From NCBI GenBank assembly GCA_009379955.1, contig WHST01000008.1, forward strand, positions 1-64,000: 64,000 nucleotides of DNA, read 5' to 3'. Origin of the DNA: Streptosporangiales bacterium. Its GTDB lineage: Bacteria > Actinomycetota > Actinomycetes > Streptosporangiales > WHST01. The translations under genes and the position numbers were made by a program. Positions 1 through 64,000 of this stretch are shown piece by piece. Positions within the stretch are counted from its first letter, which is position 1; each line of letters opens with the position of its first letter. The notes under the pieces are model-generated. The model worked only from the letters and a program-made list of their open reading frames with translations, ran no database searches and had not been told where the DNA came from.

Positions 1-4
1 ACCC

Positions 5-78
5 GCGAAGTGCCTTTCTCCAAGAGCAACAGGACCGTCGACAAGTCCCAGTTTCCCTTGCAGACAAGGCACTTTCGC
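5..78. repeat. Long-loop inverted repeat at window edge
   Basis: The arms GCGAAGTGCCTT (5-16) and AAGGCACTTTCGC (66-78) are complementary apart from one extra base, separated by about 50 bases. It lies beyond the 3' end of the comC-like gene, so it may be a weak terminator or an extragenic repeat. I see no gene in bases 1-163. Confidence 0.35.
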
Positions 79-163
79 ATCACCACACCCCGTGTCGCCC
101 CACCAGGTGTGAAAGACCGAGGTTAACGTGATCAACGTGGCCAGCAGGGCCACCGGAGGTCGG

Positions 164-1174
164 TCAGCGCGCGACGCCGAGGCGGTCGGCCCAGGTCGAC
201 AGCTCCTCGACCACGGTCGAGTCGATGTCGAGCGGGTGGTCGTCGGGGACGTGACGCGGGTCGACGCGGCCCTGGCCGGGCACCCGGCCGCCGGCCTCGC
301 GTACCGACGTGGCGAGGGCGGACAGGCGGTCGGCCGGGTCGCCTGCGGGTGAGCACAGCTCGGGGGACAGCGCGACGACCAGGTGTGAGATGCCCTGACG
401 CTTCGCCGCGTCGTCCGGCCGGAACATGTCGACGACCTCCGTCGAGCGCGACGGTCCGACGAGTCCGGCCGTGAGCGCCTCGACCGCGAACGCCAGCGCG
501 AAGCCCTTGGCACCACCCAGCGGGGCGAGCATCCCGTGCAGGGCAGCGGTCGCGTCGGTCGTCGGGTGTCCCTCGGCGTCGAACGCCCAACCCGTGGGCA
601 GCTCGGTGCCGGACCTGGCGTGCTGCGCGATCTTCCCGCGCGCGACGGCACTCGTGGCGAGGTCGACGATCGACGGCGGCTCGCCGGGGATGCCGAACGC
701 GAGCGGGCTCGTCGACAGCACGGGAGCAGTGCCGCCCCACGGCGGCATCACGGCGGGCCCGTTGGAGAACGCGAGCCCGACGACTCCGGCGTGGACCATC
801 GGCAGCGTGTAGACGCCGAGCGCCCCGCAGTGTCCCGAGTCGGCGACGCTCACGGCCGCGATGCCGTACGTGGCGCACCGGCTCGCGGCGAGCTCGGCGG
901 CCTCCCACAGCTGCCAGTGGCCGAGACCACCGTCGCCGGCGTAGGCGACGAGCGGGCCGGTGTCGCGCACGGCGCTCAGCTCGGCGGCGGGCTGGTAGCC
1001 GCCGGCGACGAGCCGGTCGAGGTAGTAGGGCAGGCGCATCATGCCGTGCGACGGCACGCCCCACACGTCGGCGGTGACGATCGCCTCGGCCGACCGCGTC
1101 GCGCGGTCGGCCGGCATGCCCGTGGCCGCCAGCAGGTCGGCGGCATGCCGGCGCGCCGTTCCCGCGGTCTTCAC
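164..1174 (-). CDS. comC: Ldh_2-family NAD(P)-dependent 2-hydroxyacid dehydrogenase, (R)-sulfolactate dehydrogenase-like
   Basis: 336 residues, the normal length for the malate/L-sulfolactate/ureidoglycolate dehydrogenase (Ldh_2) family. Family features are visible: an N-terminal helical part with the conserved SHGM motif near residue 39, an SGHCG segment near 112, a STSPLAFGIP segment near 152 and GGAKGF near 222. In known sulfolactate degraders, ComC (this family) together with SlcC interconverts the two sulfolactate enantiomers through sulfopyruvate, giving the (R)-form that SuyAB cleaves. It is the last gene of the four-gene minus-strand operon and its start overlaps slcC by four bases. 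The family is multifunctional, so the specific role rests on the neighbours; alone it could be a malate or ureidoglycolate dehydrogenase. Confidence 0.72.
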   Translation of the reverse strand: MKTAGTARRHAADLLAATGMPADRATRSAEAIVTADVWGVPSHGMMRLPYYLDRLVAGGYQPAAELSAVRDTGPLVAYAGDGGLGHWQLWEAAELAASRCATYGIAAVSVADSGHCGALGVYTLPMVHAGVVGLAFSNGPAVMPPWGGTAPVLSTSPLAFGIPGEPPSIVDLATSAVARGKIAQHARSGTELPTGWAFDAEGHPTTDATAALHGMLAPLGGAKGFALAFAVEALTAGLVGPSRSTEVVDMFRPDDAAKRQGISHLVVALSPELCSPAGDPADRLSALATSVREAGGRVPGQGRVDPRHVPDDHPLDIDSTVVEELSTWADRLGVAR

Positions 1175-2142
1175 GGCCGGTCACCTCCGCGCGCGGGTCG
1201 GGCGATCCCGACGGCCGAGCGCGCCGGGGTGCCGTCGAGCACCGCCCTGATGTCGCCCGCGAGGATGTCCGCGATGCGTTCCTGGCTCTGGGTCGTGATG
1301 CCGGCGATGTGCGGGGTGAGCACGACGTTGTCGAGCCCGTCGAGCGGACCCGGCGCCGGTGGCTCGTCGGCGCGCACGTCGAGTGCCGCACCGAACAGGT
1401 GACCCGAGGTGAGCGCTTCGGCGAGTGCGGCCTCGTCGACGACCTCACCACGACCGGCGTTGACGAGGATGGCGCCCGGCTTGGTCCTGGCGAGCAGGCC
1501 GGCGTCGACGATGCCTCTGGTGTCCGGGTTCGCGGGGAGGTGGACGCTGATGACGTCGGCCCGCGCGACGACGTCGTCGAGCGGTGCCATCGGCACTCCG
1601 GCTGTGGCCTCGTCGACGTACGGGTCGTGGGCGACGACCTCCATGTCGAGGCCGCGCGCCGCGCGCGCCACCGCACGGCCGGTGGCGCCGAAGCCGACGA
1701 TCCCCCAGACGCCGCCCGCGAGCTCACGACCCGGCCTGCGGTTCCATTCCCCCGACCGGACCGACCGGTCGAGGGGGATCGTGTGCCTCGCCACGGCGAG
1801 CGCGAGGCCGAGGGTGTGCTCGGCCACGCTGACGGCGTTCGCCCCGAGTGGTGCGGTGACGACGACACCGAGATCGTCGGCCGCGCCGATGTCGATGTTG
1901 TCGAGCCCCACCCCGGCGCGCGCCACGACCTGCAGCGACGGGCACCCGGCGAGCAGCGCGCGGTCGACGGTCGTCCGGTTGCGGACGACGAGCGCCCGCG
2001 TGCCGGTGAGGACGGCGGGCAGCTCGTCGGGTCGCGTCCAGGCGTCGGGGGTGCGGGTCACGACGAGGTCGGACGCCAGTGCGTCGAACGCCGGACCCCA
2101 GACGTCCTCGACGACCGCGACGTCGACCCGCCCCTCAGGCAC
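1171..2142 (-). CDS. slcC: D-isomer-specific 2-hydroxyacid dehydrogenase, (S)-sulfolactate dehydrogenase-like
   Basis: 323 residues beginning with GTG that overlaps the end of suyB. Two Rossmann-type domains are evident. The catalytic set of the D-2-hydroxyacid dehydrogenase superfamily is present: ARAGVGLDN near residue 89, the nucleotide motif GFGATGRA near 150, an NAGRGEVVDE segment near 228 containing the substrate Arg, the downstream acid, and a TPHIAG histidine near 277. SlcC of the sulfolactate pathway belongs to this superfamily and oxidises (S)-sulfolactate to 3-sulfopyruvate. The position between suyB and comC, with overlaps on both sides, supports that role. Without the context a phosphoglycerate dehydrogenase-like enzyme would be an equal possibility. 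Confidence 0.75.
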   Translation of the reverse strand: MPEGRVDVAVVEDVWGPAFDALASDLVVTRTPDAWTRPDELPAVLTGTRALVVRNRTTVDRALLAGCPSLQVVARAGVGLDNIDIGAADDLGVVVTAPLGANAVSVAEHTLGLALAVARHTIPLDRSVRSGEWNRRPGRELAGGVWGIVGFGATGRAVARAARGLDMEVVAHDPYVDEATAGVPMAPLDDVVARADVISVHLPANPDTRGIVDAGLLARTKPGAILVNAGRGEVVDEAALAEALTSGHLFGAALDVRADEPPAPGPLDGLDNVVLTPHIAGITTQSQERIADILAGDIRAVLDGTPARSAVGIARPARGGDRP

Positions 2143-3295
2143 TCGGATAGAGCTTCGTGAACACGTACTCCCGATGACCGAGCGACTCCGCGCAGGTGAG
2201 CCGGCCGTTGATCGTGCGGTCGGAGATCTCCATCAGCTGGTCGCCGGCCTCGGTGAGGGTGCACTCGCGGCGCAGCAGGCCCGAGCAGTCGAGGTCGATG
2301 TGCTCGGTCATGGTCTCTGCCGTGAGCGGATTGGCGGTGAGCTTCACGACCGGCTCGATCGGGTTGCCGATCACGTTGCCCTGGCCGGTGGGGAACAGGT
2401 GCAGCACCGCGCCCGCCGCCGCCATGAGCGTGACGCACTCCGCGGCCGCCGACGAGGTGTCCATGAAGTTCAGCCCCGTGGTCGTGGGTGCCTCGGCGGG
2501 TTCGAGGACGCCGACGACGGGCTTGGTGCCCGTCTTGGCGATGTTGCCCATCGCCTTCTCCTCGATAGTGGAGAGGCCGCCGGTGATGTTGCCCTGGGTG
2601 GGCTGCGAGCCGAGCAGGTTGGCGCCTGCCCGTTCGACCATCTCGATGTACCTGTCGTACGTCGCCTGGAACTTCGCGCGGACCTTGTCGTCGGCGCAGC
2701 GCTCCGCGATGAGGTGCTCGCCGCCGGTGAGCTCGGTGGTCTCGCCGAACAGTACGGTGCCGCCCGCCTCGATCCAGCGGTCGACGGCCTGCGACGTGGT
2801 CGGGCAGGATCCGAGTCCTGTGGTCGGGTCGGACTCGCCGCACTTGATCGACAGCATGAGCTCGTGGCGCTCGACCGGCTCGCGGGTCAGCTCCGCCGCG
2901 TCCTGGAGGAACCGCTGCGCGACGCGTGCGCCCTGCGAGATGACGGTGAGGTCGCCGTTGCGCTCGATCGACAGCGCGTGGACCGGCTTGCCGCTCTTGG
3001 CGATGCCCTCGGCCACGCGGTTCGCCCAGTTCGGCTCGATGCCCACGACGACGACCGCGGCGACGTTCGCGTTGCGCCCGGTGCCGATGAGGGTGCGGAA
3101 GGTGACCTCGAGGTCCTCGCCGAACTGGAGCCTGCCGTACGCGTGGGGGAGCGCGAGGGTGCCGGGCACGAGGCTGGCGATGCCCTCGGCGGCGGCGTTC
3201 GACAGGTCGTCGACGGGGAGGATGACGACGTGGTTGCGGATACCGACGGTTCCGTCGGGTCGGCGGTAGCCGGTCAGGCGACGCTGGTCTGCCAT
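2135..3295 (-). CDS. suyB: UxaA-family large subunit of (R)-sulfolactate sulfo-lyase
   Basis: 386 residues of the UxaA/altronate dehydratase large-subunit family. It opens with GYRRPDGTVGIRN, a hallmark of the family, and carries the cysteine-containing stretches KCGESDPTTGLG and CPTTSQA, and PTGQGNVIGNP near residue 310. SuyB with SuyA eliminates sulfite from (R)-sulfolactate to give pyruvate. The small SAF-domain partner is encoded as a separate gene directly upstream with a 22-base overlap, the arrangement typical of suyAB; altronate and galactarate dehydratases are usually single fused proteins. The flanking dehydrogenases of slcC and comC type make sulfolactate the most economical substrate. 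A different hydroxy-acid lyase cannot be excluded. Confidence 0.78.
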   Translation of the reverse strand: MADQRRLTGYRRPDGTVGIRNHVVILPVDDLSNAAAEGIASLVPGTLALPHAYGRLQFGEDLEVTFRTLIGTGRNANVAAVVVVGIEPNWANRVAEGIAKSGKPVHALSIERNGDLTVISQGARVAQRFLQDAAELTREPVERHELMLSIKCGESDPTTGLGSCPTTSQAVDRWIEAGGTVLFGETTELTGGEHLIAERCADDKVRAKFQATYDRYIEMVERAGANLLGSQPTQGNITGGLSTIEEKAMGNIAKTGTKPVVGVLEPAEAPTTTGLNFMDTSSAAAECVTLMAAAGAVLHLFPTGQGNVIGNPIEPVVKLTANPLTAETMTEHIDLDCSGLLRRECTLTEAGDQLMEISDRTINGRLTCAESLGHREYVFTKLYPSA

Positions 3296-3576
3296 CTGGC
3301 GCTCCTCACGTTGTGGACGTGGACGTGCTCGCCCTTGCCGATGGCGCGCGTGGCGAGCGCGACCCGTACGCCGTACTCGGTGACGTCGGCGCCGTCGGCG
3401 ATGTCGACGAGTGCGAACTTGTGCCCGAGGTTCACCGGGTCACGCAGTTCGGCGGACAGGTCGCCGGTGCCGTCGAGACACCCGCCGTGGACCGTGCCCG
3501 GAGTGAGGTCCCGCACGGCGACGGCGACACTGTCGCCGTCGCGGTGGACGAGGAAATCGGGCGCTGTGTCTGACAT
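3274..3576 (-). CDS. suyA: SAF-domain small subunit of (R)-sulfolactate sulfo-lyase
   Basis: A single SAF domain of 100 residues, with the expected RDLTPG and NLGHKFAL segments. The start chosen is the ATG at 3576 (MSDTAPDF), because GGAGGT stands six bases upstream. A longer reading from 3606 would run across a palindrome that looks like an operator. SuyA is the small partner of SuyB in sulfite elimination from sulfolactate. It is the first gene of the operon suyA-suyB-slcC-comC; every junction overlaps, implying one message and coupled translation. No sulfite oxidase and no dedicated slcHFG transporter are adjacent. Confidence 0.78.
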   Translation of the reverse strand: MSDTAPDFLVHRDGDSVAVAVRDLTPGTVHGGCLDGTGDLSAELRDPVNLGHKFALVDIADGADVTEYGVRVALATRAIGKGEHVHVHNVRSARWQTSVA

Positions 3577-3587
3577 CTGCACCTCCG

Positions 3588-3598
3588 AGGTCTGACCT
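3588..3598. promoter_or_regulatory. Candidate GntR operator before suyA
   Basis: AGGTC-T-GACCT is a perfect 5-bp inverted repeat around one base, just upstream of the suyA Shine-Dalgarno sequence. FadR-subfamily GntR proteins often bind GGTC-N-GACC-type sites, and the GntR gene is the next gene upstream on the same strand. A related core lies in the promoter region of that gene (4452-4462). Confidence 0.45.
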
Positions 3599-3666
3599 CT
3601 TGCCAAGTCGAGCCTAGGGGCGGGCCCGCGCGCCAGTCAACGGGACGAGTGTCACATGTGCGGGCC

Positions 3667-4398
3667 TCAGCTCGCCGCGCCAACAGTCCCGTCGCGCTCG
3701 TCGGTCACGCGTTCGAGCGCGGCCTGGTGGGCGCTCCTGATGTGGACCCGCGCGGCACGCCGTGCGCCCGGCGCGTCGTGGGCCTCGAGCGCGGCCAGGA
3801 TGCGCTGGTGCTGCACCTGCGACTTCTGCCGGCGCCCCGGGATGAGCAGTGTCGTCTGCATGCCCGACAGCAGGATGTCGTGCAGGACGTGGCTCGTCTG
3901 TCTGAGGAACCTGTTGCGGGCGATGTCGGCGATCTTCAGGTGGAACCCCGCGTCGAGCTTGGCGAGACGCTGGAAGTCCTGCGGGTCGTCCTCGAACGCC
4001 ATGTCGAGCTCGCCCAGGATGCCGCGGAGCTCGGTCGCGTCGGCGGGCGTGAGGTGCTCCGCTGCCCAGCCGGCGGCCGGCACCTCGAGGACGTCGCGCA
4101 TGGCGAAGAGCTCGTTGACGCTGATCTCGGCGCTGCCGAGTGCCGAGCGCAGTGCCTGCTCGGAACGGGGCTCCGCGACGAAGACGCCCTGCCCGTGCTT
4201 GACGACGAGCCGGCCCTGGGCCTGGAGCACCCGGACCGCCTCTCGGAGGGAGGGACGGCTCGCGCCGAGCAGCTGGGCCATCTCGCGCTCCGCGGGCAGC
4301 CGGTCGCCCGGCTTGAGCTTCTCGTCGGACAGCAGCTTCTCGACCTGCGTGACGATGCGCTGGGAGATGTTGCCTGTCTGGTTCACCGGTTGCCACAT
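3667..4398 (-). CDS. GntR family (FadR/FCD subfamily) regulator, probable sulfolactate operon regulator
   Basis: 243 residues. The N-terminal winged helix (about residues 8-75) contains PGDRLPAEREMAQLLGASRP and LREAVRVLQAQG, typical for GntR. The FCD ligand domain follows, with metal-site type residues in LDAGFHLKIA and HQRILAALEAHD. The start at ATG 4398 is chosen because GGAGGG lies at the right distance; a much longer reading upstream would cross the divergent promoter region. It lies just upstream of suyA in the same orientation and divergent from the cox cluster. It most likely controls the sulfolactate operon in response to a small carboxylate; this is inferred from position and from the paired palindromes. 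Confidence 0.85.
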   Translation of the reverse strand: MWQPVNQTGNISQRIVTQVEKLLSDEKLKPGDRLPAEREMAQLLGASRPSLREAVRVLQAQGRLVVKHGQGVFVAEPRSEQALRSALGSAEISVNELFAMRDVLEVPAAGWAAEHLTPADATELRGILGELDMAFEDDPQDFQRLAKLDAGFHLKIADIARNRFLRQTSHVLHDILLSGMQTTLLIPGRRQKSQVQHQRILAALEAHDAPGARRAARVHIRSAHQAALERVTDERDGTVGAAS

Positions 4399-4451
4399 GT
4401 CGCAGCCCTCCATCTGCCCCATGGGCTCCGTCGACAGCCGCAGCCTAGCAT

Positions 4452-4462
4452 TGGTCGGACGT
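4452..4462. promoter_or_regulatory. Candidate autoregulatory GntR site
   Basis: TGGTC-G-GACGT shares the GGTC-N-GAC core with the palindrome before suyA. It lies in the 130-base gap between the divergent gntR and coxD-like genes, about 55 bases from the gntR start. Only the core is symmetrical, so this is weaker than the suyA site. Confidence 0.3.
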
Positions 4463-4528
4463 CTGGACAGTGTGCCACGTCTTGGCAGGACAGGCTCGCA
4501 TGTGACGGCGTGGTGCGATAGTGGGCGC

Positions 4529-5416
4529 GTGACGGAAACACCCACTGCGCTCACCGACGCACTCGCGTCCACCGGGTACCTCGCCGACGAGGGTTTGGCC
4601 ACGGCGGCGTGGCTCGCGATGCGGCTGCGACGCCCGCTGTTCCTCGAAGGAGACGCGGGTGTCGGCAAGACGTCCCTGGCGGCGGCCCTCGCCGAGGTGA
4701 CCGGCTCCTGGCTTGTCAGACTCCAGTGCTACGAGGGCCTCGACTCCACGCAGGCCCTGTACGACTGGGACTTCCCGCGACAGCTGCTGCACGTCCGCGC
4801 GATCGAGGCGGCCGCGACGGTGGGCGGCGAACGCGTCGACGCCGGCGAGCTCGAGGAGAGCCTGTACGACAGGCGTTTCCTGGTGGCCCGGCCGCTGCTG
4901 CAGGCACTCGAGCACGATCCGAGTGTCCTGCTCGTCGACGAGATCGACCGGGCGGACGACGAGTTCGAGGCGTTCCTGCTCGAGGTGCTGTCGGAGTCCG
5001 CCATCACCGTGCCCGAGCTCGGCAGGATCACCGCCGCCCGTCCGCCGCTGGTCGTGCTGACGTCCAACCGCACCCGCGAGGTGCACGACGCGCTGAAGCG
5101 CCGCTGCCTCTACCACTGGGTGGAACACCCGAGCTACGAGCGCGAGGTGGCGATCCTGCGTGCCCGCCTGCCGGAGGTGACCGCACGGCTCGCAGAGGAC
5201 GTCGCCAGGGTGACGCGGCGGTTGCGCGAGCTCGACCTGCTCAAGCCGCCCGGCGTGGCCGAGGCCATCGACTGGGCCGGCGCGCTGCACGCGCTCGGCG
5301 CCCGCGAGCTGCACCCCGACCTCGCGGCGGCGTCGCTCGGTGCGGTGCTGAAGTACCGCGAGGACGGTGACCGCGTACGCGAGCACACCCTCGCCGCACT
5401 CCTCGCCGAGGACTGA
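4529..5416 (+). CDS. coxD: MoxR-type AAA+ ATPase (CoxD-like)
   Basis: 295 residues from GTG 4529. The Walker A motif GDAGVGKT lies near residue 36, Walker B VLLVDEIDRAD near 133, and sensor 1 LTSNRTRE near 177. This is the MoxR/CoxD group of AAA+ proteins, which act with von Willebrand A partners in maturation of enzyme complexes. CoxD is known to help assemble the Cu/Mo centre of CO dehydrogenase, and its homologues accompany many molybdenum hydroxylases. The start follows a GATAGT -10-like element (4516-4521) by only eight bases and no Shine-Dalgarno sequence is visible, so the message may be leaderless. The vWA gene follows after three bases. Confidence 0.85.
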   Translation: MTETPTALTDALASTGYLADEGLATAAWLAMRLRRPLFLEGDAGVGKTSLAAALAEVTGSWLVRLQCYEGLDSTQALYDWDFPRQLLHVRAIEAAATVGGERVDAGELEESLYDRRFLVARPLLQALEHDPSVLLVDEIDRADDEFEAFLLEVLSESAITVPELGRITAARPPLVVLTSNRTREVHDALKRRCLYHWVEHPSYEREVAILRARLPEVTARLAEDVARVTRRLRELDLLKPPGVAEAIDWAGALHALGARELHPDLAAASLGAVLKYREDGDRVREHTLAALLAED

Positions 5417-5419
5417 CGG

Positions 5420-6538
5420 ATGACGCTCGGCTCGCCGGATCGCGACGCCACCGAGGTGCTGCTCGGGTTCGCGCGGGTGCTGCGGCACGCCGGCGTCGAC
5501 GCGTCCCCGGAACGCGTGCAGACGATGCTGGAGGCGGTCGGCGAGCTGCGGGTGACCTCCGCGTCGGACGTGTACTGGGCCGGCCGGGTCACGCTGTGCG
5601 CGGAGCCCGACGACCTGCCCACGTACGACGAGGCGTTCGCCACCTACTTCGGCGCCGACCTCGCGCCGGGTGACTCCGCCATACGCCAGGCCGCGCCGCG
5701 CAGGGAGACCCACCTGTTCGGCGTCGACGGTGACCTGGCCGACGGCGACGAGTCCGAGGTCGACGAGACCACGACGGCGAGCAGCGTCGAGGTGCTCCGC
5801 CATCGCGACGTCGCGCACCTGTCGCCGGCCGAGCGGGCGGAGCTGCGGCGGCTCGTCGCGCTGCTGCAGCCGTTCGCCCCCGACCGGGTCTCGCGTCGTA
5901 ACAGGCCGTCGCACCGCGGCCGGGTCGACGTCCCGCGTACCGTCCGGCGGCTGCTGCGGTCGGGCGGCGAGGTCGGGACGCTGGGCAGGCACACGCACCG
6001 GCGCAAGCCGCGCCGGCTCGTCCTCCTCGTCGACGTGTCCGGGTCGATGCGCCCGTACTCCGACGCGCTGCTCAGGTTCGCCCACGTCGCCGTGCGGCTG
6101 CGTCCCGCCACCACCGAGGTCTTCACCGTCGGCACCCGGCTCACCAGGATCACCCGCGAGCTGCGGCAGCGCGACCCCGACGAGGCGCTCGCCGCGGGCT
6201 CGCGGGCGATTCCCGACTGGAGCGGCGGCACCAGGCTCGGTGAGGCGTTCAAGGCGTTCCTCGACAGGTGGGGCCAGCGGGGCACCGCGCGGCAGGCGGT
6301 GGTGGCGGTGTTCAGCGACGGCTGGGAGCGTGGCGACGCGGACCTCCTCGGCGAGCAGATGCACCGGTTGTCGCGACTGGCGAGACGGGTCGTGTGGGTC
6401 AACCCGCACAAGGGCAAGGAGGGCTTCGCGCCGCTCACCGCGGGCATGGTCGCCGCGCTGCCGTACGTCGACGAGCTCGTCGCCGGGCATAGCCTGGCCG
6501 CGCTGGAGCAGGTCGTCGCGGCCCTGGGCCGCCGCTGA
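5420..6538 (+). CDS. coxE: vWA-domain protein (CoxE-like)
   Basis: 372 residues. The C-terminal half is a von Willebrand A domain with a complete MIDAS signature: LLVDVSGSM near residue 200, the threonine in WSGGTRLGEAF near 270, and VFSDGWERGD near 298. The N-terminal half is the helical region usual in CoxE/YehP-type proteins. CoxE pairs with the MoxR ATPase CoxD in cofactor maturation of molybdenum hydroxylases; here the two genes are three bases apart and precede the structural genes. Expected cytoplasmic location. Nothing is truncated. Confidence 0.85.
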   Translation: MTLGSPDRDATEVLLGFARVLRHAGVDASPERVQTMLEAVGELRVTSASDVYWAGRVTLCAEPDDLPTYDEAFATYFGADLAPGDSAIRQAAPRRETHLFGVDGDLADGDESEVDETTTASSVEVLRHRDVAHLSPAERAELRRLVALLQPFAPDRVSRRNRPSHRGRVDVPRTVRRLLRSGGEVGTLGRHTHRRKPRRLVLLVDVSGSMRPYSDALLRFAHVAVRLRPATTEVFTVGTRLTRITRELRQRDPDEALAAGSRAIPDWSGGTRLGEAFKAFLDRWGQRGTARQAVVAVFSDGWERGDADLLGEQMHRLSRLARRVVWVNPHKGKEGFAPLTAGMVAALPYVDELVAGHSLAALEQVVAALGRR

Positions 6539-6658
6539 CGCCGAGCCGTGATCACCATCTGAAATCCAGGCTCTTGCATTCCCTCCCTCCGAGGTCTTGA
6601 CTCGGGTTCAACGTGTGCGTGTGACCCACGCCACAGTGATCCGCGCCAAGGAGGGCAC

Positions 6659-6768
6659 ATGACTGCATATCCCGTCAGCCTCCTTCGTTCCGCTCCTCGC
6701 TCAGTTACGCCCGGTACCGATTGTCCGAGTCCCGTTCTCGCTGCGATGCTCACTCTGGAGGCTGCCTC

Positions 6769-6772
<4 letters not shown>
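6659..6772 (+). CDS. Small coupled peptide, copy 1 (new 36-37-residue family)
   Basis: Open reading frame of 37 residues with a strong Shine-Dalgarno sequence (AAGGAGGG, 6648-6655) just before its ATG. It begins [15 protein letters not shown] and ends with [10 protein letters not shown]. Its TGA overlaps the coxS ATG by four bases (ATGA). The codons for LTLEA contain the GGAGG that serves coxS. Two other genes of this kind, with the same ends and the same coupled placement, lie at 17204-17317 (minus strand) and 60009-60119. The function is unknown; a translation-coupling leader or a true microprotein are both possible. I do not recognise the family. Confidence 0.6.
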
Positions 6773-7277
<505 letters not shown>

Positions 7278-7281
<4 letters not shown>

Positions 7282-9662
7282 CCGTCACCTCGGACCGTCC
7301 CGCAGAGGTCGGCATGGCCCGCCTCCGCAAGGAGGACGAGCGGCTGATCACCGGGCGCACGTTGTGGACTGACAACATCACGATCCGCGGCATGGTGCAC
7401 CTGGCGATCCTGCGCAGCCCGATGGCGCACGCGCGGATCACGGGGATCGACACCTCCGCGGCGGCGGCGCTGCCGGGCGTCATCGCGGCGTTCAGCGGAC
7501 GAGATCTCGCCGACGAGCAGGGTGCGCTGCCGTGCGCCTGGCCGGTCACCGACGACATCGTGACACCGGACCACCCGGCGCTCGCGGTCGACGAGGTGCG
7601 GTTCGCCGGTGAGGCCGTCGCAGTGGTCGCGGCCCGCGACCAGGCGACGGCGCTCGACGCGCTCGAGGCCATCGACGTCGACTACGAGCCGCTGCCCGTG
7701 GTGCTCGACATGGAGGCGGCGCTCGCCGACGGCAGCCCGCTGGTGCACGAGTCGAAGGGCACGAACAAGTCGTACACCTGGATCTTCGACTCCGCGGAGG
7801 CCGGCACCGGCGGCTCCATCGACGACGCGATCGCCGAGGCCGAGGTCCACCTCAGCCGGCGCTACGTGCAGCAGCGTCTGATACCCGCGTTCATGGAGCC
7901 GCGCAGCGTCGTGGTCGAGCCGACGGGCGGCTCGTTCACCATGTGGTCGGCGACGCAGATCCCACACATCCTCAAACTGATGCTCGCGCTGACGACCGGC
8001 ATCCCCGAGCACAAGCTCCGGGTCGTCGCGCCGGACGTCGGCGGCGGCTTCGGTGGCAAGCTGCAGGTGACCCCTGAGGAGGTCATCGCGCTGCTCGTCG
8101 CGAAACGCACCAACAAGCCGGTCAAGTACACCGAGTCACGCAGCGAGAGCCTGCAGGCCGCCCACCACGGCAGGGACCAGATCCAGCAGCTCGACCTGAC
8201 GGCCAGGCGCGACGGCACCGTGACCGGCTTCGGTGTCAAGTTGCTCGCCAACATGGGCGCGTACCTCGGTCTGGTGACGCCGGGCATCCCGATCCTCGGC
8301 GCGTTCATGTTCAACGCCATCTACAAGTTCCCCGCGTACCGCTTCGACTGCACGGGCGTCTTCACCACCACGGCGTGGACCGACGCCTACCGCGGCGCGG
8401 GCAGACCCGAGGCGACCTACGCCGTCGAGCGGATGATGGACGAGCTCGCGGCCGAGCTGGGCATGGACCCGATGGAGGTACGGCGCAAGAACTGGATCAC
8501 CCACGAGGAGTTCCCGTTCACGACCGTCGCCGGCCTCACGTACGACTCGGGCAACTACGAGGCGGCGACCGACCAGGCGATGTCGACGTTCGGCTACGAC
8601 GAGCTCCGCAGGGAGCAGGCCGAGCGCCGCGACCGCGGCGACCCCGTGCAGCTGGGCATCGGCGTCTCGACCTACACCGAGATGTGTGGTCTCGCGCCGT
8701 CGCGCGTGCTGGGCGCACTGAAGTACGCCGCGGGCGGCTGGGAGCACGCCGACGTCCGCATGCTGGCGTCGGGGAAGGTCGAGGTGGTGACCGGCACGTC
8801 ACCGCACGGGCAGGGGCACGACACCGCGTGGAGCCAGATCGTCGCGGACCAGCTCGGCGTCCCGTTCGAGGACGTCGAGATCCTGCACGGCGACACCCGC
8901 ACATCGGTTAAGGGCATGGACACCTACGGCTCGCGCTCGCTCTCGGTCGGCGGCGCCGCCACCGTCATGGCGTGCCAGCGCGTCGTGGAGAAGGCGAAGA
9001 AGGTCGCCGCCCACATGCTCGAGTGCAGTGAGGACGACGTCGAGTTCGTCGCCGGCACGTTCAAGGTGAAGGGCAGCCCGGGGTCGGAGAAGACCATCCA
9101 GGACATCGCGCTCGCGACGTTCGCCGCGCACGACCTGCCCGAGGGCTTCGAGGCGAGCCTCGACGCGAGCGCGACGTTCGACCCGGAGAACTTCTCCTAT
9201 CCCCACGGCACGCACCTGTGCGCCGTGGAGGTCGACACCGAGACGGGCATGACGTCGATCAGGTCGTACGTCGCCGTCGACGACGTCGGCCACGTCATCA
9301 ACCCGATGATCGTCGACGGCCAGGTGCACGGCGGCATCGCGCAGGGCATCGCCCAGGCGCTGTACGAGGACGCCATCTACGACGCGGAGGGCAACCTCGT
9401 CACCGGCACCTTCGTCGACTACACCCCGCCGACGGCCGCGGACCTCCCGGCGTTCACCACCAGCCGCACCGAGACGCCGGCGACGACTAACCCGCTCGGG
9501 GTGAAGGGCGTCGGCGAGGCGGGCACGATCGCGTCGACGCCCGCGGTGGTCAACGCGATCGTCGACGCCGTTCGCCCGATGGGCGTGACCGACGTGGCGA
9601 TGCCCTGCTCACCGGAACGGGTCTGGCGGGCGATCCAGCAGGCGAAGGACGGTGCGCGATGA
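7278..9662 (+). CDS. coxL: Molybdopterin-binding large subunit, CO dehydrogenase form II-like
   Basis: 794 residues, the usual length for the xanthine oxidase/CO dehydrogenase large subunit. Mo-cofactor segments are visible: GGGFGGK near residue 255, the active-site loop AYRGAGR at about 370-376, and the C-terminal GVKGVGEAG that carries the catalytic glutamate. True (form I) CO dehydrogenase has AYRCSFR with a copper-binding cysteine. This protein has the AYRGAGR signature of form II, whose substrates are mostly unknown, so CO oxidation should not be assumed. The complete coxD/E/G accessory set makes a functional complex likely. Confidence 0.9.
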
Positions 9663-10513
9663 TCCCGGCGGCATTCGACTACACATGCCCGGCCGGCCTT
9701 GACGAGGCGGTGTCGTCGCTGGCGGAGGCGGGAGAGGACGCGAAGCTCCTCGCCGGCGGCCAGAGCCTGGTCCCGGTGCTGCGGCTCCGTCTGGCGGTGC
9801 CGACCGTGCTCGTCGACCTCGGCCGGGTCGAGGAGCTGCGCGGGGTGCGAGACGACGGCGACGCGCTGGTCATCGGCGCGATGACGACGCACCACGACGT
9901 CCTGGCCGACCCGCTCGTCCGCGAGCACGCGCCGCTGCTGGCGTTGGCCACGGAGACGGTCGGCGACCGGCAGGTGCGCAACGTCGGCACCGTCGGCGGC
10001 TCGATCGCCCACGCCGACCCGGCCGGCGACCTGCCGGCCGTCGCGGTCGCCCTCGACGCGGAGATGGTGATCGCGAACGGCGGCGGTCGCCGTACCGTCC
10101 CGGCCCGGGAGTTCTTCGTCGACTACCTGACGACGGTGCTGCAGCCCGACGACGTGCTCGTCGAGGTGCGGGTGCCGAAGCTCGGCGGCTGGGGCGTGCA
10201 CTACGAGAAGTTCCACCGCACCGCGCAGGCCTGGGCGATCGTCGGGGTCGCGGCGGCGGTACGCCGCGAGAACGGGTCCGTCGCGCAGGCACGGGTCACG
10301 CTGACCAACATGGGCTCGGTGCCGATCAGATGCACGTCCGTGGAGCAGGCCCTGGCGGGCGGTGACGCGTCGTCCGACGCGGTCGCGGCGGCGGCAGAGC
10401 ACGCGACGGAGGGGACCAGTCCGAGCGCCGACCAGAACGCGTCACCCGACTACCGGCAGCACCTCGCCCGCGTCCTCACCGGACGGGCGGTGGCCAAGGC
10501 GGCCGGCCTGTAA
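9659..10513 (+). CDS. coxM: FAD-binding medium subunit (CoxM-like)
   Basis: 284 residues. FAD-binding motifs of the vanillyl-alcohol-oxidase-type fold are present: AGGQSLVPVL near residue 35 and the TVGGSIAHADPAGD segment near 114. A CODH C-terminal (FAD/Fe-S partner) domain follows. The subunit collects electrons from the 2Fe-2S clusters of CoxS and passes them to a quinone or other acceptor. The start overlaps the coxL stop (ATGA). Confidence 0.9.
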   Translation: MIPAAFDYTCPAGLDEAVSSLAEAGEDAKLLAGGQSLVPVLRLRLAVPTVLVDLGRVEELRGVRDDGDALVIGAMTTHHDVLADPLVREHAPLLALATETVGDRQVRNVGTVGGSIAHADPAGDLPAVAVALDAEMVIANGGGRRTVPAREFFVDYLTTVLQPDDVLVEVRVPKLGGWGVHYEKFHRTAQAWAIVGVAAAVRRENGSVAQARVTLTNMGSVPIRCTSVEQALAGGDASSDAVAAAAEHATEGTSPSADQNASPDYRQHLARVLTGRAVAKAAGL

Positions 10514-10576
10514 GAATGCTGCGTGGAGACCGCACGACGCTTGCGGCTCCACAAGCGTTCTGAGGAGAGGGTGTCG

Positions 10577-11260
10577 ATGGAGCTGGAGCACGAGTTCACC
10601 GTGCCGGTCGGAGTCAAGGAGGCGTGGGACGTCCTGCTCGACGTCGAACGCATCGCGCCGTGCATGCCGGGGGCGACCGTCCTCGACGTCCGCGGCGACG
10701 AGTTCGCCGGCACGGTACGCGTCAAGGTCGGCCCCATCGCGATGACCTATGCGGGCGACGCGCGCTTCGCCGAGAAGGACGAGGCCGCGCACCGCGTCGT
10801 CATGGAGGCCGCGGGCAAGGAGAGCCGTGGATCCGGCACGGCGAAGGCCACGGTGACCGCGACGCTCGCCGAGGCCCCGGACGGCGGCACGGCGGTCCGC
10901 GTGGTCACCGACCTCACCGTGACGGGCCGTCCCGCCCAGTTCGGTCGCGGCATGCTCCAGGACGTCGGCGGCCGGCTGATCGGCCAGTTCGCCGACAACC
11001 TCGCGCAGACCCTGCAGGAGGACAGGTCGGCGGCTTCCGCGACGAATGGCGGCGGGTCGGCCTCGAGTACCGCGACGCCGTCCCCGAGCCCGGGCGTTGA
11101 GGCATCGGTGCCGCCGCGCTCGCAGCCGGCCGAGGCACTCGACCTGCTCCAGCTGACCGGCGTCTCGGGCTTCGTCGCGAAGTACAAGGTGCCGATCGTC
11201 GGCGCGGTCGCCGGCGGCCTGCTGCTCTGGTTCGTCCTGCGGAAGCGCCGCCGCAGCTGA
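10577..11260 (+). CDS. coxG: CoxG-like SRPBCC membrane-anchor protein
   Basis: 227 residues. An N-terminal SRPBCC (Bet v 1-like) domain, about residues 1-150, begins with the usual MELEHEF. A Ser/Pro/Ala-rich linker follows, then a C-terminal transmembrane helix near 200-220 and a basic tail ending RKRRRS. CoxG is thought to recruit CO dehydrogenase-type complexes to the membrane and to quinones. The start at ATG 10577 is chosen for the GGAGAGG sequence six bases upstream; an upstream in-frame start at 10523 lacks such a site. It is the last gene of the cox-like cluster and is followed by a strong hairpin. Confidence 0.85.
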   Translation: MELEHEFTVPVGVKEAWDVLLDVERIAPCMPGATVLDVRGDEFAGTVRVKVGPIAMTYAGDARFAEKDEAAHRVVMEAAGKESRGSGTAKATVTATLAEAPDGGTAVRVVTDLTVTGRPAQFGRGMLQDVGGRLIGQFADNLAQTLQEDRSAASATNGGGSASSTATPSPSPGVEASVPPRSQPAEALDLLQLTGVSGFVAKYKVPIVGAVAGGLLLWFVLRKRRRS

Positions 11261-11289
11261 CGTGGACGGCGCCGCGGCCTCACCTCACG

Positions 11290-11333
11290 AACGTGGACTT
11301 CACCTCGTCCCTGCACGAGGTGAAGTCCACGTT
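11290..11333. terminator. Bidirectional hairpin between convergent genes
   Basis: A perfect 19-bp inverted repeat (11290-11308 and 11315-11333) with a six-base loop. It sits in the 81-base gap between the convergent coxG and dapA-like genes, the position expected for a two-way terminator. There is no long T-run, as is common in actinomycetes. Confidence 0.75.
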
Positions 11334-11341
11334 GATCACGT

Positions 11342-12241
11342 TTACGTGATCAACGGGAGCACGCGCGGGGTGGTCAGCTCGCGGATCAGGGTGTCGTGCT
11401 GTTCGGGCGTCAGCATCGAGGCGGGCGCGGCGGGGTAGGGCTGGCAGACGCCGACGTGGGCCAGGGCCGCCTTCCAGGCCACGGGCGGGGTGCCGCCGCG
11501 GCAGAGGTGGATGACGTGACAGAGCTCACGCTCCAGGCGCAGTGCCTCGCCGAGGTCGCCGGCAACGACCGCGTCGTAGATGCCGACCGGCAGGTGCGGC
11601 ACGAGGTTGATGCTCGCGGCGATCGTGCCCGTCGCGCCGGCGAGCAGGCACGCGACGAGATAGGTGTCCGAGCCCGTCACGACTGCGAAGTCGGTGCCCT
11701 CGGTCGCGGCGAGCACCTTCTGGAAGTACTCGATGTCGCGGCTGCTGTCCTTGATGCCCGCGATGTTCGGGTGGGCGGCGAGCGCTCCGACCACGTGTGG
11801 CGCGAAGCTCACCTTGGTGAACACCGGGATGTTGTAGAGGACGACCGGCAGCGGTGACCGCTCGGCGAGGTCCTCGTACAACCGCAGCGCCTCGGTGTCC
11901 TGGAGCGGGTAGTAGTACGGCGGCGCGACGAGCGCCGCGGTCGCACCGCGCTCGGCGAGTCCGTGGAGCTCGTCGAGTCCCTCGGCGACCGACGCCAGCG
12001 GCACACCGGAGATCACCGGCATCCCCGCGGGGACGCGCTCGCGGACGAGCCTGGTGACCTCGAGCCGCTGTGCCCGGCTCAGCCGCGCGCCCTCGCCGGT
12101 GGAGCCGGTCGGGCTGATGCCGACGACGCCGGCTCCGACGACCCGGTCGACCAGCTTCGTCAGGCCGGCCTCGTCGAGGTCGCCGCGCTCGTCGAGGGGG
12201 GTGGCCAGGGCCGCGATGGCACCATGCGGAACGGGCGTCAT
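11342..12241 (-). CDS. DapA-family (class I) aldolase/dehydratase
   Basis: 299 residues of the dihydrodipicolinate synthase/N-acetylneuraminate lyase family, with an expected TIM barrel. The signature GISPTGSTGEG (the GTTGE equivalent), the active-site tyrosine in VVLYNIP and the Schiff-base lysine in IAGIKDSS are present. The start at ATG 12241 is set by GGAGAAGGA upstream. Family members cleave or condense pyruvate-type keto acids; the substrate is not predictable here. It follows an SDR gene on the same strand after 37 bases, suggesting a dehydrogenase-aldolase pair acting on a sugar acid or ring-cleavage product. It is unlikely to be the biosynthetic DapA given this context. Confidence 0.75.
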   Translation of the reverse strand: MTPVPHGAIAALATPLDERGDLDEAGLTKLVDRVVGAGVVGISPTGSTGEGARLSRAQRLEVTRLVRERVPAGMPVISGVPLASVAEGLDELHGLAERGATAALVAPPYYYPLQDTEALRLYEDLAERSPLPVVLYNIPVFTKVSFAPHVVGALAAHPNIAGIKDSSRDIEYFQKVLAATEGTDFAVVTGSDTYLVACLLAGATGTIAASINLVPHLPVGIYDAVVAGDLGEALRLERELCHVIHLCRGGTPPVAWKAALAHVGVCQPYPAAPASMLTPEQHDTLIRELTTPRVLPLIT

Positions 12242-12278
12242 CTGTTGTCCTTCTCCCGAGTCGACGTCGAGTTTCAGC

Positions 12279-13076
12279 CTATAGCCGGTAGAGCGGGTCG
12301 GGCTTGCGGCTGATCGCCCGCCCGCCGTCGACCTGCCAGAGTGCACCGGTGACGAACGCGGCCTCGTCCGACGCGAGGTACGCGACGGCGCTCGCGATCT
12401 CCTCCGGCCTGCCGAGCCGGCCGACCAGGGTCGACGGTTCGGGTCCGGCCGGCGAGCCGCCGGAGACGTCGTCGATCTCGTGCATCAGTGCTTCGGAGGC
12501 GATCATGCCGGGGACGACGGCGTTGACGCGGACGCCGTGCGGAGCGAGCTCCACGGCGAGGGCGCGGGTCAGCGCGGAGATGCCGCCCTTGCTCGCGGCG
12601 TACGCGACGTGCCGGGGGAGCGGGAGCTGGGCGTGCAGGCTCGCGAGGTTGACGATCACGCCGGCCCCCCGCGTCGCCATGTCCCTGCCGGCGTCGCGGC
12701 TGAGGAACGCCGTCGCGGTGAGGTTGGTCGCGATGACCGTTGCCCAGTCGTCCTCGTCGAGCGCGAAGAGGTCGTGCCGTGCCCCGAGCGTGGCGGCGTT
12801 GTTGACGAGGACGTCGACGCGGCCGTGGTCCCCGATCACGGCCGGCACGAGCGCGGCGCGCTGGTCGCGTACGGCCAGGTCGACGACGTGCGCGGTGGCC
12901 CGGCCACCGGCCGCCTCGACGGCGGCCACCGTGGCGCGGGCGCCCTCGCCGTCGACGTCGGCGACCGCGACGACGGTGCCGGAGGTCGCGAGACGCTCGG
13001 CGATGGCACGGCCGATCCCGTGAGCCGCGCCGGTGACGACCGCGACTCTCCCGCCAGAGTCCTGACCTCTGTCCAT
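12279..13076 (-). CDS. Short-chain dehydrogenase/reductase (SDR)
   Basis: 265 residues of the classical SDR family. The cofactor motif TGAAHGIG lies near residue 15, NNAA near 92, and the catalytic Ser, Tyr and Lys appear in LASLHAQ and YAASKGG. The C-terminal VTGALWQVDGG is typical of FabG-like enzymes. The substrate is unknown. It precedes the DapA-like gene in one transcription unit, and a 14-bp hairpin separates it from the thioredoxin gene upstream. Confidence 0.82.
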   Translation of the reverse strand: MDRGQDSGGRVAVVTGAAHGIGRAIAERLATSGTVVAVADVDGEGARATVAAVEAAGGRATAHVVDLAVRDQRAALVPAVIGDHGRVDVLVNNAATLGARHDLFALDEDDWATVIATNLTATAFLSRDAGRDMATRGAGVIVNLASLHAQLPLPRHVAYAASKGGISALTRALAVELAPHGVRVNAVVPGMIASEALMHEIDDVSGGSPAGPEPSTLVGRLGRPEEIASAVAYLASDEAAFVTGALWQVDGGRAISRKPDPLYRL

Positions 13077-13128
13077 CGCGGACGATCCTGCCGGGAGCGT
13101 GGACTGGGTGTCAATCAGAGGTGCGAAA

Positions 13129-13166
13129 GGGCACCTCCACCCCGGCGTGCCTGGGTGGAGGTGCCC
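13129..13166 (-). terminator. Hairpin after thioredoxin gene
   Basis: Perfect 14-bp arms, GGGCACCTCCACCC (13129-13142) and its complement (13153-13166), with a 10-base loop. It lies 15 bases beyond the stop of the thioredoxin-like gene and before the SDR start, so it most likely ends the thioredoxin message. Confidence 0.65.
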
Positions 13167-13180
13167 GATGTCTCGCGGGG

Positions 13181-13549
13181 TCAGCCTGCCTGTTGCCGGT
13201 TCGCGAGCTCGTCGTGGACCGTCGCCATGTCGAGGGCGCGGACCTTGCCGATCAGCTCCTCGAGTGCCCGCTCGGGCAGGGCACCGGCCTGGGCGTGCAG
13301 GACGATCCCGTCGCGGATGGCGACGATCGTCGGGATCGACATGACGTCGTGGGCCTGTGCCAGTGCCGGCTCGGCGTCGGTGTCGACCTTGCCGAACACG
13401 ATGTCGGGGTGGCGCTCGGACGCCTTCTCGAAGATCGGGCCGAAGATCCGGCACGGTGGGCACCAGGTGGCCCAGAAGTCCACGAGCACGATCGCGTTGT
13501 CGTCCACGACCTGGCTGAAGTTCGCCTCGGTCAGTTCCCTCGTTGCCAC
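13181..13549 (-). CDS. Thioredoxin-family protein
   Basis: 122 residues, a single thioredoxin fold. The active site is WCPPC within VDFWATWCPPC near residue 30, rather than the WCGPC of standard thioredoxin; the cis-proline loop MSIPT is present near 75. The GTG start at 13549 is chosen because it begins the fold directly and has AGAAGG upstream; a 56-residue extension from further upstream looks non-coding. It is probably a cytoplasmic thiol-disulfide reductase, and no catabolic partner is apparent. Confidence 0.8.
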   Translation of the reverse strand: MATRELTEANFSQVVDDNAIVLVDFWATWCPPCRIFGPIFEKASERHPDIVFGKVDTDAEPALAQAHDVMSIPTIVAIRDGIVLHAQAGALPERALEELIGKVRALDMATVHDELANRQQAG

Positions 13550-13660
13550 CTGCGTGCCTTCTCTCGCTGCGGGTTCGCTCTCGACACCTGTCGGGCGGGC
13601 TGTGCATGCAACGAGGGGGCTGGGGCGGAAATTCCGGTGCCGCGCACGGCGGAACGAAGG

Positions 13661-13698
13661 CTGCCCGCCGAGTCCCGGGGGGTTGACTCGGCGGGCAG
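13661..13698 (-). terminator. Hairpin after MFS gene
   Basis: Perfect 14-bp arms, CTGCCCGCCGAGTC (13661-13674) and its complement (13685-13698), with a 10-base loop. It lies in the largest non-coding gap (13550-13826), downstream of the MFS gene on the minus strand. Apart from this and the palindrome at 13799 I see nothing else in the gap. Confidence 0.55.
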
Positions 13699-13798
13699 CC
13701 AGGAGCGGTGGCCGCATGCGCCGCCTGCGCTCCCCTTGAGCAACGAGGTGACCCGGTCGAGGTAACGCGGTTGCTCGGGGATTTCGGCCGGCGCGTCA

Positions 13799-13816
13799 GG
13801 TTACCGATCGGTAACC
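13799..13816. repeat. Perfect 18-bp palindrome next to MFS stop
   Basis: GGTTACCGATCGGTAACC reads the same on both strands. It sits ten bases past the MFS stop codon. As a loopless palindrome it resembles a protein-binding site more than a terminator, but its position at a gene end makes an operator role uncertain. Confidence 0.4.
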
Positions 13817-13826
13817 TTGGGTCGGC

Positions 13827-15161
13827 TCAGGACGGCAACGGCTTGCCCTTCGTCTCGGGTCCTGCCCAGAAGGTGAAGATCAGCCCGAACACGTAGATCG
13901 AGCCGATGACCAGGGCGGTCGTGCTGACCGACCCGAAGGCGTCGACGAGGTACCCGGAGAGCAGGGTCGCCCCGGCGACGATGAACCTGGTCGCGTTGAA
14001 GATGATGGTGATCGCCGTGCCGCGCGCATGGGTCGGGAAGAGCTCGACCGGCCAGGTCGCCATCCAGGTGAACACGCCCAGGGTGAAGAACCCGTTGACC
14101 AGCGCCGCCCATCGCAGTGCGTCGGGCCCCGCGAACCTGAACAGTACGACGTTCATGATGAGTGCGCCGACGAAGTACACGATCATCGTGGGTCTGCGCC
14201 CGAAGAAGTCGTTGAAGAAGCCCATGGCGAAGTAGCCGAGCATCCCGCCGACGTTGTACCAGAGCGCGACCGCCGCAGCCGCGGCCGCCGGATTGCCGCC
14301 TTGGACGGCAGCCATGCCCGCGCCGAACTGGGGGACCAGGGTCGACACCGCCCACCAGCCGCCGAGCGTCACGGTCGCGAGGACGAGCAGCTTGACGACC
14401 CGCGGTCGGAGCACGGGATCGGCGAAGATGTGCGTCATCGTGAAGGTGGTGAGTGCGGTGTCGTCCTTGTCGAGCGTCTGTCCCGCCCGCTTGCGCTTGC
14501 GTGCCTCCCGCCGGCGGTCGTCGGCGTCGATCCACAGCTTCGGGTCCTTGACGTAGCGGCGGATGAAGATCACCAGCAGTGCGGGAAGCACGCCGATGAG
14601 GAACATGTACCGCCACGACCCGGGGTCGTTGTTGACGAACGTCCACACCACCGTGGCGAGGATGAAGCCGACGCCGAACCCACCCTGCAGGAACGCGATG
14701 CCGCGTCCGCGGGTGCGGTTGGACCACATCTCGGAGACGAGCGCCGCTCCCGGTCCCCACTCCGCGCCCATGCCGAGGCCGGTGAGGAAGCGGAACCCGA
14801 TGAAGAACCAGTAGTTGGGCGCGAGGGCGGTGAGCCCGGTGAAGACGGCGTACCAGATGATCGCGAACATCAGGACGCGCCGGCGACCGAAATAGTCGGA
14901 TAGCACGCCGGAGATCATGCCGCCGCATGCCCACGCGGCGAGCGTGATGGCGAGGATGCCGGCGAAGTACAGCGCGGAGGCGTCGGGCGCGACGAGGCTG
15001 CCGACGACCTGGTGGCCGACGAGCACCGCGACGTAGGTCTCGAACCCGTCGAGGCACCAGCCGAGCCATGCCGCGGTGAACGCGTTGCGCTTGTCGCGCT
15101 TCGCGACTCCCGTCCCGTGTTCCGATCGACTAGGTAGGGATGAGGTGGCTTCCTGACTCAT
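13827..15161 (-). CDS. MFS permease, probable organic acid:H+ symporter
   Basis: 444 residues with the pattern of 12 membrane helices. The loop 2-3 signature SGVLSDYFGRRRVL near residue 80 is typical for the major facilitator superfamily, as is GFRFLTGLGMGAEWGPG near 120. The overall look is of the metabolite/aromatic acid:H+ symporter branch. The start at ATG 15161 (MSQEATSS) is preceded by AGGTG. It lies 70 bases after the GlcG/HbpS-like gene in the same direction, so the two are probably co-transcribed from the promoter at 15706-15734. The substrate is unknown. Confidence 0.82.
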   Translation of the reverse strand: MSQEATSSLPSRSEHGTGVAKRDKRNAFTAAWLGWCLDGFETYVAVLVGHQVVGSLVAPDASALYFAGILAITLAAWACGGMISGVLSDYFGRRRVLMFAIIWYAVFTGLTALAPNYWFFIGFRFLTGLGMGAEWGPGAALVSEMWSNRTRGRGIAFLQGGFGVGFILATVVWTFVNNDPGSWRYMFLIGVLPALLVIFIRRYVKDPKLWIDADDRRREARKRKRAGQTLDKDDTALTTFTMTHIFADPVLRPRVVKLLVLATVTLGGWWAVSTLVPQFGAGMAAVQGGNPAAAAAAVALWYNVGGMLGYFAMGFFNDFFGRRPTMIVYFVGALIMNVVLFRFAGPDALRWAALVNGFFTLGVFTWMATWPVELFPTHARGTAITIIFNATRFIVAGATLLSGYLVDAFGSVSTTALVIGSIYVFGLIFTFWAGPETKGKPLPS

Positions 15162-15231
15162 GTCGTGTTGCACCTGCCTTGCGTGGTCTGAACCCCGTCG
15201 GATGGATCGGTCCTGGCTCACCGCACCGCCG

Positions 15232-15675
15232 CTACTCGGCAGCTGCAGCGTGCCCGGTCGTTACCAAGAAATGGGCGAGAGCGGCCTCGGCGACCTCGAT
15301 GTCCTGCGCCGCCGTACCGCTGCTCACGCCGATGCCACCCACGACGGCACCGTCGACGATGACGGGGATGCCGCCGCCGATGGTCGAGAACCGCCCGCCG
15401 TTGGTGCCGTTGATCCGCCAGGTCGGACTGCCGGGGTTACCGTCGTCGCCGTAGAAAGCGGTGGTGTTGCGTGCCGCCGCGGCGGTGAACGCCTTGTCGA
15501 GGGCGATGGACACGCTGGAGACCTTGCCTCCGTCGAGGCGTTCGAACGCGATGAGCACGCCCGCATCGTCGACCACGGCGGTGCACTGGGGCACACCGAT
15601 GACGTCGCAGTGGTTGGCCGCGCCCTGCAGGATGCAGCGCGCGTCCGCGATGTCGAGCCGTCGACTGGTCAGCAC
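15232..15675 (-). CDS. GlcG/HbpS-family (heme-degrading domain-like) protein
   Basis: 147 residues starting at GTG 15675 with GGAGG seven bases upstream. It has the family pattern: an N-terminal region, VDDAGVLIAFERLDG, then GGIPVIVDGAVVGGIGVSSGT near the C-terminus. GlcG/HbpS/PduO-C-type proteins occur beside many catabolic genes; some bind heme or cobalamin, and most have no established role. It is the first gene of an operon with the MFS permease and divergent from a DapA-like gene. Confidence 0.75.
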   Translation of the reverse strand: MLTSRRLDIADARCILQGAANHCDVIGVPQCTAVVDDAGVLIAFERLDGGKVSSVSIALDKAFTAAAARNTTAFYGDDGNPGSPTWRINGTNGGRFSTIGGGIPVIVDGAVVGGIGVSSGTAAQDIEVAEAALAHFLVTTGHAAAAE

Positions 15676-15705
15676 GGGCAGCCTCCTCGCTGTAAGGTGC
15701 GGGCT

Positions 15706-15734
15706 ATAATACGGTCATACAGACTGTTTGTCAT
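15706..15734 (-). promoter_or_regulatory. Promoter for the GlcG-MFS operon within a divergent control region
   Basis: On the minus strand, -35 ATGACA (15734-15729) and -10 TATTAT (15711-15706) are 17 bases apart. The plus strand has TATAAT at 15705-15710 for the divergent DapA-like gene, with a weak -35. The region between holds ACAGACTGT, an inverted repeat around one base, which could be an operator for both directions. Confidence 0.5.
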
Positions 15735-15751
15735 GGTGGAGGTAGGCGCGC

Positions 15752-16651
15752 ATGGTGGACGGCCTTCCGCGTGGCGTGATCGGTGCGTGTCTCACCCCGT
15801 TCCGCGCCGACGGCGGCGTCGACGAGGGCGCACTGGAGCGCGAGCTCGAATTCATGGTCGGGCACTGCGACGCGGTCTCGATGCTCGGTGCAGAGGTCTC
15901 GGAGTACCGCATGCTCACCGCCGAGGACCGGCGCAGGGTGCTGCGCCGCGGGATCGGCCAGGTGAACGGGCGGGTGCCGGTGCTGTCCGGCGCGTCGAGC
16001 CCGCGGCTGCCCGAGGTGGCGGAGCTCGCAGCACTCGCCGCCGCGGCCGGGGCCGACTACGTGCAGGTGTTGATCCCCCGTCGGCCGTGGGGTCCCGACC
16101 TCGGTGCCGACGAGGTGCTCGGCTACTTCACCGCGGTGGTCGAGGTGAGCCCGCTGCCCGTGGTCGTGTACCACAACCCGGGGTACGGGTCGGATCCCTC
16201 GCCCGACCTGCTCGTCGAACTGAGCCGGCTCGACGGCGTGGTGGCCTTCAAGGAGAGCTCGCGCGACATGGCGCGCATCGGCCGACTCATCGCGGATATC
16301 GACGTCGCGGGTCACGCCGGTTACTTCACCACCATGCAGCCACTGCTCGCCACCCTCCTGCAGGGCGGCTCCGGCGCGATGATGCCCGTCCCCGCGACCC
16401 TCATCGGTGCCGAGATCGTGCGCGCGGTGCGATTGGGCGACCTCGACGCGGCCAGGCGGTCCCAGGCGCTGTTCGCCGGGTTCCCCGGGCGCTGGAAGTC
16501 GTACGGCCTCACCCCGGTCATGAAGTGCGCGATGGGTCATCTCGGCATCGACCTCGGCGTGAGCGTGTCGCCGTACGCCGGCGTGGCCGAGGCGCACGCC
16601 GCAGAGATCGGGGAGTTCGTGGCCGACGCGGGGCTGCCGAGCCGCGTCTGA
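15752..16651 (+). CDS. DapA-family aldolase/dehydratase, second copy
   Basis: 299 residues with the lyase barrel pattern of the dihydrodipicolinate synthase family. The active-site tyrosine (VVVYHNPGY) and lysine (VVAFKESS) are present. The usual glycine/threonine loop is replaced by MLGAEVSEY, so substrate handling differs from DapA and from the copy at 11342-12241. GGAGG precedes the ATG. It is divergent from the GlcG-like gene and followed after 16 bases by the convergent flavin reductase. The substrate is unknown, perhaps an aldol-type ring-cleavage product. Confidence 0.75.
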   Translation: MVDGLPRGVIGACLTPFRADGGVDEGALERELEFMVGHCDAVSMLGAEVSEYRMLTAEDRRRVLRRGIGQVNGRVPVLSGASSPRLPEVAELAALAAAAGADYVQVLIPRRPWGPDLGADEVLGYFTAVVEVSPLPVVVYHNPGYGSDPSPDLLVELSRLDGVVAFKESSRDMARIGRLIADIDVAGHAGYFTTMQPLLATLLQGGSGAMMPVPATLIGAEIVRAVRLGDLDAARRSQALFAGFPGRWKSYGLTPVMKCAMGHLGIDLGVSVSPYAGVAEAHAAEIGEFVADAGLPSRV

Positions 16652-16667
16652 CTGGGTGACCACCTGG

Positions 16668-17207
16668 CTACACCAACGTTCCGCTCTCGGACCACGACCG
16701 GAACAGGCCGGCGTCAGGCGTCTCCAGCGAGCCGAACCGGCGGTCGAAGTAGAGCAGCGGGCGTTCGCCCTGGGTGTACCCGCAGGCGAGGACGCGGCCG
16801 ACGAAGATCGAATGGTCGCCGCCCGGGTGGCTCTCCTCGACGGCACAGACGAAGTGGGCGATGGCGTCGCCGAGGACCGGCGCGGGGTAGTCGGGGAGGA
16901 GCGTGAGTCCGGCGAACCGGTCGGTGCCGCGCGTCGCGAAGCGCCGTGCGATCTCGATGTGGTCCTCGCCGAGTACGTTGACGGCGAACGTGCTGCTCGT
17001 CTCGAGCGCCTTGTGCGTGGGCAGCGTCTGCTGGATGCAGGCCAGCAGCTGCGGCGGGTCCAGCGAGAGCGAGCAGACCGCCGATGCGGTCATGCCGGCC
17101 GGTCCCTCAGGCGTCATCGTGGTGATCACGGTGACGCCGGTCGCGAGCAGGGACATCGAGTCCCTGAAGTGGGCCTGCTCGGGCTCGGGCGCTGGACGGT
17201 TGGTCAC
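16668..17207 (-). CDS. hpaC: Flavin reductase component of two-component aromatic hydroxylase
   Basis: 179 residues of the flavin reductase (HpaC/RutF-like) family, with the conserved N-terminal TGVTVITT and GMTASAVCSLSLDPPQLLA segments that bind flavin, and ERPLLYFDRRF near the end. The GTG start at 17207 has GGAGG seven bases upstream, inside the small peptide gene that overlaps it. It would reduce FAD or FMN with NAD(P)H for the monooxygenase encoded upstream in the same operon (hpaB, small peptide, hpaC). Confidence 0.87.
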   Translation of the reverse strand: MTNRPAPEPEQAHFRDSMSLLATGVTVITTMTPEGPAGMTASAVCSLSLDPPQLLACIQQTLPTHKALETSSTFAVNVLGEDHIEIARRFATRGTDRFAGLTLLPDYPAPVLGDAIAHFVCAVEESHPGGDHSIFVGRVLACGYTQGERPLLYFDRRFGSLETPDAGLFRSWSESGTLV

Positions 17208-17317
17208 GAGCCGTCCTCCGGAGTGAGCATCGCAGCGAGTATGGACACCGCAACGTTCGCGCCGCGCGCACGTGAGCGAGGAGCGGAGCGGAGGAGGACG
17301 GCGGGCAACACAGTCAC
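17204..17317 (-). CDS. Small coupled peptide, copy 2
   Basis: 37 residues, starting [15 protein letters not shown] (GTG start) and ending LAAMLTPEDGS. Its start overlaps the hpaB stop (GTGA) and its stop overlaps the hpaC start (GTGA), so it lies exactly between two genes known to work together. It shares both ends with the peptides at 6659-6772 and 60009-60119; the middle ten or so residues differ. DNA blocks GCTCCTCGCTC and GCTGCGATGCTCACT are identical in all three. Its last codons supply the GGAGG for hpaC. No recognised domain. Confidence 0.65.
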   Translation of the reverse strand: MTVLPAVLLRSAPRSRARGANVAVSILAAMLTPEDGS

Positions 17318-18810
17318 GACAGCGCCGGTGTCTTGCCCGCTGCGCCGTCGCCGGCCCGGTCGTCGAGGCCGTAGCCGTCGAGCGCGGTGTCGACGAGTGC
17401 CTTCGCGGCGGCGAAGTCGTAGTTGCCGAACATCCGCATCTTCACGACGAACGGCGCACCCGCGTAGAACATCTCGTATTGGTGGTGCCGGCTGGCGAAC
17501 TCCGATCCCACGAGGTCCCAGGCCAGCTTGAGCAGCTTGACGCGGTCGGCCGCGGGCACCCCCGGCGACTGGATGTACCGGTTGATCTGCTCGCTGATCT
17601 CGGGGGAGTGGAAGTCCTCCACCGACGAAGGCAGCTGGATGAGCCCGCCGCCGCACAGGTCGCGGACGAGGTGGAGCAGCTTGCCGTAGGTCTCCGGCTG
17701 AAGCGTGGTGTTCGCGAACGTCTCCGCGCTGCCCGGCCAGGCGATGCCGTGCTCGTCGATGTCGCAGTTGTACTCGGCGGCGAGCACGAGCCCGCTCACG
17801 GTCGTGGCGTGGGCGGCGAGCTCGCCGAGCGTGCCCTGCACCGGCGGCAACTTGTCGACGCCGTTCATCGCCGCGACCTTCGCCGCGACGCCCGCCAGGA
17901 AGTCGAGCTTCGCCGACAGCCGGATCTGCGCCTGGACGTTGCCGAGCAGCCAGGCAGGGGTCTCCCACCACTGCGCCTTGACGAGGTCGAGGTCGCGGTA
18001 CACGAAGACGTTCTCCCAGGGCACGAACACGTCGTCGTACACGACGAGGGAGTCGGTCTCGTCGAACCGGCTTGCCAGCGGGTAGTCGAACGTGCTCGTC
18101 GCCGCTTGGGCGTACGAGCGGCGGGGGAAGATCTTCACGCCGGGCGCGGACACGGGCACCATGACCGAGATGGCCTGGTCCTCGTCGCCGGGGCGCAGCG
18201 GGACGATGCTGCTCAGCTGGATCCAGTCGGCGAGCACGGCTCCGGTGCCGAGCATCTGTGCGCCCTTGATCACGATGCCGCCGTCGCGCTCCTCCTTGAC
18301 GCCGGCGTACAGGTGCGGATCGCTCTGCTGGTGCGCGGGCTTGGACCTGTCGATCTGCGGCGGCACGATCGTGTACGCGGCGTAGACGTCGTTCTCCGCG
18401 GCGTACCGGTGGAAGCGCACGACGTTGTCCGCGAACTGCTGACCGCCGCGCGCGAAGACGTGCGGGGAGGCGGCGAACCCGGCCAGGAAGCCGGCGACGT
18501 GGTCGGGCGTGCGGCCCATCAGGCCGTACGTCCGCTCGGCCCACAGGCGCAGGCCCTTGCGGCGGCGCGCGAGGTCCTCGGTCGACCGGGGGATGAGATA
18601 TGCCACATTGAGCGGCTCCCCCGTCTCGGGGGACGGGTACGTCATGGTCTCGCGGTTCGCCGGGTCGATGGCCGCGTCGTAGAGGCCTGCGACGGAGCGG
18701 ACGGCGCCGCGGAAGGCGGGGTGAGTGGTGACGTCGGCGACGCGTTCGCCGTCGATGGAGACGTGCCGCCCGTCACGGAGTCCCGCGACGTAGTCCTGGC
18801 CGCTGCGCAT
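17314..18810 (-). CDS. hpaB: 4-hydroxyphenylacetate 3-monooxygenase-type (HpaB) oxygenase
   Basis: 498 residues of the acyl-CoA-dehydrogenase-like HpaB family (HpaB, TftD, HadA and related phenol hydroxylases). It begins with the typical MRSGQDYVAGLRDGR. The protein takes reduced flavin from a reductase and inserts oxygen into a phenolic ring; the matching reductase is two genes downstream. The start at 18810 is chosen because the longer reading crosses the 33-bp palindrome. The exact phenol cannot be read; 4-hydroxyphenylacetate, a halophenol or a hydroxypyridine are all possible. Confidence 0.87.
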   Translation of the reverse strand: MRSGQDYVAGLRDGRHVSIDGERVADVTTHPAFRGAVRSVAGLYDAAIDPANRETMTYPSPETGEPLNVAYLIPRSTEDLARRRKGLRLWAERTYGLMGRTPDHVAGFLAGFAASPHVFARGGQQFADNVVRFHRYAAENDVYAAYTIVPPQIDRSKPAHQQSDPHLYAGVKEERDGGIVIKGAQMLGTGAVLADWIQLSSIVPLRPGDEDQAISVMVPVSAPGVKIFPRRSYAQAATSTFDYPLASRFDETDSLVVYDDVFVPWENVFVYRDLDLVKAQWWETPAWLLGNVQAQIRLSAKLDFLAGVAAKVAAMNGVDKLPPVQGTLGELAAHATTVSGLVLAAEYNCDIDEHGIAWPGSAETFANTTLQPETYGKLLHLVRDLCGGGLIQLPSSVEDFHSPEISEQINRYIQSPGVPAADRVKLLKLAWDLVGSEFASRHHQYEMFYAGAPFVVKMRMFGNYDFAAAKALVDTALDGYGLDDRAGDGAAGKTPALS

Positions 18811-18834
18811 GGATACCTGCCTGCCCGGGTTGAT

Positions 18835-18867
18835 TAGATGACTTTTGTAAATTACTTTTGTCATCTA
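18835..18867. promoter_or_regulatory. 33-bp AT-rich palindrome, copy 1 (operator)
   Basis: Arms TAGATGAC (18835-18842) and GTCATCTA (18860-18867) enclose 17 AT-rich bases. It lies midway between the divergent starts of hpaB and the AA_synth-enamidase operon. An inverted copy with one base change is at 48404-48436 before UbiD no. 3. AT-rich palindromes of this kind are typical MarR operators, and a MarR gene ends the divergent operon. Confidence 0.7.
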
Positions 18868-18899
18868 CTCCAGTCAAGATGCGATCGGGAGGCGCGACC

Positions 18900-19472
18900 G
18901 TGGGGTACGACATTCGGAAGTGGTTCGGTGCCGTCGAGCACACCAGGCACGAGGGTGGGCCGGTGGCGGACGAGCCGTTGGGCAAGGCGGTCGTGGCCGT
19001 GGTGATCGCGAACCCGTACGCGGGGGAGTACGCCGACGACCTCGCGAAGCTGATCGGGCCGAGCGCCGAGCTCGGCACGGAGCTGACCCGCCGCGGGCTC
19101 GAGCTGCTCGACGGCAAGGCGCAGGGGTGCGGCAAGGGTGCGATCGTCGGGGCCTCCGGTGAGCAGGAGCACGGCGTCGCGTGCCTGACGACGCCGTTCG
19201 GCGACGCACTGCGCGCCGGCGTCGGCGGCGGTGAGGCGTGGGTCAGCTCGGCCACCAAGGTCGGCGGCCCCGGTACCACCCTCGACATCCCGCTCGCGTA
19301 CAAGGACGCGCTGTACGTCCGCTCGCACTACGACGCGATGACGCTGGCGATCCCGGACGCCCCGCGGCCGGGCGAGATCGTCGTGGCGGTCGCGCTGTCG
19401 ACCGGTGGCCGCGTGCACGCCCGGGTGGGCGGGCTCGCCCTGGCCGACGCGAAGGGAGATGGTGTCCGATGA
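18900..19472 (+). CDS. AA_synth (DUF1185)-family protein
   Basis: 190 residues from GTG 18900, chosen for GGGAGG seven bases upstream; longer readings run into the operator palindrome. The pattern (KAVVAVVIANPYAGEY, GKGAIVGASGEQEHGVACL, RSHYDAMTLAIPDAPRPGEIVV) fits the amino acid synthesis family PF06684, whose biochemical role is not established. Members are often found beside amidohydrolases, as here. It heads an operon with a small gene, an enamidase homologue, an EthD-like protein and MarR. An accessory role in amide or heterocycle breakdown is inferred only from this. Confidence 0.75.
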   Translation: MGYDIRKWFGAVEHTRHEGGPVADEPLGKAVVAVVIANPYAGEYADDLAKLIGPSAELGTELTRRGLELLDGKAQGCGKGAIVGASGEQEHGVACLTTPFGDALRAGVGGGEAWVSSATKVGGPGTTLDIPLAYKDALYVRSHYDAMTLAIPDAPRPGEIVVAVALSTGGRVHARVGGLALADAKGDGVR

Positions 19473-19660
19473 GAGCGCAGGAGCTGCTCCGGTCGCCTTC
19501 GCTGTCGCAAGACCGCCGGAGGCAGATGACGCTGACCGACCGCCTGTGGCTCGCGGTGCGCGAGCTCGGCCGGCAGGTGCGGGCGGGGCGGCTGCTCAGT
19601 CTGGGCGCGTTCGGTCGGAAGGGTGGGGTGTATGAGTACGGCGCTCGTCAACATTGGTGA
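19469..19660 (+). CDS. Small hypothetical protein (63 residues)
   Basis: A 63-residue, arginine- and leucine-rich reading frame. It starts with an ATGA overlap on the AA_synth stop, with GGGAGA upstream. Its 3' end overlaps the enamidase start by 29 bases. Residues 20-45 could form one amphipathic helix. No domain recognised. The coupled position favours a real gene, but the overlap with the next gene leaves room for doubt. Confidence 0.45.
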   Translation: MRAQELLRSPSLSQDRRRQMTLTDRLWLAVRELGRQVRAGRLLSLGAFGRKGGVYEYGARQHW

Positions 19661-20801
19661 GTCGCACGCCGGTGACGCCGCCGGCAGCCCGCTGGACGGC
19701 GACGCCATGGTCCTCGACCGCGGCGACATCGTGTGGGTGGGCGACACCTCGGAGGTGACGGCGGGCGCGCACGAGACCGTCGTCGACGTCGCAGGCGCGA
19801 CCGTCATCCCCGGCCTGATCGACTCGCACGTCCACACGACGTTCGGCGACTTCACGCCGCGGCAGGGGATGCTCGGCTTCCTCGACAGCTACCTGCACGG
19901 TGGCACCACGCGGGTGATCTCCGCGAGCGAGGTGCATGTGCCCGGCCGGCCGACGGACGTCGTCGGCGTCAAGGCGCTGGCCGTCGCGGCCCAGCGCTGC
20001 TTCGCCGACTACCGGCCGTCGGGCGTCACCGTCCACGCCGGGTCGGTCATCCTCGAGCCCGGCCTCACCAAGGCCGACTTCGCGGAGCTGCGCGCGGCGG
20101 GCGTCTGGCTGGCCAAGGCGGGCTTCGGCGCGTTCGGCGGGCCGATGGAGTACGTGCCCATCGTGCACGCCGCGCGGGAGGCCGGCATCGTGGTCATGAC
20201 CCACTCCGGAGGCGGGTCGATCCCCGGCAGCCTGTCCAAGATCTCGGTCGACGTGATCCTCGCGATGCGGCCGAACATCGCGGGCCACGTCAACGGCGGG
20301 CCCACGGCGCTCGACCCGGAGGAGAACGCCAGGATCGTCGAGGAGGGCGACGGGATCGCGCTCCAACTCGTCCAGGCGGGCAACCTGCGGTCGGCGATCG
20401 ACATCGCCGACCGGGCGCTCGCGGCGGACGCGTTCGAACGCGTGCTCATCGCCACCGACACCCCGACCGGCACCGGGGTCATCTCGCTCGGCATGCTGCG
20501 GCAGATGGCCGAGCTCGCCTCGCTCTCGGAGCTCACGCCCCGTCAGGTGGTGACCGCCTGTACCGGCAACGTCGCGGGCGTCTACGGCCTGTCGGCGGGC
20601 CTGCTCGAGGTGGGTCGCCCGGCCGACGTCCTCGTGGTCGACGCCCCCGTCGGCGGCCGCGGCGACGACGCCTTCGCCGCTCTCGCGATCGGCGACCTGC
20701 CGGCCGTCGCGGTCGCGATCACCGCAGGCGAGGTGCGCTTCACCAAGAGCCGCAACACCCCGCCCCCCACGCGTCCCGTGACAGTCAGGAGTGGCAAGTG
20801 A
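19632..20801 (+). CDS. Enamidase-like amidohydrolase
   Basis: 389 residues of the amidohydrolase superfamily. The metal-binding motif HVHTTFGD lies near residue 69. It strongly resembles, as I recall it, the nicotinate-fermentation enamidase of Eubacterium barkeri: PGLIDSHVH, HGGTTRVISA, VPGRPTDVVGVKAL, HSGGGSIPGS, HVNGGPTA, TDTPTGTGVI, and the C-terminal TKSRNTPP. Enamidase hydrolyses the cyclic enamide of 1,4,5,6-tetrahydro-6-oxonicotinate to 2-formylglutarate and ammonia. A reduced pyridone or similar lactam is the likely substrate. No 6-hydroxynicotinate reductase was seen in the window, so the complete anaerobic route is not present here. Confidence 0.78.
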   Translation: MSTALVNIGESHAGDAAGSPLDGDAMVLDRGDIVWVGDTSEVTAGAHETVVDVAGATVIPGLIDSHVHTTFGDFTPRQGMLGFLDSYLHGGTTRVISASEVHVPGRPTDVVGVKALAVAAQRCFADYRPSGVTVHAGSVILEPGLTKADFAELRAAGVWLAKAGFGAFGGPMEYVPIVHAAREAGIVVMTHSGGGSIPGSLSKISVDVILAMRPNIAGHVNGGPTALDPEENARIVEEGDGIALQLVQAGNLRSAIDIADRALAADAFERVLIATDTPTGTGVISLGMLRQMAELASLSELTPRQVVTACTGNVAGVYGLSAGLLEVGRPADVLVVDAPVGGRGDDAFAALAIGDLPAVAVAITAGEVRFTKSRNTPPPTRPVTVRSGK

Positions 20802-21436
20802 AGGGCATGCTCTTCTCCCAGATGGAGCCGCCGCCGGGCTGGGAGGACGACTTCCACGACTGGTACGAGAACGAGCACATCCCGGACCGCCTCGCGCTCG
20901 ACGGGTTCGACGTCGCGACGCGCTACGCGGCCGTCGAGGGTGGTCCCGCCCACCTCGCCGTGTACGAGATCGGCGACATGGGCGTGCTCGACACCCCCGC
21001 CTATCGCAGGCTCAAGGAGCAGCCGTCGGAGCGCACCGGGCGGATGCTGGCCAACGTCCACGGCTTCACCAGGTTCACCTGCGAGCTGACGTCGGACACC
21101 GGGCCAGAGGGCGCGCGTGGCGACTATCTGTCCGCGGTGGCGTTCGAGGTGCCGGAGGAGGACGTCGACGCGTTCGACGACTGGTACGAGAACGAGCACG
21201 TCGCCGCCCTGTTGCAGGCCGACGGCTGGCTGCGGGTGCGGCGCTGGCGCGTACGGTCCGGCGACGGCGGACCGTGGACACACCTCGCGCTGCACGAGCT
21301 CGCCGACCTCGACGTCATGGATTCACCGGAGCGGGCCGCGGCTCGGGTCGGGCCGAAGCGCGACGCCCTCGCCGGCAGGAAGTGGTTCGAAATGTCGGGT
21401 CGGTGGCTCTACCGGGTGTTGAATCGATACTCGTGA
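20798..21436 (+). CDS. Tandem EthD/dimeric alpha-beta barrel-like protein
   Basis: 212 residues made of two similar halves. Each contains a DWYENEH motif (near residues 19 and 130), the pattern of ferredoxin-like dimeric alpha/beta barrel (EthD-type) small proteins. The fusion gives an internal dimer. The GTG start overlaps the enamidase stop, with GGAG upstream. Relatives accompany catabolic enzymes and sometimes act as isomerases, cyclases or binding proteins; no specific reaction can be assigned. Confidence 0.65.
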   Translation: MKGMLFSQMEPPPGWEDDFHDWYENEHIPDRLALDGFDVATRYAAVEGGPAHLAVYEIGDMGVLDTPAYRRLKEQPSERTGRMLANVHGFTRFTCELTSDTGPEGARGDYLSAVAFEVPEEDVDAFDDWYENEHVAALLQADGWLRVRRWRVRSGDGGPWTHLALHELADLDVMDSPERAAARVGPKRDALAGRKWFEMSGRWLYRVLNRYS

Positions 21437-21945
21437 GCGACAACAGGAAGGGCCGCCGCCAGGCTGTCAGCACCGATGCACCCGCTACCAAGGATGCGCA
21501 GGGGCGCGACGTCGAGGGCCCGGAGTTCCATGCGTACTTCTCCGGCATCGCCGAGGCACACCACGTCATCCGCAAGGTGTTCCGGCTCGTCGACGAGCAG
21601 GCAAAGAAGGCGGGTCTCGAGCCGCTCGAGCACAAGCTGCTGATCCAGGTCTTCGGCGCGCCGTCGGCGCCGCTGTCCGTCCAGGCGGCCGCCACGCGCC
21701 TCGACGTCTCGTCCGCGCTCGCGTCGCGACTGCTCAAGGGGCTCGTCGACCGGGGTCTGGTGACCCGGGTGCCCGGGCAGACCGACCGGCGGGTGACGAG
21801 GGTGGAGATCACGGTGGCGGGCCGTGACCTGCTGGCCGCGGTCGACAGGGACGTGCGGCACCACGTGGGCCTGTTCCAGTCCGGGCTCACCGACGCCGAG
21901 CGCGACGGAGCGCTGCGCATCTTCGCGTTCTATCTCGGTCGCTGA
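21433..21945 (+). CDS. MarR-family regulator
   Basis: 170 residues. The winged helix lies around residues 50-130: EHKLLIQVFG, VQAAATRLDVSSALASRLLKGLVDRG, then the wing TRVPGQTDRRVTRVEIT. It starts with GTG overlapping the previous stop and closes the AA_synth-enamidase operon. It probably senses an aromatic acid. The 33-bp palindromes before its own operon and before UbiD no. 3 are its likely targets, which would link enamidase, HpaBC and UbiD no. 3 in one regulon (inference). Confidence 0.85.
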   Translation: MSDNRKGRRQAVSTDAPATKDAQGRDVEGPEFHAYFSGIAEAHHVIRKVFRLVDEQAKKAGLEPLEHKLLIQVFGAPSAPLSVQAAATRLDVSSALASRLLKGLVDRGLVTRVPGQTDRRVTRVEITVAGRDLLAAVDRDVRHHVGLFQSGLTDAERDGALRIFAFYLGR

Positions 21946-21969
21946 GCACGACGTCTGGTCGATATTGCC

Positions 21970-21986
21970 TGACGGTAGTATCGTCA
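21970..21986. promoter_or_regulatory. Operator-like TGACG-N7-CGTCA before UbiD no. 1
   Basis: A 5-bp inverted repeat around GTAGTAT. A -10-like TAGTAT (21976-21981) lies inside it, so binding would block the promoter. Transcription would begin near the GTG at 21991, suggesting a leaderless message. TGACGGTARTAYC recurs before the ABC importer at 23682-23694. Confidence 0.5.
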
Positions 21987-21990
21987 TACA

Positions 21991-23664
21991 GTGCCTCATG
22001 AGTCGCAAGTGGACATCGATGCCGTGACTGCCGAGCCGGCGGTGGCCACCGGCTATCGCGACTTCCGCCGGCACCTACGGGACCTCGACGACGCCGGGCT
22101 GCTGGTCACCGTCGACGAGCCCATCGACAAGGACACCGAGCTGCACCCGCTGGTGCGCTGGCAGTTCTGCGGGGGCATCGCCGAGCCGGACCGGCGCGCA
22201 TTCCTGTTCACCGACGTCCGGGACGGTGCCGGGCACGGGTTCGACGTGCGGGTGGCGGTCGGAGCGCTCGCCGCCAGCCGCGCGATCTACGCGACGGCGC
22301 TCGGCTGCGACCTGGCGAGGGTCGGCGAGGTGTGGCGGCGCGCGATCGACGTCCCGCGTGCGCCCGTCGAGGTGTCGTCGGCCCCCTGCCAGGAGATCGT
22401 CAGGGAGGGTGCGGCGCTCCGTGAGCCGTTCGGCGGCCTCGACGGGCTGCCGGTGCCGATCTCCACGCCCGGCTGGGACAACGCGCCCTACCTCAGCGCC
22501 GGGCACTTCGTCACCCGCGACCCCGACACGGGGATCCAGAACATCGGCAACTACCGCGGCCAGCTCAAGGCGCGCGACCGGCTCGGCGTGATGGTGCTGC
22601 AGACGTTCGACCAGGGGATCACGCCGCACTGGCGCAAGGCGAAGGCACGGGGGGAACGGCTCCCGTGCGCCGTCGTGCTCGGGCCGCCGCCCGCGGTGAG
22701 CCTCGCCGCCGTCAACAAGCTGCCGCCCGACCTCGACGAGCTGGCCGTGGCCGGCGCGCTGGTCGGGCAGGCGATACCCGTCGTCGCCTGCCGGACGGTC
22801 GACGTCCTCGTCCCCGCCGACGCCGAGCTCGTGATCGAGGGCTGGATCGACACGGAGCTGCTCGAGCCCGAGGGCCCGTTCGGCGAGTCGCACGGCTACG
22901 TCAGCCCGCAGGAGTACAACGGCTTCCTCGAGGTCACCGCGATCACCCGCCGGCACGACGCGGTCCTGCCGTCGATCATCAGCCAGGTGACGCCGAGCGA
23001 GTCGAGCATGATCAAACTCGTGTCGTACGAGGCGTCGTTCCTCGCGCACCTGCGGCGGATCGGCATCCACGGTGTCGACTCGGTCTTCCTGCACGAGCGG
23101 CTGACCAACCTCCGCAAGGTCGTGGTGCTGCGCTTCGACGACCGGCACGACGACGCGAACGTCTGGCGCGCGCTGCACGCGGCGGCATCGTTCCAGTCGG
23201 CCGTCGGCAAGCTCGTGGTCGCGGTCGACGCGGACATCGACCCGGCCGACTCCGACAGCCTGCTGTGGGCGATGTCGTACCGCATGGACCCGCGGTCGGA
23301 CCTCGAGCTGATGGGCCACCGCACCTGGGGTCACGGCCCGCCGCCGATCTCCGCCGACGGCGGCGACGGCGCGCTGCTGATGGACGCGACGCTGAAGAAG
23401 CCGTACCCGCCGATCGCGCTGCCGCGCCGGGAGTTCATGGAACGGGCACGCGCGATCTGGGAGCGGCTCGGCCTGCCGCCGCTGACGCCGCAGCCGCCCT
23501 GGTACGGATACTCGCTCGGCGACTGGTCGTCCGCGCTGGAGGACGAGGCGACGCTCGCGGTGCAGGGCCGCTACTGGGAGACCGGTGACGCGGCGGTCGC
23601 ACGCCGCCGCGGCGACGTCGCGATGAACACCCCCGTCGACGATCTCCCGCCACCCTCCGAATGA
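21991..23664 (+). CDS. UbiD-family prenyl-FMN decarboxylase no. 1
   Basis: 557 residues from GTG 21991; a GTG at 22024 is an alternative. UbiD features are present: PVPISTPGWDNAPYL, TGIQNIGNYRGQLKARDR near 175, PADAELVIEGWID followed by EPEGPFGESHGYVSP near 295 (the metal/prenyl-FMN and acid-base glutamates), and VTPSESSMIKLVSYEA. These enzymes reversibly decarboxylate aromatic or heteroaromatic acids with prenylated FMN made by UbiX. Much of the protein matches UbiD no. 4 (60116-61741), including the N-terminal ELHPLVRWQFCGG, so the two form one subfamily. It precedes an ABC importer and both have a shared operator-like element. Confidence 0.87.
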   Translation: MPHESQVDIDAVTAEPAVATGYRDFRRHLRDLDDAGLLVTVDEPIDKDTELHPLVRWQFCGGIAEPDRRAFLFTDVRDGAGHGFDVRVAVGALAASRAIYATALGCDLARVGEVWRRAIDVPRAPVEVSSAPCQEIVREGAALREPFGGLDGLPVPISTPGWDNAPYLSAGHFVTRDPDTGIQNIGNYRGQLKARDRLGVMVLQTFDQGITPHWRKAKARGERLPCAVVLGPPPAVSLAAVNKLPPDLDELAVAGALVGQAIPVVACRTVDVLVPADAELVIEGWIDTELLEPEGPFGESHGYVSPQEYNGFLEVTAITRRHDAVLPSIISQVTPSESSMIKLVSYEASFLAHLRRIGIHGVDSVFLHERLTNLRKVVVLRFDDRHDDANVWRALHAAASFQSAVGKLVVAVDADIDPADSDSLLWAMSYRMDPRSDLELMGHRTWGHGPPPISADGGDGALLMDATLKKPYPPIALPRREFMERARAIWERLGLPPLTPQPPWYGYSLGDWSSALEDEATLAVQGRYWETGDAAVARRRGDVAMNTPVDDLPPPSE

Positions 23665-23668
23665 CAGA

Positions 23669-23696
23669 TTGTTTGACCAGATGACGGTAATACCAT
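23669..23696 (+). promoter_or_regulatory. Promoter/operator of first ABC importer
   Basis: -35 TTGTTT (23669-23674) and -10 TACCAT (23691-23696) are 16 bases apart. TGACGGTAATACC (23682-23694), matching 11 of 13 bases of the element before UbiD no. 1, overlaps the -10. The two transcription units are therefore probably co-regulated. Confidence 0.45.
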
Positions 23697-23736
23697 ATGT
23701 TCAGATACACCCGAGCGAGCGACGGGAGGAGCTGTC

Positions 23737-24579
23737 ATGAGCGGGCAGCGAACACTCCCGTCACCCGCGCGGCTGCAGAAGCTGCCCGCGCAGGGGACCG
23801 TGCGTCGCACTGCCGGTAGCGGCCGGCTCGGGCGCTACCGGGCGCCGATCGTCGGGGCGACCGCTGTCGTCCTCGTGATCGTGGCCTGGCAGCTCGCCGT
23901 GGTGCTGGAGCTCGTCGACGTCTCGTTCATCGCGGAGCCGACGGCGATCGGCGAGGAGCTCGTGCGTCTGTTCACCTCCGGCGTGATCTTCGAGGACCTG
24001 GCCACCAGCGGCATCGAGCTCGCCGTCGGCCTGGGGCTCGCCGCGGTCGTCGGCATCGGGCTCGGGTTGATCATCGGCTGGTACCGCCTCGCGGACGAGT
24101 TCTTCGAGCCGCTCGTCACGAGCCTGTACGCCACGCCGCAGGTCGCGCTGGTGCCCGTACTGATCCTGTGGTTCGGGATCGGCATCGGCTCGAAGATCGC
24201 GGTGGTCTTCCTGATGGCGGTCTTCGAGATCCTCGTCAACACCCGCGCGGGTGTGCGGACCGTCGAGGAGAACGTCATGCGGGCCGCGCGGAGCTTCGGT
24301 GCCACCGACAGACAGCTGGTCCGCACCATCGTGCTGCCGTCCGCGGTCCCGTTCATCGCGACAGGACTTCGTCTCGGCGTCGGCAAGGGTCTGGTCGGCG
24401 TCGTGGTCGGCGAGCTCTTCGCGGCCAAGGCCGGGGTCGGATTCCGGCTGACGACGGCGGCGGCGAATCTGCAGATGACCCAGATGTACGCGACGCTGGT
24501 CATCATCGCGGCCGTCGGCGTGGCACTCACGCTGCTGCTCAAGCGGGTGGAGAGGCATTTCGATGCCTGGCGAGTCTAG
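23737..24579 (+). CDS. ABC importer permease (NitT/TauT/SsuC type)
   Basis: 280 residues. A basic N-terminal tail of about 30 residues precedes about six membrane helices. The coupling-loop region is FGATDRQLVRTIVLPSAVPFIATGLRLG, characteristic of the nitrate/sulfonate/taurine-type importers (BPD_transp_1). It works with the ATPase and lipoprotein encoded next. Proteins of this class also import aromatic acids, pyrimidine precursors and phthalate; the substrate is more likely an organic acid in this context. Confidence 0.88.
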   Translation: MSGQRTLPSPARLQKLPAQGTVRRTAGSGRLGRYRAPIVGATAVVLVIVAWQLAVVLELVDVSFIAEPTAIGEELVRLFTSGVIFEDLATSGIELAVGLGLAAVVGIGLGLIIGWYRLADEFFEPLVTSLYATPQVALVPVLILWFGIGIGSKIAVVFLMAVFEILVNTRAGVRTVEENVMRAARSFGATDRQLVRTIVLPSAVPFIATGLRLGVGKGLVGVVVGELFAAKAGVGFRLTTAAANLQMTQMYATLVIIAAVGVALTLLLKRVERHFDAWRV

Positions 24580-25414
24580 GACCGCGGCCGGCACGGCACG
24601 GCAGCACGGCGACGGCGAGATCCCCGACAGTGACCTCGTCCTGCGCGCCAGCGGCGTGGAGGTCGAGTTCCCGCTCCGCGACGGCAGCCGGCACCTCGCG
24701 ATCGACGGCGTCTCGCTGGAGGTGCGGCGCGGTGAGTTCGTGTCCATCGTCGGCCCGAGCGGGTGCGGCAAGACGACGTTCCTCAACGCGGTCGACGGGC
24801 TCGTACCCACGCGGGGCGGGTCCATCGAGGTCGCGATGCGCGACCGCGAGGAAGGCGGCACCCGTAGCCGGGCGATGGTGTTCCAGGACGCCTCGCTGCT
24901 GCCGTGGCGCACGGTCCTGCGCAATGTGTCGTACGGGCTCGAGTTGCACGGTGTGCCCAAGCAGGAGTGTCGCGAGCGGGCGCTGGAGCTCATCGAGCTG
25001 GTCGGCCTCAAGGGCTCGGAGGACCGCTATCCGCGCCAGCTGTCCGGCGGTATGAAGCAGCGGGTGAACCTCGCGCGCGCACTCGTCGTCGACCCGGAGA
25101 TCCTGCTGCTCGACGAGCCGTTCGCCTCGCTCGACGCGCAGACGCGCGAGTACATGCAGGCGGAGCTGCTGTCCATCTGGGCGCGCGCGGGCAAGACCGC
25201 GGTGCTCGTCACCCATCAGATCGACGAGGCGGTCTACCTCTCCGACCGGGTGGTCGTGTTCTCCAAGGGCCCGGGACGGGTCAAGGACACGATCGAGGTC
25301 GGGCTCGACCGCCCACGCAAGCTCGCCGTCAAGCGGAGCGATGTCTTCCGTGACCACGAGACGCGGATCTGGAATCTCATTCAGGACGAAGGTGAGCCCG
25401 ATGAAGGTCAATGA
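24563..25414 (+). CDS. ABC importer ATPase (TauB/SsuB type)
   Basis: 283 residues. Walker A GPSGCGKTT lies near residue 64, the Q-loop in VFQDASLLPWR near 108, the signature LSGGMKQRVNLARAL near 160, Walker B ILLLDEPFASLDAQT and the H-loop VLVTHQIDEA near 214. The gene starts 17 bases before the permease stop, with GGAGAGG upstream. It is the cytoplasmic energy-coupling subunit of the importer. Confidence 0.9.
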   Translation: MPGESRTAAGTARQHGDGEIPDSDLVLRASGVEVEFPLRDGSRHLAIDGVSLEVRRGEFVSIVGPSGCGKTTFLNAVDGLVPTRGGSIEVAMRDREEGGTRSRAMVFQDASLLPWRTVLRNVSYGLELHGVPKQECRERALELIELVGLKGSEDRYPRQLSGGMKQRVNLARALVVDPEILLLDEPFASLDAQTREYMQAELLSIWARAGKTAVLVTHQIDEAVYLSDRVVVFSKGPGRVKDTIEVGLDRPRKLAVKRSDVFRDHETRIWNLIQDEGEPDEGQ

Positions 25415-26477
25415 CGACAACGGACACCGGAGGCGGTCGTGGCGCGTGGTCGGGGCCGCTCTCGCCGCCGTGGTCCTGTTCTGCGGCGCGCTCACCGGCT
25501 GCGGCAAGGGCGGCGGGAAGTCGGTCTCCGAGGGTGAGGGCGGCATGCAGAAGCTCACTATCGGCATGTCGGTGAACGACGTGGTCTTCGCGTCGGTCTA
25601 CGTCGCCGACGAGCTCGGCTTCTTCGAGAAGGAGGGGCTCGAGGTCGACCTGCGTCCGTTCAAGGGTGGCTCGGCGCTGCAGGCGGCCTTCGCGTCCGGC
25701 GACATCGAGGTGGCGGGGATCGGCGCGTCCTCGGCGATCCGGGCCAACGCCGCCGTCAACCAGGACATCAAGTTCATCATGTCGTTCCAGGCAGGCGTGC
25801 CGTACGACGTGATCGTCAGCAAGCGGATCAAGTCGTGGCAGGATCTCAAGGGCAAGGCGATCGCCATCACCAAGCCGGGTAGTCAGACCGAGCTCATCAC
25901 GCGGGCGTTGCTGGAGCAGAACGGTCTCGACCCTGACAAGGACGTGACGATGATCAGCACCGGCGGCGACGCCGAGCAGACGGCCGCCCTGAAGACGGGC
26001 AGCGCCGACGCGACGGTGGTGAGCGCCGCGAGCAAGCACCTGATCAAGGTCGCGGACGGCCGCCTGCTGCAGGCGTCCGAGGACATCACGGTGCCGATGC
26101 AGACCAACGGTCTCGGCGTCACCCAGGACATCCTCGACGAGCACCCCGACGTCGCGAAGAAGACCGTCCGCGCGCTGATGCGGGCGGCGGCCGCCATGCA
26201 CGATCCGGAGCAGGAAAAGGCCGTCAAGGACGCCTTCGAGAAGGGCCTCGGCGAGAGCGATCCCAAGACCCAGCAGGAGTGGTGGGACTACGTCTCGTCC
26301 GATCCCGAGCGGATCTTCCCCGTGGCCGGTGACATCGACAAGGACGGCGTGGCGAACGTGCTGAAGCTCGTCGAGGAGACCGAGCCGAAGGCCGCTGATC
26401 TGTCCCCGCACGACGTCGTCGACGACTCGATCATCCGCGGCGAGGCGAAGCTGGCGCGCTCGCTGGAGAAGAAGTGA
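25401..26477 (+). CDS. ABC importer substrate-binding lipoprotein (NMT1/THI5-like)
   Basis: 358 residues. A signal peptide with basic HRRRSWR and a hydrophobic core ends in the lipobox LTGC near residue 33. The mature part is an SBP of the NitT/TauT type (LGFFEKEGLEVDLRPFKGG, YDVIVSKRIKSWQDLKGKAIAITKPGS). The start at ATG 25401 overlaps the ATPase gene; an upstream reading lacks the signal peptide context. It captures the substrate outside the membrane. Nothing indicates a specific ligand. Confidence 0.88.
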   Translation: MKVNDDNGHRRRSWRVVGAALAAVVLFCGALTGCGKGGGKSVSEGEGGMQKLTIGMSVNDVVFASVYVADELGFFEKEGLEVDLRPFKGGSALQAAFASGDIEVAGIGASSAIRANAAVNQDIKFIMSFQAGVPYDVIVSKRIKSWQDLKGKAIAITKPGSQTELITRALLEQNGLDPDKDVTMISTGGDAEQTAALKTGSADATVVSAASKHLIKVADGRLLQASEDITVPMQTNGLGVTQDILDEHPDVAKKTVRALMRAAAAMHDPEQEKAVKDAFEKGLGESDPKTQQEWWDYVSSDPERIFPVAGDIDKDGVANVLKLVEETEPKAADLSPHDVVDDSIIRGEAKLARSLEKK

Positions 26478-26506
26478 ACCGGCGACACCACTAGGAACGG
26501 AAGCAC

Positions 26507-27355
26507 ATGTACCCACGCGCCTTCGCGTACGTCCGTCCGCGGAGCACCGAGGAGGCCGTCGCGCAGCTCGCCGAGCACGGCGACGGAGCCAACGTCCTCG
26601 CGGGCGGCATGAGCCTCGTGCCGATGCTCAAATACCGGCAGCGCGCGCCGGGCGTGCTCGTCGACATCGGCCGGCTGACCGACCTCGCCGGCGTCGACGC
26701 GACCGGCGACACGGTCGAGATCGGTGCGACCACCCGGCACGCCGACGTCGCCGCGCTCGCGTCCGGCGCAGGCGTCACCCCGATGCTCGCCGAGCTCGCC
26801 GGGCGGATCGGTGACGTCCAGGTGCGCAACATGGGCACCGTCGGTGGTGGTCTCGCGGCCGTCGAACCGACCGGCGACTGGGGTGCGGCGCTCCTCGCCC
26901 TGCGCGGCGAGGTCGTGGCGGTCGCGAGCGGCGGGGAGCGGCGGATCGCGGCCGACGACCTGTTCGTCGCCACGTACACCACGAGCCTGCGTCCCGACGA
27001 GCTGCTGACCCGTGTCCTCCTACCCCAGGGCGGACGGCTCGGTGCCGCGCAGGCGAAGTTCGAGCGCCGCACCGCGGCCGGCGTGCTGAGCTGTGTCGCC
27101 GCGGTATGTCTCGGCGACGGTGATGACGTCATCGAGGCAGGCGTGGGATGCATCGGCCTCGAAGGACACCCGGTACGCCTCACCGAGGTCGAGGACGTCC
27201 TGCGCGGGCAGCCGTTCGGGTCCGAGCTCGTCGCCGCGGCCGCGGCCGCGGTCGGTGCCGACGACTTCCGGCGCTCGGTGCTGGGAAGCCTGGTGCGAGA
27301 CGCCTTGGAGCGGGCCGGTGCGCAGGCGTCGGCGGGAACGGGAGCGAAGCGGTGA
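26507..27355 (+). CDS. FAD-binding medium subunit of second molybdenum hydroxylase
   Basis: 282 residues, CoxM/CutM-like. FAD motifs AGGMSLVPMLKYR near residue 33 and MGTVGGGLAAVEPTGDW near 111 are present; the latter differs from the usual NIAHADP. It follows the binding-protein gene after 29 bases and overlaps the small-subunit gene by four bases (GTGA), giving the order M-S-L. It transfers electrons from the Fe-S subunit to the acceptor. Confidence 0.87.
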   Translation: MYPRAFAYVRPRSTEEAVAQLAEHGDGANVLAGGMSLVPMLKYRQRAPGVLVDIGRLTDLAGVDATGDTVEIGATTRHADVAALASGAGVTPMLAELAGRIGDVQVRNMGTVGGGLAAVEPTGDWGAALLALRGEVVAVASGGERRIAADDLFVATYTTSLRPDELLTRVLLPQGGRLGAAQAKFERRTAAGVLSCVAAVCLGDGDDVIEAGVGCIGLEGHPVRLTEVEDVLRGQPFGSELVAAAAAAVGADDFRRSVLGSLVRDALERAGAQASAGTGAKR

Positions 27356-27909
27356 GCGATCGCGGGGATGACGTGAGCGAAGAGTCGAACGGAACGGCGC
27401 AGGCAAGTGCGGCGCGGCGTGCGGTGGCCCTCATCGTGAACGGGCGCGAGCACGTGGTGCAGGTCGAGCCCCGCACCCTGCTCGTCGACGCGATCCGCGA
27501 CCACGTCGGGCTCACCGGCACCCACATCGGTTGCGACAGCACGAGTTGCGGCGCGTGCACGGTGCTGCTCGACGACCGGCCGGTGAAGTCGTGCACGCTC
27601 TTCGCCGTGCAGGCGGAGGGGTCGCGGCTGCGCACCGTCGAGAGCGTTGGCTCCGACGACGGCACGCTGCACCCGCTGCAGCAGGCGTTCGAGGACGAGT
27701 TCGCCTTCCAGTGCGGCTACTGCACCGCGGGCATGCTGATGTCGTCACTCGCGATGTACGAGCGTGACGACCCGCCGGATCGCGGCGAGATCAGGCGGTG
27801 CCTGGTCGGCAACCTGTGCCGGTGCACCGGCTACGAGTCGATCGTCGACGCGGTCGAGCTGGCAGTCACCCGGCGCGGCGCCGCCGACCAGGAGGCGGAG
27901 GCGCGATGA
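27352..27909 (+). CDS. 2Fe-2S small subunit of second molybdenum hydroxylase
   Basis: 185 residues, CoxS-like, with a 25-residue N-terminal extension; a GTG at 27373 is an alternative start. Both clusters are complete: [17 protein letters not shown] with VKSC, and QCGYCTAGM with LCRCTGY. The gene overlaps both neighbours, so the three subunits form one complex. Confidence 0.9.
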   Translation: MSDRGDDVSEESNGTAQASAARRAVALIVNGREHVVQVEPRTLLVDAIRDHVGLTGTHIGCDSTSCGACTVLLDDRPVKSCTLFAVQAEGSRLRTVESVGSDDGTLHPLQQAFEDEFAFQCGYCTAGMLMSSLAMYERDDPPDRGEIRRCLVGNLCRCTGYESIVDAVELAVTRRGAADQEAEAR

Positions 27910-30356
27910 CGGCACCGACCACGACGGCAGCGACCACGACAGCGCCGGCGCAGGGCACGGTCGGCACCAGCATGCCCCGGGTCCGCGACCGTGAGGTGTT
28001 GCGCGGCGAGGGCACGTACGTCGGCGACGTCAGGCTCCCGGGCATGGCGCACGCCGTCTTCTACCGCAGCCCCCACGCGCACGCCAGGATCACCCGGCTC
28101 GGCCTCGACCGGGTGCTGGCCCTGCCCGGGGTGCTGCTCGCCCTCACCGCGGACGACCTCGAGTCGCGCGTGCACACCATGCAGCCGTTCCCGTTCCAGA
28201 GCCGCAACCCGTTCCGCGGCGGCAACCCGGAGATCAGGTTCGCCGACCGGGTGGGTCTCGCGCGCGACAAGGTGCGGTACGTGGGCGAGCCGGTCGCGAT
28301 GATCGTCGCGGACGACCGCTACGTCGCGGAGGACGCGCTCGAGCTCGTCGACGCGGAGTACGAGGTGCTGGCTCCGGTGCTCGACGCCGAGACCGGTGCG
28401 GGTCCCGACGCACCCCTGCTGTACGAGGACTGGGGCGACAACGTCACCTTGCGCTTCCACGTCTCGTCCGGCGACGTCGACGCGGCGTTCGAGGAGGCCG
28501 ACGTCGTCGTCGAGCGCGAGCTGCGGCACCACCGGTTCAGCGGCACGCCGATCGAGCCGCGCGGAGTCGTCGCGAAGTACGACGACCCAGCCAATACCCT
28601 GACGGTCTGGACGTCGAGCCAGATCGCCCACGCCGTCGGCGTCCTGCTCGAGAACAGCATCAGGTCCGAGCAGCCGGTGTCGGTCAGGGTCATCACGCCG
28701 CGCGTCGGCGGCGGGTTCGGGCAGAAGTGGGGGTTCTACCCCGAGGAGCTCGTCGTGCCCGTGGGCGCGATGCTCGCCGGCCGGCCGGTGCGCTGGATCG
28801 AGACCAGGCGCGAGCACATGGTGGCGACCAACCACGCACGCGAGCAGACCCACCACGTGGCGATGGCGATGCGGCGCGACGGCACGATCCTCGGGCTGCG
28901 CGACCGCATCTACGCCGACCTCGGCGACGCGTTCCCCGTCGGCGGTCTCGCCTCGATCGTGACCACGCCGATGTTCGTGCCGGGCGCGTACAAGATCCGC
29001 AACTACGAGGCGCACCTGTTCGGGATCGCAACCAACAAGACGCCGTTCGGTGCCCACCGCGGCTTCGGCAAGTCCGAGGCGGCGTTCTGCATCGAGCGGA
29101 TGATGGACGAGGCCGCCCGGGTGCTCGACCTCGACCCCGTCGCGGTCAGGATGAAGAACTTCATCCCGCCGGAGGACTTCCCCTACGTCTGCGCGACCGG
29201 GTCGAGGTACGACAGCGGCAACTACCCGGGCGCGATGAACCGCCTGGTGGAGCTGCTCGACTACGACGGCTGGCGCGAGCGCCAGCGCGAGGCCCGTGCG
29301 CAGGGACGCCTCCTCGGCATCGGCACGATCCTCGCGATCGAGCCGTCGTCGTCGACCCGCATGGGCTCGTACAACAACGGCTACTACAGCGTGCGCCTCG
29401 CGATGGACCCCGCCGGACAGGTCATCGTCGCCACCGGTGGCAGCGACGAGGGTCAGGGGCACTCGACCACCGTCGCGCAGCTCGTCGCCGACGAGCTCGG
29501 CGTCGACCCGAGCGCGGTGCGGCTCGTCGAGGGCGACACCGACCACACGCCGTACGGCTCCGGCTCGTACTCCAGCCGGTTCTCCGTCGTCGGCACGTCC
29601 GCGGTGACGATGGCGAGCCGCCAGCTGGCGGAGAAGATCAAGCGGATCGCGGCGCACCTGCTGGAGGCCGACGCGGGCGACCTGGAGCTCGGCGGCGGCA
29701 GGGTCTCGGTGAAGGGCGCACCCGTCGACGGCACCGGGGCGACGCTGACGGTGCGCGACGTCGCGCGGGTCGCGTACCACCGCATCCACGACCTGCCGGA
29801 GGGGGAGGAGCCGGCGCTGGAGCTGCTGTACCACTACCGCGACCCCAACATCGACTTCCCCGCGGACGAGCGCGGCCGGGTGGCGATGTTCTCGAGCTTC
29901 CCGTACTCGGCCGACGGCGCCGTCGTCGAGGTCGACCCCGAGACGGGACGCATCGAGATCCTCACCTACGTCAGCGTGCACGACTGCGGCAACCACCTGA
30001 ACCCGAAGATCGTCGAGGGCCAGCACCTCGGCGCTCTCGTCCACGGCTTCGGCGGCGCGCTGTACGAGCAGTTCACGTACGCGCCGGACGGGCAGCCCCT
30101 CAACCGGCACTTCCGCGAGTACCTGATCCCGACCGCGGCCGACATGCCGCCGCTCACGCTGGACCACCTCATCACGCCCAACCCGTTCACGCCCGGCGGG
30201 TACAAGGGCGCGGGGGAGACCGGCACGGTCACACCCGTGCCCTGCCTGGCCAACGCGGTCGAGGACGCGCTGCGGCCGCTGGGCGCCAGGATCTCCCGGA
30301 TGCCGTTGCTGCCCGACGTCGTGTGGGCGCAGATCCACGCTGGAAGGAACACATGA
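27906..30356 (+). CDS. Molybdopterin-binding large subunit, second molybdenum hydroxylase
   Basis: 816 residues of the xanthine oxidase/CO dehydrogenase large-subunit family. GGGFGQKWGFYPEE lies near 270, the active-site loop is PFGAHRGFGKSEA near 380 and the C-terminal glutamate region is GGYKGAGETG near 765. The loop differs from form I (AYRCSFR) and form II (AYRGAGR) CO dehydrogenase. It therefore hydroxylates some other compound, probably a heteroaromatic or aryl-CoA ring. The gene is followed by an enoyl-CoA hydratase with four-base overlap. Furoyl-CoA dehydrogenase plus hydratase (hmfABC/E) is a known arrangement that would look similar, but this is only a comparison. Confidence 0.88.
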   Translation: MTAPTTTAATTTAPAQGTVGTSMPRVRDREVLRGEGTYVGDVRLPGMAHAVFYRSPHAHARITRLGLDRVLALPGVLLALTADDLESRVHTMQPFPFQSRNPFRGGNPEIRFADRVGLARDKVRYVGEPVAMIVADDRYVAEDALELVDAEYEVLAPVLDAETGAGPDAPLLYEDWGDNVTLRFHVSSGDVDAAFEEADVVVERELRHHRFSGTPIEPRGVVAKYDDPANTLTVWTSSQIAHAVGVLLENSIRSEQPVSVRVITPRVGGGFGQKWGFYPEELVVPVGAMLAGRPVRWIETRREHMVATNHAREQTHHVAMAMRRDGTILGLRDRIYADLGDAFPVGGLASIVTTPMFVPGAYKIRNYEAHLFGIATNKTPFGAHRGFGKSEAAFCIERMMDEAARVLDLDPVAVRMKNFIPPEDFPYVCATGSRYDSGNYPGAMNRLVELLDYDGWRERQREARAQGRLLGIGTILAIEPSSSTRMGSYNNGYYSVRLAMDPAGQVIVATGGSDEGQGHSTTVAQLVADELGVDPSAVRLVEGDTDHTPYGSGSYSSRFSVVGTSAVTMASRQLAEKIKRIAAHLLEADAGDLELGGGRVSVKGAPVDGTGATLTVRDVARVAYHRIHDLPEGEEPALELLYHYRDPNIDFPADERGRVAMFSSFPYSADGAVVEVDPETGRIEILTYVSVHDCGNHLNPKIVEGQHLGALVHGFGGALYEQFTYAPDGQPLNRHFREYLIPTAADMPPLTLDHLITPNPFTPGGYKGAGETGTVTPVPCLANAVEDALRPLGARISRMPLLPDVVWAQIHAGRNT

Positions 30357-31054
30357 GCGAGCTGGTGCAGGTCGAGGTCGAAGGACCGGCGACGTACGTC
30401 ACGCTGAACCGTCCCGACGAGCAGAACAAGATCACGTACGCGATGATGCGTACGCTGGTGAGTGCGCTGGAGCAGGCGAAGGGATCCGACATCCTCGTCG
30501 TGCGGGCGAACGGTGACGACTTCTGCCTCGGTCGCGACCAGTCCGAGCGGCCGGAGGGCGTGACTCCGGCGCAGAATCTCGGTGCCATCGCCGAGGTCAA
30601 CGCCCTCGTCGACGGGTTCGAGGGCGTGTCGGTCTCGCTGGTCCGGGGTCGGGCCGTCGGGTTCGGCAGCGGCCTCGCGGCCCAGTGCGACCTGACGATC
30701 GCCGGTGCGACGGCGCAGTTGGGCTTCGACGAGATCTCGCACGGCTTCCCGCCGCTCGTCGTCCAGACCTGGCTGACGCGTTACGTGTCCCGCAAGGTGG
30801 CGCTCGACCTCGTGTTCACCGGGCGTCGGGTGCCGGCGGCCGAGGCCAAGGAGCTCGGCCTGGTCACCCGGGTCGTGCAGGACTCCGACGTCGATGCGGT
30901 CGGCGCCGCCGTGGTCGCCGGGCTGAGCGCGTCGAACGCCAGCGCGCTGCGGCGCGCGAAGAGCTTCCTGGACGAGATCGACGACGTGCCGCTCGCCGAC
31001 CGCGGTGCCCACGGCGTGCGCGAGCTCGTCGCGTGGCGGAAGGCGAACGCGTGA
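30353..31054 (+). CDS. Enoyl-CoA hydratase/isomerase family protein
   Basis: 233 residues, short for a crotonase. The oxyanion-hole regions are DDFCLGRDQ near residue 60 and VRGRAVGFGSGLAAQCDL near 97. A glutamate is kept in LGFDEISHGFPP near 125. The start overlaps the Mo-subunit stop (ATGA), so it is translationally coupled to the hydroxylase. It may hydrate or hydrolyse the CoA ester produced by that enzyme; the exact reaction is open since the family includes hydratases, hydrolases and isomerases. Confidence 0.8.
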   Translation: MSELVQVEVEGPATYVTLNRPDEQNKITYAMMRTLVSALEQAKGSDILVVRANGDDFCLGRDQSERPEGVTPAQNLGAIAEVNALVDGFEGVSVSLVRGRAVGFGSGLAAQCDLTIAGATAQLGFDEISHGFPPLVVQTWLTRYVSRKVALDLVFTGRRVPAAEAKELGLVTRVVQDSDVDAVGAAVVAGLSASNASALRRAKSFLDEIDDVPLADRGAHGVRELVAWRKANA

Positions 31055-31146
31055 GGTCACACGGCCCGACGGGCGTCCGGGCCATACTGTGCCCTAACTC
31101 GCGCACGATCTGCGTTGTGAGCTGATGGACGGGGAGAGTGGACGAC

Positions 31147-31827
31147 GTGTCGGCATCAGGAGAACTTCGCGTCGCGGCTGTCGCGGCACCACTTCGGGCA
31201 CAGGTCGTCCGCAACCTGCGTGAGGCGATCCTCAACCGCACCTTCCAGCCCGGCCAGCGACTGGTCGAGCGCGAGCTGTGCGAGCTCACCGGCGTGAGCC
31301 GCACGACCGTACGCGAGGCGTTGCGCCAGCTGGAGAGCGAAGGGCTCGTCCGCCTGGTCGCCAACCAGGGCCCGATCGTGGCGAAGATGTCGCTTGAGGA
31401 GGCGCGCGACCTCTACGACGTCAGGGGAGTGCTCGAGGCGCTCGCGGCGAGCAGGTTCGCGGCGACGGCGACCGACGACCAGATCCGCCGGCTCGCCGAG
31501 GTCACCGATCGGTTCGAGGAGACGGTGCGCGGCGGCGAGCTCAGCGACATCGTCGCCCGTAAGGACGAGCTCTACGCGGTGCTGCTCGAGGGTGCCAACA
31601 ACCCCGTCGTACGCCAGGTGCTCGAGTCGCTGTGGGGGCGCATCGCGTACCTGCGTGCGACGTCGCTGCGCAGGCCGAGGCGCACGCAGGAGGTCGCCGG
31701 CGAGGTGCGCAAGGTCGTCGACGCGATCGTCAGGCGCGACGCCGACGAGGCGTGGACGCTGTCGCGCTGGCACGTCGACCGGGCGGCCGAGGCGGCGCTC
31801 GAGGTCCTCGAGTCGGAGGGTGGCTGA
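31147..31827 (+). CDS. GntR family (FCD) regulator
   Basis: 226 residues from GTG 31147; GTG 31138 is too close to the GGGGAG at 31131-31136. The winged helix holds FQPGQRLVERELCELTGVSRTT and VREALRQLESEGLV; the FCD domain follows with the usual Asp and His ligands (the VARKDELYAVLLEGANNP region and SRWHVDRA). It stands just before flavin reductase and ubiX and probably controls them or the preceding molybdenum hydroxylase operon. The effector is unknown. Confidence 0.85.
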   Translation: MSASGELRVAAVAAPLRAQVVRNLREAILNRTFQPGQRLVERELCELTGVSRTTVREALRQLESEGLVRLVANQGPIVAKMSLEEARDLYDVRGVLEALAASRFAATATDDQIRRLAEVTDRFEETVRGGELSDIVARKDELYAVLLEGANNPVVRQVLESLWGRIAYLRATSLRRPRRTQEVAGEVRKVVDAIVRRDADEAWTLSRWHVDRAAEAALEVLESEGG

Positions 31828-32328
31828 GTGCCCGATCCCCTGGACGACAAGCAGGTACGCACGGGGTTCAACAGGCTCGCGGTCGCGGTCGCGATCGTCT
31901 CGACGTTCGACGGCGACGAGCCGCACGGCTCCACCGGCATGGCCTGGGCCGAGCACGTCGACCCGCCGCTCGTCCTCACGACGCTCCGGCGCGCCGGCGC
32001 GAGCCGTCGACTCGTCGAGGCCACCGGGATGTTCGGCGTCAGTGTGCTCGACGAGGGGCAGGACGAGTACGTACGCCGGTTCGCGGCGAAGTCGCACCGG
32101 CCGGGTGACAGGTTCGACGGGGTTCCATACGCACCGGGGCCGCGGCTGGGACTGCCGCTGCTCGACGGCTGCGTGGCGACGTTCGAGTGTGAGGTGAAGG
32201 ACATCCATCCCTTCGGCGGACACGACATCGTCGTGGGCGAGGCGGTCTCGGCCACGGCGTCCGGCGACCAGCGGGCTCTCGTCCACTACGACGGCCACCT
32301 CTGGGCGTTGCGCAGGGACGCGCAGTGA
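31828..32328 (+). CDS. Flavin reductase (FMN/FAD), coupled to UbiX
   Basis: 166 residues of the flavin reductase-like (RutF/HpaC) fold: FNRLAVAVAIVST at the N-terminus, STGMAWAEHVDPPLVLTTLRR near 30, and GCVATFECEV near 115. It begins directly after the GntR stop and ends in a GTGA overlap with ubiX. UbiX needs reduced FMN as the acceptor of the dimethylallyl group, so a reductase coupled to ubiX would feed it. It could also supply reduced flavin to an oxygenase elsewhere. Confidence 0.8.
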   Translation: MPDPLDDKQVRTGFNRLAVAVAIVSTFDGDEPHGSTGMAWAEHVDPPLVLTTLRRAGASRRLVEATGMFGVSVLDEGQDEYVRRFAAKSHRPGDRFDGVPYAPGPRLGLPLLDGCVATFECEVKDIHPFGGHDIVVGEAVSATASGDQRALVHYDGHLWALRRDAQ

Positions 32329-32954
32329 ACGCAGGAGGTGAGTCGCGTCCCAAGCGGATCATCGTCGCGGTGACGGGCGCGTCGGGCTCCGTCTACGGCG
32401 CGCGCACGGTCGAGGTGCTGCGCGAGGTCCCGGGCGTCGAGACGCACCTGATCGTCACGTCGGGCGCCCGCAAGACGCTCGCGTACGAGACCCCGGTCGA
32501 CCCGGCGGCGATGGCCGAGATGGCAGACGTCGTGTACCGCGAGAACGACCTCGCCGCGGCGATCTCCAGCGGTTCGTTCCACACCGACGGCATGGTGGTC
32601 GTGCCCTGCAGCATCAAGACGCTGTCGGGCATCGCGAACTGCTACGACGACAACCTCGTCGTCCGTGCCGCCGACGTCGTGCTGAAGGAGCGTCGCCGGC
32701 TCGTGCTCGTAGTGCGCGAGACGCCGCTGCACCTGAACCACCTGCGGCTGATGACGCAGGTCACCGAGGCCGGCGGCATCGTCGTCCCGCCGGTGCCCGC
32801 GTTCTACAACCACCCGAAGACGGTCGACGACATCGTCGACCAGACCGTGGGCCGGGTGCTCGACCTGTTCGGGCTCGACCCGGGCGTGGTCAAGCGCTGG
32901 CAGGGCAGCCAGGACGCGGCTCGGCGTGCGAGAGAGCAGCGCGGCGGGGAATGA
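32325..32954 (+). CDS. ubiX: UbiX-type flavin prenyltransferase
   Basis: 209 residues. All landmarks of UbiX are visible: VTGASGSVYGAR near residue 16, VPCSIKTLSGIAN near 92, LVVRETPLHLNHL near 127, and PPVPAFYNHPKTVDDIVDQ near 155. It transfers a dimethylallyl group to reduced FMN and closes the extra ring, giving the prenyl-FMN used by UbiD enzymes. It is the only ubiX in the window and must serve the four ubiD genes unless another is elsewhere in the genome. The GTG start overlaps the flavin reductase stop. Confidence 0.92.
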   Translation: MNAGGESRPKRIIVAVTGASGSVYGARTVEVLREVPGVETHLIVTSGARKTLAYETPVDPAAMAEMADVVYRENDLAAAISSGSFHTDGMVVVPCSIKTLSGIANCYDDNLVVRAADVVLKERRRLVLVVRETPLHLNHLRLMTQVTEAGGIVVPPVPAFYNHPKTVDDIVDQTVGRVLDLFGLDPGVVKRWQGSQDAARRAREQRGGE

Positions 32955-33832
32955 CGGGACGGCGTGAGGAGGTTGGCACCGGTATGACTGAGCATCTCGA
33001 CGGAGCAGTGGACCTGGGCAGGATCGGCATCTGGCGGCGCGCGTCCGGGCTCGACGCGGACCTCGCGATCGAGGTCGAGCGGCTCGGCTACGGCGCCATC
33101 TGGATCGGCGGCTCGCCTGCGGGCGACCTCAGGCTCGCCGAGAGCCTCCTGGACGCGACCGAGCGGATCCCCGTCGCGACGGGGATCGTGAACATGTGGA
33201 AGGACGACGCCGAGACCGTCGCGCAGTCGTACCACCGCATCGTGGCCGACCATCCGGGACGCTTCCTGCTCGGGGTGGGCATCGGTCATCCCGAGGCGAC
33301 CCGGCAGTACGAGAAGCCGTACGACACGATCGTGTCCTACCTGGACGCTCTCGACGGCGCCGGCGTGCCGGTGCAGGGCCGTACGCTCGCCGCGCTCGGA
33401 CCGAAGGTGCTGCGGCTGTCGGCCGAGCGCAGCGCGGGCGCGCATCCGTACCTCACGACACCCGAGCACACCAGGCAGGCGCGCGAGACGCTCGGGCAGG
33501 GCCCGTTGCTCGCGCCGGAGCAGAAGGTCGTGCTCGACACCGACCCGAAGCGGGCACGTGCGATCGGGCGTCCCGTTGTGCGCAACCCGTACCTCGACCG
33601 CGTCAACTACCGCAACAGCCTGCTGCGACTCGGCTGGAGCGAGTCCGACCTCGATGACGGTGGCAGCGACCGGCTCATCGACGCGCTCGCCGTACACGGC
33701 GACGCCGAGACCGTCGCTGCCGGCCTGACCGCGCACCTCGACGCGGGCGCCGACCACGTCTGCCTCCAGGCCCTGAGCGAAGACGACGACCCGTTGCCGT
33801 CATACCGCGCCCTGGCGGAAGTCCTGCTCTGA
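32951..33832 (+). CDS. LLM-class F420-dependent oxidoreductase
   Basis: 293 residues from the ATG overlapping the ubiX stop; ATG 32984 (MTEHLDGAV, with GAGGAGG 11 bases upstream) is an equally good start. It is a luciferase-like monooxygenase fold protein resembling the MSMEG_4141-type F420 group: LGRIGIWRR, GYGAIWIGGSPAGD, ATGIVNMWKDD, RFLLGVGIGHPE. Such enzymes use reduced F420 or flavin for hydride transfer. The substrate is unknown; placement at the end of the ubiX operon suggests a reduction step in the same pathway. Confidence 0.78.
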   Translation: MTGRREEVGTGMTEHLDGAVDLGRIGIWRRASGLDADLAIEVERLGYGAIWIGGSPAGDLRLAESLLDATERIPVATGIVNMWKDDAETVAQSYHRIVADHPGRFLLGVGIGHPEATRQYEKPYDTIVSYLDALDGAGVPVQGRTLAALGPKVLRLSAERSAGAHPYLTTPEHTRQARETLGQGPLLAPEQKVVLDTDPKRARAIGRPVVRNPYLDRVNYRNSLLRLGWSESDLDDGGSDRLIDALAVHGDAETVAAGLTAHLDAGADHVCLQALSEDDDPLPSYRALAEVLL

Positions 33833-33836
33833 CCGC

Positions 33837-34748
33837 TCAGAACCTCAGCAGCCGGTCGGCGAAGTCGGGCGGGTACGCGTGGTCGAGGCCGTCCACCAGG
33901 TCGAGCGTCAGCTCGGCGGGGGACAGTGCCTCGACCGTCGCCCGGACGTCGTCGGCGAGGTCGTCGTCGGCACCCACGATCACCGTGCCCCTGATCAGCG
34001 CGCGTTGTGCGGGGAGGCGGTCCGGGTCGATCGCGGGGGCGACGAGCAGGACCGATGCGACGGGCCGCGGGTCGGCCGTCAGCGCCCAGAGCAGCGCCGC
34101 GCGCCCGCCCGCCGAGAAGCCACCGGCCACCATCGGCAGCTCGCGCTCGCCGTCGGACAAGGTCTCCAGCGCGAGGCGGACGTCCGCGGCGGCAGCCGCC
34201 TGGTCGGGCCAGGTGCGGTAGGTCGGCGTGCTGCGCCTGCTCGACGTCACCGCGACCACCACGAAGCCGGCCGCCGTGCCCGCCGTCCAGGTCTCCGCTG
34301 TGTCCTCTGCCTCCTGGTCGGCGCCGTGCAGCGCGACCAGGACGCCGCGCGGCGCTGTACCGGGGCGCAGGACGACGGGCGGGATGGGAGCCTCCTCCCG
34401 GTGCGCTGCCTCGCAGCGCCGCCCCGACTCCTCGGCGAGCTCGGCGTAGCCCGGCAGCTCGCGGACGGCGACGAGGCCGTCGTCGTCGGTCAGGATCCGT
34501 ACATCCCACCACGCGCCCTCGGTGAGCGCCGCCCGCAACGTCGCGAGCGCCGCCCGCGGGTCACCCGATGTCGCGTGCAGGCACGCCGCCAGGTGCGCGA
34601 GGTCGGAGCGCCAGGGGAGCAGCCCGTCGGCCTCGGCGTCGATGCGGGCGAGCGCGTCGGCGTAGCTCCCCTCCCCGTAGAGCTTGCCGACCTCGTCGCC
34701 CAGCGCGTCGAAGTGTCGCCGGTCGGCGCGCGAGTAGGTGGAGGCCAT
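33837..34748 (-). CDS. Alpha/beta hydrolase with N-terminal helical domain
   Basis: 303 residues. The N-terminal third is helical and TPR-like (YADALARIDAEADG, ACLHATSGDPRAALATLRAAL). The C-terminal part is an alpha/beta hydrolase: LVALHGADQEAED, the nucleophile elbow GGFSAGG near 198, an acid in VGADDDLADD and the histidine in DGLDHAYPPDF near 290. This suggests an esterase or carboxylesterase-type enzyme. It is convergent with the LLM gene and not clearly part of the catabolic operons. No signal peptide. Confidence 0.75.
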   Translation of the reverse strand: MASTYSRADRRHFDALGDEVGKLYGEGSYADALARIDAEADGLLPWRSDLAHLAACLHATSGDPRAALATLRAALTEGAWWDVRILTDDDGLVAVRELPGYAELAEESGRRCEAAHREEAPIPPVVLRPGTAPRGVLVALHGADQEAEDTAETWTAGTAAGFVVVAVTSSRRSTPTYRTWPDQAAAAADVRLALETLSDGERELPMVAGGFSAGGRAALLWALTADPRPVASVLLVAPAIDPDRLPAQRALIRGTVIVGADDDLADDVRATVEALSPAELTLDLVDGLDHAYPPDFADRLLRF

Positions 34749-34830
34749 CGGGGGGAGTCAAGCGGAGTCCGACGCCCGGCCGCAACGCAGTACCGGTCAA
34801 GGTCGGCGATGGTGCCACCGACCCTGACCA

Positions 34831-34878
34831 CTTCCCACGGCGGAGCCGCACTTCCCATGGCGTATGCGCCGTGGGAAG
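34831..34878 (-). terminator. Hairpin with triplicated CTTCCCAYGGCG arm
   Basis: CTTCCCACGGCG (34831-34842) and CTTCCCATGGCG (34851-34862) are direct repeats; CGCCGTGGGAAG (34867-34878) pairs with either. The nearer pair makes a 12-bp stem with one wobble and a four-base loop. It lies in the 219-base gap downstream of the third molybdenum-hydroxylase operon and is probably its terminator. No gene is visible in the gap. Confidence 0.55.
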
Positions 34879-34967
34879 CGCGTATCCACCCACTGAACAT
34901 GATCAATCGTGGCTGGGGTGGGGCCTGCTCGGTGAGGCAGTGGCCAAGAGGCCGAGAACGGAACGAA

Positions 34968-35426
34968 CTAGCCTCGCCGACGAACCGCCGCCCTGTCGAT
35001 GGCGCGGCGAATCTCGGGGTACGCGCCGCACCGGCACTTGTTGCCCTCCAGGTGCGAGGCGACCGCCTCGTCGTCGGGCGCGGAGTTCTCGGCGAGCAGC
35101 TCGTGGGTCATCAGGACCATGCCGGGGATGCAGTAGCCGCACTGCATCGCGCCGCCGTCGACGAACGCCGCGACGACGTCGTCGCCGGCCGGGAGGCCGT
35201 CAGCGGTCGTGATGTCCGCGCCGTCGTACGCGACCGCCCGGGCGAGGCAGCTGCTCACGCTTCGGCCCGACACGAGCACCGTGCACGCGCCGCAGGCCCC
35301 GACACCGCAGCCCTCGCGGACGCTCGTGCACCCCGCGTCGCGGCGCAGGACGTCGAGCAGCATGTCGTCGTCGGCGGCCTGGACCCGCAGGTCGACGCCG
35401 TTGACGGTCAGGACGATCGGCCTCAT
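34968..35426 (-). CDS. 2Fe-2S small subunit of third molybdenum hydroxylase
   Basis: 152 residues. The first cluster has EGCGVGACGACTVLVSG and VSSC; the second has QCGYCIPGM and KCRCGAYPEI, the latter slightly unusual for CRCTGY. The gene is last in the order M-L-S and overlaps the large-subunit gene by four bases. The protein shuttles electrons from the Mo to the FAD subunit. Confidence 0.9.
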   Translation of the reverse strand: MRPIVLTVNGVDLRVQAADDDMLLDVLRRDAGCTSVREGCGVGACGACTVLVSGRSVSSCLARAVAYDGADITTADGLPAGDDVVAAFVDGGAMQCGYCIPGMVLMTHELLAENSAPDDEAVASHLEGNKCRCGAYPEIRRAIDRAAVRRRG

Positions 35427-37747
35427 GCCCTGCCTGCCTCTCCGAGTGCGGTGAAGACCCGCTCGGGTGTCAGCGGCAACCGGTGGAAGCGGATGCCGGT
35501 CGCGTCGCGGACGGCGTTGGAGATCGCCGGAGCGAGCGGGATCAGCGTGGTCTCGCCGACTCCCTTCGCGCCGAACGGTCCCGTCCGGTGCGGGCTCTCG
35601 ACGACGATCGGCGTCAGCCGGTCGGGGACGTCGGCGAGCGCGGGCAGCTGGTAGTCGAGCAGCGAGCCGTTGCGCACGCGTCCCTCGTCGATCACGAGAT
35701 GGTCGAAGAGCGCCTGCCCGAGCCCCATGATCGCCGCGCCGGTGAGCTGCTGTTCCACCAGCGTCGGGTTGATCGCGCGGCCGACGTCGCCGGCCACCGC
35801 GAGGTGCTCGACGTGGATACGGCCGGTGCGCGTGTCGACGGTGAGTTGTGCCGCGGCGGCGCCGGCGAACCAGTGCTCGGTGACCCGCGGCGAGCGACCC
35901 GTCGCCTTGTCGTACGGGATCCACTCGGTGCTGAAGTTCGCCTCGCTGGTGAGCGTGGTGCCGCGCGCGCCGAAGTGTCCCTCGACGAGCTCGGGGATGC
36001 TCGCGGACTGCTGCGTCGACGCACAGCTGAGGCCGTCCTGGGTCAGCTTGACGTCCGTCGCCGGGACGCCGAACCGCTCGGCCGCGAGCTCGACCAGCCG
36101 GTCGCGCATGGACTCGGCGACCTTCCTGACCGCGTTGCCCGTGTGGTACGTCGAGCGGCTGCCGGCGGTGATCGTGTCGTACGGCGTGACGTCGGTGTCG
36201 GCGCCGACCACGCGCACCCGACCCGCGTCGAGGCACAGCACCTCGGCGGCGATCTGCGCCATGATCGTGTCGCTGCCCTGACCCATGTCGATCGTGCTGA
36301 TCATGAGACTCGCCGAGCCGTCCTGGTTGAGCTGCAGCACGGCGTTCGAGATCGTCGGGGTGAGGACGGCCTTCACGCCGACGGCGACACCGCGACCGCG
36401 CAGCAGGTGCCCGTCGGCCCTGACGAGCGGGGCGTCCCAGTCGAGTGCGTTCGTGACCTCGTCGAGGCAGGTGACGAAGTCGGCGCTGTGCATCGGCGTG
36501 CCCACGACGGCCTCGTCGCCCTCGCGCAGCAGGTTGCGCCGGCGGAACGCGGCCGGGTCCTCGCCGTGCTCCCTGGCCAGCTCGTCGACGAGCGACTCGT
36601 GTGCCCAGGTGACCTGCGGGACACCGAAGCCGCGGTACGGGCCGGCGGACGGCTTGTTCGTGTAGACGCAGCGGGACCTGATCCACGCGTGGTCCATCCG
36701 GTACGGCCCGGTCGCGACCATGCCGGACTTGGCGGCGATCCGCGGTCCGATGTCGGCGTAGGCGCCGGTGTCGTAGCGCACGTCGGCCGTGCCCGCCGTG
36801 ACGTTGCCGTCCTCGTCGGCCGACATGCTCGCGGTGACGGCGACCCCGTGCCTGGTGGTGAGGACGAACGCCTCCTCGCGGGTCACCGTCACGCGGACCG
36901 CGCGCCGCTGGGTCCAGGCGAGGACGGCCGCGAGCGGTTCGAGCCGGTCGTACATCTTGGCGCCGAACCCGCCGCCGAGCGGTGCGGTGCGTACGCGCAC
37001 CCGGTTGAGCGGGACGTCGAGCAGGTCGGCGAGGGCCTGGCGGACGTACGAGGGCGTCTGCGTCGCGGTGAGCACCGTCAGCCGGTCACCCTCCGGCCAG
37101 GCCGCGGTGTAGGGCAGCTCGATCGGCACGTGATGGGTGGGCGGGCACCAGAACTCGCCGTGGACGTTCGTCGCGCCCGCCGCGGCCTCGTCGGCGTCGC
37201 CCTTGCGCAAGACGAACTCGTAGTTGACGTTGGTGTCGCGCCTGCCGCTGAGGTGCCGCAGGTCGCCGAACACACTCGACGGTCGGAGCTCGTCGTGCAC
37301 GTACGCACCACCGCGGACGGCCTCGTCGACGTCGTGGACGGGGACGAGGTCCTCGTACTCGACCGAGACGGCCGCGGCCGCGTGCCGTGCCGTGCGGCGG
37401 TCCTGGGCGAGGACGGCGACGACGGGCTCGCCGACGTACCTGACCTTGCCGACGGCGAGCGGCGGCTGGTCGGAGAACGCGGGTCCGGTGTGCAGTCGCT
37501 CGCCGAACTCGGCGAGGAGGTCCTGTCCGGTGACGACGGCCACGACGCCCTCGACAGCCCGGGCGCGCGAGACGTCGATCGAGACGAGGCGGGCGTGCGG
37601 GCGCGTGCTGCGGTGTACCGCGACGTCGAGACATGCGGGCACCGGCAGGTCGGCGGCGTACATCAGCCGCCCGCGCACCTTCGCCTCGCCGTCGACGCGC
37701 GGCCAGCGGGCGCCGACGGCGCCGTTGCCTGCGAGCGGAGGCGTCAT
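35423..37747 (-). CDS. Molybdopterin-binding large subunit, third molybdenum hydroxylase
   Basis: 774 residues of the xanthine dehydrogenase large-subunit family. TAPLGGGFGAKMYDRLEP lies near 258, the active-site loop PYRGFGVPQVTWAHE near 365, and GPFGAKGVGETTLIP near 725 with the catalytic glutamate. The PYRGFG loop is found in subgroups acting on N-heterocycles and other aromatics, not in CO dehydrogenase. The ATG at 37747 has GGAAGGA upstream and overlaps the medium-subunit stop. A pyridine- or purine-like substrate is plausible but unproven. Confidence 0.88.
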   Translation of the reverse strand: MTPPLAGNGAVGARWPRVDGEAKVRGRLMYAADLPVPACLDVAVHRSTRPHARLVSIDVSRARAVEGVVAVVTGQDLLAEFGERLHTGPAFSDQPPLAVGKVRYVGEPVVAVLAQDRRTARHAAAAVSVEYEDLVPVHDVDEAVRGGAYVHDELRPSSVFGDLRHLSGRRDTNVNYEFVLRKGDADEAAAGATNVHGEFWCPPTHHVPIELPYTAAWPEGDRLTVLTATQTPSYVRQALADLLDVPLNRVRVRTAPLGGGFGAKMYDRLEPLAAVLAWTQRRAVRVTVTREEAFVLTTRHGVAVTASMSADEDGNVTAGTADVRYDTGAYADIGPRIAAKSGMVATGPYRMDHAWIRSRCVYTNKPSAGPYRGFGVPQVTWAHESLVDELAREHGEDPAAFRRRNLLREGDEAVVGTPMHSADFVTCLDEVTNALDWDAPLVRADGHLLRGRGVAVGVKAVLTPTISNAVLQLNQDGSASLMISTIDMGQGSDTIMAQIAAEVLCLDAGRVRVVGADTDVTPYDTITAGSRSTYHTGNAVRKVAESMRDRLVELAAERFGVPATDVKLTQDGLSCASTQQSASIPELVEGHFGARGTTLTSEANFSTEWIPYDKATGRSPRVTEHWFAGAAAAQLTVDTRTGRIHVEHLAVAGDVGRAINPTLVEQQLTGAAIMGLGQALFDHLVIDEGRVRNGSLLDYQLPALADVPDRLTPIVVESPHRTGPFGAKGVGETTLIPLAPAISNAVRDATGIRFHRLPLTPERVFTALGEAGRA

Positions 37748-38580
37748 CGGGTTTCCTTCCAGATGGCGCGGACGGCTTCCTCGACGGCGAGCAGGGCGAG
37801 ATGCCGCTTGTACGCCACACCGCCGCGGACGTCGGCCACGGGATCGAGGACGGGCTCGGCGAGGCGGCGGGCCGCGTCCACGGCATCGTCGTCCCCGGTG
37901 CCGGTGGGCAGCTGTACCGCGACGTAGCGGGGGGTGTCGGCGACCGCGCCGAGCCCGAGGCGCAGCTCGGTCGACCCGCCGGCACGGACGGCGAGGGCGG
38001 CGACGGACACGCACGGCCAGTCGCTCTCGGACAGGCTCGTGTACTTGACGAACGCGTGGGCGCCGGACGGCTGGCGCGGCACGTCGACGGCCGTCACGAT
38101 CTCGTCGGGGGCGAGCGCGGTGCGTTCCGGCCCGGTGAACAGCTCGCGGACCGCGAGGCGACGCGAACCCGTCCGCGACGTCGCCTCGACGTGGGCGTCG
38201 AGGACCTGGAGGGCGCCGAGCGGGTCGAGTCGGGGATCGGCGAAGGCGAGGTTGCCCGCGACGGTCGCGACGTTCCTGATCCGCGGGTGCGCCACCGCGG
38301 CGTACGCCCGCGCCGCGAGCGGGACGGCCGACGTGACGACGGGGTCGCGCTCCATCCGGCGCAGCGTCACCAGGGGACCGAGCCGGAGCCCGCCGGCGGT
38401 CTCGGCGACGGCGTCGAGTCCCTCGATCGCGGCGAGATCGACCAGGTGGCCGGGCTGGGGAGCTCCCTGCGTGGCGCGCAGCTGCAGCGCGGTGCCGCCG
38501 CCGTGCACGGCGGGCGTGTCGAGCGTGGCCATCAGCTCACACGCCTCTTCGAGGGTGCGGGGCCTGTGGAACACTGCCAT
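37744..38580 (-). CDS. FAD-binding medium subunit of third molybdenum hydroxylase
   Basis: 278 residues. The FAD motifs are partly changed from CoxM: VHGGGTALQLRATQG near residue 25 and NVATVAGNLAFADPRLD near 103. The C-terminal domain is complete. First gene of the minus-strand operon M-L-S, divergent from the IclR regulator gene. Electrons pass from the Fe-S subunit through this FAD to the acceptor. Confidence 0.87.
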   Translation of the reverse strand: MAVFHRPRTLEEACELMATLDTPAVHGGGTALQLRATQGAPQPGHLVDLAAIEGLDAVAETAGGLRLGPLVTLRRMERDPVVTSAVPLAARAYAAVAHPRIRNVATVAGNLAFADPRLDPLGALQVLDAHVEATSRTGSRRLAVRELFTGPERTALAPDEIVTAVDVPRQPSGAHAFVKYTSLSESDWPCVSVAALAVRAGGSTELRLGLGAVADTPRYVAVQLPTGTGDDDAVDAARRLAEPVLDPVADVRGGVAYKRHLALLAVEEAVRAIWKETR

Positions 38581-38620
38581 CGGGTCACACCTTCAGGACG
38601 AGAATGACCGCCATACGAGA

Positions 38621-38670
38621 CTAGTTGTACTCGATAATGGACACTAGACGATCGCATCCCGAGGGGTCAA
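38621..38670 (-). promoter_or_regulatory. Promoter/operator for third molybdenum hydroxylase operon
   Basis: On the minus strand -35 TTGACC (38670-38665) and -10 TAGTGT (38646-38641) are 18 bases apart. CTAGT (38621-38625) and ACTAG (38643-38647) form an inverted repeat with centres 22 bases apart, a spacing suitable for a dimeric regulator such as the divergent IclR protein. Confidence 0.4.
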
Positions 38671-38704
38671 TGGCGACCGGTGCGACGAGCGGACGAGGTG
38701 AGCG

Positions 38705-39472
38705 ATGACGAGCGAGGTGCCGGCGGTGGCCAACGCCGTACGGGTGATGGAGCGCATCGCCGCGGCGTGGCCGCAGGCCGTCTCGTCGGGCACCCTGATC
38801 AGGGAGCTCGAGCTCAACCGCAGCACCTGCTACAACATCCTCGGCACGCTCGAACGGGTCGGCTGGGCGACGAGCCAGGGGGCGCGTGCCGGCTGGTCGC
38901 TCGGCCCGCGGTTGCTCGCGCTGACCGGGGCCTCGGCCGACACCGTGACCGCGGTCGTCCAGCGCGAGCTCGACGAGTTGAGCAAGGAGCTCGGCTTCGT
39001 CCTCTTCGTCGTCCGGCGCACCGGAGCGGGCGCGTACGCCGTCGGCGCGAAGGCAGAACGCGGGCAGGGCGTCCGTGTCACGGTCAGCCCGGGCGACACC
39101 TTCCCGTTCTCGGCGCCGGCGATCATGCAGGCCTTCTACGCGTGGACCGAGCCGGACGAGGTCGCGCGGCTGATCGCCAGGTACGGCGTGGAGCGGTTCA
39201 CGTCGCGCACGGTCACCGACGCCGAGGGTGTGCGCAGACTGCTCGACCTGACCCGCGAACGCGGTTACGGCGCGAGCGTGCAGGAGTACGACCTCTCCCA
39301 GTCGGGCGTGGCCGCCCCGGTCTTCGACGCCCGTGGCCGCGTCTCGATGGTGCTGTGCTCGCTGGCGTTCTCGTCCGAGGTCAACGAATCCAACGTCGAC
39401 CGGTACGGCACGATGCTCCGCGACTGCGCCGACCGTATCACCGCGCAGACCGGCGGCGTCCCGCCGGAGTAG
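38705..39472 (+). CDS. IclR-family regulator
   Basis: 255 residues. The N-terminal winged helix (residues 5-70) includes NAVRVMERIAAAWPQ and LELNRSTCYNILGTLERVGW; the C-terminal IclR effector domain contains FPFSAPAIMQAFYAW and GVAAPVFDARGRVSMVL. IclR proteins commonly control aromatic catabolism. It is transcribed divergently from the third molybdenum hydroxylase operon and probably controls it. Its ATG is preceded by GAGGTGAG. Confidence 0.87.
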   Translation: MTSEVPAVANAVRVMERIAAAWPQAVSSGTLIRELELNRSTCYNILGTLERVGWATSQGARAGWSLGPRLLALTGASADTVTAVVQRELDELSKELGFVLFVVRRTGAGAYAVGAKAERGQGVRVTVSPGDTFPFSAPAIMQAFYAWTEPDEVARLIARYGVERFTSRTVTDAEGVRRLLDLTRERGYGASVQEYDLSQSGVAAPVFDARGRVSMVLCSLAFSSEVNESNVDRYGTMLRDCADRITAQTGGVPPE

Positions 39473-39504
39473 TCGGTACGGGAAACGGCACCGAAAACTG
39501 GCTC

Positions 39505-39547
39505 TTGTCTCCCTGTGGTCCGTTCACATACTATCCAGTCAGTATGT
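39505..39547 (+). promoter_or_regulatory. tetR promoter with 22-bp operator, copy 1
   Basis: -35 TTGTCT (39505-39510) and -10 TACTAT (39529-39534) are 18 bases apart. The operator 39526-39547 has arms ACATACT and AGTATGT and overlaps the -10 and the tetR ATG. Transcription would start next to that ATG, so the message is probably leaderless. A 21/22-identical operator lies at 49996-50017. Confidence 0.65.
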
Positions 39548-40188
39548 CGACGACGATGGATCAGCAGGCGGCGCGCGGCAAGAAGGCCGAGCAGCGCCGC
39601 GCCAGCATGCACCGGCTGATGGAGCTGGCCCGTGCGCAGTTCATCGCGCAGGGGTACGACGCGACGACGGTCGACCAGATCGCGGCCGGCGCGGGCATGA
39701 GCAAGGGCGCCGTCTACTTCTACTTCAAGAGCAAGGCCAACCTGCTGTCCGCGCTGCTCGACGAGGCCGAGCGGCTGACGGTCGACCCGGCGTTCGGTGC
39801 GGTCGAGGAGGCGAGGGGGTCGGCGCGCGACCAGCTCGTCGCGTTCCTGCACTCGCAGTCGATCGCCGGTCAGGAGTACGCCGACCGGATGCTGCTGATC
39901 ATCCTGATGTCGATCGAGCTGCACGGTAGGGACACCCCGGTCGAGGACCGGTTGGCGTCCGTCGACGACCGGATGAAGAAGCTCCTGACCACCGTCGTGT
40001 CCGCCGGCAAGCGGCAGGGCGTGTTCACCAAGGCGGTGCCGACGAAGGAGCTGGTGAGCGTCATCCTCGCCGTCAACCAGGGCTGCTTCCTGCAGTGGTA
40101 CCGGCGCAGTGACGAGCTCAACGGCCACGAGCTCGTGCGCGCGCTGCGTACGACGATCCTCGACGGCGTCCTCGAGAGAAAGGGCTGA
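39544..40188 (+). CDS. TetR-family regulator
   Basis: 214 residues. The HTH lies at about 15-60: MELARAQFIAQGYDATTVDQ, IAAGAGMSKGAVYFYFKSKANLL. The start at ATG 39544 lies inside the operator; an ATG at 39556 is an alternative, and neither has a Shine-Dalgarno sequence. It stands before the PaaABC-like operon as PaaR-type regulators do. The shared 22-bp site predicts autoregulation and control of the ABC importer at 50068-52827. The effector is likely an aryl-CoA or aromatic acid (inference). Confidence 0.85.
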   Translation: MSTTMDQQAARGKKAEQRRASMHRLMELARAQFIAQGYDATTVDQIAAGAGMSKGAVYFYFKSKANLLSALLDEAERLTVDPAFGAVEEARGSARDQLVAFLHSQSIAGQEYADRMLLIILMSIELHGRDTPVEDRLASVDDRMKKLLTTVVSAGKRQGVFTKAVPTKELVSVILAVNQGCFLQWYRRSDELNGHELVRALRTTILDGVLERKG

Positions 40189-40195
40189 GCTCGAC

Positions 40196-41149
40196 ATGAC
40201 GACTCAGGTGAAGGAACGGACCGACGACCCTCGCGAGGCCGCGTTGCGGCAGCGGGTCAAGGCCGGCTACCAGCTCGAGGACCCCAGCGAGATGACGCCT
40301 CGCTACCGCGACGTCCTCGTCAACACGATGCACATCGCGGCCGACCTCGAGGTCGTGACCCTGCCGACGTACTCGCCGGCGATCAGGACCGCGCCGACCC
40401 TCGACGACAAGATCGCGATCGCCTCGGCGTGCCAGGACGAGCTCGGTCACGCGCAGGTCATGTACCGGCTGCTCGAGGAGTTCGGGTACGACACCCACCA
40501 CTTCCTCTTCGAGCGCGACCCGCACGAGTGGCGCACGTTCCAGATGCTGGAGTTCCCGCACGACGACTACATCGAGTCCGTGGTGTCGATGTGCTACGGC
40601 GACCGAGCCGGCTACATCACCACCGTCGACCTCGAGGAGAACTGTTCGTTCGCGCCGTTCGCCAGGTCGCTGCGCAAGGTGAACTTCGAGGAGACGTTCC
40701 ACATCGGGCACGGCGAGCGCTGGGTGAGGTTCTTCTGGAACCTCAACGAGACCGCCAGGCGCCGGGTGCAGGACGCGGTCGAGTTCTACTTCCCGCTGTG
40801 CGCCGCGTGGTTCGGCGTGCCCGACGAGATGAAGAAGCGCACCGACCAGCTCGCGTACAAGATCCGCGGCGCGTCGAACGACGAGATGCGCCAGAAGTGG
40901 CTCTCGCAGGTCGTGCCGTTCAGCGAGGCGATCGGCATCCGGGTCCCCGCGCACTTCGACGAGGAGAGTGGCAAGTTCGTCCTCGACTACGAGCCGCCGA
41001 TCCACCTCGACGAGAAGACCCGCAAGTGGGACTACGACCGCCGGATCACCTGGGAGGAGCAGTTCACGATCTGGAAGACGGGCAGCAGGCACAAGGTCCC
41101 GTCGATCAGTCGGCTGCACGAGGAGATCTGGGGTGACGACCTGTGGTGA
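40196..41149 (+). CDS. paaA: Diiron oxygenase subunit, PaaA-like
   Basis: 317 residues related to PaaA, the catalytic subunit of phenylacetyl-CoA epoxidase. The two ExxH diiron motifs are visible in ACQDELGHAQ near residue 82 and NFEETFHIGHG near 164. It would epoxidise an aryl-CoA ring with O2. First of five genes spaced by overlaps that encode A, D(N-terminal half), B, C and D(C-terminal half). No PaaE-type reductase is present, so electrons must come from elsewhere. Substrate specificity, phenylacetyl-CoA or another aryl-CoA, is open. Confidence 0.82.
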   Translation: MTTQVKERTDDPREAALRQRVKAGYQLEDPSEMTPRYRDVLVNTMHIAADLEVVTLPTYSPAIRTAPTLDDKIAIASACQDELGHAQVMYRLLEEFGYDTHHFLFERDPHEWRTFQMLEFPHDDYIESVVSMCYGDRAGYITTVDLEENCSFAPFARSLRKVNFEETFHIGHGERWVRFFWNLNETARRRVQDAVEFYFPLCAAWFGVPDEMKKRTDQLAYKIRGASNDEMRQKWLSQVVPFSEAIGIRVPAHFDEESGKFVLDYEPPIHLDEKTRKWDYDRRITWEEQFTIWKTGSRHKVPSISRLHEEIWGDDLW

Positions 41150-41475
41150 CGGCGACGGTCACGCAGGTGACCAGGGAGCAGGTCGTCGAGGCTCTGGAGG
41201 ACGTCCACGACGCGCACGTGCCGGTGAGCCTGCGGAGCATGGGCATGCTCGCTGACGTCGAGGTCGAGGGTGACCGCGTCGTGGTCTCGATGTGCATCCC
41301 GTGCATGGCGTGTCCCGCGATCTCGTTCCTCACCGACCAGGTGCGCGCACGCGTGCTGGCCATCGACGGCGTCGCCGCCGTCGACGTCGAGCCTGGACTG
41401 CACCTGTCCTGGGACCGCGACTCGGTCGACACGCGGACGCGAGAGCTCATGCGCGCCAACGGAATCCAGCTGTGA
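41143..41475 (+). CDS. MIP18/DUF59 protein, equivalent to PaaD N-terminal half
   Basis: 110 residues of the MIP18 (DUF59) family used in Fe-S or metal-centre assembly: EALEDVHDAHVPVSLRSMGM at the N-terminus and CIPCMACPAISFLTDQV in the middle. In standard paa operons PaaD is one protein with this domain followed by a zinc ribbon. Here the zinc ribbon is a separate gene three genes later (42519-42797). It overlaps the paaA end; starts GTG 41143 and 41146 are both possible. Probably needed to mature or repair the diiron subunit. Confidence 0.75.
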   Translation: MVTATVTQVTREQVVEALEDVHDAHVPVSLRSMGMLADVEVEGDRVVVSMCIPCMACPAISFLTDQVRARVLAIDGVAAVDVEPGLHLSWDRDSVDTRTRELMRANGIQL

Positions 41476-41741
41476 AGGCGGGGGAGATGAAGAAGACGTT
41501 CGATCCCGAGCGCGAACGCGGCGGCATGGTGCCCCGCTACTACGAGGTGTTCGCGCGGAAGAGCTCCGACGACGCCCTCGCCCACGTCGGCTCGGTGGAG
41601 GCACCGAACGACGACCTCGCCCAGGTGCGCGCCTGGTACATCTACGACCAGCACAGCTGGAAGGAGATGTGCGTCGTCCCGACCGAGGCGATCATCCCGG
41701 TGCGGCTGGGCAAGCACTCCACCCGGATCAAGATGGCGTGA
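41472..41741 (+). CDS. paaB: PaaB-like epoxidase subunit
   Basis: 89 residues, similar to PaaB: YYEVFARKSSDDALAHVGSVEAPNDDLAQVRAWYIY and VVPTEAIIPV. PaaB bridges the A and C subunits in the epoxidase complex. The GTG at 41472 overlaps the previous stop; an in-frame ATG at 41487 follows GGGGGAG too closely. Ends one base before paaC. Confidence 0.78.
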   Translation: MKAGEMKKTFDPERERGGMVPRYYEVFARKSSDDALAHVGSVEAPNDDLAQVRAWYIYDQHSWKEMCVVPTEAIIPVRLGKHSTRIKMA

Positions 41742-41742
41742 G

Positions 41743-42522
41743 ATGAAACCAGCACTCGAAGGCATCGACGGCGCGGCGCGCACGGCTCTGCAGGACGAGC
41801 TGCTGTGCATCGGCGACACCAAGCTCGTCCTCGGCAACTGGTTCGCCGAGTGCGTGATGAACGGCAAGTCGCTGCCGGACTTCGCGGCCATGCTCGGCAT
41901 GTGCACGGCGTCGTACGGCCAGACCCGTGCCGTGTACCACTTCCTCGACACCCTCGACCACTCGTACGGCCACCTCGAACTCGGCCGAGGAGCGGGCGAG
42001 ATCCGCTCGATGGACCTGCTCGATGCGCCGCCGCGCAACTGGCAGGACTTCATCGTCACCACCTGGCTCGCGGAGCAGGCGACCTGGTCGCTGGCGTCGG
42101 GATTCCTCCGGCACCGGGACAGGACGATCGCCGGCATCGCGCGCAAGATCGGCGAGGAGGCGTACTTCCACCTCAAGTACGCCACGGGGTGGATGCGCAT
42201 CATCGAGGCGTCGGACGAGGAGCGCGACCGTGTGGACGAGGCGATGCGACGGCGGTACCCGCTGGCCCTCGGGTGGTTCGGGCCGACCGGCTCGCCGGAC
42301 GCCCTGTTCGAGGCAGGCCTGCGCGACGACCCGATCGACGACATCAGGACGGGATTCGCGCGCGAGGTCCACGACGTCGTCACCTCGCTCGGCGTCGACG
42401 TGGACGTGCTACCCGAACCGGGCTTCGGACCGGACTGGCGGCCGGACGCGAGGCGGACCGGCGAACTTCCGGCGCGGCTCTTCGAGGTGATCAGGTTCAA
42501 GGATCAGGAGCTGGCGAGATGA
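41743..42522 (+). CDS. paaC: PaaC-like structural subunit
   Basis: 259 residues, helical ferritin-like protein of the PaaC type: ELLCIGDTKLVLGNWFAECVMNGKSLPDFAAM at the N-terminus and KIGEEAYFHLKYATGWM near 140. PaaC forms the inactive partner of PaaA in the epoxidase core. The start overlaps no gene but lies one base after paaB; its stop overlaps the zinc-ribbon gene (ATGA). Confidence 0.8.
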   Translation: MKPALEGIDGAARTALQDELLCIGDTKLVLGNWFAECVMNGKSLPDFAAMLGMCTASYGQTRAVYHFLDTLDHSYGHLELGRGAGEIRSMDLLDAPPRNWQDFIVTTWLAEQATWSLASGFLRHRDRTIAGIARKIGEEAYFHLKYATGWMRIIEASDEERDRVDEAMRRRYPLALGWFGPTGSPDALFEAGLRDDPIDDIRTGFAREVHDVVTSLGVDVDVLPEPGFGPDWRPDARRTGELPARLFEVIRFKDQELAR

Positions 42523-42797
42523 GGAGCGCAGGAAGCGGGCGCGTGGGAGCACAGAGAAGGCCGCCCGATCGTGAGCTGTATCCGGCTGACGACGACTTCG
42601 CCGGCGTCAGCTGCCCCGACTGCGACAGCGCTGACGTGGAGGTGGCGTCGCTGTTCGGCAGCACGACGTCGGAGGTCCTCTTCTCGTGCACGCGCTGCCG
42701 GTCGTTCTTCAACTGGGTCAAGTGGCAGCACCGCCTACCACCCGTCCCGGCGAGACGGGCGCAACCGAACCGAACGGAACGGATGGGAACCGCGTGA
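42519..42797 (+). CDS. Zinc-ribbon protein, equivalent to PaaD C-terminal half
   Basis: 92 residues. The core CPDCDSADVEVASLFGSTTS followed by CTRCRSFFNWVKW corresponds to the C-terminal zinc ribbon of PaaD, with CxxC pairs near residues 32-35 and 57-60. The N-terminal DUF59 part of PaaD is encoded separately at 41143-41475. It overlaps paaC and the next hydratase gene. The pair probably works as a two-chain PaaD. Confidence 0.72.
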   Translation: MRSAGSGRVGAQRRPPDRELYPADDDFAGVSCPDCDSADVEVASLFGSTTSEVLFSCTRCRSFFNWVKWQHRLPPVPARRAQPNRTERMGTA

Positions 42798-43588
42798 CGT
42801 ACGACGACTACAAGAGCCTGGAGATCAGCCGGCGCGAGCGGGTGCTGACCATCACGCTCAACCGTCCCGAGAAGCTGAACGCGATCGACGGGCGGATGCA
42901 CGAGGAGCTGTCGCGGGTCTTCGACGATCTCAACCGCGACAGGGACGTCGACGTCGCCGTGCTCACCGGGGCCGGCCGCGCGTTCTGCGCGGGCGGTGAC
43001 GCCGACTGGCTCGAGACCCTCATCGAGGACCCGCTCGGCTGGGAGCAGCTGAGCGAGGAGGGTCGCGCGACGGTCACGGGCATCCTCGAGGCCCGCCAAC
43101 CGGTCATCGCCAAGCTGAACGGTGTCGCCGCCGGTCTCGGCGCGACGATCGCGCTGTTCTGCGACGTCATCTTCGCGTCCGACAAGGCGCGGATCGGCGA
43201 TCCGCACGTCAAGGTCGGCCTCGTCGCGGGCGACGGCGGCAGCGCGATCTGGCCGCACCTCATCGGCTACGCCCGCGCCAGGGAGTACCTCTACACCGGC
43301 GAGCTGCTCCCGGCACAGAAGGCCGCGGACATCGGCCTGATCAACCGCTGCGTCCCGCACGACGAGCTCGACGGCGCGGTCGACGCGTTCGCCGACCAGC
43401 TCGCGGCCGGCGCGATCCGCGCCATCCAGTGGACGAAGCAGGCGGTCAACGCGCCGCTGCGCGAGCTGGTGGCGTCCAACCTCGACCTCTCGCTGTCGCT
43501 TGAGGCGAAGTCGAACCTCACGCTCGACCACCGTGAGGGCATCAACGCGCTGCGGGAGAAGCGTCCCGCGAAGTTCGTCGGCAGGTAG
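42794..43588 (+). CDS. Enoyl-CoA hydratase/isomerase family protein
   Basis: 264 residues from GTG 42794 overlapping the zinc-ribbon stop. Crotonase signatures: GRAFCAGGDADW near residue 63 and LNGVAAGLGATIALFCDVIF near 108 form the oxyanion hole. The second catalytic position reads GLVAGDGG, with Asp where many hydratases have Glu. It probably acts on the ring-epoxide or ring-opened CoA intermediate made by the PaaABC-like enzyme (PaaG/PaaF/BoxC-like role, inferred). Confidence 0.82.
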   Translation: MTYDDYKSLEISRRERVLTITLNRPEKLNAIDGRMHEELSRVFDDLNRDRDVDVAVLTGAGRAFCAGGDADWLETLIEDPLGWEQLSEEGRATVTGILEARQPVIAKLNGVAAGLGATIALFCDVIFASDKARIGDPHVKVGLVAGDGGSAIWPHLIGYARAREYLYTGELLPAQKAADIGLINRCVPHDELDGAVDAFADQLAAGAIRAIQWTKQAVNAPLRELVASNLDLSLSLEAKSNLTLDHREGINALREKRPAKFVGR

Positions 43589-43636
43589 GGCTCAGCCCCT
43601 CAGGTTCCGGGAGACGGCGGAAGAAGGCAGACAAGG

Positions 43637-45196
43637 GTGTCCAACTGGATCTACGAGTTCGAGAGCCAGGTACACCACCGCGGCCGGGAGATCGCGGTGG
43701 TGCACGACGGCCGCGCCGTCACCTACGACGAGCTGAACCGGTCCGCGGCGAGTTTCGCGCACTGGGTCCGTGAGGTCGGCGCCGCGCGCGTCGCCACGTA
43801 CGTCACGAACTGCTACGAGTTCTACGTCGTCCAGTTCGGTACGACGAAGGCCGGTGCGGTCAGCGTCGCGACGAACTACATGTTCGGCGAGGAGACGCTC
43901 CGGTACGTGCTGCAGGACTCCGCGGCCGAGGTGCTCGCGGTGGCGGAGAAAGACCTCGACGTCGCGCGTGCGGCGATTCGCGGCACCAACGTCACGCACC
44001 TGGTCACCCTCGACGGCGTCGCGTCCGACGGCGTGACCGCACTGCGCGACATCGTGGCGACCTACCCGGACCACATCGTGTCGGCGCCGAAGGACGACGA
44101 CGACCTGTTCAACGTGACCTACACGAGCGGCACGACGGGCACGCCCAAGGGCGTGATGAAGACCCACCGCAACATCGGTTCCCACGTGTCCAACCTCGTG
44201 CACGCCTGGAAGCTCACGCCGAGCAGCCGGTGGTTGTGCGCCGGGCCGGTCTACCACACCTCGGGTCTGGAGTCGTCGTCGTTGCCGGTGCTGGCGGCCG
44301 GCGGCTCCGTCGTGTCGCTGCGGTGGAAGGCGGACGCGTTCTTCGAGCACGTGCACCGCTACCGGCCCGACGCCGCGTACATCGCGGGCTCGATGATCGT
44401 CGACATCGCCGACTACCCGGATCCCGAGCGCTTCGACCTGAGCAGCCTACGGTTCGTCATCGGCGGCGGCGCGCCGATGCCGCCGCGGGCGTACCAGAAG
44501 GTGCTCGACCGCTACTCCTTCATGATCTGCGAGCGGCTCGGCATGACCGAGGCGGGCATCATCTTCGTCGACAAGGTCGGCCGGCCCGGTGCGTACGACC
44601 CGCGCGACGAGCTGCCGACGCACGTACCCGGATCGTGCGGCAGCCCGCTGTACAACCAGACGCAGTTCCGGCTGGTCGACCCCGTGACGGGGGAGATCAG
44701 GTCGGAGGGCGAGGGCGAGCTGCAGGTGCGCGGCGACTCGGTGTTCGCCGGCTACCTGAACATGCCGGAGCGCACGGCGCAGTCGTTCACCGACGACGGC
44801 TGGTTCATCAGCGGCGACATCGTCCGCATCGAGGACGACCACGTCTGGCACCTGCGCAGGCGCGACGAGATCATCATCAGCGGCGGCGAGAACGTCAGCC
44901 CGCGCACGGTCGAGAAGGTCGTCGAGGCGCACCCTGAGGTCGCTGAGGCGGTCGCGTTCCCGCTGCCGCACGAACGCTGGGGCCAGGAGGTCTGCGTCGC
45001 CGTGGTCCTGCGTACCGGCTCCGTCACGACCGCCGACGAGCTGCTGGAGTTCTGCAAGACCGGCGGTGAGCTCGCCAAGTACGAGGTGCCGAAACGCGTC
45101 TTCGTCACCGACGAGCTGCCGAGGACGCCGACGCAGTCCGTCCCACGCGCCAAGCTGACCGAGCGGTACGCCACCGCCATGAAGGAGCCCGCCTGA
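43637..45196 (+). CDS. AMP-forming acyl/aryl-CoA ligase
   Basis: 519 residues of the ANL superfamily. The P-loop YTSGTTGTPKGVMKTH lies near residue 157, the A5 motif RLGMTEAG near 300, SGDIV near 393 and the hinge RRDEIIISGGENVSP near 410; the catalytic lysine lies near the end. The closest general type is a fatty or aromatic acid CoA ligase. Its stop and the ubiD no. 2 start share one base. It likely makes the CoA ester used by the oxygenase or decarboxylase in this operon. Confidence 0.83.
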   Translation: MSNWIYEFESQVHHRGREIAVVHDGRAVTYDELNRSAASFAHWVREVGAARVATYVTNCYEFYVVQFGTTKAGAVSVATNYMFGEETLRYVLQDSAAEVLAVAEKDLDVARAAIRGTNVTHLVTLDGVASDGVTALRDIVATYPDHIVSAPKDDDDLFNVTYTSGTTGTPKGVMKTHRNIGSHVSNLVHAWKLTPSSRWLCAGPVYHTSGLESSSLPVLAAGGSVVSLRWKADAFFEHVHRYRPDAAYIAGSMIVDIADYPDPERFDLSSLRFVIGGGAPMPPRAYQKVLDRYSFMICERLGMTEAGIIFVDKVGRPGAYDPRDELPTHVPGSCGSPLYNQTQFRLVDPVTGEIRSEGEGELQVRGDSVFAGYLNMPERTAQSFTDDGWFISGDIVRIEDDHVWHLRRRDEIIISGGENVSPRTVEKVVEAHPEVAEAVAFPLPHERWGQEVCVAVVLRTGSVTTADELLEFCKTGGELAKYEVPKRVFVTDELPRTPTQSVPRAKLTERYATAMKEPA

Positions 45197-46734
45197 TGAG
45201 CGATCTGGACGTGACGAGCCTCCGCTCCACCTTGGAGGGCCTGGCAGCGCGCGGGCAGCTCGTCACCACCGACGTGCCCGTCGACCCCGACCTGCAGTTC
45301 GCGGCCGTCCAGAAGCGGATGGACGGTGGACCGCCCGTCCTGTTCGAGCGGGTGGAGGGCTACGAGCACGCCAGGTTCGTGATGAACCTGTTCGCGCAGA
45401 CCGGCGTCATCGACCTGCTCTTCGGCTTCGACGGCCCGCGCGACCGCACCCGCAGGATCGCCGACGCGATCAGGAAGCCGCTCGCGTCACGCGTGGTCGA
45501 CCGCGCGCAGGCGCCGGTGCAGGAGGTCGTGCGCACCGAGGGCCTGAACCCTGTCGACTTCGTGGTGCCTATCAGGCACACCGCGGAGGAGGAGGAGGCC
45601 ACGCTCGGCAGCGGCGTCACGCTGTTGTCGGGACCGTATTTCGGCGGCGGCACGCACATCGGCTACAACCGGCAGAACTTCCGTTGGGGCGACGTCGGCA
45701 CGTTCCAGATCGCGCCCGGCAGTCACATGTGGATGGCGTCGGCGGAGTTCTACGGCAGGGAGCGGCTGCCGCTCACCATCAACTTCGGCCTGCCACCGGC
45801 GGTGACGCTGGCGGCAGGAGCCGGGTTCGACTACGTCGTGCTGCCCCACGGCAGCGACGAGATCGCCGTCGCCGGCGCCCTGCAGGGCAGTCCGGTCGAG
45901 CTCGTGCCCGCCGTGTCCGTTCCCGACGCGCTCGCTGTCGCCAACGCCGAGTACGTGATCGAGGGCTACCTCGACCCGACCGACCGCAGGTACGAGACCG
46001 GCCGCTCGGAGGAGACGAAGCAACAGGGCGAGCACCCGTTCCACCCCGAGTGGGCGGGCTACATGGGCAAGGCGTACCGCGCGCCGACGTTCCAGGTCAC
46101 GGCGATCACCCACCGCGCGCTCGACAGCAGGCCGATGATCGAGCCGATGATCGTGCACGGCGCCGAGGAGAACAACATCCAGACCAGCGTCCGCACCGCG
46201 GCGCTGTACGAGCTGGGCAACCGGATCATGCCGGGCCTGGTGCACGACGTGCACATCCCGTTCGCCATGACCGACTGGGGCGGCGCGATCTTCCAGATCG
46301 ACAAGCGGAGCAAGGTCGACGAGGGCTACCAGCGCAACGTCCTCGTGGCCGCGCTGGCGAGCTCGCGCGGCATGCGCATCGCCATCGCCGTCGACAAGGA
46401 CATCGACATCTACAGCACCGACGACGTCATGTGGGCGCTGACCACGCGCGTCGACCCCAACAGCGACATGATCGTGCCCGTGCCAGGTGGCGCGGGCCAG
46501 GCGTTCCAGCCGAGCGAGCGCGCGTCCGGCGGGGGAGGCGGGTCCGGCACGGCGTTCGAGGGCGGGCTCGCGATCGACGCGACCATCCCGTACGGCACCG
46601 CCGACCAGTTCGCGCGTCCACGCTACGCCGTCGACACCGTCGACCTGAGCCGGTGGTTCGCCGACGACGTCGTGGCGCGGGTCGACAAGGACCAGCAGGG
46701 CTGGCTGCGCCTGCTGGCCCAGTCCGGTCAATGA
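45196..46734 (+). CDS. UbiD-family decarboxylase no. 2, placed between two CoA ligases
   Basis: 512 residues. General UbiD features are present: GTHIGYNRQNFRWGDVGTFQ near 155, NAEYVIEGYLDPTDRR near 255, and AVDKDIDIYSTDDVMWALTTR near 400. It is the most divergent of the four: there is an insertion around GEHPFHPEWAGYMGKAYRAP instead of the usual EGPFGE, and a glycine-rich loop near 440. Being coupled to one CoA ligase and followed by another suggests a substrate such as an aryl-CoA (phthaloyl-CoA decarboxylase is a UbiD-family precedent) or its free acid precursor. This is inference. Confidence 0.78.
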   Translation: MSDLDVTSLRSTLEGLAARGQLVTTDVPVDPDLQFAAVQKRMDGGPPVLFERVEGYEHARFVMNLFAQTGVIDLLFGFDGPRDRTRRIADAIRKPLASRVVDRAQAPVQEVVRTEGLNPVDFVVPIRHTAEEEEATLGSGVTLLSGPYFGGGTHIGYNRQNFRWGDVGTFQIAPGSHMWMASAEFYGRERLPLTINFGLPPAVTLAAGAGFDYVVLPHGSDEIAVAGALQGSPVELVPAVSVPDALAVANAEYVIEGYLDPTDRRYETGRSEETKQQGEHPFHPEWAGYMGKAYRAPTFQVTAITHRALDSRPMIEPMIVHGAEENNIQTSVRTAALYELGNRIMPGLVHDVHIPFAMTDWGGAIFQIDKRSKVDEGYQRNVLVAALASSRGMRIAIAVDKDIDIYSTDDVMWALTTRVDPNSDMIVPVPGGAGQAFQPSERASGGGGGSGTAFEGGLAIDATIPYGTADQFARPRYAVDTVDLSRWFADDVVARVDKDQQGWLRLLAQSGQ

Positions 46735-46753
46735 CCGACACTAGGAGAACCTC

Positions 46754-48397
46754 ATGGACGAGACCTCCTCCCGCCTCGCGGAGTCGCGACTGGGCTACGC
46801 GCCGGACTGGTACGAGTGGCGCGACCCCGAGATACCCCAACGCCTGAGTCCGACCGAGCTGCTGCTCGACAAGCACCTCGACACCGCTCGCGCCGACAAG
46901 GCGGCACTGGTCGCCGACGACGTGCCGTACACCTACCGGGAGCTGCACACCCTCGTCGAGCGCACGGCGGCGGGGCTCGCCGACCTCGGTGTGCGGGCCG
47001 GCTGCCGGCTGCTCCTGGTGGGCACCGACAGCGTCGAGTATGTCGCGCTGTGGCTCGCGTGCGTCCGCGTGGGCGTCGTCCCCGTCGTGGTCTCCGACCA
47101 GGTCAAGGCGGCGCAGCTCGCGTACTACCTCGACGACGTCGAGCCCGCCGTCCTGTACGTCGACGCGGCGCAGTTGCCCAAGCTCGCCGAGGCCGTTGCG
47201 GAGCTCGGCACGGCGCCGCCGCTGGTCCTCGTGCGCGGCGACGCGACGGCGGACGCCGGGACACGGACCGTGCCCGTCGAGTCGCTGACGGCCTCGCAGG
47301 CACCTCCGGTCACACCCGTACGACTGCACGCCGGCGACGTGGCGTACATGCTCTACTCGGGGAGCACGACGGGACCGGCCAAGGGTGTCACGCACCTGGC
47401 GCACGACTTCGTGCTCGTGCCCGAGCGGCAGGGCGCCTTCTGGGAGTACACCGAGGACGACGTCGTACACGCGACGTCGAAGAAGTTCTTCACCCACGGA
47501 CTGTGGCCGGGCGTGCTCATCCCGCTCTACTGGGGCGGCACCGCCGTGGTGGGCGGGGCGCCGCCGAGCGGCAGCGAGGTCGTGCGCATCGTCGAGACGT
47601 ACCGGCCGACCAAGCTCATCACGGTGCCGACGACCGTCAAGGCCATCCTCCAGTACGCGGACGAGGCCGGCCGCACGCCCGACTTCTCGAGCGTCGGCCT
47701 GGTGATCACGGCGTCGGAACAGGTGCCGACGGAGATCGCCGTGCGGTTCGACAAGCTCTTCGGGCTCGAGCTGCTCGACTCGATCGGCTCGTCCGAGGTC
47801 ACCTACGAGTGGATCGCGAACAGGCAGCGCGACTTCCGTCGCGGCACCCTCGGCAGGCCCGTCTTCGGGTACGAGGTCAAGCTCGTGGACGCCGAGGGCG
47901 ACGAGGTCACCGAGCCGGGCGTCGAGGGCGAGGCGTGGGTGCGCAGTCGCACCGCATGTCTGTTCTACTGGCGCAAGTACGACGCGACCCGTTCGACGTT
48001 CATCGGCCCGTGGACCAGGACCGGGGACATGCTCGCGCTCACCGGCGACGGCTACTTCCAGTTCGTCGGCCGGCGCGACGACCTCTTCAAGGTGAGCGGC
48101 ATGTGGGTCTCGCCGCTCGAGGTCGAGGGTGCCATCGCGACGAGCCCGAGCGTCCACGAGGTCGCGGTCGTCGGCGTCACCGACGCGAGCGGTCTGGCGA
48201 GGCCCAAGGCGTTCGTCGTCCTGCGCGGGGGAGCGCGGCCGTCGGAGGAGCTGACCGCCGACCTGCGCGCACGGGTGCGTGAGGTCGGCGGCTACAAGGT
48301 CCCCGACGAGATCGCGTACGTCGAGGCGCTGCCGCGCACGCCGCTGATGAAGATCAACAGGCGCGCGCTCAGGCTCGCGGAGGCGGCGGCCCCTTGA
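46754..48397 (+). CDS. Benzoate-CoA ligase-family protein
   Basis: 547 residues. ANL superfamily motifs: MLYSGSTTGPAKGVTHL near 198, LLDSIGSSEVTYEW near 340, TGDMLALTGDGYFQFVGRRD near 425, GMWVSPLEVEG near 452 and the catalytic lysine in PRTPLMKINRRALR near 533. These match the benzoate-CoA ligase family more than fatty acid ligases. Aryl-CoA formation in the cytoplasm would feed the PaaABC-like epoxidase. It ends seven bases before the 33-bp palindrome. Confidence 0.84.
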   Translation: MDETSSRLAESRLGYAPDWYEWRDPEIPQRLSPTELLLDKHLDTARADKAALVADDVPYTYRELHTLVERTAAGLADLGVRAGCRLLLVGTDSVEYVALWLACVRVGVVPVVVSDQVKAAQLAYYLDDVEPAVLYVDAAQLPKLAEAVAELGTAPPLVLVRGDATADAGTRTVPVESLTASQAPPVTPVRLHAGDVAYMLYSGSTTGPAKGVTHLAHDFVLVPERQGAFWEYTEDDVVHATSKKFFTHGLWPGVLIPLYWGGTAVVGGAPPSGSEVVRIVETYRPTKLITVPTTVKAILQYADEAGRTPDFSSVGLVITASEQVPTEIAVRFDKLFGLELLDSIGSSEVTYEWIANRQRDFRRGTLGRPVFGYEVKLVDAEGDEVTEPGVEGEAWVRSRTACLFYWRKYDATRSTFIGPWTRTGDMLALTGDGYFQFVGRRDDLFKVSGMWVSPLEVEGAIATSPSVHEVAVVGVTDASGLARPKAFVVLRGGARPSEELTADLRARVREVGGYKVPDEIAYVEALPRTPLMKINRRALRLAEAAAP

Positions 48398-48403
48398 CGT
48401 AAC

Positions 48404-48436
48404 TAGATGACAAAAGTAATTTACGAAAGTCATCTA
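48404..48436. promoter_or_regulatory. 33-bp AT-rich palindrome, copy 2 (operator)
   Basis: TAGATGAC (48404-48411) and GTCATCTA (48429-48436) around 17 AT-rich bases, 65 bases before the UbiD no. 3 start. In inverted orientation it equals the element at 18835-18867 except for one base. This separates UbiD no. 3 transcriptionally from the CoA-ligase operon upstream. Confidence 0.7.
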
Positions 48437-48501
48437 CCTGTCCGAGCCCGACATGTGACGGCAGGGATGAGCCGAGTGGTCAGGCGGAGGGACGAGGCTG
48501 C

Positions 48502-49956
48502 ATGGAGGACCTGCGGGACTGGCTCGACGAGATGCGCTCGCGCGATCTCGTCCGCGAGGTGCGCGGCGCGCACTGGGATCTCGAGGTCGGTGCCGTCACG
48601 GACCTCAACGCCAAGAAGGACAAGTGGGTCCTGCTCTTCGACGAGATCGAGGGCTACCGCCCCGGCTACCGGATCATGACCGGCTCGCTGCTCGACGCCG
48701 CACGCGTCAGCTACTCGTTGGGGTGCGACACCGGCGCCGACAACCAGCTCCTCGTCCGCGCACTGCGCGACCGGCTGCGCCGTCCCGCGGTGACGGGCGT
48801 GACGGACGGTGTCGCGGCGAACCCGGACGCTCCCGTCTTCGCGAACCGGCTGACCGGCGACGACGTCGACCTCACCCGCTTCCCCGCGCCGAAGTGGCAC
48901 GACCTCGACGGCGGTCGCTACCTCGGGACGTTCGACGCGGTCGTGACGCGTGACCCGGAGACCGGGTGGGTCAACGTCGGCACGTACCGGATGATGATCC
49001 ACGACGAGCGGCGGGTGTGCCTCTTCGTCAACTCCAGCCACCACGCGCGCCTGCACATGGAGAAGTACTGGCGGCGCGGCGAGCGCGTGCCCGTGGCCGT
49101 CTCGCTCGGCCATCACCCGGCACTGTCCGCACTCGGCGGCATGGAGCTGCCGACCGGCGTGTCCGAGTACGACGTCCTGCAGCAGCTGCGCGGCGACCTC
49201 GAGCTCGTCGAGGCACCCGTCACCAAGCTGCCCGTCCCCGCGACGAGCGAGCTGGTGATCGAGGGCTACCTGTCGGCCGACACGGTGTCCGAGGGCCCGT
49301 ACGGCGAGTTCCTCGGCTACTACGCCGGCGGCAAGATGCAGACGCCGACGATCGAGGTCGAGGCGATCTACCACCGCGACGACCCGATCATCCTCGGCAC
49401 CTGCGCGGGCATCCCGCCGTACGACTACTCGTACTTCCGCTGCCCGATGCGCTCGGCGATGATCTGGGACGCTCTCGAGGACGCTGGCGTGCCGAACATC
49501 GTCGGCGTCTGGTGCCACGAGGCCGGCTACACGCGCGCGCTCAACGTGGTCTCCATCGACCAGGCATACCTCGGGCACGCGCAGCAGGCCGGCATGGTCG
49601 CCTCGCAGGTGCGCGAGGGAGCGTTCGGCGGCAGGTACACCATCGTCGTCGACGACGACATCGATCCCAGTGACCTCGATCAGGTCATGTGGGCGGTGTC
49701 GACGCGTACCGATCCCGCGGACTCCATCGAGTTCATCAGGAACTCGTGGGGCATGGCACTCGACCCGATGGTCGAGCGCGGCCCCGAGGACGCACTCAAC
49801 GAGTTGCCGTTGTCGCGCGCGGTGATCAACGCGTGCCAGCCGTTCAAGCGTCGCCAGCGCGGCACGTTCCCTCCGGCCGTCACCGTTCCCGCCGAGGTCG
49901 CGGCGCGAGTCACGAGCAAGTACCCCGAGCTGTTCGGGGGCGGAAACAGGCGATGA
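48502..49956 (+). CDS. UbiD-family decarboxylase no. 3
   Basis: 484 residues, the standard UbiD length. MEDLRDWLDEMRSRDLVREV at the N-terminus, GWVNVGTYRMMIHDERRV near 155 (prenyl-FMN binding), ELVIEGYLSADTVSEGPYGEFLGYY near 250 (catalytic and metal glutamates) and VDDDIDPSDLDQVMWAVSTR near 380. Likely decarboxylates, or in reverse carboxylates, an aromatic acid with prenyl-FMN. Its own promoter region has the palindrome shared with hpaBC, so it probably acts with the phenol hydroxylase rather than with the CoA ligases next to it. Confidence 0.88.
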   Translation: MEDLRDWLDEMRSRDLVREVRGAHWDLEVGAVTDLNAKKDKWVLLFDEIEGYRPGYRIMTGSLLDAARVSYSLGCDTGADNQLLVRALRDRLRRPAVTGVTDGVAANPDAPVFANRLTGDDVDLTRFPAPKWHDLDGGRYLGTFDAVVTRDPETGWVNVGTYRMMIHDERRVCLFVNSSHHARLHMEKYWRRGERVPVAVSLGHHPALSALGGMELPTGVSEYDVLQQLRGDLELVEAPVTKLPVPATSELVIEGYLSADTVSEGPYGEFLGYYAGGKMQTPTIEVEAIYHRDDPIILGTCAGIPPYDYSYFRCPMRSAMIWDALEDAGVPNIVGVWCHEAGYTRALNVVSIDQAYLGHAQQAGMVASQVREGAFGGRYTIVVDDDIDPSDLDQVMWAVSTRTDPADSIEFIRNSWGMALDPMVERGPEDALNELPLSRAVINACQPFKRRQRGTFPPAVTVPAEVAARVTSKYPELFGGGNRR

Positions 49957-49975
49957 GAGAAAGTGTCGACACCTC

Positions 49976-50017
49976 TTGTTCACCCGAGAGGTGCCACGTA
50001 CTATCCAGTCAGTATGT
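49976..50017 (+). promoter_or_regulatory. Promoter of second ABC importer with TetR operator, copy 2
   Basis: -35 TTGTTC (49976-49981), 17 bases, -10 TACTAT (49999-50004). The operator 49996-50017 (arms ACGTACT and AGTATGT) matches the tetR operator at 21 of 22 bases and overlaps the -10. The 5' leader to the start at 50068 is about 57 bases. Confidence 0.7.
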
Positions 50018-50067
50018 AGCGGGCTGGACAACAACGTAAGAAAATCCTCTGCAGCAAAGGTCTCGTC

Positions 50068-51102
50068 ATGCCCCGGATCATCAATCTGCGTAAGGCCATG
50101 TGTGTCCTGGCCGGTACGGCCCTGACGGTCGGAGTCGCCGGCTGCGGGGGTGGATCGAAGGGCGACACCGAGGACAGGAACTGGGTGCACGCCATCGTCA
50201 CCCCGAAGGGCGACGCCGGTTTCATCCTCATGGCACAGGCGCGCAAGTACTACGAGGAACAGGGCGTCAAGGTCAAGATCAAGAGCTTCACCGGCAACAT
50301 CCCGCTGAACCAGGCGCTCCAGTCCGGTGACGTCGACTCCATCGAGACGTCGCCCGACCCGGTCTTCGACGCGTCGCTCCGCGGTGGAGACGTGAAGATC
50401 ATCGGATCGACGCTGCCGGGACTCACGTACAGCGTGATCGCCCAGAAGAAGGTGCGTTCCTTCGAGGACCTCAAGGGCAAGAAGATCGGCGTGTCCCTGC
50501 CCGGCTCGCTGCCCGACGTCGCCGTTCGCGCCATGCTCGCGAGCAAGAAGCTCGACTCGAAGTCGGTGCAGGTCATCAACGTCGGCAACGACGCCCAGCG
50601 GTTCCAGGCGATCTCGGCCGGACGTGTCGACGCGGCGGCGGTGTCGCCCGAGTTCGTGCCGCGGATCAAGGACAGCAAGACCCTGCACGAGCTGGGTTCC
50701 GCCGAGGAGCTCATCCCGGACTACCCGCGGTTCGTGATCGCGGCCAACGGCAAGTCGCTGGAGGAGAAGCCGGACACCGCGGCGCGGTTCCTCGCCGCGG
50801 AGATGCAGGGCATCAGCTACGCGGCCGCGCACAAGAAGGAGGTACTCGAGCTCTCGGCGAAGACGCTGAAGCTGGAGCCGACCGACCCGAGCCTGGACTA
50901 CTTCTACGACCGGATCATCGACGGCAAGGCGGAGTCGACGAAGTGCGAGATCCCACGTGACAAGCTCGAGTGGCTGCAGGAGTTCAGGATGTCGAACGGC
51001 CTGCAGAAGAAGAAGGTCGACCTCGACGAGCTGCTCGACGACTCCTTCCAGAAGGAGGGTCTGAAGCGGGTGGGCGACGACCTCGGGGCGGCGGGGAGCT
51101 GA
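50068..51102 (+). CDS. ABC importer substrate-binding lipoprotein no. 2
   Basis: 344 residues. Signal peptide with lipobox VAGC near residue 25, then a periplasmic-type binding protein of the NitT/TauT class (ARKYYEEQGVKVKIKSF, GSLPDVAVRAMLASKKLDS, AISAGRVDAAAVSPEF). AAAGG precedes the ATG. It lies under the TetR-type operator shared with tetR, so import is probably switched on with the PaaABC-like operon. Substrate presumably the aromatic acid used by it. Confidence 0.86.
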   Translation: MPRIINLRKAMCVLAGTALTVGVAGCGGGSKGDTEDRNWVHAIVTPKGDAGFILMAQARKYYEEQGVKVKIKSFTGNIPLNQALQSGDVDSIETSPDPVFDASLRGGDVKIIGSTLPGLTYSVIAQKKVRSFEDLKGKKIGVSLPGSLPDVAVRAMLASKKLDSKSVQVINVGNDAQRFQAISAGRVDAAAVSPEFVPRIKDSKTLHELGSAEELIPDYPRFVIAANGKSLEEKPDTAARFLAAEMQGISYAAAHKKEVLELSAKTLKLEPTDPSLDYFYDRIIDGKAESTKCEIPRDKLEWLQEFRMSNGLQKKKVDLDELLDDSFQKEGLKRVGDDLGAAGS

Positions 51103-51104
51103 TC

Positions 51105-51971
51105 GTGGCGGGTACACACGACGCAGACGTCGTCGACGATCCCGTGCACGAGGACGACCCGGGCGCCGTGCAGCCGAAGGTGCTGGTGGAGCACGTCTCC
51201 AAGGAGTTCGTTCGACGACAGGACGGACGCACCGAGGTCGTCAAGGCGCTCGACGACGTCTCCCTCTCGATCGAGGCGGGTGAGATCGTCACGCTCACCG
51301 GTATGAGCGGGTGCGGCAAGACCACCCTGCTGCGGGTGTTGATGGGACTGGAGAACGTCACGTCGGGTGCGGCGTACGTCGACGGCAACGAGATCGTCGG
51401 ACCGGGTGCCGACCGGGCGATGGTCTTCCAGCACGCGGAGCTGCTGCCGTGGCGCTCCGCGCTCGGCAACGTCGAGTTCGGCCTCGAGATCAGGAAGATG
51501 CCGGCCAGGGAACGACGGGTCGCTGCCGAGCGCTACCTGAGCATGGTCGGACTCGACCACGCCAAGCACCGCCGTCCGTACGAGCTGTCCGGCGGCATGC
51601 GGCAGCGTGTCGGCATGGCGCGCGCGCTCGTCACCGAGCCCGAGGTGCTCCTGATGGACGAACCCTTCGGCGCTCTCGACGCACAGACGCGCGAGACCCT
51701 GCAGTACGAGTTGCTGCGCATCCACGCCGACGACCGACGCACGATCGTCTTCGTCACGCACGATCTCGACGAGGCCGTGCTCATCGCCGACCGGGTCGTG
51801 ATGATGGCGCCCAACCCCGGTCGCGTGCATGCGGTCGTCGACGTCGACCTGCCCCGTCCGCGACTCGACGCCGCGGAGCTGCGCACGTCGCCCGAGTTCG
51901 GACGCATCCGTACCCGGCTGTGGCAGCTGCTGCAGGACGCCAACACGGCCACGACCGAGCCGTCGGTCTGA
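51105..51971 (+). CDS. ABC importer ATPase no. 2
   Basis: 288 residues from GTG 51105, with GGGGAG six bases upstream. Walker A TGMSGCGKTTLL near 65, Q-loop VFQHAELLPWR near 107, signature LSGGMRQRVGMARAL near 163, Walker B VLLMDEPFGALDAQT, H-loop VFVTHDLDEAV near 216. TauB/SsuB type. It lies between the binding protein and permease genes. Confidence 0.9.
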   Translation: MAGTHDADVVDDPVHEDDPGAVQPKVLVEHVSKEFVRRQDGRTEVVKALDDVSLSIEAGEIVTLTGMSGCGKTTLLRVLMGLENVTSGAAYVDGNEIVGPGADRAMVFQHAELLPWRSALGNVEFGLEIRKMPARERRVAAERYLSMVGLDHAKHRRPYELSGGMRQRVGMARALVTEPEVLLMDEPFGALDAQTRETLQYELLRIHADDRRTIVFVTHDLDEAVLIADRVVMMAPNPGRVHAVVDVDLPRPRLDAAELRTSPEFGRIRTRLWQLLQDANTATTEPSV

Positions 51972-51987
51972 TTCGGCGAGGTGAACC

Positions 51988-52827
51988 ATGGCAGGTGACG
52001 TTCGGCAGGCCCAGCCGTCCCCGCGCAAGGTGTCGGCACCTCGAGCGGGGCGGTCGTCGGGCTCCAGCCGGCTGACCAACGCGTTCGCGGCGATCCTCGT
52101 GGGTCTCGTCGTGCTCGTCGTGTGGCAGGTCGTCGGCTCGAGTGTCAGCCCGATGACGATGTCGTACCCCACCGCGGTCCTGAGCGAGGGTGTCGAGCTG
52201 GTCAAGGACGGCTCGCTGCTCTCCGCGCTCGGGTCGAGCGTGCAGTCGTTCGTGCCCGCATACGTCCTCGCGGTGGTGATCGGCGTCCCCGTCGGGCTCG
52301 TCGTCGGCAGGTACCGCCTGATCGAGGCGGGCTTCGGCCCGTACATCACGGCCGGCTACGCCACCCCGCTGGTCGCGCTGATCCCGCTGTTCATCGTGTG
52401 GTTCGGCACCGGCCTGCTGGTGAAGGTCGCGATCGTCCTCACCCTCACGGTGTTCCCGATCATCATCAACACCTGGCGCGGCGTGCAGGCCGTGCCGAAG
52501 ACCCTCATCGAGGTCGGGTCGAGCTTCGGCGCGTCCCAGGCCGAGATCATGCGGAAGATCATCATTCCCGGCACCCTGCCCCACATCATGACCGGGCTGC
52601 GCCTGGCCGTCGGTCGCGCGGTGATCGGCATGGTCATCGCCGAGTTCTTCACGGCCGTGTCCGGTCTCGGCGGCATCATCATCAACGCCGGCAACAGTTT
52701 CGACACCGCCCGGATGTTCGTGCCCGTCATCATCGTCCTGCTGCTCGGCATCGTGCTCACCTGGCTGGTCGGTCTCGCCGAGCGCAGGCTGGCGCCGTGG
52801 CACCTCGCGATGAGCGGGCGGCAGTGA
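51988..52827 (+). CDS. ABC importer permease no. 2
   Basis: 279 residues with about six membrane helices and the SsuC/TauC-type coupling segment FGASQAEIMRKIIIPGTLPHIMTGLRLAVG near 175. The N-terminal 25 residues are polar and cytoplasmic. It completes the second NitT/TauT-type importer, whose gene order (binding protein, ATPase, permease) is the reverse of the first importer (permease, ATPase, binding protein). Confidence 0.88.
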   Translation: MAGDVRQAQPSPRKVSAPRAGRSSGSSRLTNAFAAILVGLVVLVVWQVVGSSVSPMTMSYPTAVLSEGVELVKDGSLLSALGSSVQSFVPAYVLAVVIGVPVGLVVGRYRLIEAGFGPYITAGYATPLVALIPLFIVWFGTGLLVKVAIVLTLTVFPIIINTWRGVQAVPKTLIEVGSSFGASQAEIMRKIIIPGTLPHIMTGLRLAVGRAVIGMVIAEFFTAVSGLGGIIINAGNSFDTARMFVPVIIVLLLGIVLTWLVGLAERRLAPWHLAMSGRQ

Positions 52828-52846
52828 CATGACGGGAGGCCGATCA

Positions 52847-54313
52847 ATGGCAGTGCATCCCGCACTTGACCGTCGCGCCGAGGACCTGCTCTTCGTCGAC
52901 GGACGTTGGTCGCCGGCGGCGTCGCGGCGGACGTTCGAGGTGTCCTGCCCGGCGACGGGAGAGCCGATCGCGCAGGTGAGCCGCGCGGACGCCGACGACG
53001 TCGACCTCGCGGTACGCGCCGCGCACCGCGCGTACGAGGAGACCTGGCGTGACACCCCGCCCGCCGATCGCGCGGCGATGCTCTACACACTGGCCGACCG
53101 GTTGGCGGCCGACGCCGACCGGCTCGCGCTCGTCGATGTCGTCGACAACGGCAGCACCGTGCGCCGCATGCGCGCGGACGTCGACACCGGGGTGCAGCTC
53201 ATCCGCACGTACGCAGGGTTCGTCGGCACGATCACCGGTCGGACGATCCCCATCGACAGCCACACCCTCAACTACACGGTGCGCGAGCCGTACGGCGTGG
53301 CCGGTGTCATCGTGCCGTTCAACCACCCGTTCATGTTCGCCGCCCAGATGGTCGGCTCCGCGCTCGCGGCGGGCAACACGCTCGTCCTGAAGCCGTCGGA
53401 GCTCACCCCGCTGACCGCGCTGGAGATCGCGAAGGCGGCCGAGGACCTGCTGCCCGCCGGAGTCCTCAACATCCTGACCGGGTTCGGCGAGGAGAGCGGC
53501 GCTCCGCTCGTGCGCCACCCGCTGGTCCGCAAGGTGCATTTCAAGGGCAGCGTGCCGACCGGTCGCAAGGTGATGGAGATGTGCGCCGCGGGCATCAAGC
53601 CGGTGTCGCTCGAGCTCGGCGGCAAGGCGCCGTTCATCGTCTACCCGGACATGGACGTCGACGTCGCGGTGCAGGGCGCGGTCAGGGGCATGAACCTCGT
53701 GCACCAGGGCCAGTCGTGCGGATCGGCCACGCGGCTGCTCGTCCACGACGACGTCTACGAGGCGTTCCGGTCCGGTCTCGTCGAGGCGTTCGAGTCCCTG
53801 CGTCCCGGAGCGCCGTGGGACGCCGGCGCCGACATGGGTTGCATGGTCTCCCGCACGCAGTACGACAAGGTGCTCGCTCACATCGCGAAGGGCGTCGACG
53901 ACGGCGCCCGCGTGCTGACCGGCGGAGCACCCGTGGCCGACGACTCGCTGCCCGGCGAGCTGTACATCCAGCCGACCGTCTTCGAGTGCGACGACATGTC
54001 GCCGATCGTGGCGCGTGACGAGATCTTCGGCCCAGTGACCTGCCTGTTCCGGTGGGACGACGAGGACCGGATGCTCGCCATGGCCAACGACACCGAGTAC
54101 GGCCTGACCGCGAGCGTCTGGACCAACGATCTCGGCACCGCCCACCGCGTCGTCGCCCGGCTGCAGGCCGGCTACGTCTGGGTGAACGGGCACGGCAGGC
54201 GTCCCGTCGGCAGCCCGTTCGGCGGCTACAAGCAGAGCGGCATCGGCAAGGAACGGGCGCAGGACGAGTTCAACAGCTACACGCAGGAGAAGTCGGTGCT
54301 GGTAGCCCTGTAG
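52847..54313 (+). CDS. NAD(P)-dependent aldehyde dehydrogenase
   Basis: 488 residues from ATG 52847, chosen for GGGAGG eight bases upstream; ATG 52829 is less likely. Complete active site: VPFNHPF near 157 (Asn), LELGGKAP near 250 (Glu) and GQSCGSATR near 285 (Cys). An oxidising enzyme for an aromatic or semialdehyde substrate. Beside the ThDP enzyme it suggests a keto-acid decarboxylase plus aldehyde dehydrogenase pair, as in the mandelate pathway (benzoylformate to benzaldehyde to benzoate). It could also act on a ring-opened aldehyde from the epoxidase route. Confidence 0.84.
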   Translation: MAVHPALDRRAEDLLFVDGRWSPAASRRTFEVSCPATGEPIAQVSRADADDVDLAVRAAHRAYEETWRDTPPADRAAMLYTLADRLAADADRLALVDVVDNGSTVRRMRADVDTGVQLIRTYAGFVGTITGRTIPIDSHTLNYTVREPYGVAGVIVPFNHPFMFAAQMVGSALAAGNTLVLKPSELTPLTALEIAKAAEDLLPAGVLNILTGFGEESGAPLVRHPLVRKVHFKGSVPTGRKVMEMCAAGIKPVSLELGGKAPFIVYPDMDVDVAVQGAVRGMNLVHQGQSCGSATRLLVHDDVYEAFRSGLVEAFESLRPGAPWDAGADMGCMVSRTQYDKVLAHIAKGVDDGARVLTGGAPVADDSLPGELYIQPTVFECDDMSPIVARDEIFGPVTCLFRWDDEDRMLAMANDTEYGLTASVWTNDLGTAHRVVARLQAGYVWVNGHGRRPVGSPFGGYKQSGIGKERAQDEFNSYTQEKSVLVAL

Positions 54314-54333
54314 ACCGAGTCGGTGGAGGACGC

Positions 54334-56064
54334 GTGCGGAAGTACGGTTCGGACCTGGTGGTCGACCTGATGCGTGCCTACGGCATCCGTCACGTCGCGA
54401 TGAATCCCGGCGCGTCCTACCGCGGCCTGCACGACTCGCTCGTCAACTGGGGCTCGGGCGGCCCCGAGATGATCATCTGCACCAACGAGAAGATCTGCGT
54501 CAACATGGCGCACGGCTATGCGCGGGTCACCGGTGAGCCGATGGGCGCGATCGTCCACGACGTCGTCGGGCTGATGCAGAGCACGATGGGCGTCTACACC
54601 GCGTACGTCGACCGGGCCCCGGTGCTCGTCTTCGGCGGCACCGGTCCGATGGAGGTCGCGAAGCGGCGCCCGCACATCGAGTGGGTGCACACGGCGTTCG
54701 CACAGGGCGACCTCGTCCGCAACTACGTGAAGTGGGACGACCAGCCGTTCGACCACCAGGCCGTCGTCGACGGTTTCGCCCGCGCCTACCAGATCGCGAC
54801 GATGGAGCCGTGCGGTCCCGTCTACAGCTGCTACGACGTCGCGCTGCAGGAGGAGCCGCTGGACGACGAGCCGGAGATCGTCGTCCATCGCAACGAGCCG
54901 CCGGTGCAGTTCCCCGCGGAGGAGCACGTCCTCGCCGAGATCGCGGGGGCGCTCGTCGCCGCCGAGCGGCCGGTCATCGTCGCCGGTCGCGTCGGCCGGC
55001 GCCCGGAGACGGCCGCGGCGCTGGCCGCGCTCGCGGACGCGGGCGCGATCCCCGTCTACGACCAGCAATGGCGCCACAACCTGCCGAACACGAACGCGCA
55101 GCACTTCCTCGACAAGAGCCGGGTCGAGGGTGCCGACGTCGTCCTCGCGCTCGACGTCGCCGACCTGTACGGCGCCCTCACCGCGGCGGGCGGGTCACGC
55201 GGCGACGAGCGGCGCTGGCTCCCGCGAGCCGACGCCAGGCTCGTGGAGATCCGCCTCGACCTGCTCGAGGGCAACGGCTGGTCACCGACGTTCGAGAAGT
55301 ACCAGCGGGTCGACACCTCCGTCACCGCCAATACCGCGCTCGCCGTACCGCGCCTCGCGGCCCTCGTCGAGGAGCTGGCCGAGACACCGGACGCGAGCCG
55401 GCGGGTGGCCGAGAGGCGCACGGATGTGGCCGAGGCCCACGACCGGCAGCGCGCGACGTACCGCGAGCGTGCCAGGGAGGGGTGGGACGACACCCCGATC
55501 AGCACCGCGCGGCTGGCGGGCGAGCTGCGTGACGCCGTACGCGACCACGACTGGGTGCTCTCCGGCAGCACCCTCGCGGGCTGGACGCCGCGCCTGTGGG
55601 ACTTCGACGACTGGTCACGGTTCACGGGCAGGCCGCTCGGCACGGCGACGCAGATCGGCATGGGCATGGGCGTGGCACTCGCGCACCGGGACTCGTCGAA
55701 GCTCGTCGTGCACATCCAGCCGGACGGCGACCTGCTGTTCGACCCGGGCACGTTGTGGACGATCGCGAACCACCGGCTGCCGATGCTCGTGGTCATGTTC
55801 AACAACCGGGCGTACTACAACGACTGGGAGCACCAGGAGATCGTCGCGCGGGACCGGGGAAGGGACATCTCCCGCGCGAACATCGGCATGGACCTCGACG
55901 CGCCCGCACCCGACTTCGCCGCGATCGCGAGCGGCTTCGGCTGGCAGGCCACCGGGCCGATCCACGATCCCGCCGAGCTGGCTGAGCGGCTGGCCTGGGC
56001 GGTCAAGGTCGTGACGCAGGAACGCGTGCCCGTCCTCGTCGACGTCGTGACGAGGCACCGGTGA
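54334..56064 (+). CDS. ThDP-dependent decarboxylase/acetolactate-synthase-like enzyme
   Basis: 576 residues from GTG 54334 with GGAGGA upstream. Three ThDP-family domains: the N-terminal Pyr domain with the cofactor glutamate in CTNEKICVNMAHGYARV near 50, a middle domain near 200-330, and the C-terminal PP domain with GDLLFDPGTLWTIANHRLP and FNN near 465-490 for Mg-ThDP. Its closest general types are benzoylformate decarboxylase and acetolactate synthase-like enzymes. Together with the aldehyde dehydrogenase upstream it may decarboxylate an aromatic 2-keto acid; other ThDP reactions are possible. Confidence 0.78.
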   Translation: MRKYGSDLVVDLMRAYGIRHVAMNPGASYRGLHDSLVNWGSGGPEMIICTNEKICVNMAHGYARVTGEPMGAIVHDVVGLMQSTMGVYTAYVDRAPVLVFGGTGPMEVAKRRPHIEWVHTAFAQGDLVRNYVKWDDQPFDHQAVVDGFARAYQIATMEPCGPVYSCYDVALQEEPLDDEPEIVVHRNEPPVQFPAEEHVLAEIAGALVAAERPVIVAGRVGRRPETAAALAALADAGAIPVYDQQWRHNLPNTNAQHFLDKSRVEGADVVLALDVADLYGALTAAGGSRGDERRWLPRADARLVEIRLDLLEGNGWSPTFEKYQRVDTSVTANTALAVPRLAALVEELAETPDASRRVAERRTDVAEAHDRQRATYRERAREGWDDTPISTARLAGELRDAVRDHDWVLSGSTLAGWTPRLWDFDDWSRFTGRPLGTATQIGMGMGVALAHRDSSKLVVHIQPDGDLLFDPGTLWTIANHRLPMLVVMFNNRAYYNDWEHQEIVARDRGRDISRANIGMDLDAPAPDFAAIASGFGWQATGPIHDPAELAERLAWAVKVVTQERVPVLVDVVTRHR

Positions 56065-56145
56065 GCACGTGACCACCACACGGACGCACGGGGGACATAC
56101 GGCCTGACGGCCGATCGATCACAGTGCAGTGAGAGAGGAATGACC

Positions 56146-57162
56146 ATGTCCCACCCGACACGCGTCACGCGCTTGGGGGCAGGTGCCGCACTCGCGGCCC
56201 TCGTACTCGTCTCGGCCGGCTGTGGCGGCGGCGGCTCCGCGCAGGAGATGAGCAAGGAGGACTGCGCGAAGTACCCGGAGAAGGACGTCACGATGATCAT
56301 CGGCCGCTCGCCCGGCGGCGGCCACGACGAGTACGGCCGGTTCCTCGTCCCGCTGCTGAAGAAGGAGCTCGGCGGCAACGTCATCGTGAAGAACGTCGAC
56401 GGCGCGGGTGGCCGGGTGGCGGCGAGCCAGGTCTACGAGGGCGAGCCCGACGGGTACACCATTCACCTGGTCGAGCCCAACGGACTCGCCGCGCTGCAGG
56501 CCGTCGAGGACGTCGAGTACGACCTGGCCAAGTTCACCCAGCTGGGCGTCGTGAACGACCGGCCGAGCACGTTCGCCGTCCCGGCCGGGTCGAAGTACAA
56601 GACGTTCGACGACCTCGTCGAGGCGAGCAAGAAGAAGCCGCTGAAGTTCGCCACGTCCGGGCTCACCAGCCCCAACTTCGTCAACGGCGTCATCGCGGCG
56701 AAGGAGGCCGGGCTGAAGTTCACCCCGGTCCCGCACGAGGGCAGCGCCGAGGCGATCACCTCGATGGTGCGTGGAGACACCGACTTCACCGTCTTCTCCG
56801 GTGACTCGATCGCGGAGGCCGTCGACGCCGGCGACGCGAAGGCCCTCGTGCAGTTCGGAGAAGAGCCGCTTGACCTGCTCGGCGACACCCCGATGGCGGA
56901 GGACGTGGGTCTCGGCGACCTCGCCGGTGTGCTCACCACGAACCTGATGCTCGTCGCGCCCCCGGCACTGCCGTCGTGCCTGAAGAAGACGCTGACCGAC
57001 GCGGTGCAGACGACGCTCAACGGCGACGAGTTCAAGGCGTTCGGCGAGAAGGGCCGCATCGTGTCGCCGGGTACGCCGGAGGACGCGCAGCAGCTCATCA
57101 AGGAGTCGGTCGCGACCTACGAGAAGTACGCCGACGTCTACCGGAAGTACCTGACCAGCTGA
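56146..57162 (+). CDS. tctC: Tripartite tricarboxylate transporter binding lipoprotein (TctC-like)
   Basis: 338 residues from ATG 56146, preferred over ATG 56140 for spacing from GAGAGG. A signal peptide ends in lipobox SAGC near residue 25. The mature protein is of the Bug/TctC family (IIGRSPGGGHDEYGRFLVPLLKKELGGNVIVKNVDGAGG). It delivers a carboxylate to the TctAB membrane pair encoded next. The neighbours suggest an aromatic or amide-containing acid. Confidence 0.87.
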   Translation: MSHPTRVTRLGAGAALAALVLVSAGCGGGGSAQEMSKEDCAKYPEKDVTMIIGRSPGGGHDEYGRFLVPLLKKELGGNVIVKNVDGAGGRVAASQVYEGEPDGYTIHLVEPNGLAALQAVEDVEYDLAKFTQLGVVNDRPSTFAVPAGSKYKTFDDLVEASKKKPLKFATSGLTSPNFVNGVIAAKEAGLKFTPVPHEGSAEAITSMVRGDTDFTVFSGDSIAEAVDAGDAKALVQFGEEPLDLLGDTPMAEDVGLGDLAGVLTTNLMLVAPPALPSCLKKTLTDAVQTTLNGDEFKAFGEKGRIVSPGTPEDAQQLIKESVATYEKYADVYRKYLTS

Positions 57163-57195
57163 CGTGACGTCACCGACGACGAAGGGAGGTAGGGG

Positions 57196-58716
57196 ATGCT
57201 CGAGGGATTCCTGAGTGCGCTCGACACGCTCGTCTCGTGGCCCAACATCCTGCTACCCCTGTTGGGCACCGTGATCGGGCTGGTCGTCGGCGCGATGCCC
57301 GGTCTCGGTGCCGCCGCGGGCATCGCCCTGGTCATCCCGCTCACCTACGCATGGGGACCCGAGCAGGCGTTCCTGCTCATCGCCTCGATCATCGGCGGCA
57401 CGTCGTACGCCGGCTCGATCACCGCGATCCTCATCAACACCCCGGGAGAGTCGGCGAACGCGGCCACCCTGCTCGACGGCTACCCGATGGCGAAGAAGGG
57501 TGAGGCGTCGACGGCGTTGTCGGTGTCGGCGACCGCGTCGGCCGTCGGCGCGGTGTTCGGGCTGATCGTCTTCCTGGCGATCCTGCCGCTGAGCCGCCAG
57601 CTCATCCTGAAGTTCTCGTATCCCGAGACCTTCATGATCGCGGTGGTCGGGCTGTTCATCATCGCGCTGATCTCCCGCGGCTCGCTGGTGAAGGGACTCA
57701 TCGCGGGCGGCCTCGGGTTCGTGCTGTCCTTCGTCGGACGTGACCTGCTCACCGGGGTGAGCAGGTTCACGTTCGGCAGCCTCTTCCTCGACGACGGCCT
57801 CGACTTCATCGCCGTGCTCATCGGGCTGTTCGCGCTGAGCGAGGCGATGTCGCTGCTGCTCGAGCCGAACCGACCGCCGGAGGAGCGCAAGCTGGGTGCG
57901 CAGGCGCACTGGCGGCAGATCCGCAAGGGTGCGGCCCTGTGCTTCCGGTATCCGCGCATCCTGTTGCAGAGCAGCGTCATCGGCACTGTCTGCGGCGTCA
58001 TCCCCGGCATCGGCGGCTCGGTCTCCGCGTTCATCGCGTACGCCACCGCGAAGCAGGGTGCCAAGGACCCCGAGAAGTTCGGGACCGGTGACCCGCGCGG
58101 GGTCATCGCGACCGAGGCGTCGATCGACGCGAAGGACGGCGGGGCCCTGCTCCCCACCATCGCGCTCGGCGTTCCCGGCAGTGCGGTGTGGGCCGTCGTG
58201 CTCGGTGCGTTCCTCATCCACGGGATCGCGCCCGGCAGGGAGATGCTGACCGATCACCTCGACATCGTGTTCCTCATCGTGCTCGGTCTGCTGATCTCCA
58301 ACATCCTCACCTCGGTCATCGGACTGTCGCTGAGCAGGTTCCTGGCTCCCATCGCACGGATGCCGGCCGTCTACGTGGCGCCGATCGTCTTCGTGGTCAG
58401 CCTGGTCGGCGCGTACAGCATCGGCATGCGCCGTGGTGACATCGTGGTCGCGCTGCTGGCCGGAGTCGCCGGCTTCGTCCTGAAGAGGTACGGGTTCAGC
58501 CTGGTCCCGGTCGTGATCGGACTCATCCTGGGGAGGCTGGTCGAGCAGTCGTTCGGCCAGACCGCGCTCACGACGGGCCTGAGTGCCTTCCTGACCCGTC
58601 CCTTCAGCCTCGGCATCTTCTGTGTCGGCGTGCTCTTGTTCGCGCTGCCGATCGTCCGCCAGAAGCTGGCCAAGCGGCGGAAGGCATCCAGCGAGGACGC
58701 GAAGGTGTCGTCATGA
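57196..58716 (+). CDS. tctA: Tripartite tricarboxylate transporter large membrane subunit (TctA-like)
   Basis: 506 residues with roughly 10-12 membrane helices. Family motifs: GAMPGLGAAAGIALVIPLTYAW near residue 33, YAGSITAILINTPGESANAATLLDGYP near 73, and VCGVIPGIGGSVSAFIAY near 265, the internal repeat of the first motif. GGAGGT precedes the start. It is the main transport channel driven by an ion gradient. Confidence 0.92.
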   Translation: MLEGFLSALDTLVSWPNILLPLLGTVIGLVVGAMPGLGAAAGIALVIPLTYAWGPEQAFLLIASIIGGTSYAGSITAILINTPGESANAATLLDGYPMAKKGEASTALSVSATASAVGAVFGLIVFLAILPLSRQLILKFSYPETFMIAVVGLFIIALISRGSLVKGLIAGGLGFVLSFVGRDLLTGVSRFTFGSLFLDDGLDFIAVLIGLFALSEAMSLLLEPNRPPEERKLGAQAHWRQIRKGAALCFRYPRILLQSSVIGTVCGVIPGIGGSVSAFIAYATAKQGAKDPEKFGTGDPRGVIATEASIDAKDGGALLPTIALGVPGSAVWAVVLGAFLIHGIAPGREMLTDHLDIVFLIVLGLLISNILTSVIGLSLSRFLAPIARMPAVYVAPIVFVVSLVGAYSIGMRRGDIVVALLAGVAGFVLKRYGFSLVPVVIGLILGRLVEQSFGQTALTTGLSAFLTRPFSLGIFCVGVLLFALPIVRQKLAKRRKASSEDAKVSS

Positions 58717-58744
58717 GCCTGGAAGTGCGAGGAGGCGGGCGCGC

Positions 58745-59305
58745 ATGAGCGGGCTGGTAGCGCGGGTGGGGAGCAAGGTACCCCGCTGGCTGACCGGAGC
58801 CGTCGCGATCGACCTCGTCCTCGTCCTGCTCTTCGCGTATCTCCTCTACGAGACGACACAGCTCAGCGGTGGTGCGCGTCGCTTCCCGCTCGTGACGATC
58901 GTGGTCACGCTCGGGTTGGTGGCGATCGATCTCCTGCTGGAACTGTTCCCGCCGCTACGGCGACGAGCCGGCTTCGTCGAACGGGACTATGTCGCGACGT
59001 CGTCGGACACCGTCGTCGCGGACCTGGAGTCGGTGCCGGACAACGAGCCGGACAGCGAAGAGGAGACCGCGGGGGATCGGCCGCAGGGTAGGCAGCCGCG
59101 TGTCTTCAAGGCGTGGGAAGCCATGGTCTGGCTGCTCCTGCTCGGCTTCGGGATGTTCCTCGTCGGCTACATGATCATGACGCCGGTATTCCTCGCGGCC
59201 TTCTTCCTCTGGGCGAGGGCGCCGCTCAAGCCCGCGATCGGCATCACGGTCGGCGTCTCCGGGTTCCTCTACCTCGTCTTCTACCAGTTCCTGGGTTTCA
59301 CGTGA
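58745..59305 (+). CDS. tctB: Tripartite tricarboxylate transporter small membrane subunit (TctB-like)
   Basis: 186 residues with four predicted membrane segments (near 20-38, 48-66, 128-150, 155-180) and an acidic cytoplasmic loop of about 45 residues near 80-120 (VADLESVPDNEPDSEEE). Poorly conserved family; position after tctA and topology support the call. The stop overlaps the cysteine hydrolase start (GTGA). The gene order tctC-tctA-tctB differs from the common C-B-A order. Confidence 0.82.
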   Translation: MSGLVARVGSKVPRWLTGAVAIDLVLVLLFAYLLYETTQLSGGARRFPLVTIVVTLGLVAIDLLLELFPPLRRRAGFVERDYVATSSDTVVADLESVPDNEPDSEEETAGDRPQGRQPRVFKAWEAMVWLLLLGFGMFLVGYMIMTPVFLAAFFLWARAPLKPAIGITVGVSGFLYLVFYQFLGFT

Positions 59306-60012
59306 GCGCGCCGAAGGCGCGACCCTGGGAGGAGTACGTGCCCGCGGCGGAGCTCGAGAGCCTCGCCGCCAACGGGTTCGGCGCCCTCCAGGGCGCGGGA
59401 AGCAGTCCGTGCCTGCTCGTCGTCGACGTGGTCATGTCGTTCCTCGGTCCGCGGCCGGGCAGCGACGACCCGCCGTCGGTGATGGGGTGCGGCGACATGG
59501 GGTGGGAACGGCTACCGACCATCGTCGGTCTCGTCGACGCGATGCGGGCCGCCGGGGTCCCCGTCGTGTTCACCAAGGGCGATCCCGTCGACAAGGCGTT
59601 CTGCGGCGGTTCGGTGAAGCGGACGAGCGACGCCACGCTCGCGCGGGCGGTGCACGAGGCGCCGTTCCCCGCCGAGATCGTGCCGCGTGACGACGAGTAC
59701 GTGCTGTCCAAGCCGAAGGCGAGCGCGTTCTTCGGCACCCCGCTGCTCCCGTACCTGGTGCGCAGCGGCATCGACTCCCTGGTGCTCGTCGGTACGACGA
59801 CGTCGGGCTGCGTCCGGGCGACGGCCGTCGACGCGATGTCGAACAACCTCCACGTCGCCGTCGTCGCGGACGCGTGCTTCGACCGCTCGGCCTTCGCGCA
59901 CGCCGCGAACCTCTTCGACATCTCCATGAAGTACGGCGACGTGATCGCCGCAGACGACGTGAAGACGTGGACGGCGACGCCGGCCCACGCCGCGAGCGAG
60001 AGGAACACATGA
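59302..60012 (+). CDS. Isochorismatase-like cysteine hydrolase no. 1
   Basis: 236 residues. The catalytic triad of the family is present: Asp in LLVVDVVMSF near 42, Lys in SKPKASAFFGT near 141, Cys in TTTSGCVRAT near 170. Members include N-carbamoylsarcosine amidase, nicotinamidase and maleamate amidohydrolase, all acting on amides. It is coupled to tctB at the start and to the small peptide at the end (ATGA). A role in hydrolysing an amide released from a heteroaromatic compound is plausible. Confidence 0.82.
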   Translation: MSAPKARPWEEYVPAAELESLAANGFGALQGAGSSPCLLVVDVVMSFLGPRPGSDDPPSVMGCGDMGWERLPTIVGLVDAMRAAGVPVVFTKGDPVDKAFCGGSVKRTSDATLARAVHEAPFPAEIVPRDDEYVLSKPKASAFFGTPLLPYLVRSGIDSLVLVGTTTSGCVRATAVDAMSNNLHVAVVADACFDRSAFAHAANLFDISMKYGDVIAADDVKTWTATPAHAASERNT

Positions 60013-60119
60013 CAGTGCCCCCCGCCGTACTCCGCCGCTCCGCTCCTCGCTCCGCGAGTGCGTGCGTGCGGAATGCGCTACGAACCGCTGCGATGCTCAC
60101 TTTGGAGGACAACTCATGA
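60009..60119 (+). CDS. Small coupled peptide, copy 3
   Basis: 36 residues starting MTVPPAVLRRSAPRS and ending TAAMLTLEDNS. The ATG overlaps the stop of cysteine hydrolase no. 1 and the TGA overlaps the start of UbiD no. 4, both as ATGA. AGAGGA precedes the ATG. Its final codons contain the GGAGG that lies seven bases before the ubiD start. Same family as 6659-6772 and 17204-17317. No known domain. Confidence 0.65.
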   Translation: MTVPPAVLRRSAPRSASACVRNALRTAAMLTLEDNS

Positions 60120-61741
60120 CGGCCGACCGCACCTACCCCGACCTCCACGAGCACGTACGACGGCTCGAGGAGGCGGGTCGCCTGATCCGGGTGACGCGGC
60201 CGATCGACAAGAACACCGAGCTCCACCCGCTCGTCCGCTGGCAGTTCTGCGGCGGCATGCCGGCCGACGACCGCAAGGCGTTCCTCTTCGAGAACGTCGT
60301 CGACGGCAAGGGGCGCGCGTACGACATGCCGGTGCTCGTCGGCGCGCTCGCGTCCAACCGGGCGATCTACGCGCAGTCGATGGGGTGCGACCTCGACGAC
60401 GTCGGCTCCACCTGGGCCAAGGCGATCGCCGAGCCGATCGAGCCGATGCTCGTCGACGACGCGCCCTGCCAGGAGGTCGTGTTCGAGGGCGACGCGTTGA
60501 AGAGCAATGGCCTCGACGCCCTGCCCGTGCCCATCTCGACGCCGGGCTGGGACAACGGTCCGTACCTCACGAGCGCGCACTACATCACCCGCGACCCGGA
60601 CACCGGCGTGCAGAACTCCGGCAACTACCGAGGGCAGATCAAGAGCCCGACCTGCGTCGGGATGAACGCGTCGCACGAGCTCAACCAGGGCATCACCACA
60701 CACTGGAACAAGGCGCGGGCGAAGGGCGAGCCACTGCCGTGCGCGATCGTCGTCGGCGCGCCCCCGTGCGTCACGCTGACGGCGGTGCAGAAGATCCCGA
60801 TCGGGGTCGACGAGCACGCGGTGGCGGGCGGTCTGGTCGGCGAGCCGCTGCGGGTCGTCAAGGCCCGCACGGTCGACGTGCTCGTGCCGGCGGATGCCGA
60901 GATCGTGATCGAGGGCCTGATCAACACCGAGTTCCTCGAGCCGGAGGCGCCCTTCGGGGAGTCGCACGGTCACGTGAACCTGCAGGAGTACAACGCGTTC
61001 ATGGAGGTCACCGCCATCACCCGGCGGCGCGAGGCGATCTTCCCGTCGATCCTGAGCCAGGTCACGCCGAGCGAGTCGAGCCTGATCAAGCGGCTGGCGT
61101 ACGAGGAGCGGTTCACGACGACGCTCAGGGAGATCGGCATCCACGGCCTCAAGCGGGTGTTCCTGCACGAGCCGCTGACGAACATCCGCAAGTTCGTCGT
61201 GCTCGTCTTCGAGCGCGGGGCCGAGGAGACCAACGTCTGGCGCGCGCTGTACGCCGCGAGCTCGCTGCAGAACGCCGTCGGCAAGTTCACGATCGCGGTC
61301 GACGACGACATCGACCCCGACAGCACCGACGCGCTGCTCTGGGCGCTCGCGTACCGGATGGACCCGCGCCGCGACATGCAGGTCGTCGAGCACCGGTCGT
61401 GGGGTCACGGGCCGGCGGGACCGATGGACGACGGCCAGGATGCGGCGATCCTGATGGACGCGACGCTGAAGCGCCCGTACCCGCCGATCTCGCTGCCGAA
61501 GCGCGAGTACATGGAGCACGCGCGCGGGATCTGGGAGGAGCTCGGCCTGCCGGCGCTGGAACCGAAGGCGCCGTGGTTCGGCTACTCGCTGGGGGACTGG
61601 AGCGACGAGTTCGAGCAGGAGGCGAAGCTCGCGGTGAGCGGTGACTTCTGGCAGACGGCGGAGAAGAACGCCGCGCGGCGACGTTCCGACGTGCCGATGA
61701 ACGCACCGGTGCGAAAGTTCGAGGAGAACGACCATGCCTGA
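60116..61741 (+). CDS. UbiD-family decarboxylase no. 4
   Basis: 541 residues from ATG 60116; the upstream GTG 60062 would merely read through the small peptide region in another frame. Features as in UbiD no. 1: TELHPLVRWQFCGG near 38, PVPISTPGWDNGPYL, TGVQNSGNYRGQIKSPT near 172, EIVIEGLINTEFLEPEAPFGE near 283, and TPSESSLIKRLAYEE. It is flanked by two cysteine hydrolases and lies downstream of the tct transporter, suggesting import of an acid, amide hydrolysis and decarboxylation as one process. The product is unknown. Confidence 0.88.
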   Translation: MTADRTYPDLHEHVRRLEEAGRLIRVTRPIDKNTELHPLVRWQFCGGMPADDRKAFLFENVVDGKGRAYDMPVLVGALASNRAIYAQSMGCDLDDVGSTWAKAIAEPIEPMLVDDAPCQEVVFEGDALKSNGLDALPVPISTPGWDNGPYLTSAHYITRDPDTGVQNSGNYRGQIKSPTCVGMNASHELNQGITTHWNKARAKGEPLPCAIVVGAPPCVTLTAVQKIPIGVDEHAVAGGLVGEPLRVVKARTVDVLVPADAEIVIEGLINTEFLEPEAPFGESHGHVNLQEYNAFMEVTAITRRREAIFPSILSQVTPSESSLIKRLAYEERFTTTLREIGIHGLKRVFLHEPLTNIRKFVVLVFERGAEETNVWRALYAASSLQNAVGKFTIAVDDDIDPDSTDALLWALAYRMDPRRDMQVVEHRSWGHGPAGPMDDGQDAAILMDATLKRPYPPISLPKREYMEHARGIWEELGLPALEPKAPWFGYSLGDWSDEFEQEAKLAVSGDFWQTAEKNAARRRSDVPMNAPVRKFEENDHA

Positions 61742-62474
61742 GTGGGACAGGTTCCTGACACCACGCGACCGCGAGGTCTTCGGTGGCTCCGGGTACGGGA
61801 AGAAGGCGGGGCTCGGTGAGCGTCCCGTCGTGCTGGTCGTCGACGTGACGTACGCCTTCTGCGGCGACCGTGCCGAGCCGATCCTCGAGTCGATCAAACG
61901 CTGGCGCAACAGCTGCGGCGCCGAGGCGTGGGACTCCGTCGAGAAGATCCGCACCCTCGTCGACAAGGCGCACGGCCACGCGATCCCGGTGATCTACACG
62001 ACCGGCATGGACTACCGTCCCGACCGGTTCGACGCCGGCCGGTGGAGCGACAAGAACGCCCGCGCGGCCGAGGTGCCCGCGGTCGAGGCGTCGGGCGTGC
62101 GCGCCAACGACGTCGTCGAGCCGATCGCCCCGGAGGAGCGCGACCTGCTCATCCCCAAGGCGAAGCCGAGCGCGTTCTTCGGCACCCTGCTGCAGGCACA
62201 CCTGACGGCGCTCAACGCGGACTCGCTGATCGTCTGTGGCACGACCACGAGCGGCTGCGTCCGCGCGACGGTCGTCGACGCGTTCTCGCACAACTACCAC
62301 GTCTCGATCGTCGAGGAGTGCACCTTCGACCGCGGCGAGGCGTCGCACCACATGACATTGTTCGACATGCACCAGAAGTACGCCGACGTCGTGTCCCTGG
62401 ACGAGACGGTCGCGTACCTCGACACCCTCCCGAACGACCTCTTCACGAGCCGGATGCCCATCCTGGCCGAGTAA
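61734..62474 (+). CDS. Isochorismatase-like cysteine hydrolase no. 2
   Basis: 246 residues overlapping the ubiD stop by eight bases. Triad residues: Asp in VVLVVDVTYAF near 38, Lys in LIPKAKPSAFFGT near 144, Cys in TTTSGCVRAT near 170. A longer insertion (SIKRWRNSCGAEAWDSVEKIRTL) distinguishes it from cysteine hydrolase no. 1. It resembles N-carbamoylsarcosine amidase-like proteins. The duplication around UbiD no. 4 implies two successive amide hydrolyses or a hetero-oligomer. Confidence 0.82.
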   Translation: MPEWDRFLTPRDREVFGGSGYGKKAGLGERPVVLVVDVTYAFCGDRAEPILESIKRWRNSCGAEAWDSVEKIRTLVDKAHGHAIPVIYTTGMDYRPDRFDAGRWSDKNARAAEVPAVEASGVRANDVVEPIAPEERDLLIPKAKPSAFFGTLLQAHLTALNADSLIVCGTTTSGCVRATVVDAFSHNYHVSIVEECTFDRGEASHHMTLFDMHQKYADVVSLDETVAYLDTLPNDLFTSRMPILAE

Positions 62475-62523
62475 CCCCGCGGCGGCGGGTGCGGCAGTTC
62501 CCCGGTCGTGGCCCTCCCCCCCC

Positions 62524-62603
62524 GTGAGGGTGCCCCTCACCGTGTGGCCCGCCCCGTGAGGGGCACCCTCACCGTGTTCTGGTGCGGTGAGGGTGCCCCT
62601 CAC
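62524..62603. repeat. Three phased palindromes (17 bp, 31-32-bp period)
   Basis: GTGAGGGTGCCCCTCAC or its complement occurs at 62524-62540, 62556-62572 and 62587-62603. Each has 7-bp arms around TGC. Starts are 32 and 31 bases apart, three helical turns. They lie in the gap between the cysteine hydrolase and the convergent AbiEi-like gene and match the five copies at 63632-63774. Confidence 0.75.
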
Positions 62604-62614
62604 GGGTGGCGTGT

Positions 62615-63550
62615 TCACGGCACCCGGACGCGAACGCGCGGCGCAGGGTGGGTGCGGCCTAGGCGATAGGCGGCCTCGACCTCCGGGCCGAGCCGTGACC
62701 AGTCGGTGTGGATCCGGTGCGGTGACGCGTGCATGGTGGTGACGCCGTGCGCAGCCAGCAGGGCATGCCTGCGCTGGGTGTGCTCCCACCCGGCCATGTC
62801 GCCGTGGTGCCGGCGGGAGTCGACCTCGAACGCGAGTGCAGCCTCTTCCCAGTAGGCATCCGGTCGCGCCAGGAGATCGCCGTTGCCGTCGAGCAGGTCG
62901 ACGTTGAACCGTGGCGGTGGGATGGCCAGGGCCAGCAGTCGCCGACGCGCCTCCGCCTCGGCGACCGAGCGCACGCCGTGGCCGTACTCCTCCAACACGG
63001 ACCGCAGCAGGGCGCTTCCCTTGCGGGGTCCGTCGTCGAGCTCCGAGAAGAGTGCGCCGACGGAGACCTGGGCGGAGCGCAGGCACCCGGTGACGAGTGC
63101 CCTGACGGTGACGAGATCACGCGTGAGTCGGCACGCGTCGGCCAGCGCGCGCACGGGCTCGGCGACGTCGAGACCATTGCGCTCGCGCGTGCGTGGCAGG
63201 CGACGGGTACGCACCGCGACGACACCGGGCAGCGAACGCCGACGCCGGTCGTGGGGGAGCAGGACCGGCGTCGGACCGGACGGGGCCGGCGCGAGATCGG
63301 CGAGCACCAGCGCGGGAACGCCGGTCAGGGCCGCGCCCTCGCCGCCGTAGGCGAGGGCGGCGTGCCACCGGTGGAGGTCGGTGAGCGGTCCGGTGAAGGT
63401 GGCGTACACGCCGGGAAGCAGGCGCCGCCACGGGCCGCCGTGCCGCAGCCGCCAGTCGACGGCCTGGGCGGTCATGCCGGCGGCGAGAGCCTGGCCTCGG
63501 GTGATGATGCCGTGCTTGGCGATGACGAGTGTGTCGAGTTCGATGCTCAT
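62615..63550 (-). CDS. AbiEi-antitoxin-like / DUF559-like protein
   Basis: 311 residues from ATG 63550 (MSIELDTLVIAKHGIITRGQAL, the usual start of AbiEi-type N-terminal winged helices). The middle resembles AbiEi antitoxin-like proteins. The C-terminal part (ARPDAYWEEAALAFEVDSRRHHGD near 225-250) has the E...D.R.H pattern of DUF559/very-short-patch-repair-like endonucleases. Such genes are common single genes in actinomycetes; a role in defence or DNA repair is unproven. No AbiEii toxin is adjacent. It is unrelated to the catabolic genes and is flanked on both sides by the phased palindromes. Confidence 0.65.
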   Translation of the reverse strand: MSIELDTLVIAKHGIITRGQALAAGMTAQAVDWRLRHGGPWRRLLPGVYATFTGPLTDLHRWHAALAYGGEGAALTGVPALVLADLAPAPSGPTPVLLPHDRRRRSLPGVVAVRTRRLPRTRERNGLDVAEPVRALADACRLTRDLVTVRALVTGCLRSAQVSVGALFSELDDGPRKGSALLRSVLEEYGHGVRSVAEAEARRRLLALAIPPPRFNVDLLDGNGDLLARPDAYWEEAALAFEVDSRRHHGDMAGWEHTQRRHALLAAHGVTTMHASPHRIHTDWSRLGPEVEAAYRLGRTHPAPRVRVRVP

Positions 63551-63631
63551 GCCCAGGTAGTCGGCAGCTGCCGAGTACGTCCGCACCCCCGCGCCCGGAT
63601 ATGTGGACGGCTGAGCGCGCGGCCGGAACCC

Positions 63632-63774
63632 GTGAGGGGCACCCTCACCGTGTCAGGGCGGGGTGAGGGCGCCCCTCACGGGTTGGGTTGCGCGGTGAGG
63701 GTGCCCCTCACGGGTGGTGTGCACGGTGAGGGTGCCCCTCACGGGTCGGGTTGCGCGGTGAGGGTGCCCCTCAC
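63632..63774. repeat. Five phased palindromes (17 bp, 31-32-bp period)
   Basis: Copies at 63632-63648, 63663-63679 (central GGGCGCCCC variant), 63695-63711, 63726-63742 and 63758-63774. Starts are 31, 32, 31 and 32 bases apart; the 14-15-base spacers differ but are G-rich. They fill the 241-base gap between the AbiEi-like gene start and the histidine kinase stop. Confidence 0.78.
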
Positions 63775-63791
63775 GGGCTTCGCGGACCGGC

Positions 63792-64000
63792 TTACCGATC
63801 CGCGGGCAGGGGGTTGACGTCCGGGGGGTGGGGTGGGGGCTGGCCGTCGGGGGTGGGGAGCCAGAGCACGAACGTGCTGCCGACGTCCGGCACCGAGAAC
63901 AGGCGGACGTGGCCGGCGTGCGCCTCGACGATCTGGCGGACGATCGCGAGGCCGAGGCCGGCGCCACGGCTGCCCGTGCGCCTGCCCTCCTGCGCGCGCC
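63792..64000 (-). CDS. Sensor histidine kinase, C-terminal end (partial)
   Basis: The last 68 residues and stop codon of a protein running off the window. The HATPase_c G1/G2 boxes are visible as GSRGAGLGLAIVRQIVEAHAG, followed by the final strand GSTFVLWLP and a proline-rich tail ending NPLPADR. This is the ATP-binding end of a two-component histidine kinase. The sensor part and any response regulator lie outside. Confidence 0.85.
   Translation of the reverse strand, partial: RAQEGRRTGSRGAGLGLAIVRQIVEAHAGHVRLFSVPDVGSTFVLWLPTPDGQPPPHPPDVNPLPADR

Follow-up and report, generated by a model that had tools for sequence, protein, structure and literature searches.

A short interspersed element, apparently mobile, at gene start codons of a Streptosporangiales bacterium

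The stretch of DNA analysed here (the window) comprises 64,000 nucleotides, positions 1 to 64,000 of contig WHST01000008.1, from Streptosporangiales bacterium (assembly GCA_009379955.1). On its minus strand, a short open reading frame (ORF) is located between hpaB and hpaC, sharing one GTGA with the end of hpaB and another with the start of hpaC; the frame and both overlaps, as reported in a preliminary description made from the sequence alone, were confirmed. Two further copies lie on the plus strand (Table 1). The blocks GCTGCGATGCTCACT and GCTCCTCGCTC are common to all three copies, each being present exactly three times in the window, where 0.2-0.3 occurrences are expected and three matches were reached in none of 100 shuffles. 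GGAGG stands 7 nt ahead of the next start in all three. Coupling on both sides, which had been claimed for every copy, holds for copies 2 and 3 but not for copy 1, which touches no upstream gene: the nearest upstream ORF on the same strand ends at position 6538.

Table 1. Features of the three element copies in the window and of the adjoining genes.
Feature	Position	Strand	Remark
Copy 2, leader ORF of inserted element	17204..17317	-	37 aa; GTG start, TGA stop within hpaC start codon
Left copy of duplicated start, GTGACT, overlapping hpaB stop	17312..17317	-	Empty site L136 in G001
5' arm of terminal stem, GCCGTCCTCC	17293..17302	-	Covariation
3' arm of terminal stem, GGAGGACGGC	17210..17219	-	Exact complement of 5' arm
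Shine-Dalgarno (SD) GGAGG inside 3' stem arm of copy 2	17215-17219	-	
Conserved 3' block GCTGCGATGCTCACT of copy 2	17222..17236	-	
Right copy of duplicated start, GTGACC, the hpaC start	17202..17207	-	
hpaC, flavin reductase, host gene receiving copy 2	16668..17207	-	Pfam PF01613
hpaB, upstream gene, stop overlaps leader start of copy 2	17314..18864	-	Pfam PF11794/PF03241
Copy 1, leader ORF, 37 residues	6659..6772	+	Empty site L118 in G001
ATGACTGC, start region of copy 1, duplicated	6659 and 6769	+	
CoxS-like [2Fe-2S] protein, host gene of copy 1	6769..7281	+	Pfam PF01799
Copy 3, leader ORF, 36 aa (MTVPPAVLRRSAPRSASACVRNALRTAAMLTLEDNS, then stop)	60009..60119	+	
UbiD-family decarboxylase, host gene of copy 3	60116..61741	+	Pfam PF01977

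Genomes were searched with a profile built from 55 copies. About 77 copies were found in the source assembly, and 28 and 2 in its two congeners. A genome from another family contains at least eight, six of 55 Nonomuraea genomes (N. antri and N. endophytica among them) carry a single copy each, and relatives of the element are scattered elsewhere across the class. A structured model matched 7 of the 395 genomes of a class-wide sample; one of these is a Mycobacterium, and others are relatives in which the plan is the same. The 15-mer of the 3' block occurs 45 times exactly and 26 times with one mismatch in the whole assembly (reversed-pattern control, 0), and each exact 5' block in the genome is part of a complete short element. 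The core motif was also seen in other contexts, with neither an SD sequence nor a start-codon overlap on the same strand, at L178, L179, L180, L184, L185 (G661), L192 and L203.

No transposase or longer autonomous copy bearing the ends of the element was found in the source genome; an autonomous parent, which would make the element a MITE of a DDE transposon whose transposase-bearing form has the same ends, was considered and rejected, as no long copy is present in the host genome. Carriage by phages is unsupported, since viral contigs yielded no match to the core-plus-SD pattern. No Rfam family scored above its gathering score for the element.

A constant plan was derived from reading 69 copies. 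Elements are about 70-125 bp long, mostly 107-113 bp and typically ~105. The 5' end reads (A/G)TGACN-GTG-NNN-CCC, followed by GCCGNCCTCC and CGCTCCGCTCCTCGCTC; a free middle of ~24-38 nt leads to TCGCTGCGATGCTCACT, GGAGGNCGGC, TC and the next (A/G)TGA. Nearly all copies are flanked by the same start codon twice, (A/G)TGACN…(A/G)TGACN, have exactly 29 nt between the core and the downstream start codon, and finish in an NTGA overlap (-4 nt spacing). The leader ORF has no stop of its own; after 24-37 aa it ends where the next start codon supplies a TGA. All start-coupled copies are co-oriented with the host gene. The two ends lack symmetry about the duplication, an uncommon feature in a DDE transposon. 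Three copies (L014, L037 and L068) have no start codon following on their strand; L068 lies, in inverted orientation, just upstream of a reading frame beginning VDAVIFDWGGTLTP.

The genes behind the element proved arbitrary when examined genome-wide, with no shared function: they include those for IspH, lipoyl synthase (lipA), Era, FolK, NADH dehydrogenase subunit J (nuoJ), ABC permeases, response regulators, UbiD, HpaC and a conjugation ATPase, and the Nonomuraea host gene reads, by its sequence, as phosphatidylglycerophosphate synthase (pgsA). The earlier impression that downstream genes always have redox functions was therefore an artefact of n = 3.

To locate orthologues in the congener G001, concatenated fragments of host genes were used. 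In this genome, CoxS, HpaC, a response regulator, an MFS transporter and others are encoded right behind the SD sequence or promoter, with no element in between; in the source genome, the same upstream sequence continues into the leader start. Two empty sites in Nonomuraea are exact to the base. Between rimO and pgsA, insert-free genomes (L226/L238) read ...AAGGCCGGTCC-ATGACC-AAGGACGAG, and the insert-bearing L215 reads ...AAGGCCGGTCC-ATGACT-[insert]-GTGACC-AAGGACGAG; species that do not have the element show ...ATCAAGGCCGGTCCATGACCAAGGACGAG, and N. antri shows ...ATCAAGGCCGGTCC-ATGACTGTG...GGAGGCCGTCTC-GTGACC-AAGGACGAG. The second is a locus of N. endophytica (L210 against L209). Across 58 copies, the two starts agree at position 1 of NTGACN in 39 (versus 30.3 when shuffled, p = 0.007) and at position 6 in 30 (versus 16.3 +- 3.2, p < 0.0002). 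This excess is the trace expected from a short NTGACN duplication, and some copies have longer exact repeats (ATGACTGC in copy 1 of the window, ATGACCGAGC in L013). Of the three roles initially proposed (a microprotein, a leader peptide that tunes translation, or a dispersed cassette carrying a start signal), the empty sites single out the cassette. Judging from its lineage-specific presence and clean empty sites, the element is apparently mobile.

We conclude, with a probability of roughly 0.87, that this is a short mobile interspersed element that inserts at gene starts, almost always at (A/G)TGAC, that its peptide has no detectable function, and that its leader re-initiates the host gene. 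Insertion duplicates the start region, roughly NTGACN, so that it flanks the element on either side. The leader begins at the original initiation site of the gene and would be driven by the old initiation signals of that gene, whether an SD sequence, a leaderless promoter or coupling to an upstream gene. A ribosome terminating at the TGA that the second start codon contains would then be positioned by the GGAGG in the last leader codons to re-initiate on the host gene; re-initiation through GGAGG would make insertion tolerable even before core genes. The data demonstrate the family itself, its target, the duplication, the empty sites, the constraint on the frame and the covariation of the terminal stem; from them we infer that leader and host gene are translationally coupled in cells. 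Insertions are found before genes that growth normally requires, which implies that these genes are still expressed; this is the strongest indirect sign that coupling works.

Our search of the literature on repeats and coupling revealed no description of this particular element, and, as far as we have searched, three things are new: the range of its hosts, the covariation of its stem and the empty sites exact to the base. Its kind is not. The classical MIRU is a 77-bp repeat of mycobacteria. A 2025 review describes mycobacterial MIRUs as mobile elements that insert at start codons and contain an ORF coupled at -4 nt spacing (PMC12548453), the same mechanism as the one proposed here; the kind was therefore already known, contrary to the preliminary description, whose author knew of no precedent. 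In the account of Supply et al. (1997), as relayed in that review (PMC12548453), MIRUs are short dispersed repeats with tandem copies at some loci; according to another paper, they exist only in M. leprae and the tuberculosis complex (PMC4213456). By this published description, the element works like a MIRU. Both are short, interspersed, multicopy repeats (here, ~77 copies) with apparent mobility, insertion at start codons, an internal ORF coupled to the host gene at -4 nt, polarity shared with the host gene and tandem copies at some loci. Unlike MIRUs, the element is found outside Mycobacterium, compensatory changes affect each of the ten pairs of its stem, and its middle is variable but in frame.

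Weak matches to the model were obtained in 15 of 347 Mycobacterium genomes, in which the core is shared but inverted relative to the gene. In most of these matches, the inverted core belongs to an ORF that ends in a TGA overlapping an NTGA start, and repeated starts were found in L193/L206 (ATGATCGTC) and L194/L208 (ATGAGCCC). ORFs with the inverted core, such as one ending in VSIAARHERGAERGGAEP and a stop, were noted at L193, L206, L194, L208, L195, L207 and L199-L202. The ETR-D primer site was found in none of the 397 Mycobacterium genomes searched, a set that includes no genome of the tuberculosis complex. It is conceivable, though we lean against it, that the element is a MIRU homologue in the strict sense, i.e., a member of one ancient class-wide family and not a similar element of separate origin; this would be compatible with our preferred explanation. 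The target, the -4 nt overlap, the polarity and the tandem copies are all the same, and Mycobacterium has elements in which this core is found between ORF ends that overlap starts, but in these relatives the core runs opposite to the orientation of the gene, the reverse of its orientation here. A broader conjecture, which we hold to be rather doubtful, is that transposase-free, start-codon-targeting elements, MIRUs included, occur class-wide and move via a folded single strand. The stem would then serve mobilisation, the template strand alone tolerating wobble pairs, and either orientation of the core (forward in Streptosporangiales, inverted in Mycobacterium) would yield a translationally neutral leader.

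The arms GCCGNCCTCC and GGAGGNCGGC are complementary, so that the ends of the element form an inverted repeat. In an alignment of 49 copies from five lineages, compensatory changes were observed in 10 of 10 outer stem pairs. With kinship among copies partly controlled, double-change cells numbered 61, versus 19.0 +- 3.7 for shuffled data and 5-22 with the partner slid, and permutation within lineages, with the same partial control, gave 878 paired cells versus 793 +- 6.7. For the most variable pair, the latter comparison yielded 67 versus 36.8 +- 3.9. Such covariation is strong, and would fit a cis-regulatory leader, for example a sensor of translation stress, in which an upstream ORF is combined with a hairpin that hides GGAGG until the leader has been translated: the SD sequence lies inside the 3' stem arm and was only ~9% unpaired in RNA folding, and the middle diverges while the ends stay conserved. 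A cause at the DNA level may, however, also underlie the covariation, and we regard regulation as improbable. The host genes have no common function, the copies are lineage-specific and missing at orthologous sites of relatives, and the variable middle contains no common stalling motif. Stem mismatches are more often A-C than G-U (44 to 15 overall, 27 to 5 in the source genome), whereas an RNA helix on the sense strand would be expected to tolerate the reverse; this excess is only suggestive, since copies were taken as independent in the test. No such strand bias is seen outside the stem. The folding energy of the whole element is close to that of shuffles (mean z -0.44), in a test that is in itself uninformative; together with the A-C excess, it is suggestive against a purely RNA-level role. 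The mismatches look as if pairing counted on the template strand. In our reading as a mobile element, the role of the stem probably lies in mobilisation and not in regulation.

Wherever a start-coupled copy has an intact host gene, its leader is in frame, at start-to-start lengths from 71 to 128 nt. Middles that break the frame were found in three of five copies that have no host gene, versus none of 64 copies with one (Fisher p = 0.0002). The preliminary description had presented a new peptide family; synonymous sites in the conserved blocks are, however, as conserved as nonsynonymous ones, and the middle is free in sequence. A check of codon substitution gave nonsynonymous-to-synonymous ratios of 0.40 in the RSAPR block and 2.2 in the AAMLT block, revealing no purifying selection on the amino acid sequence. 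Both the frame and the nucleotide sequence of the ends are thus of consequence, but the peptide apparently is not; it does not appear to be the conserved feature, the ends being kept as nucleotides. That the peptides (RSAPRS...AAMLTPE) form a true microprotein family with its own function is highly improbable: an open frame retained in more than 100 copies from several lineages and the somewhat higher synonymous change in the RSAPR block would fit it, but the AAMLT block shows the reverse, the middle third is unconstrained, the frame is lost exactly in copies with no host gene downstream, and Mycobacterium reads the same core on the opposite strand. A count of upstream ORFs that run, on the same strand, into the leader start was discarded as uninformative, since in GC-rich DNA the TGA of NTGA will close any open frame.

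Other known systems resemble the element in part. MITEs and palindromic repeats of the REP/ERIC type are likewise small and multicopy, with inverted-repeat ends and no coding capacity for mobility; the element differs from them in its start-codon specificity, its obligatory open frame and the asymmetry of its ends relative to the duplication; no parent transposon was found for it. Rickettsia palindromic elements are tolerated in coding regions since they keep the frame open, as here, but they extend proteins in frame, whereas the element adds a separate leader and restores the start. Leaders of the bicistronic design (BCD), in which a short first cistron before the target gene secures translation (PMC10367133, PMC5995908), share this arrangement; they are engineered and immobile, with neither a duplicated start codon nor a conserved stem.

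Start-codon-targeting, self-neutralising repeats are thus not confined to mycobacteria, and base-exact empty sites combined with a covarying stem make the mode of MIRU-type movement testable. Annotation calls for caution: many 'proteins' of 24-37 aa that overlap gene starts in actinomycetes are element footprints, and the start codons of element-bearing genes may be mis-called.

Tandem pairs of the element are present at three loci in the source genome, and also in G001 and G364. Behind the element in L036 lies a 10-codon mini-ORF (MTGCPGREAR), possibly a decayed second copy, with a stop that likewise overlaps an ATGA. The 3' block of L190 has expanded to an internal tandem, (TTCGATGCTCAC)3, with the frame preserved. 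L034 looks recombinant, its 5' end being L023-like and its middle and 3' end L025-like, a pattern that suggests exchange between copies.
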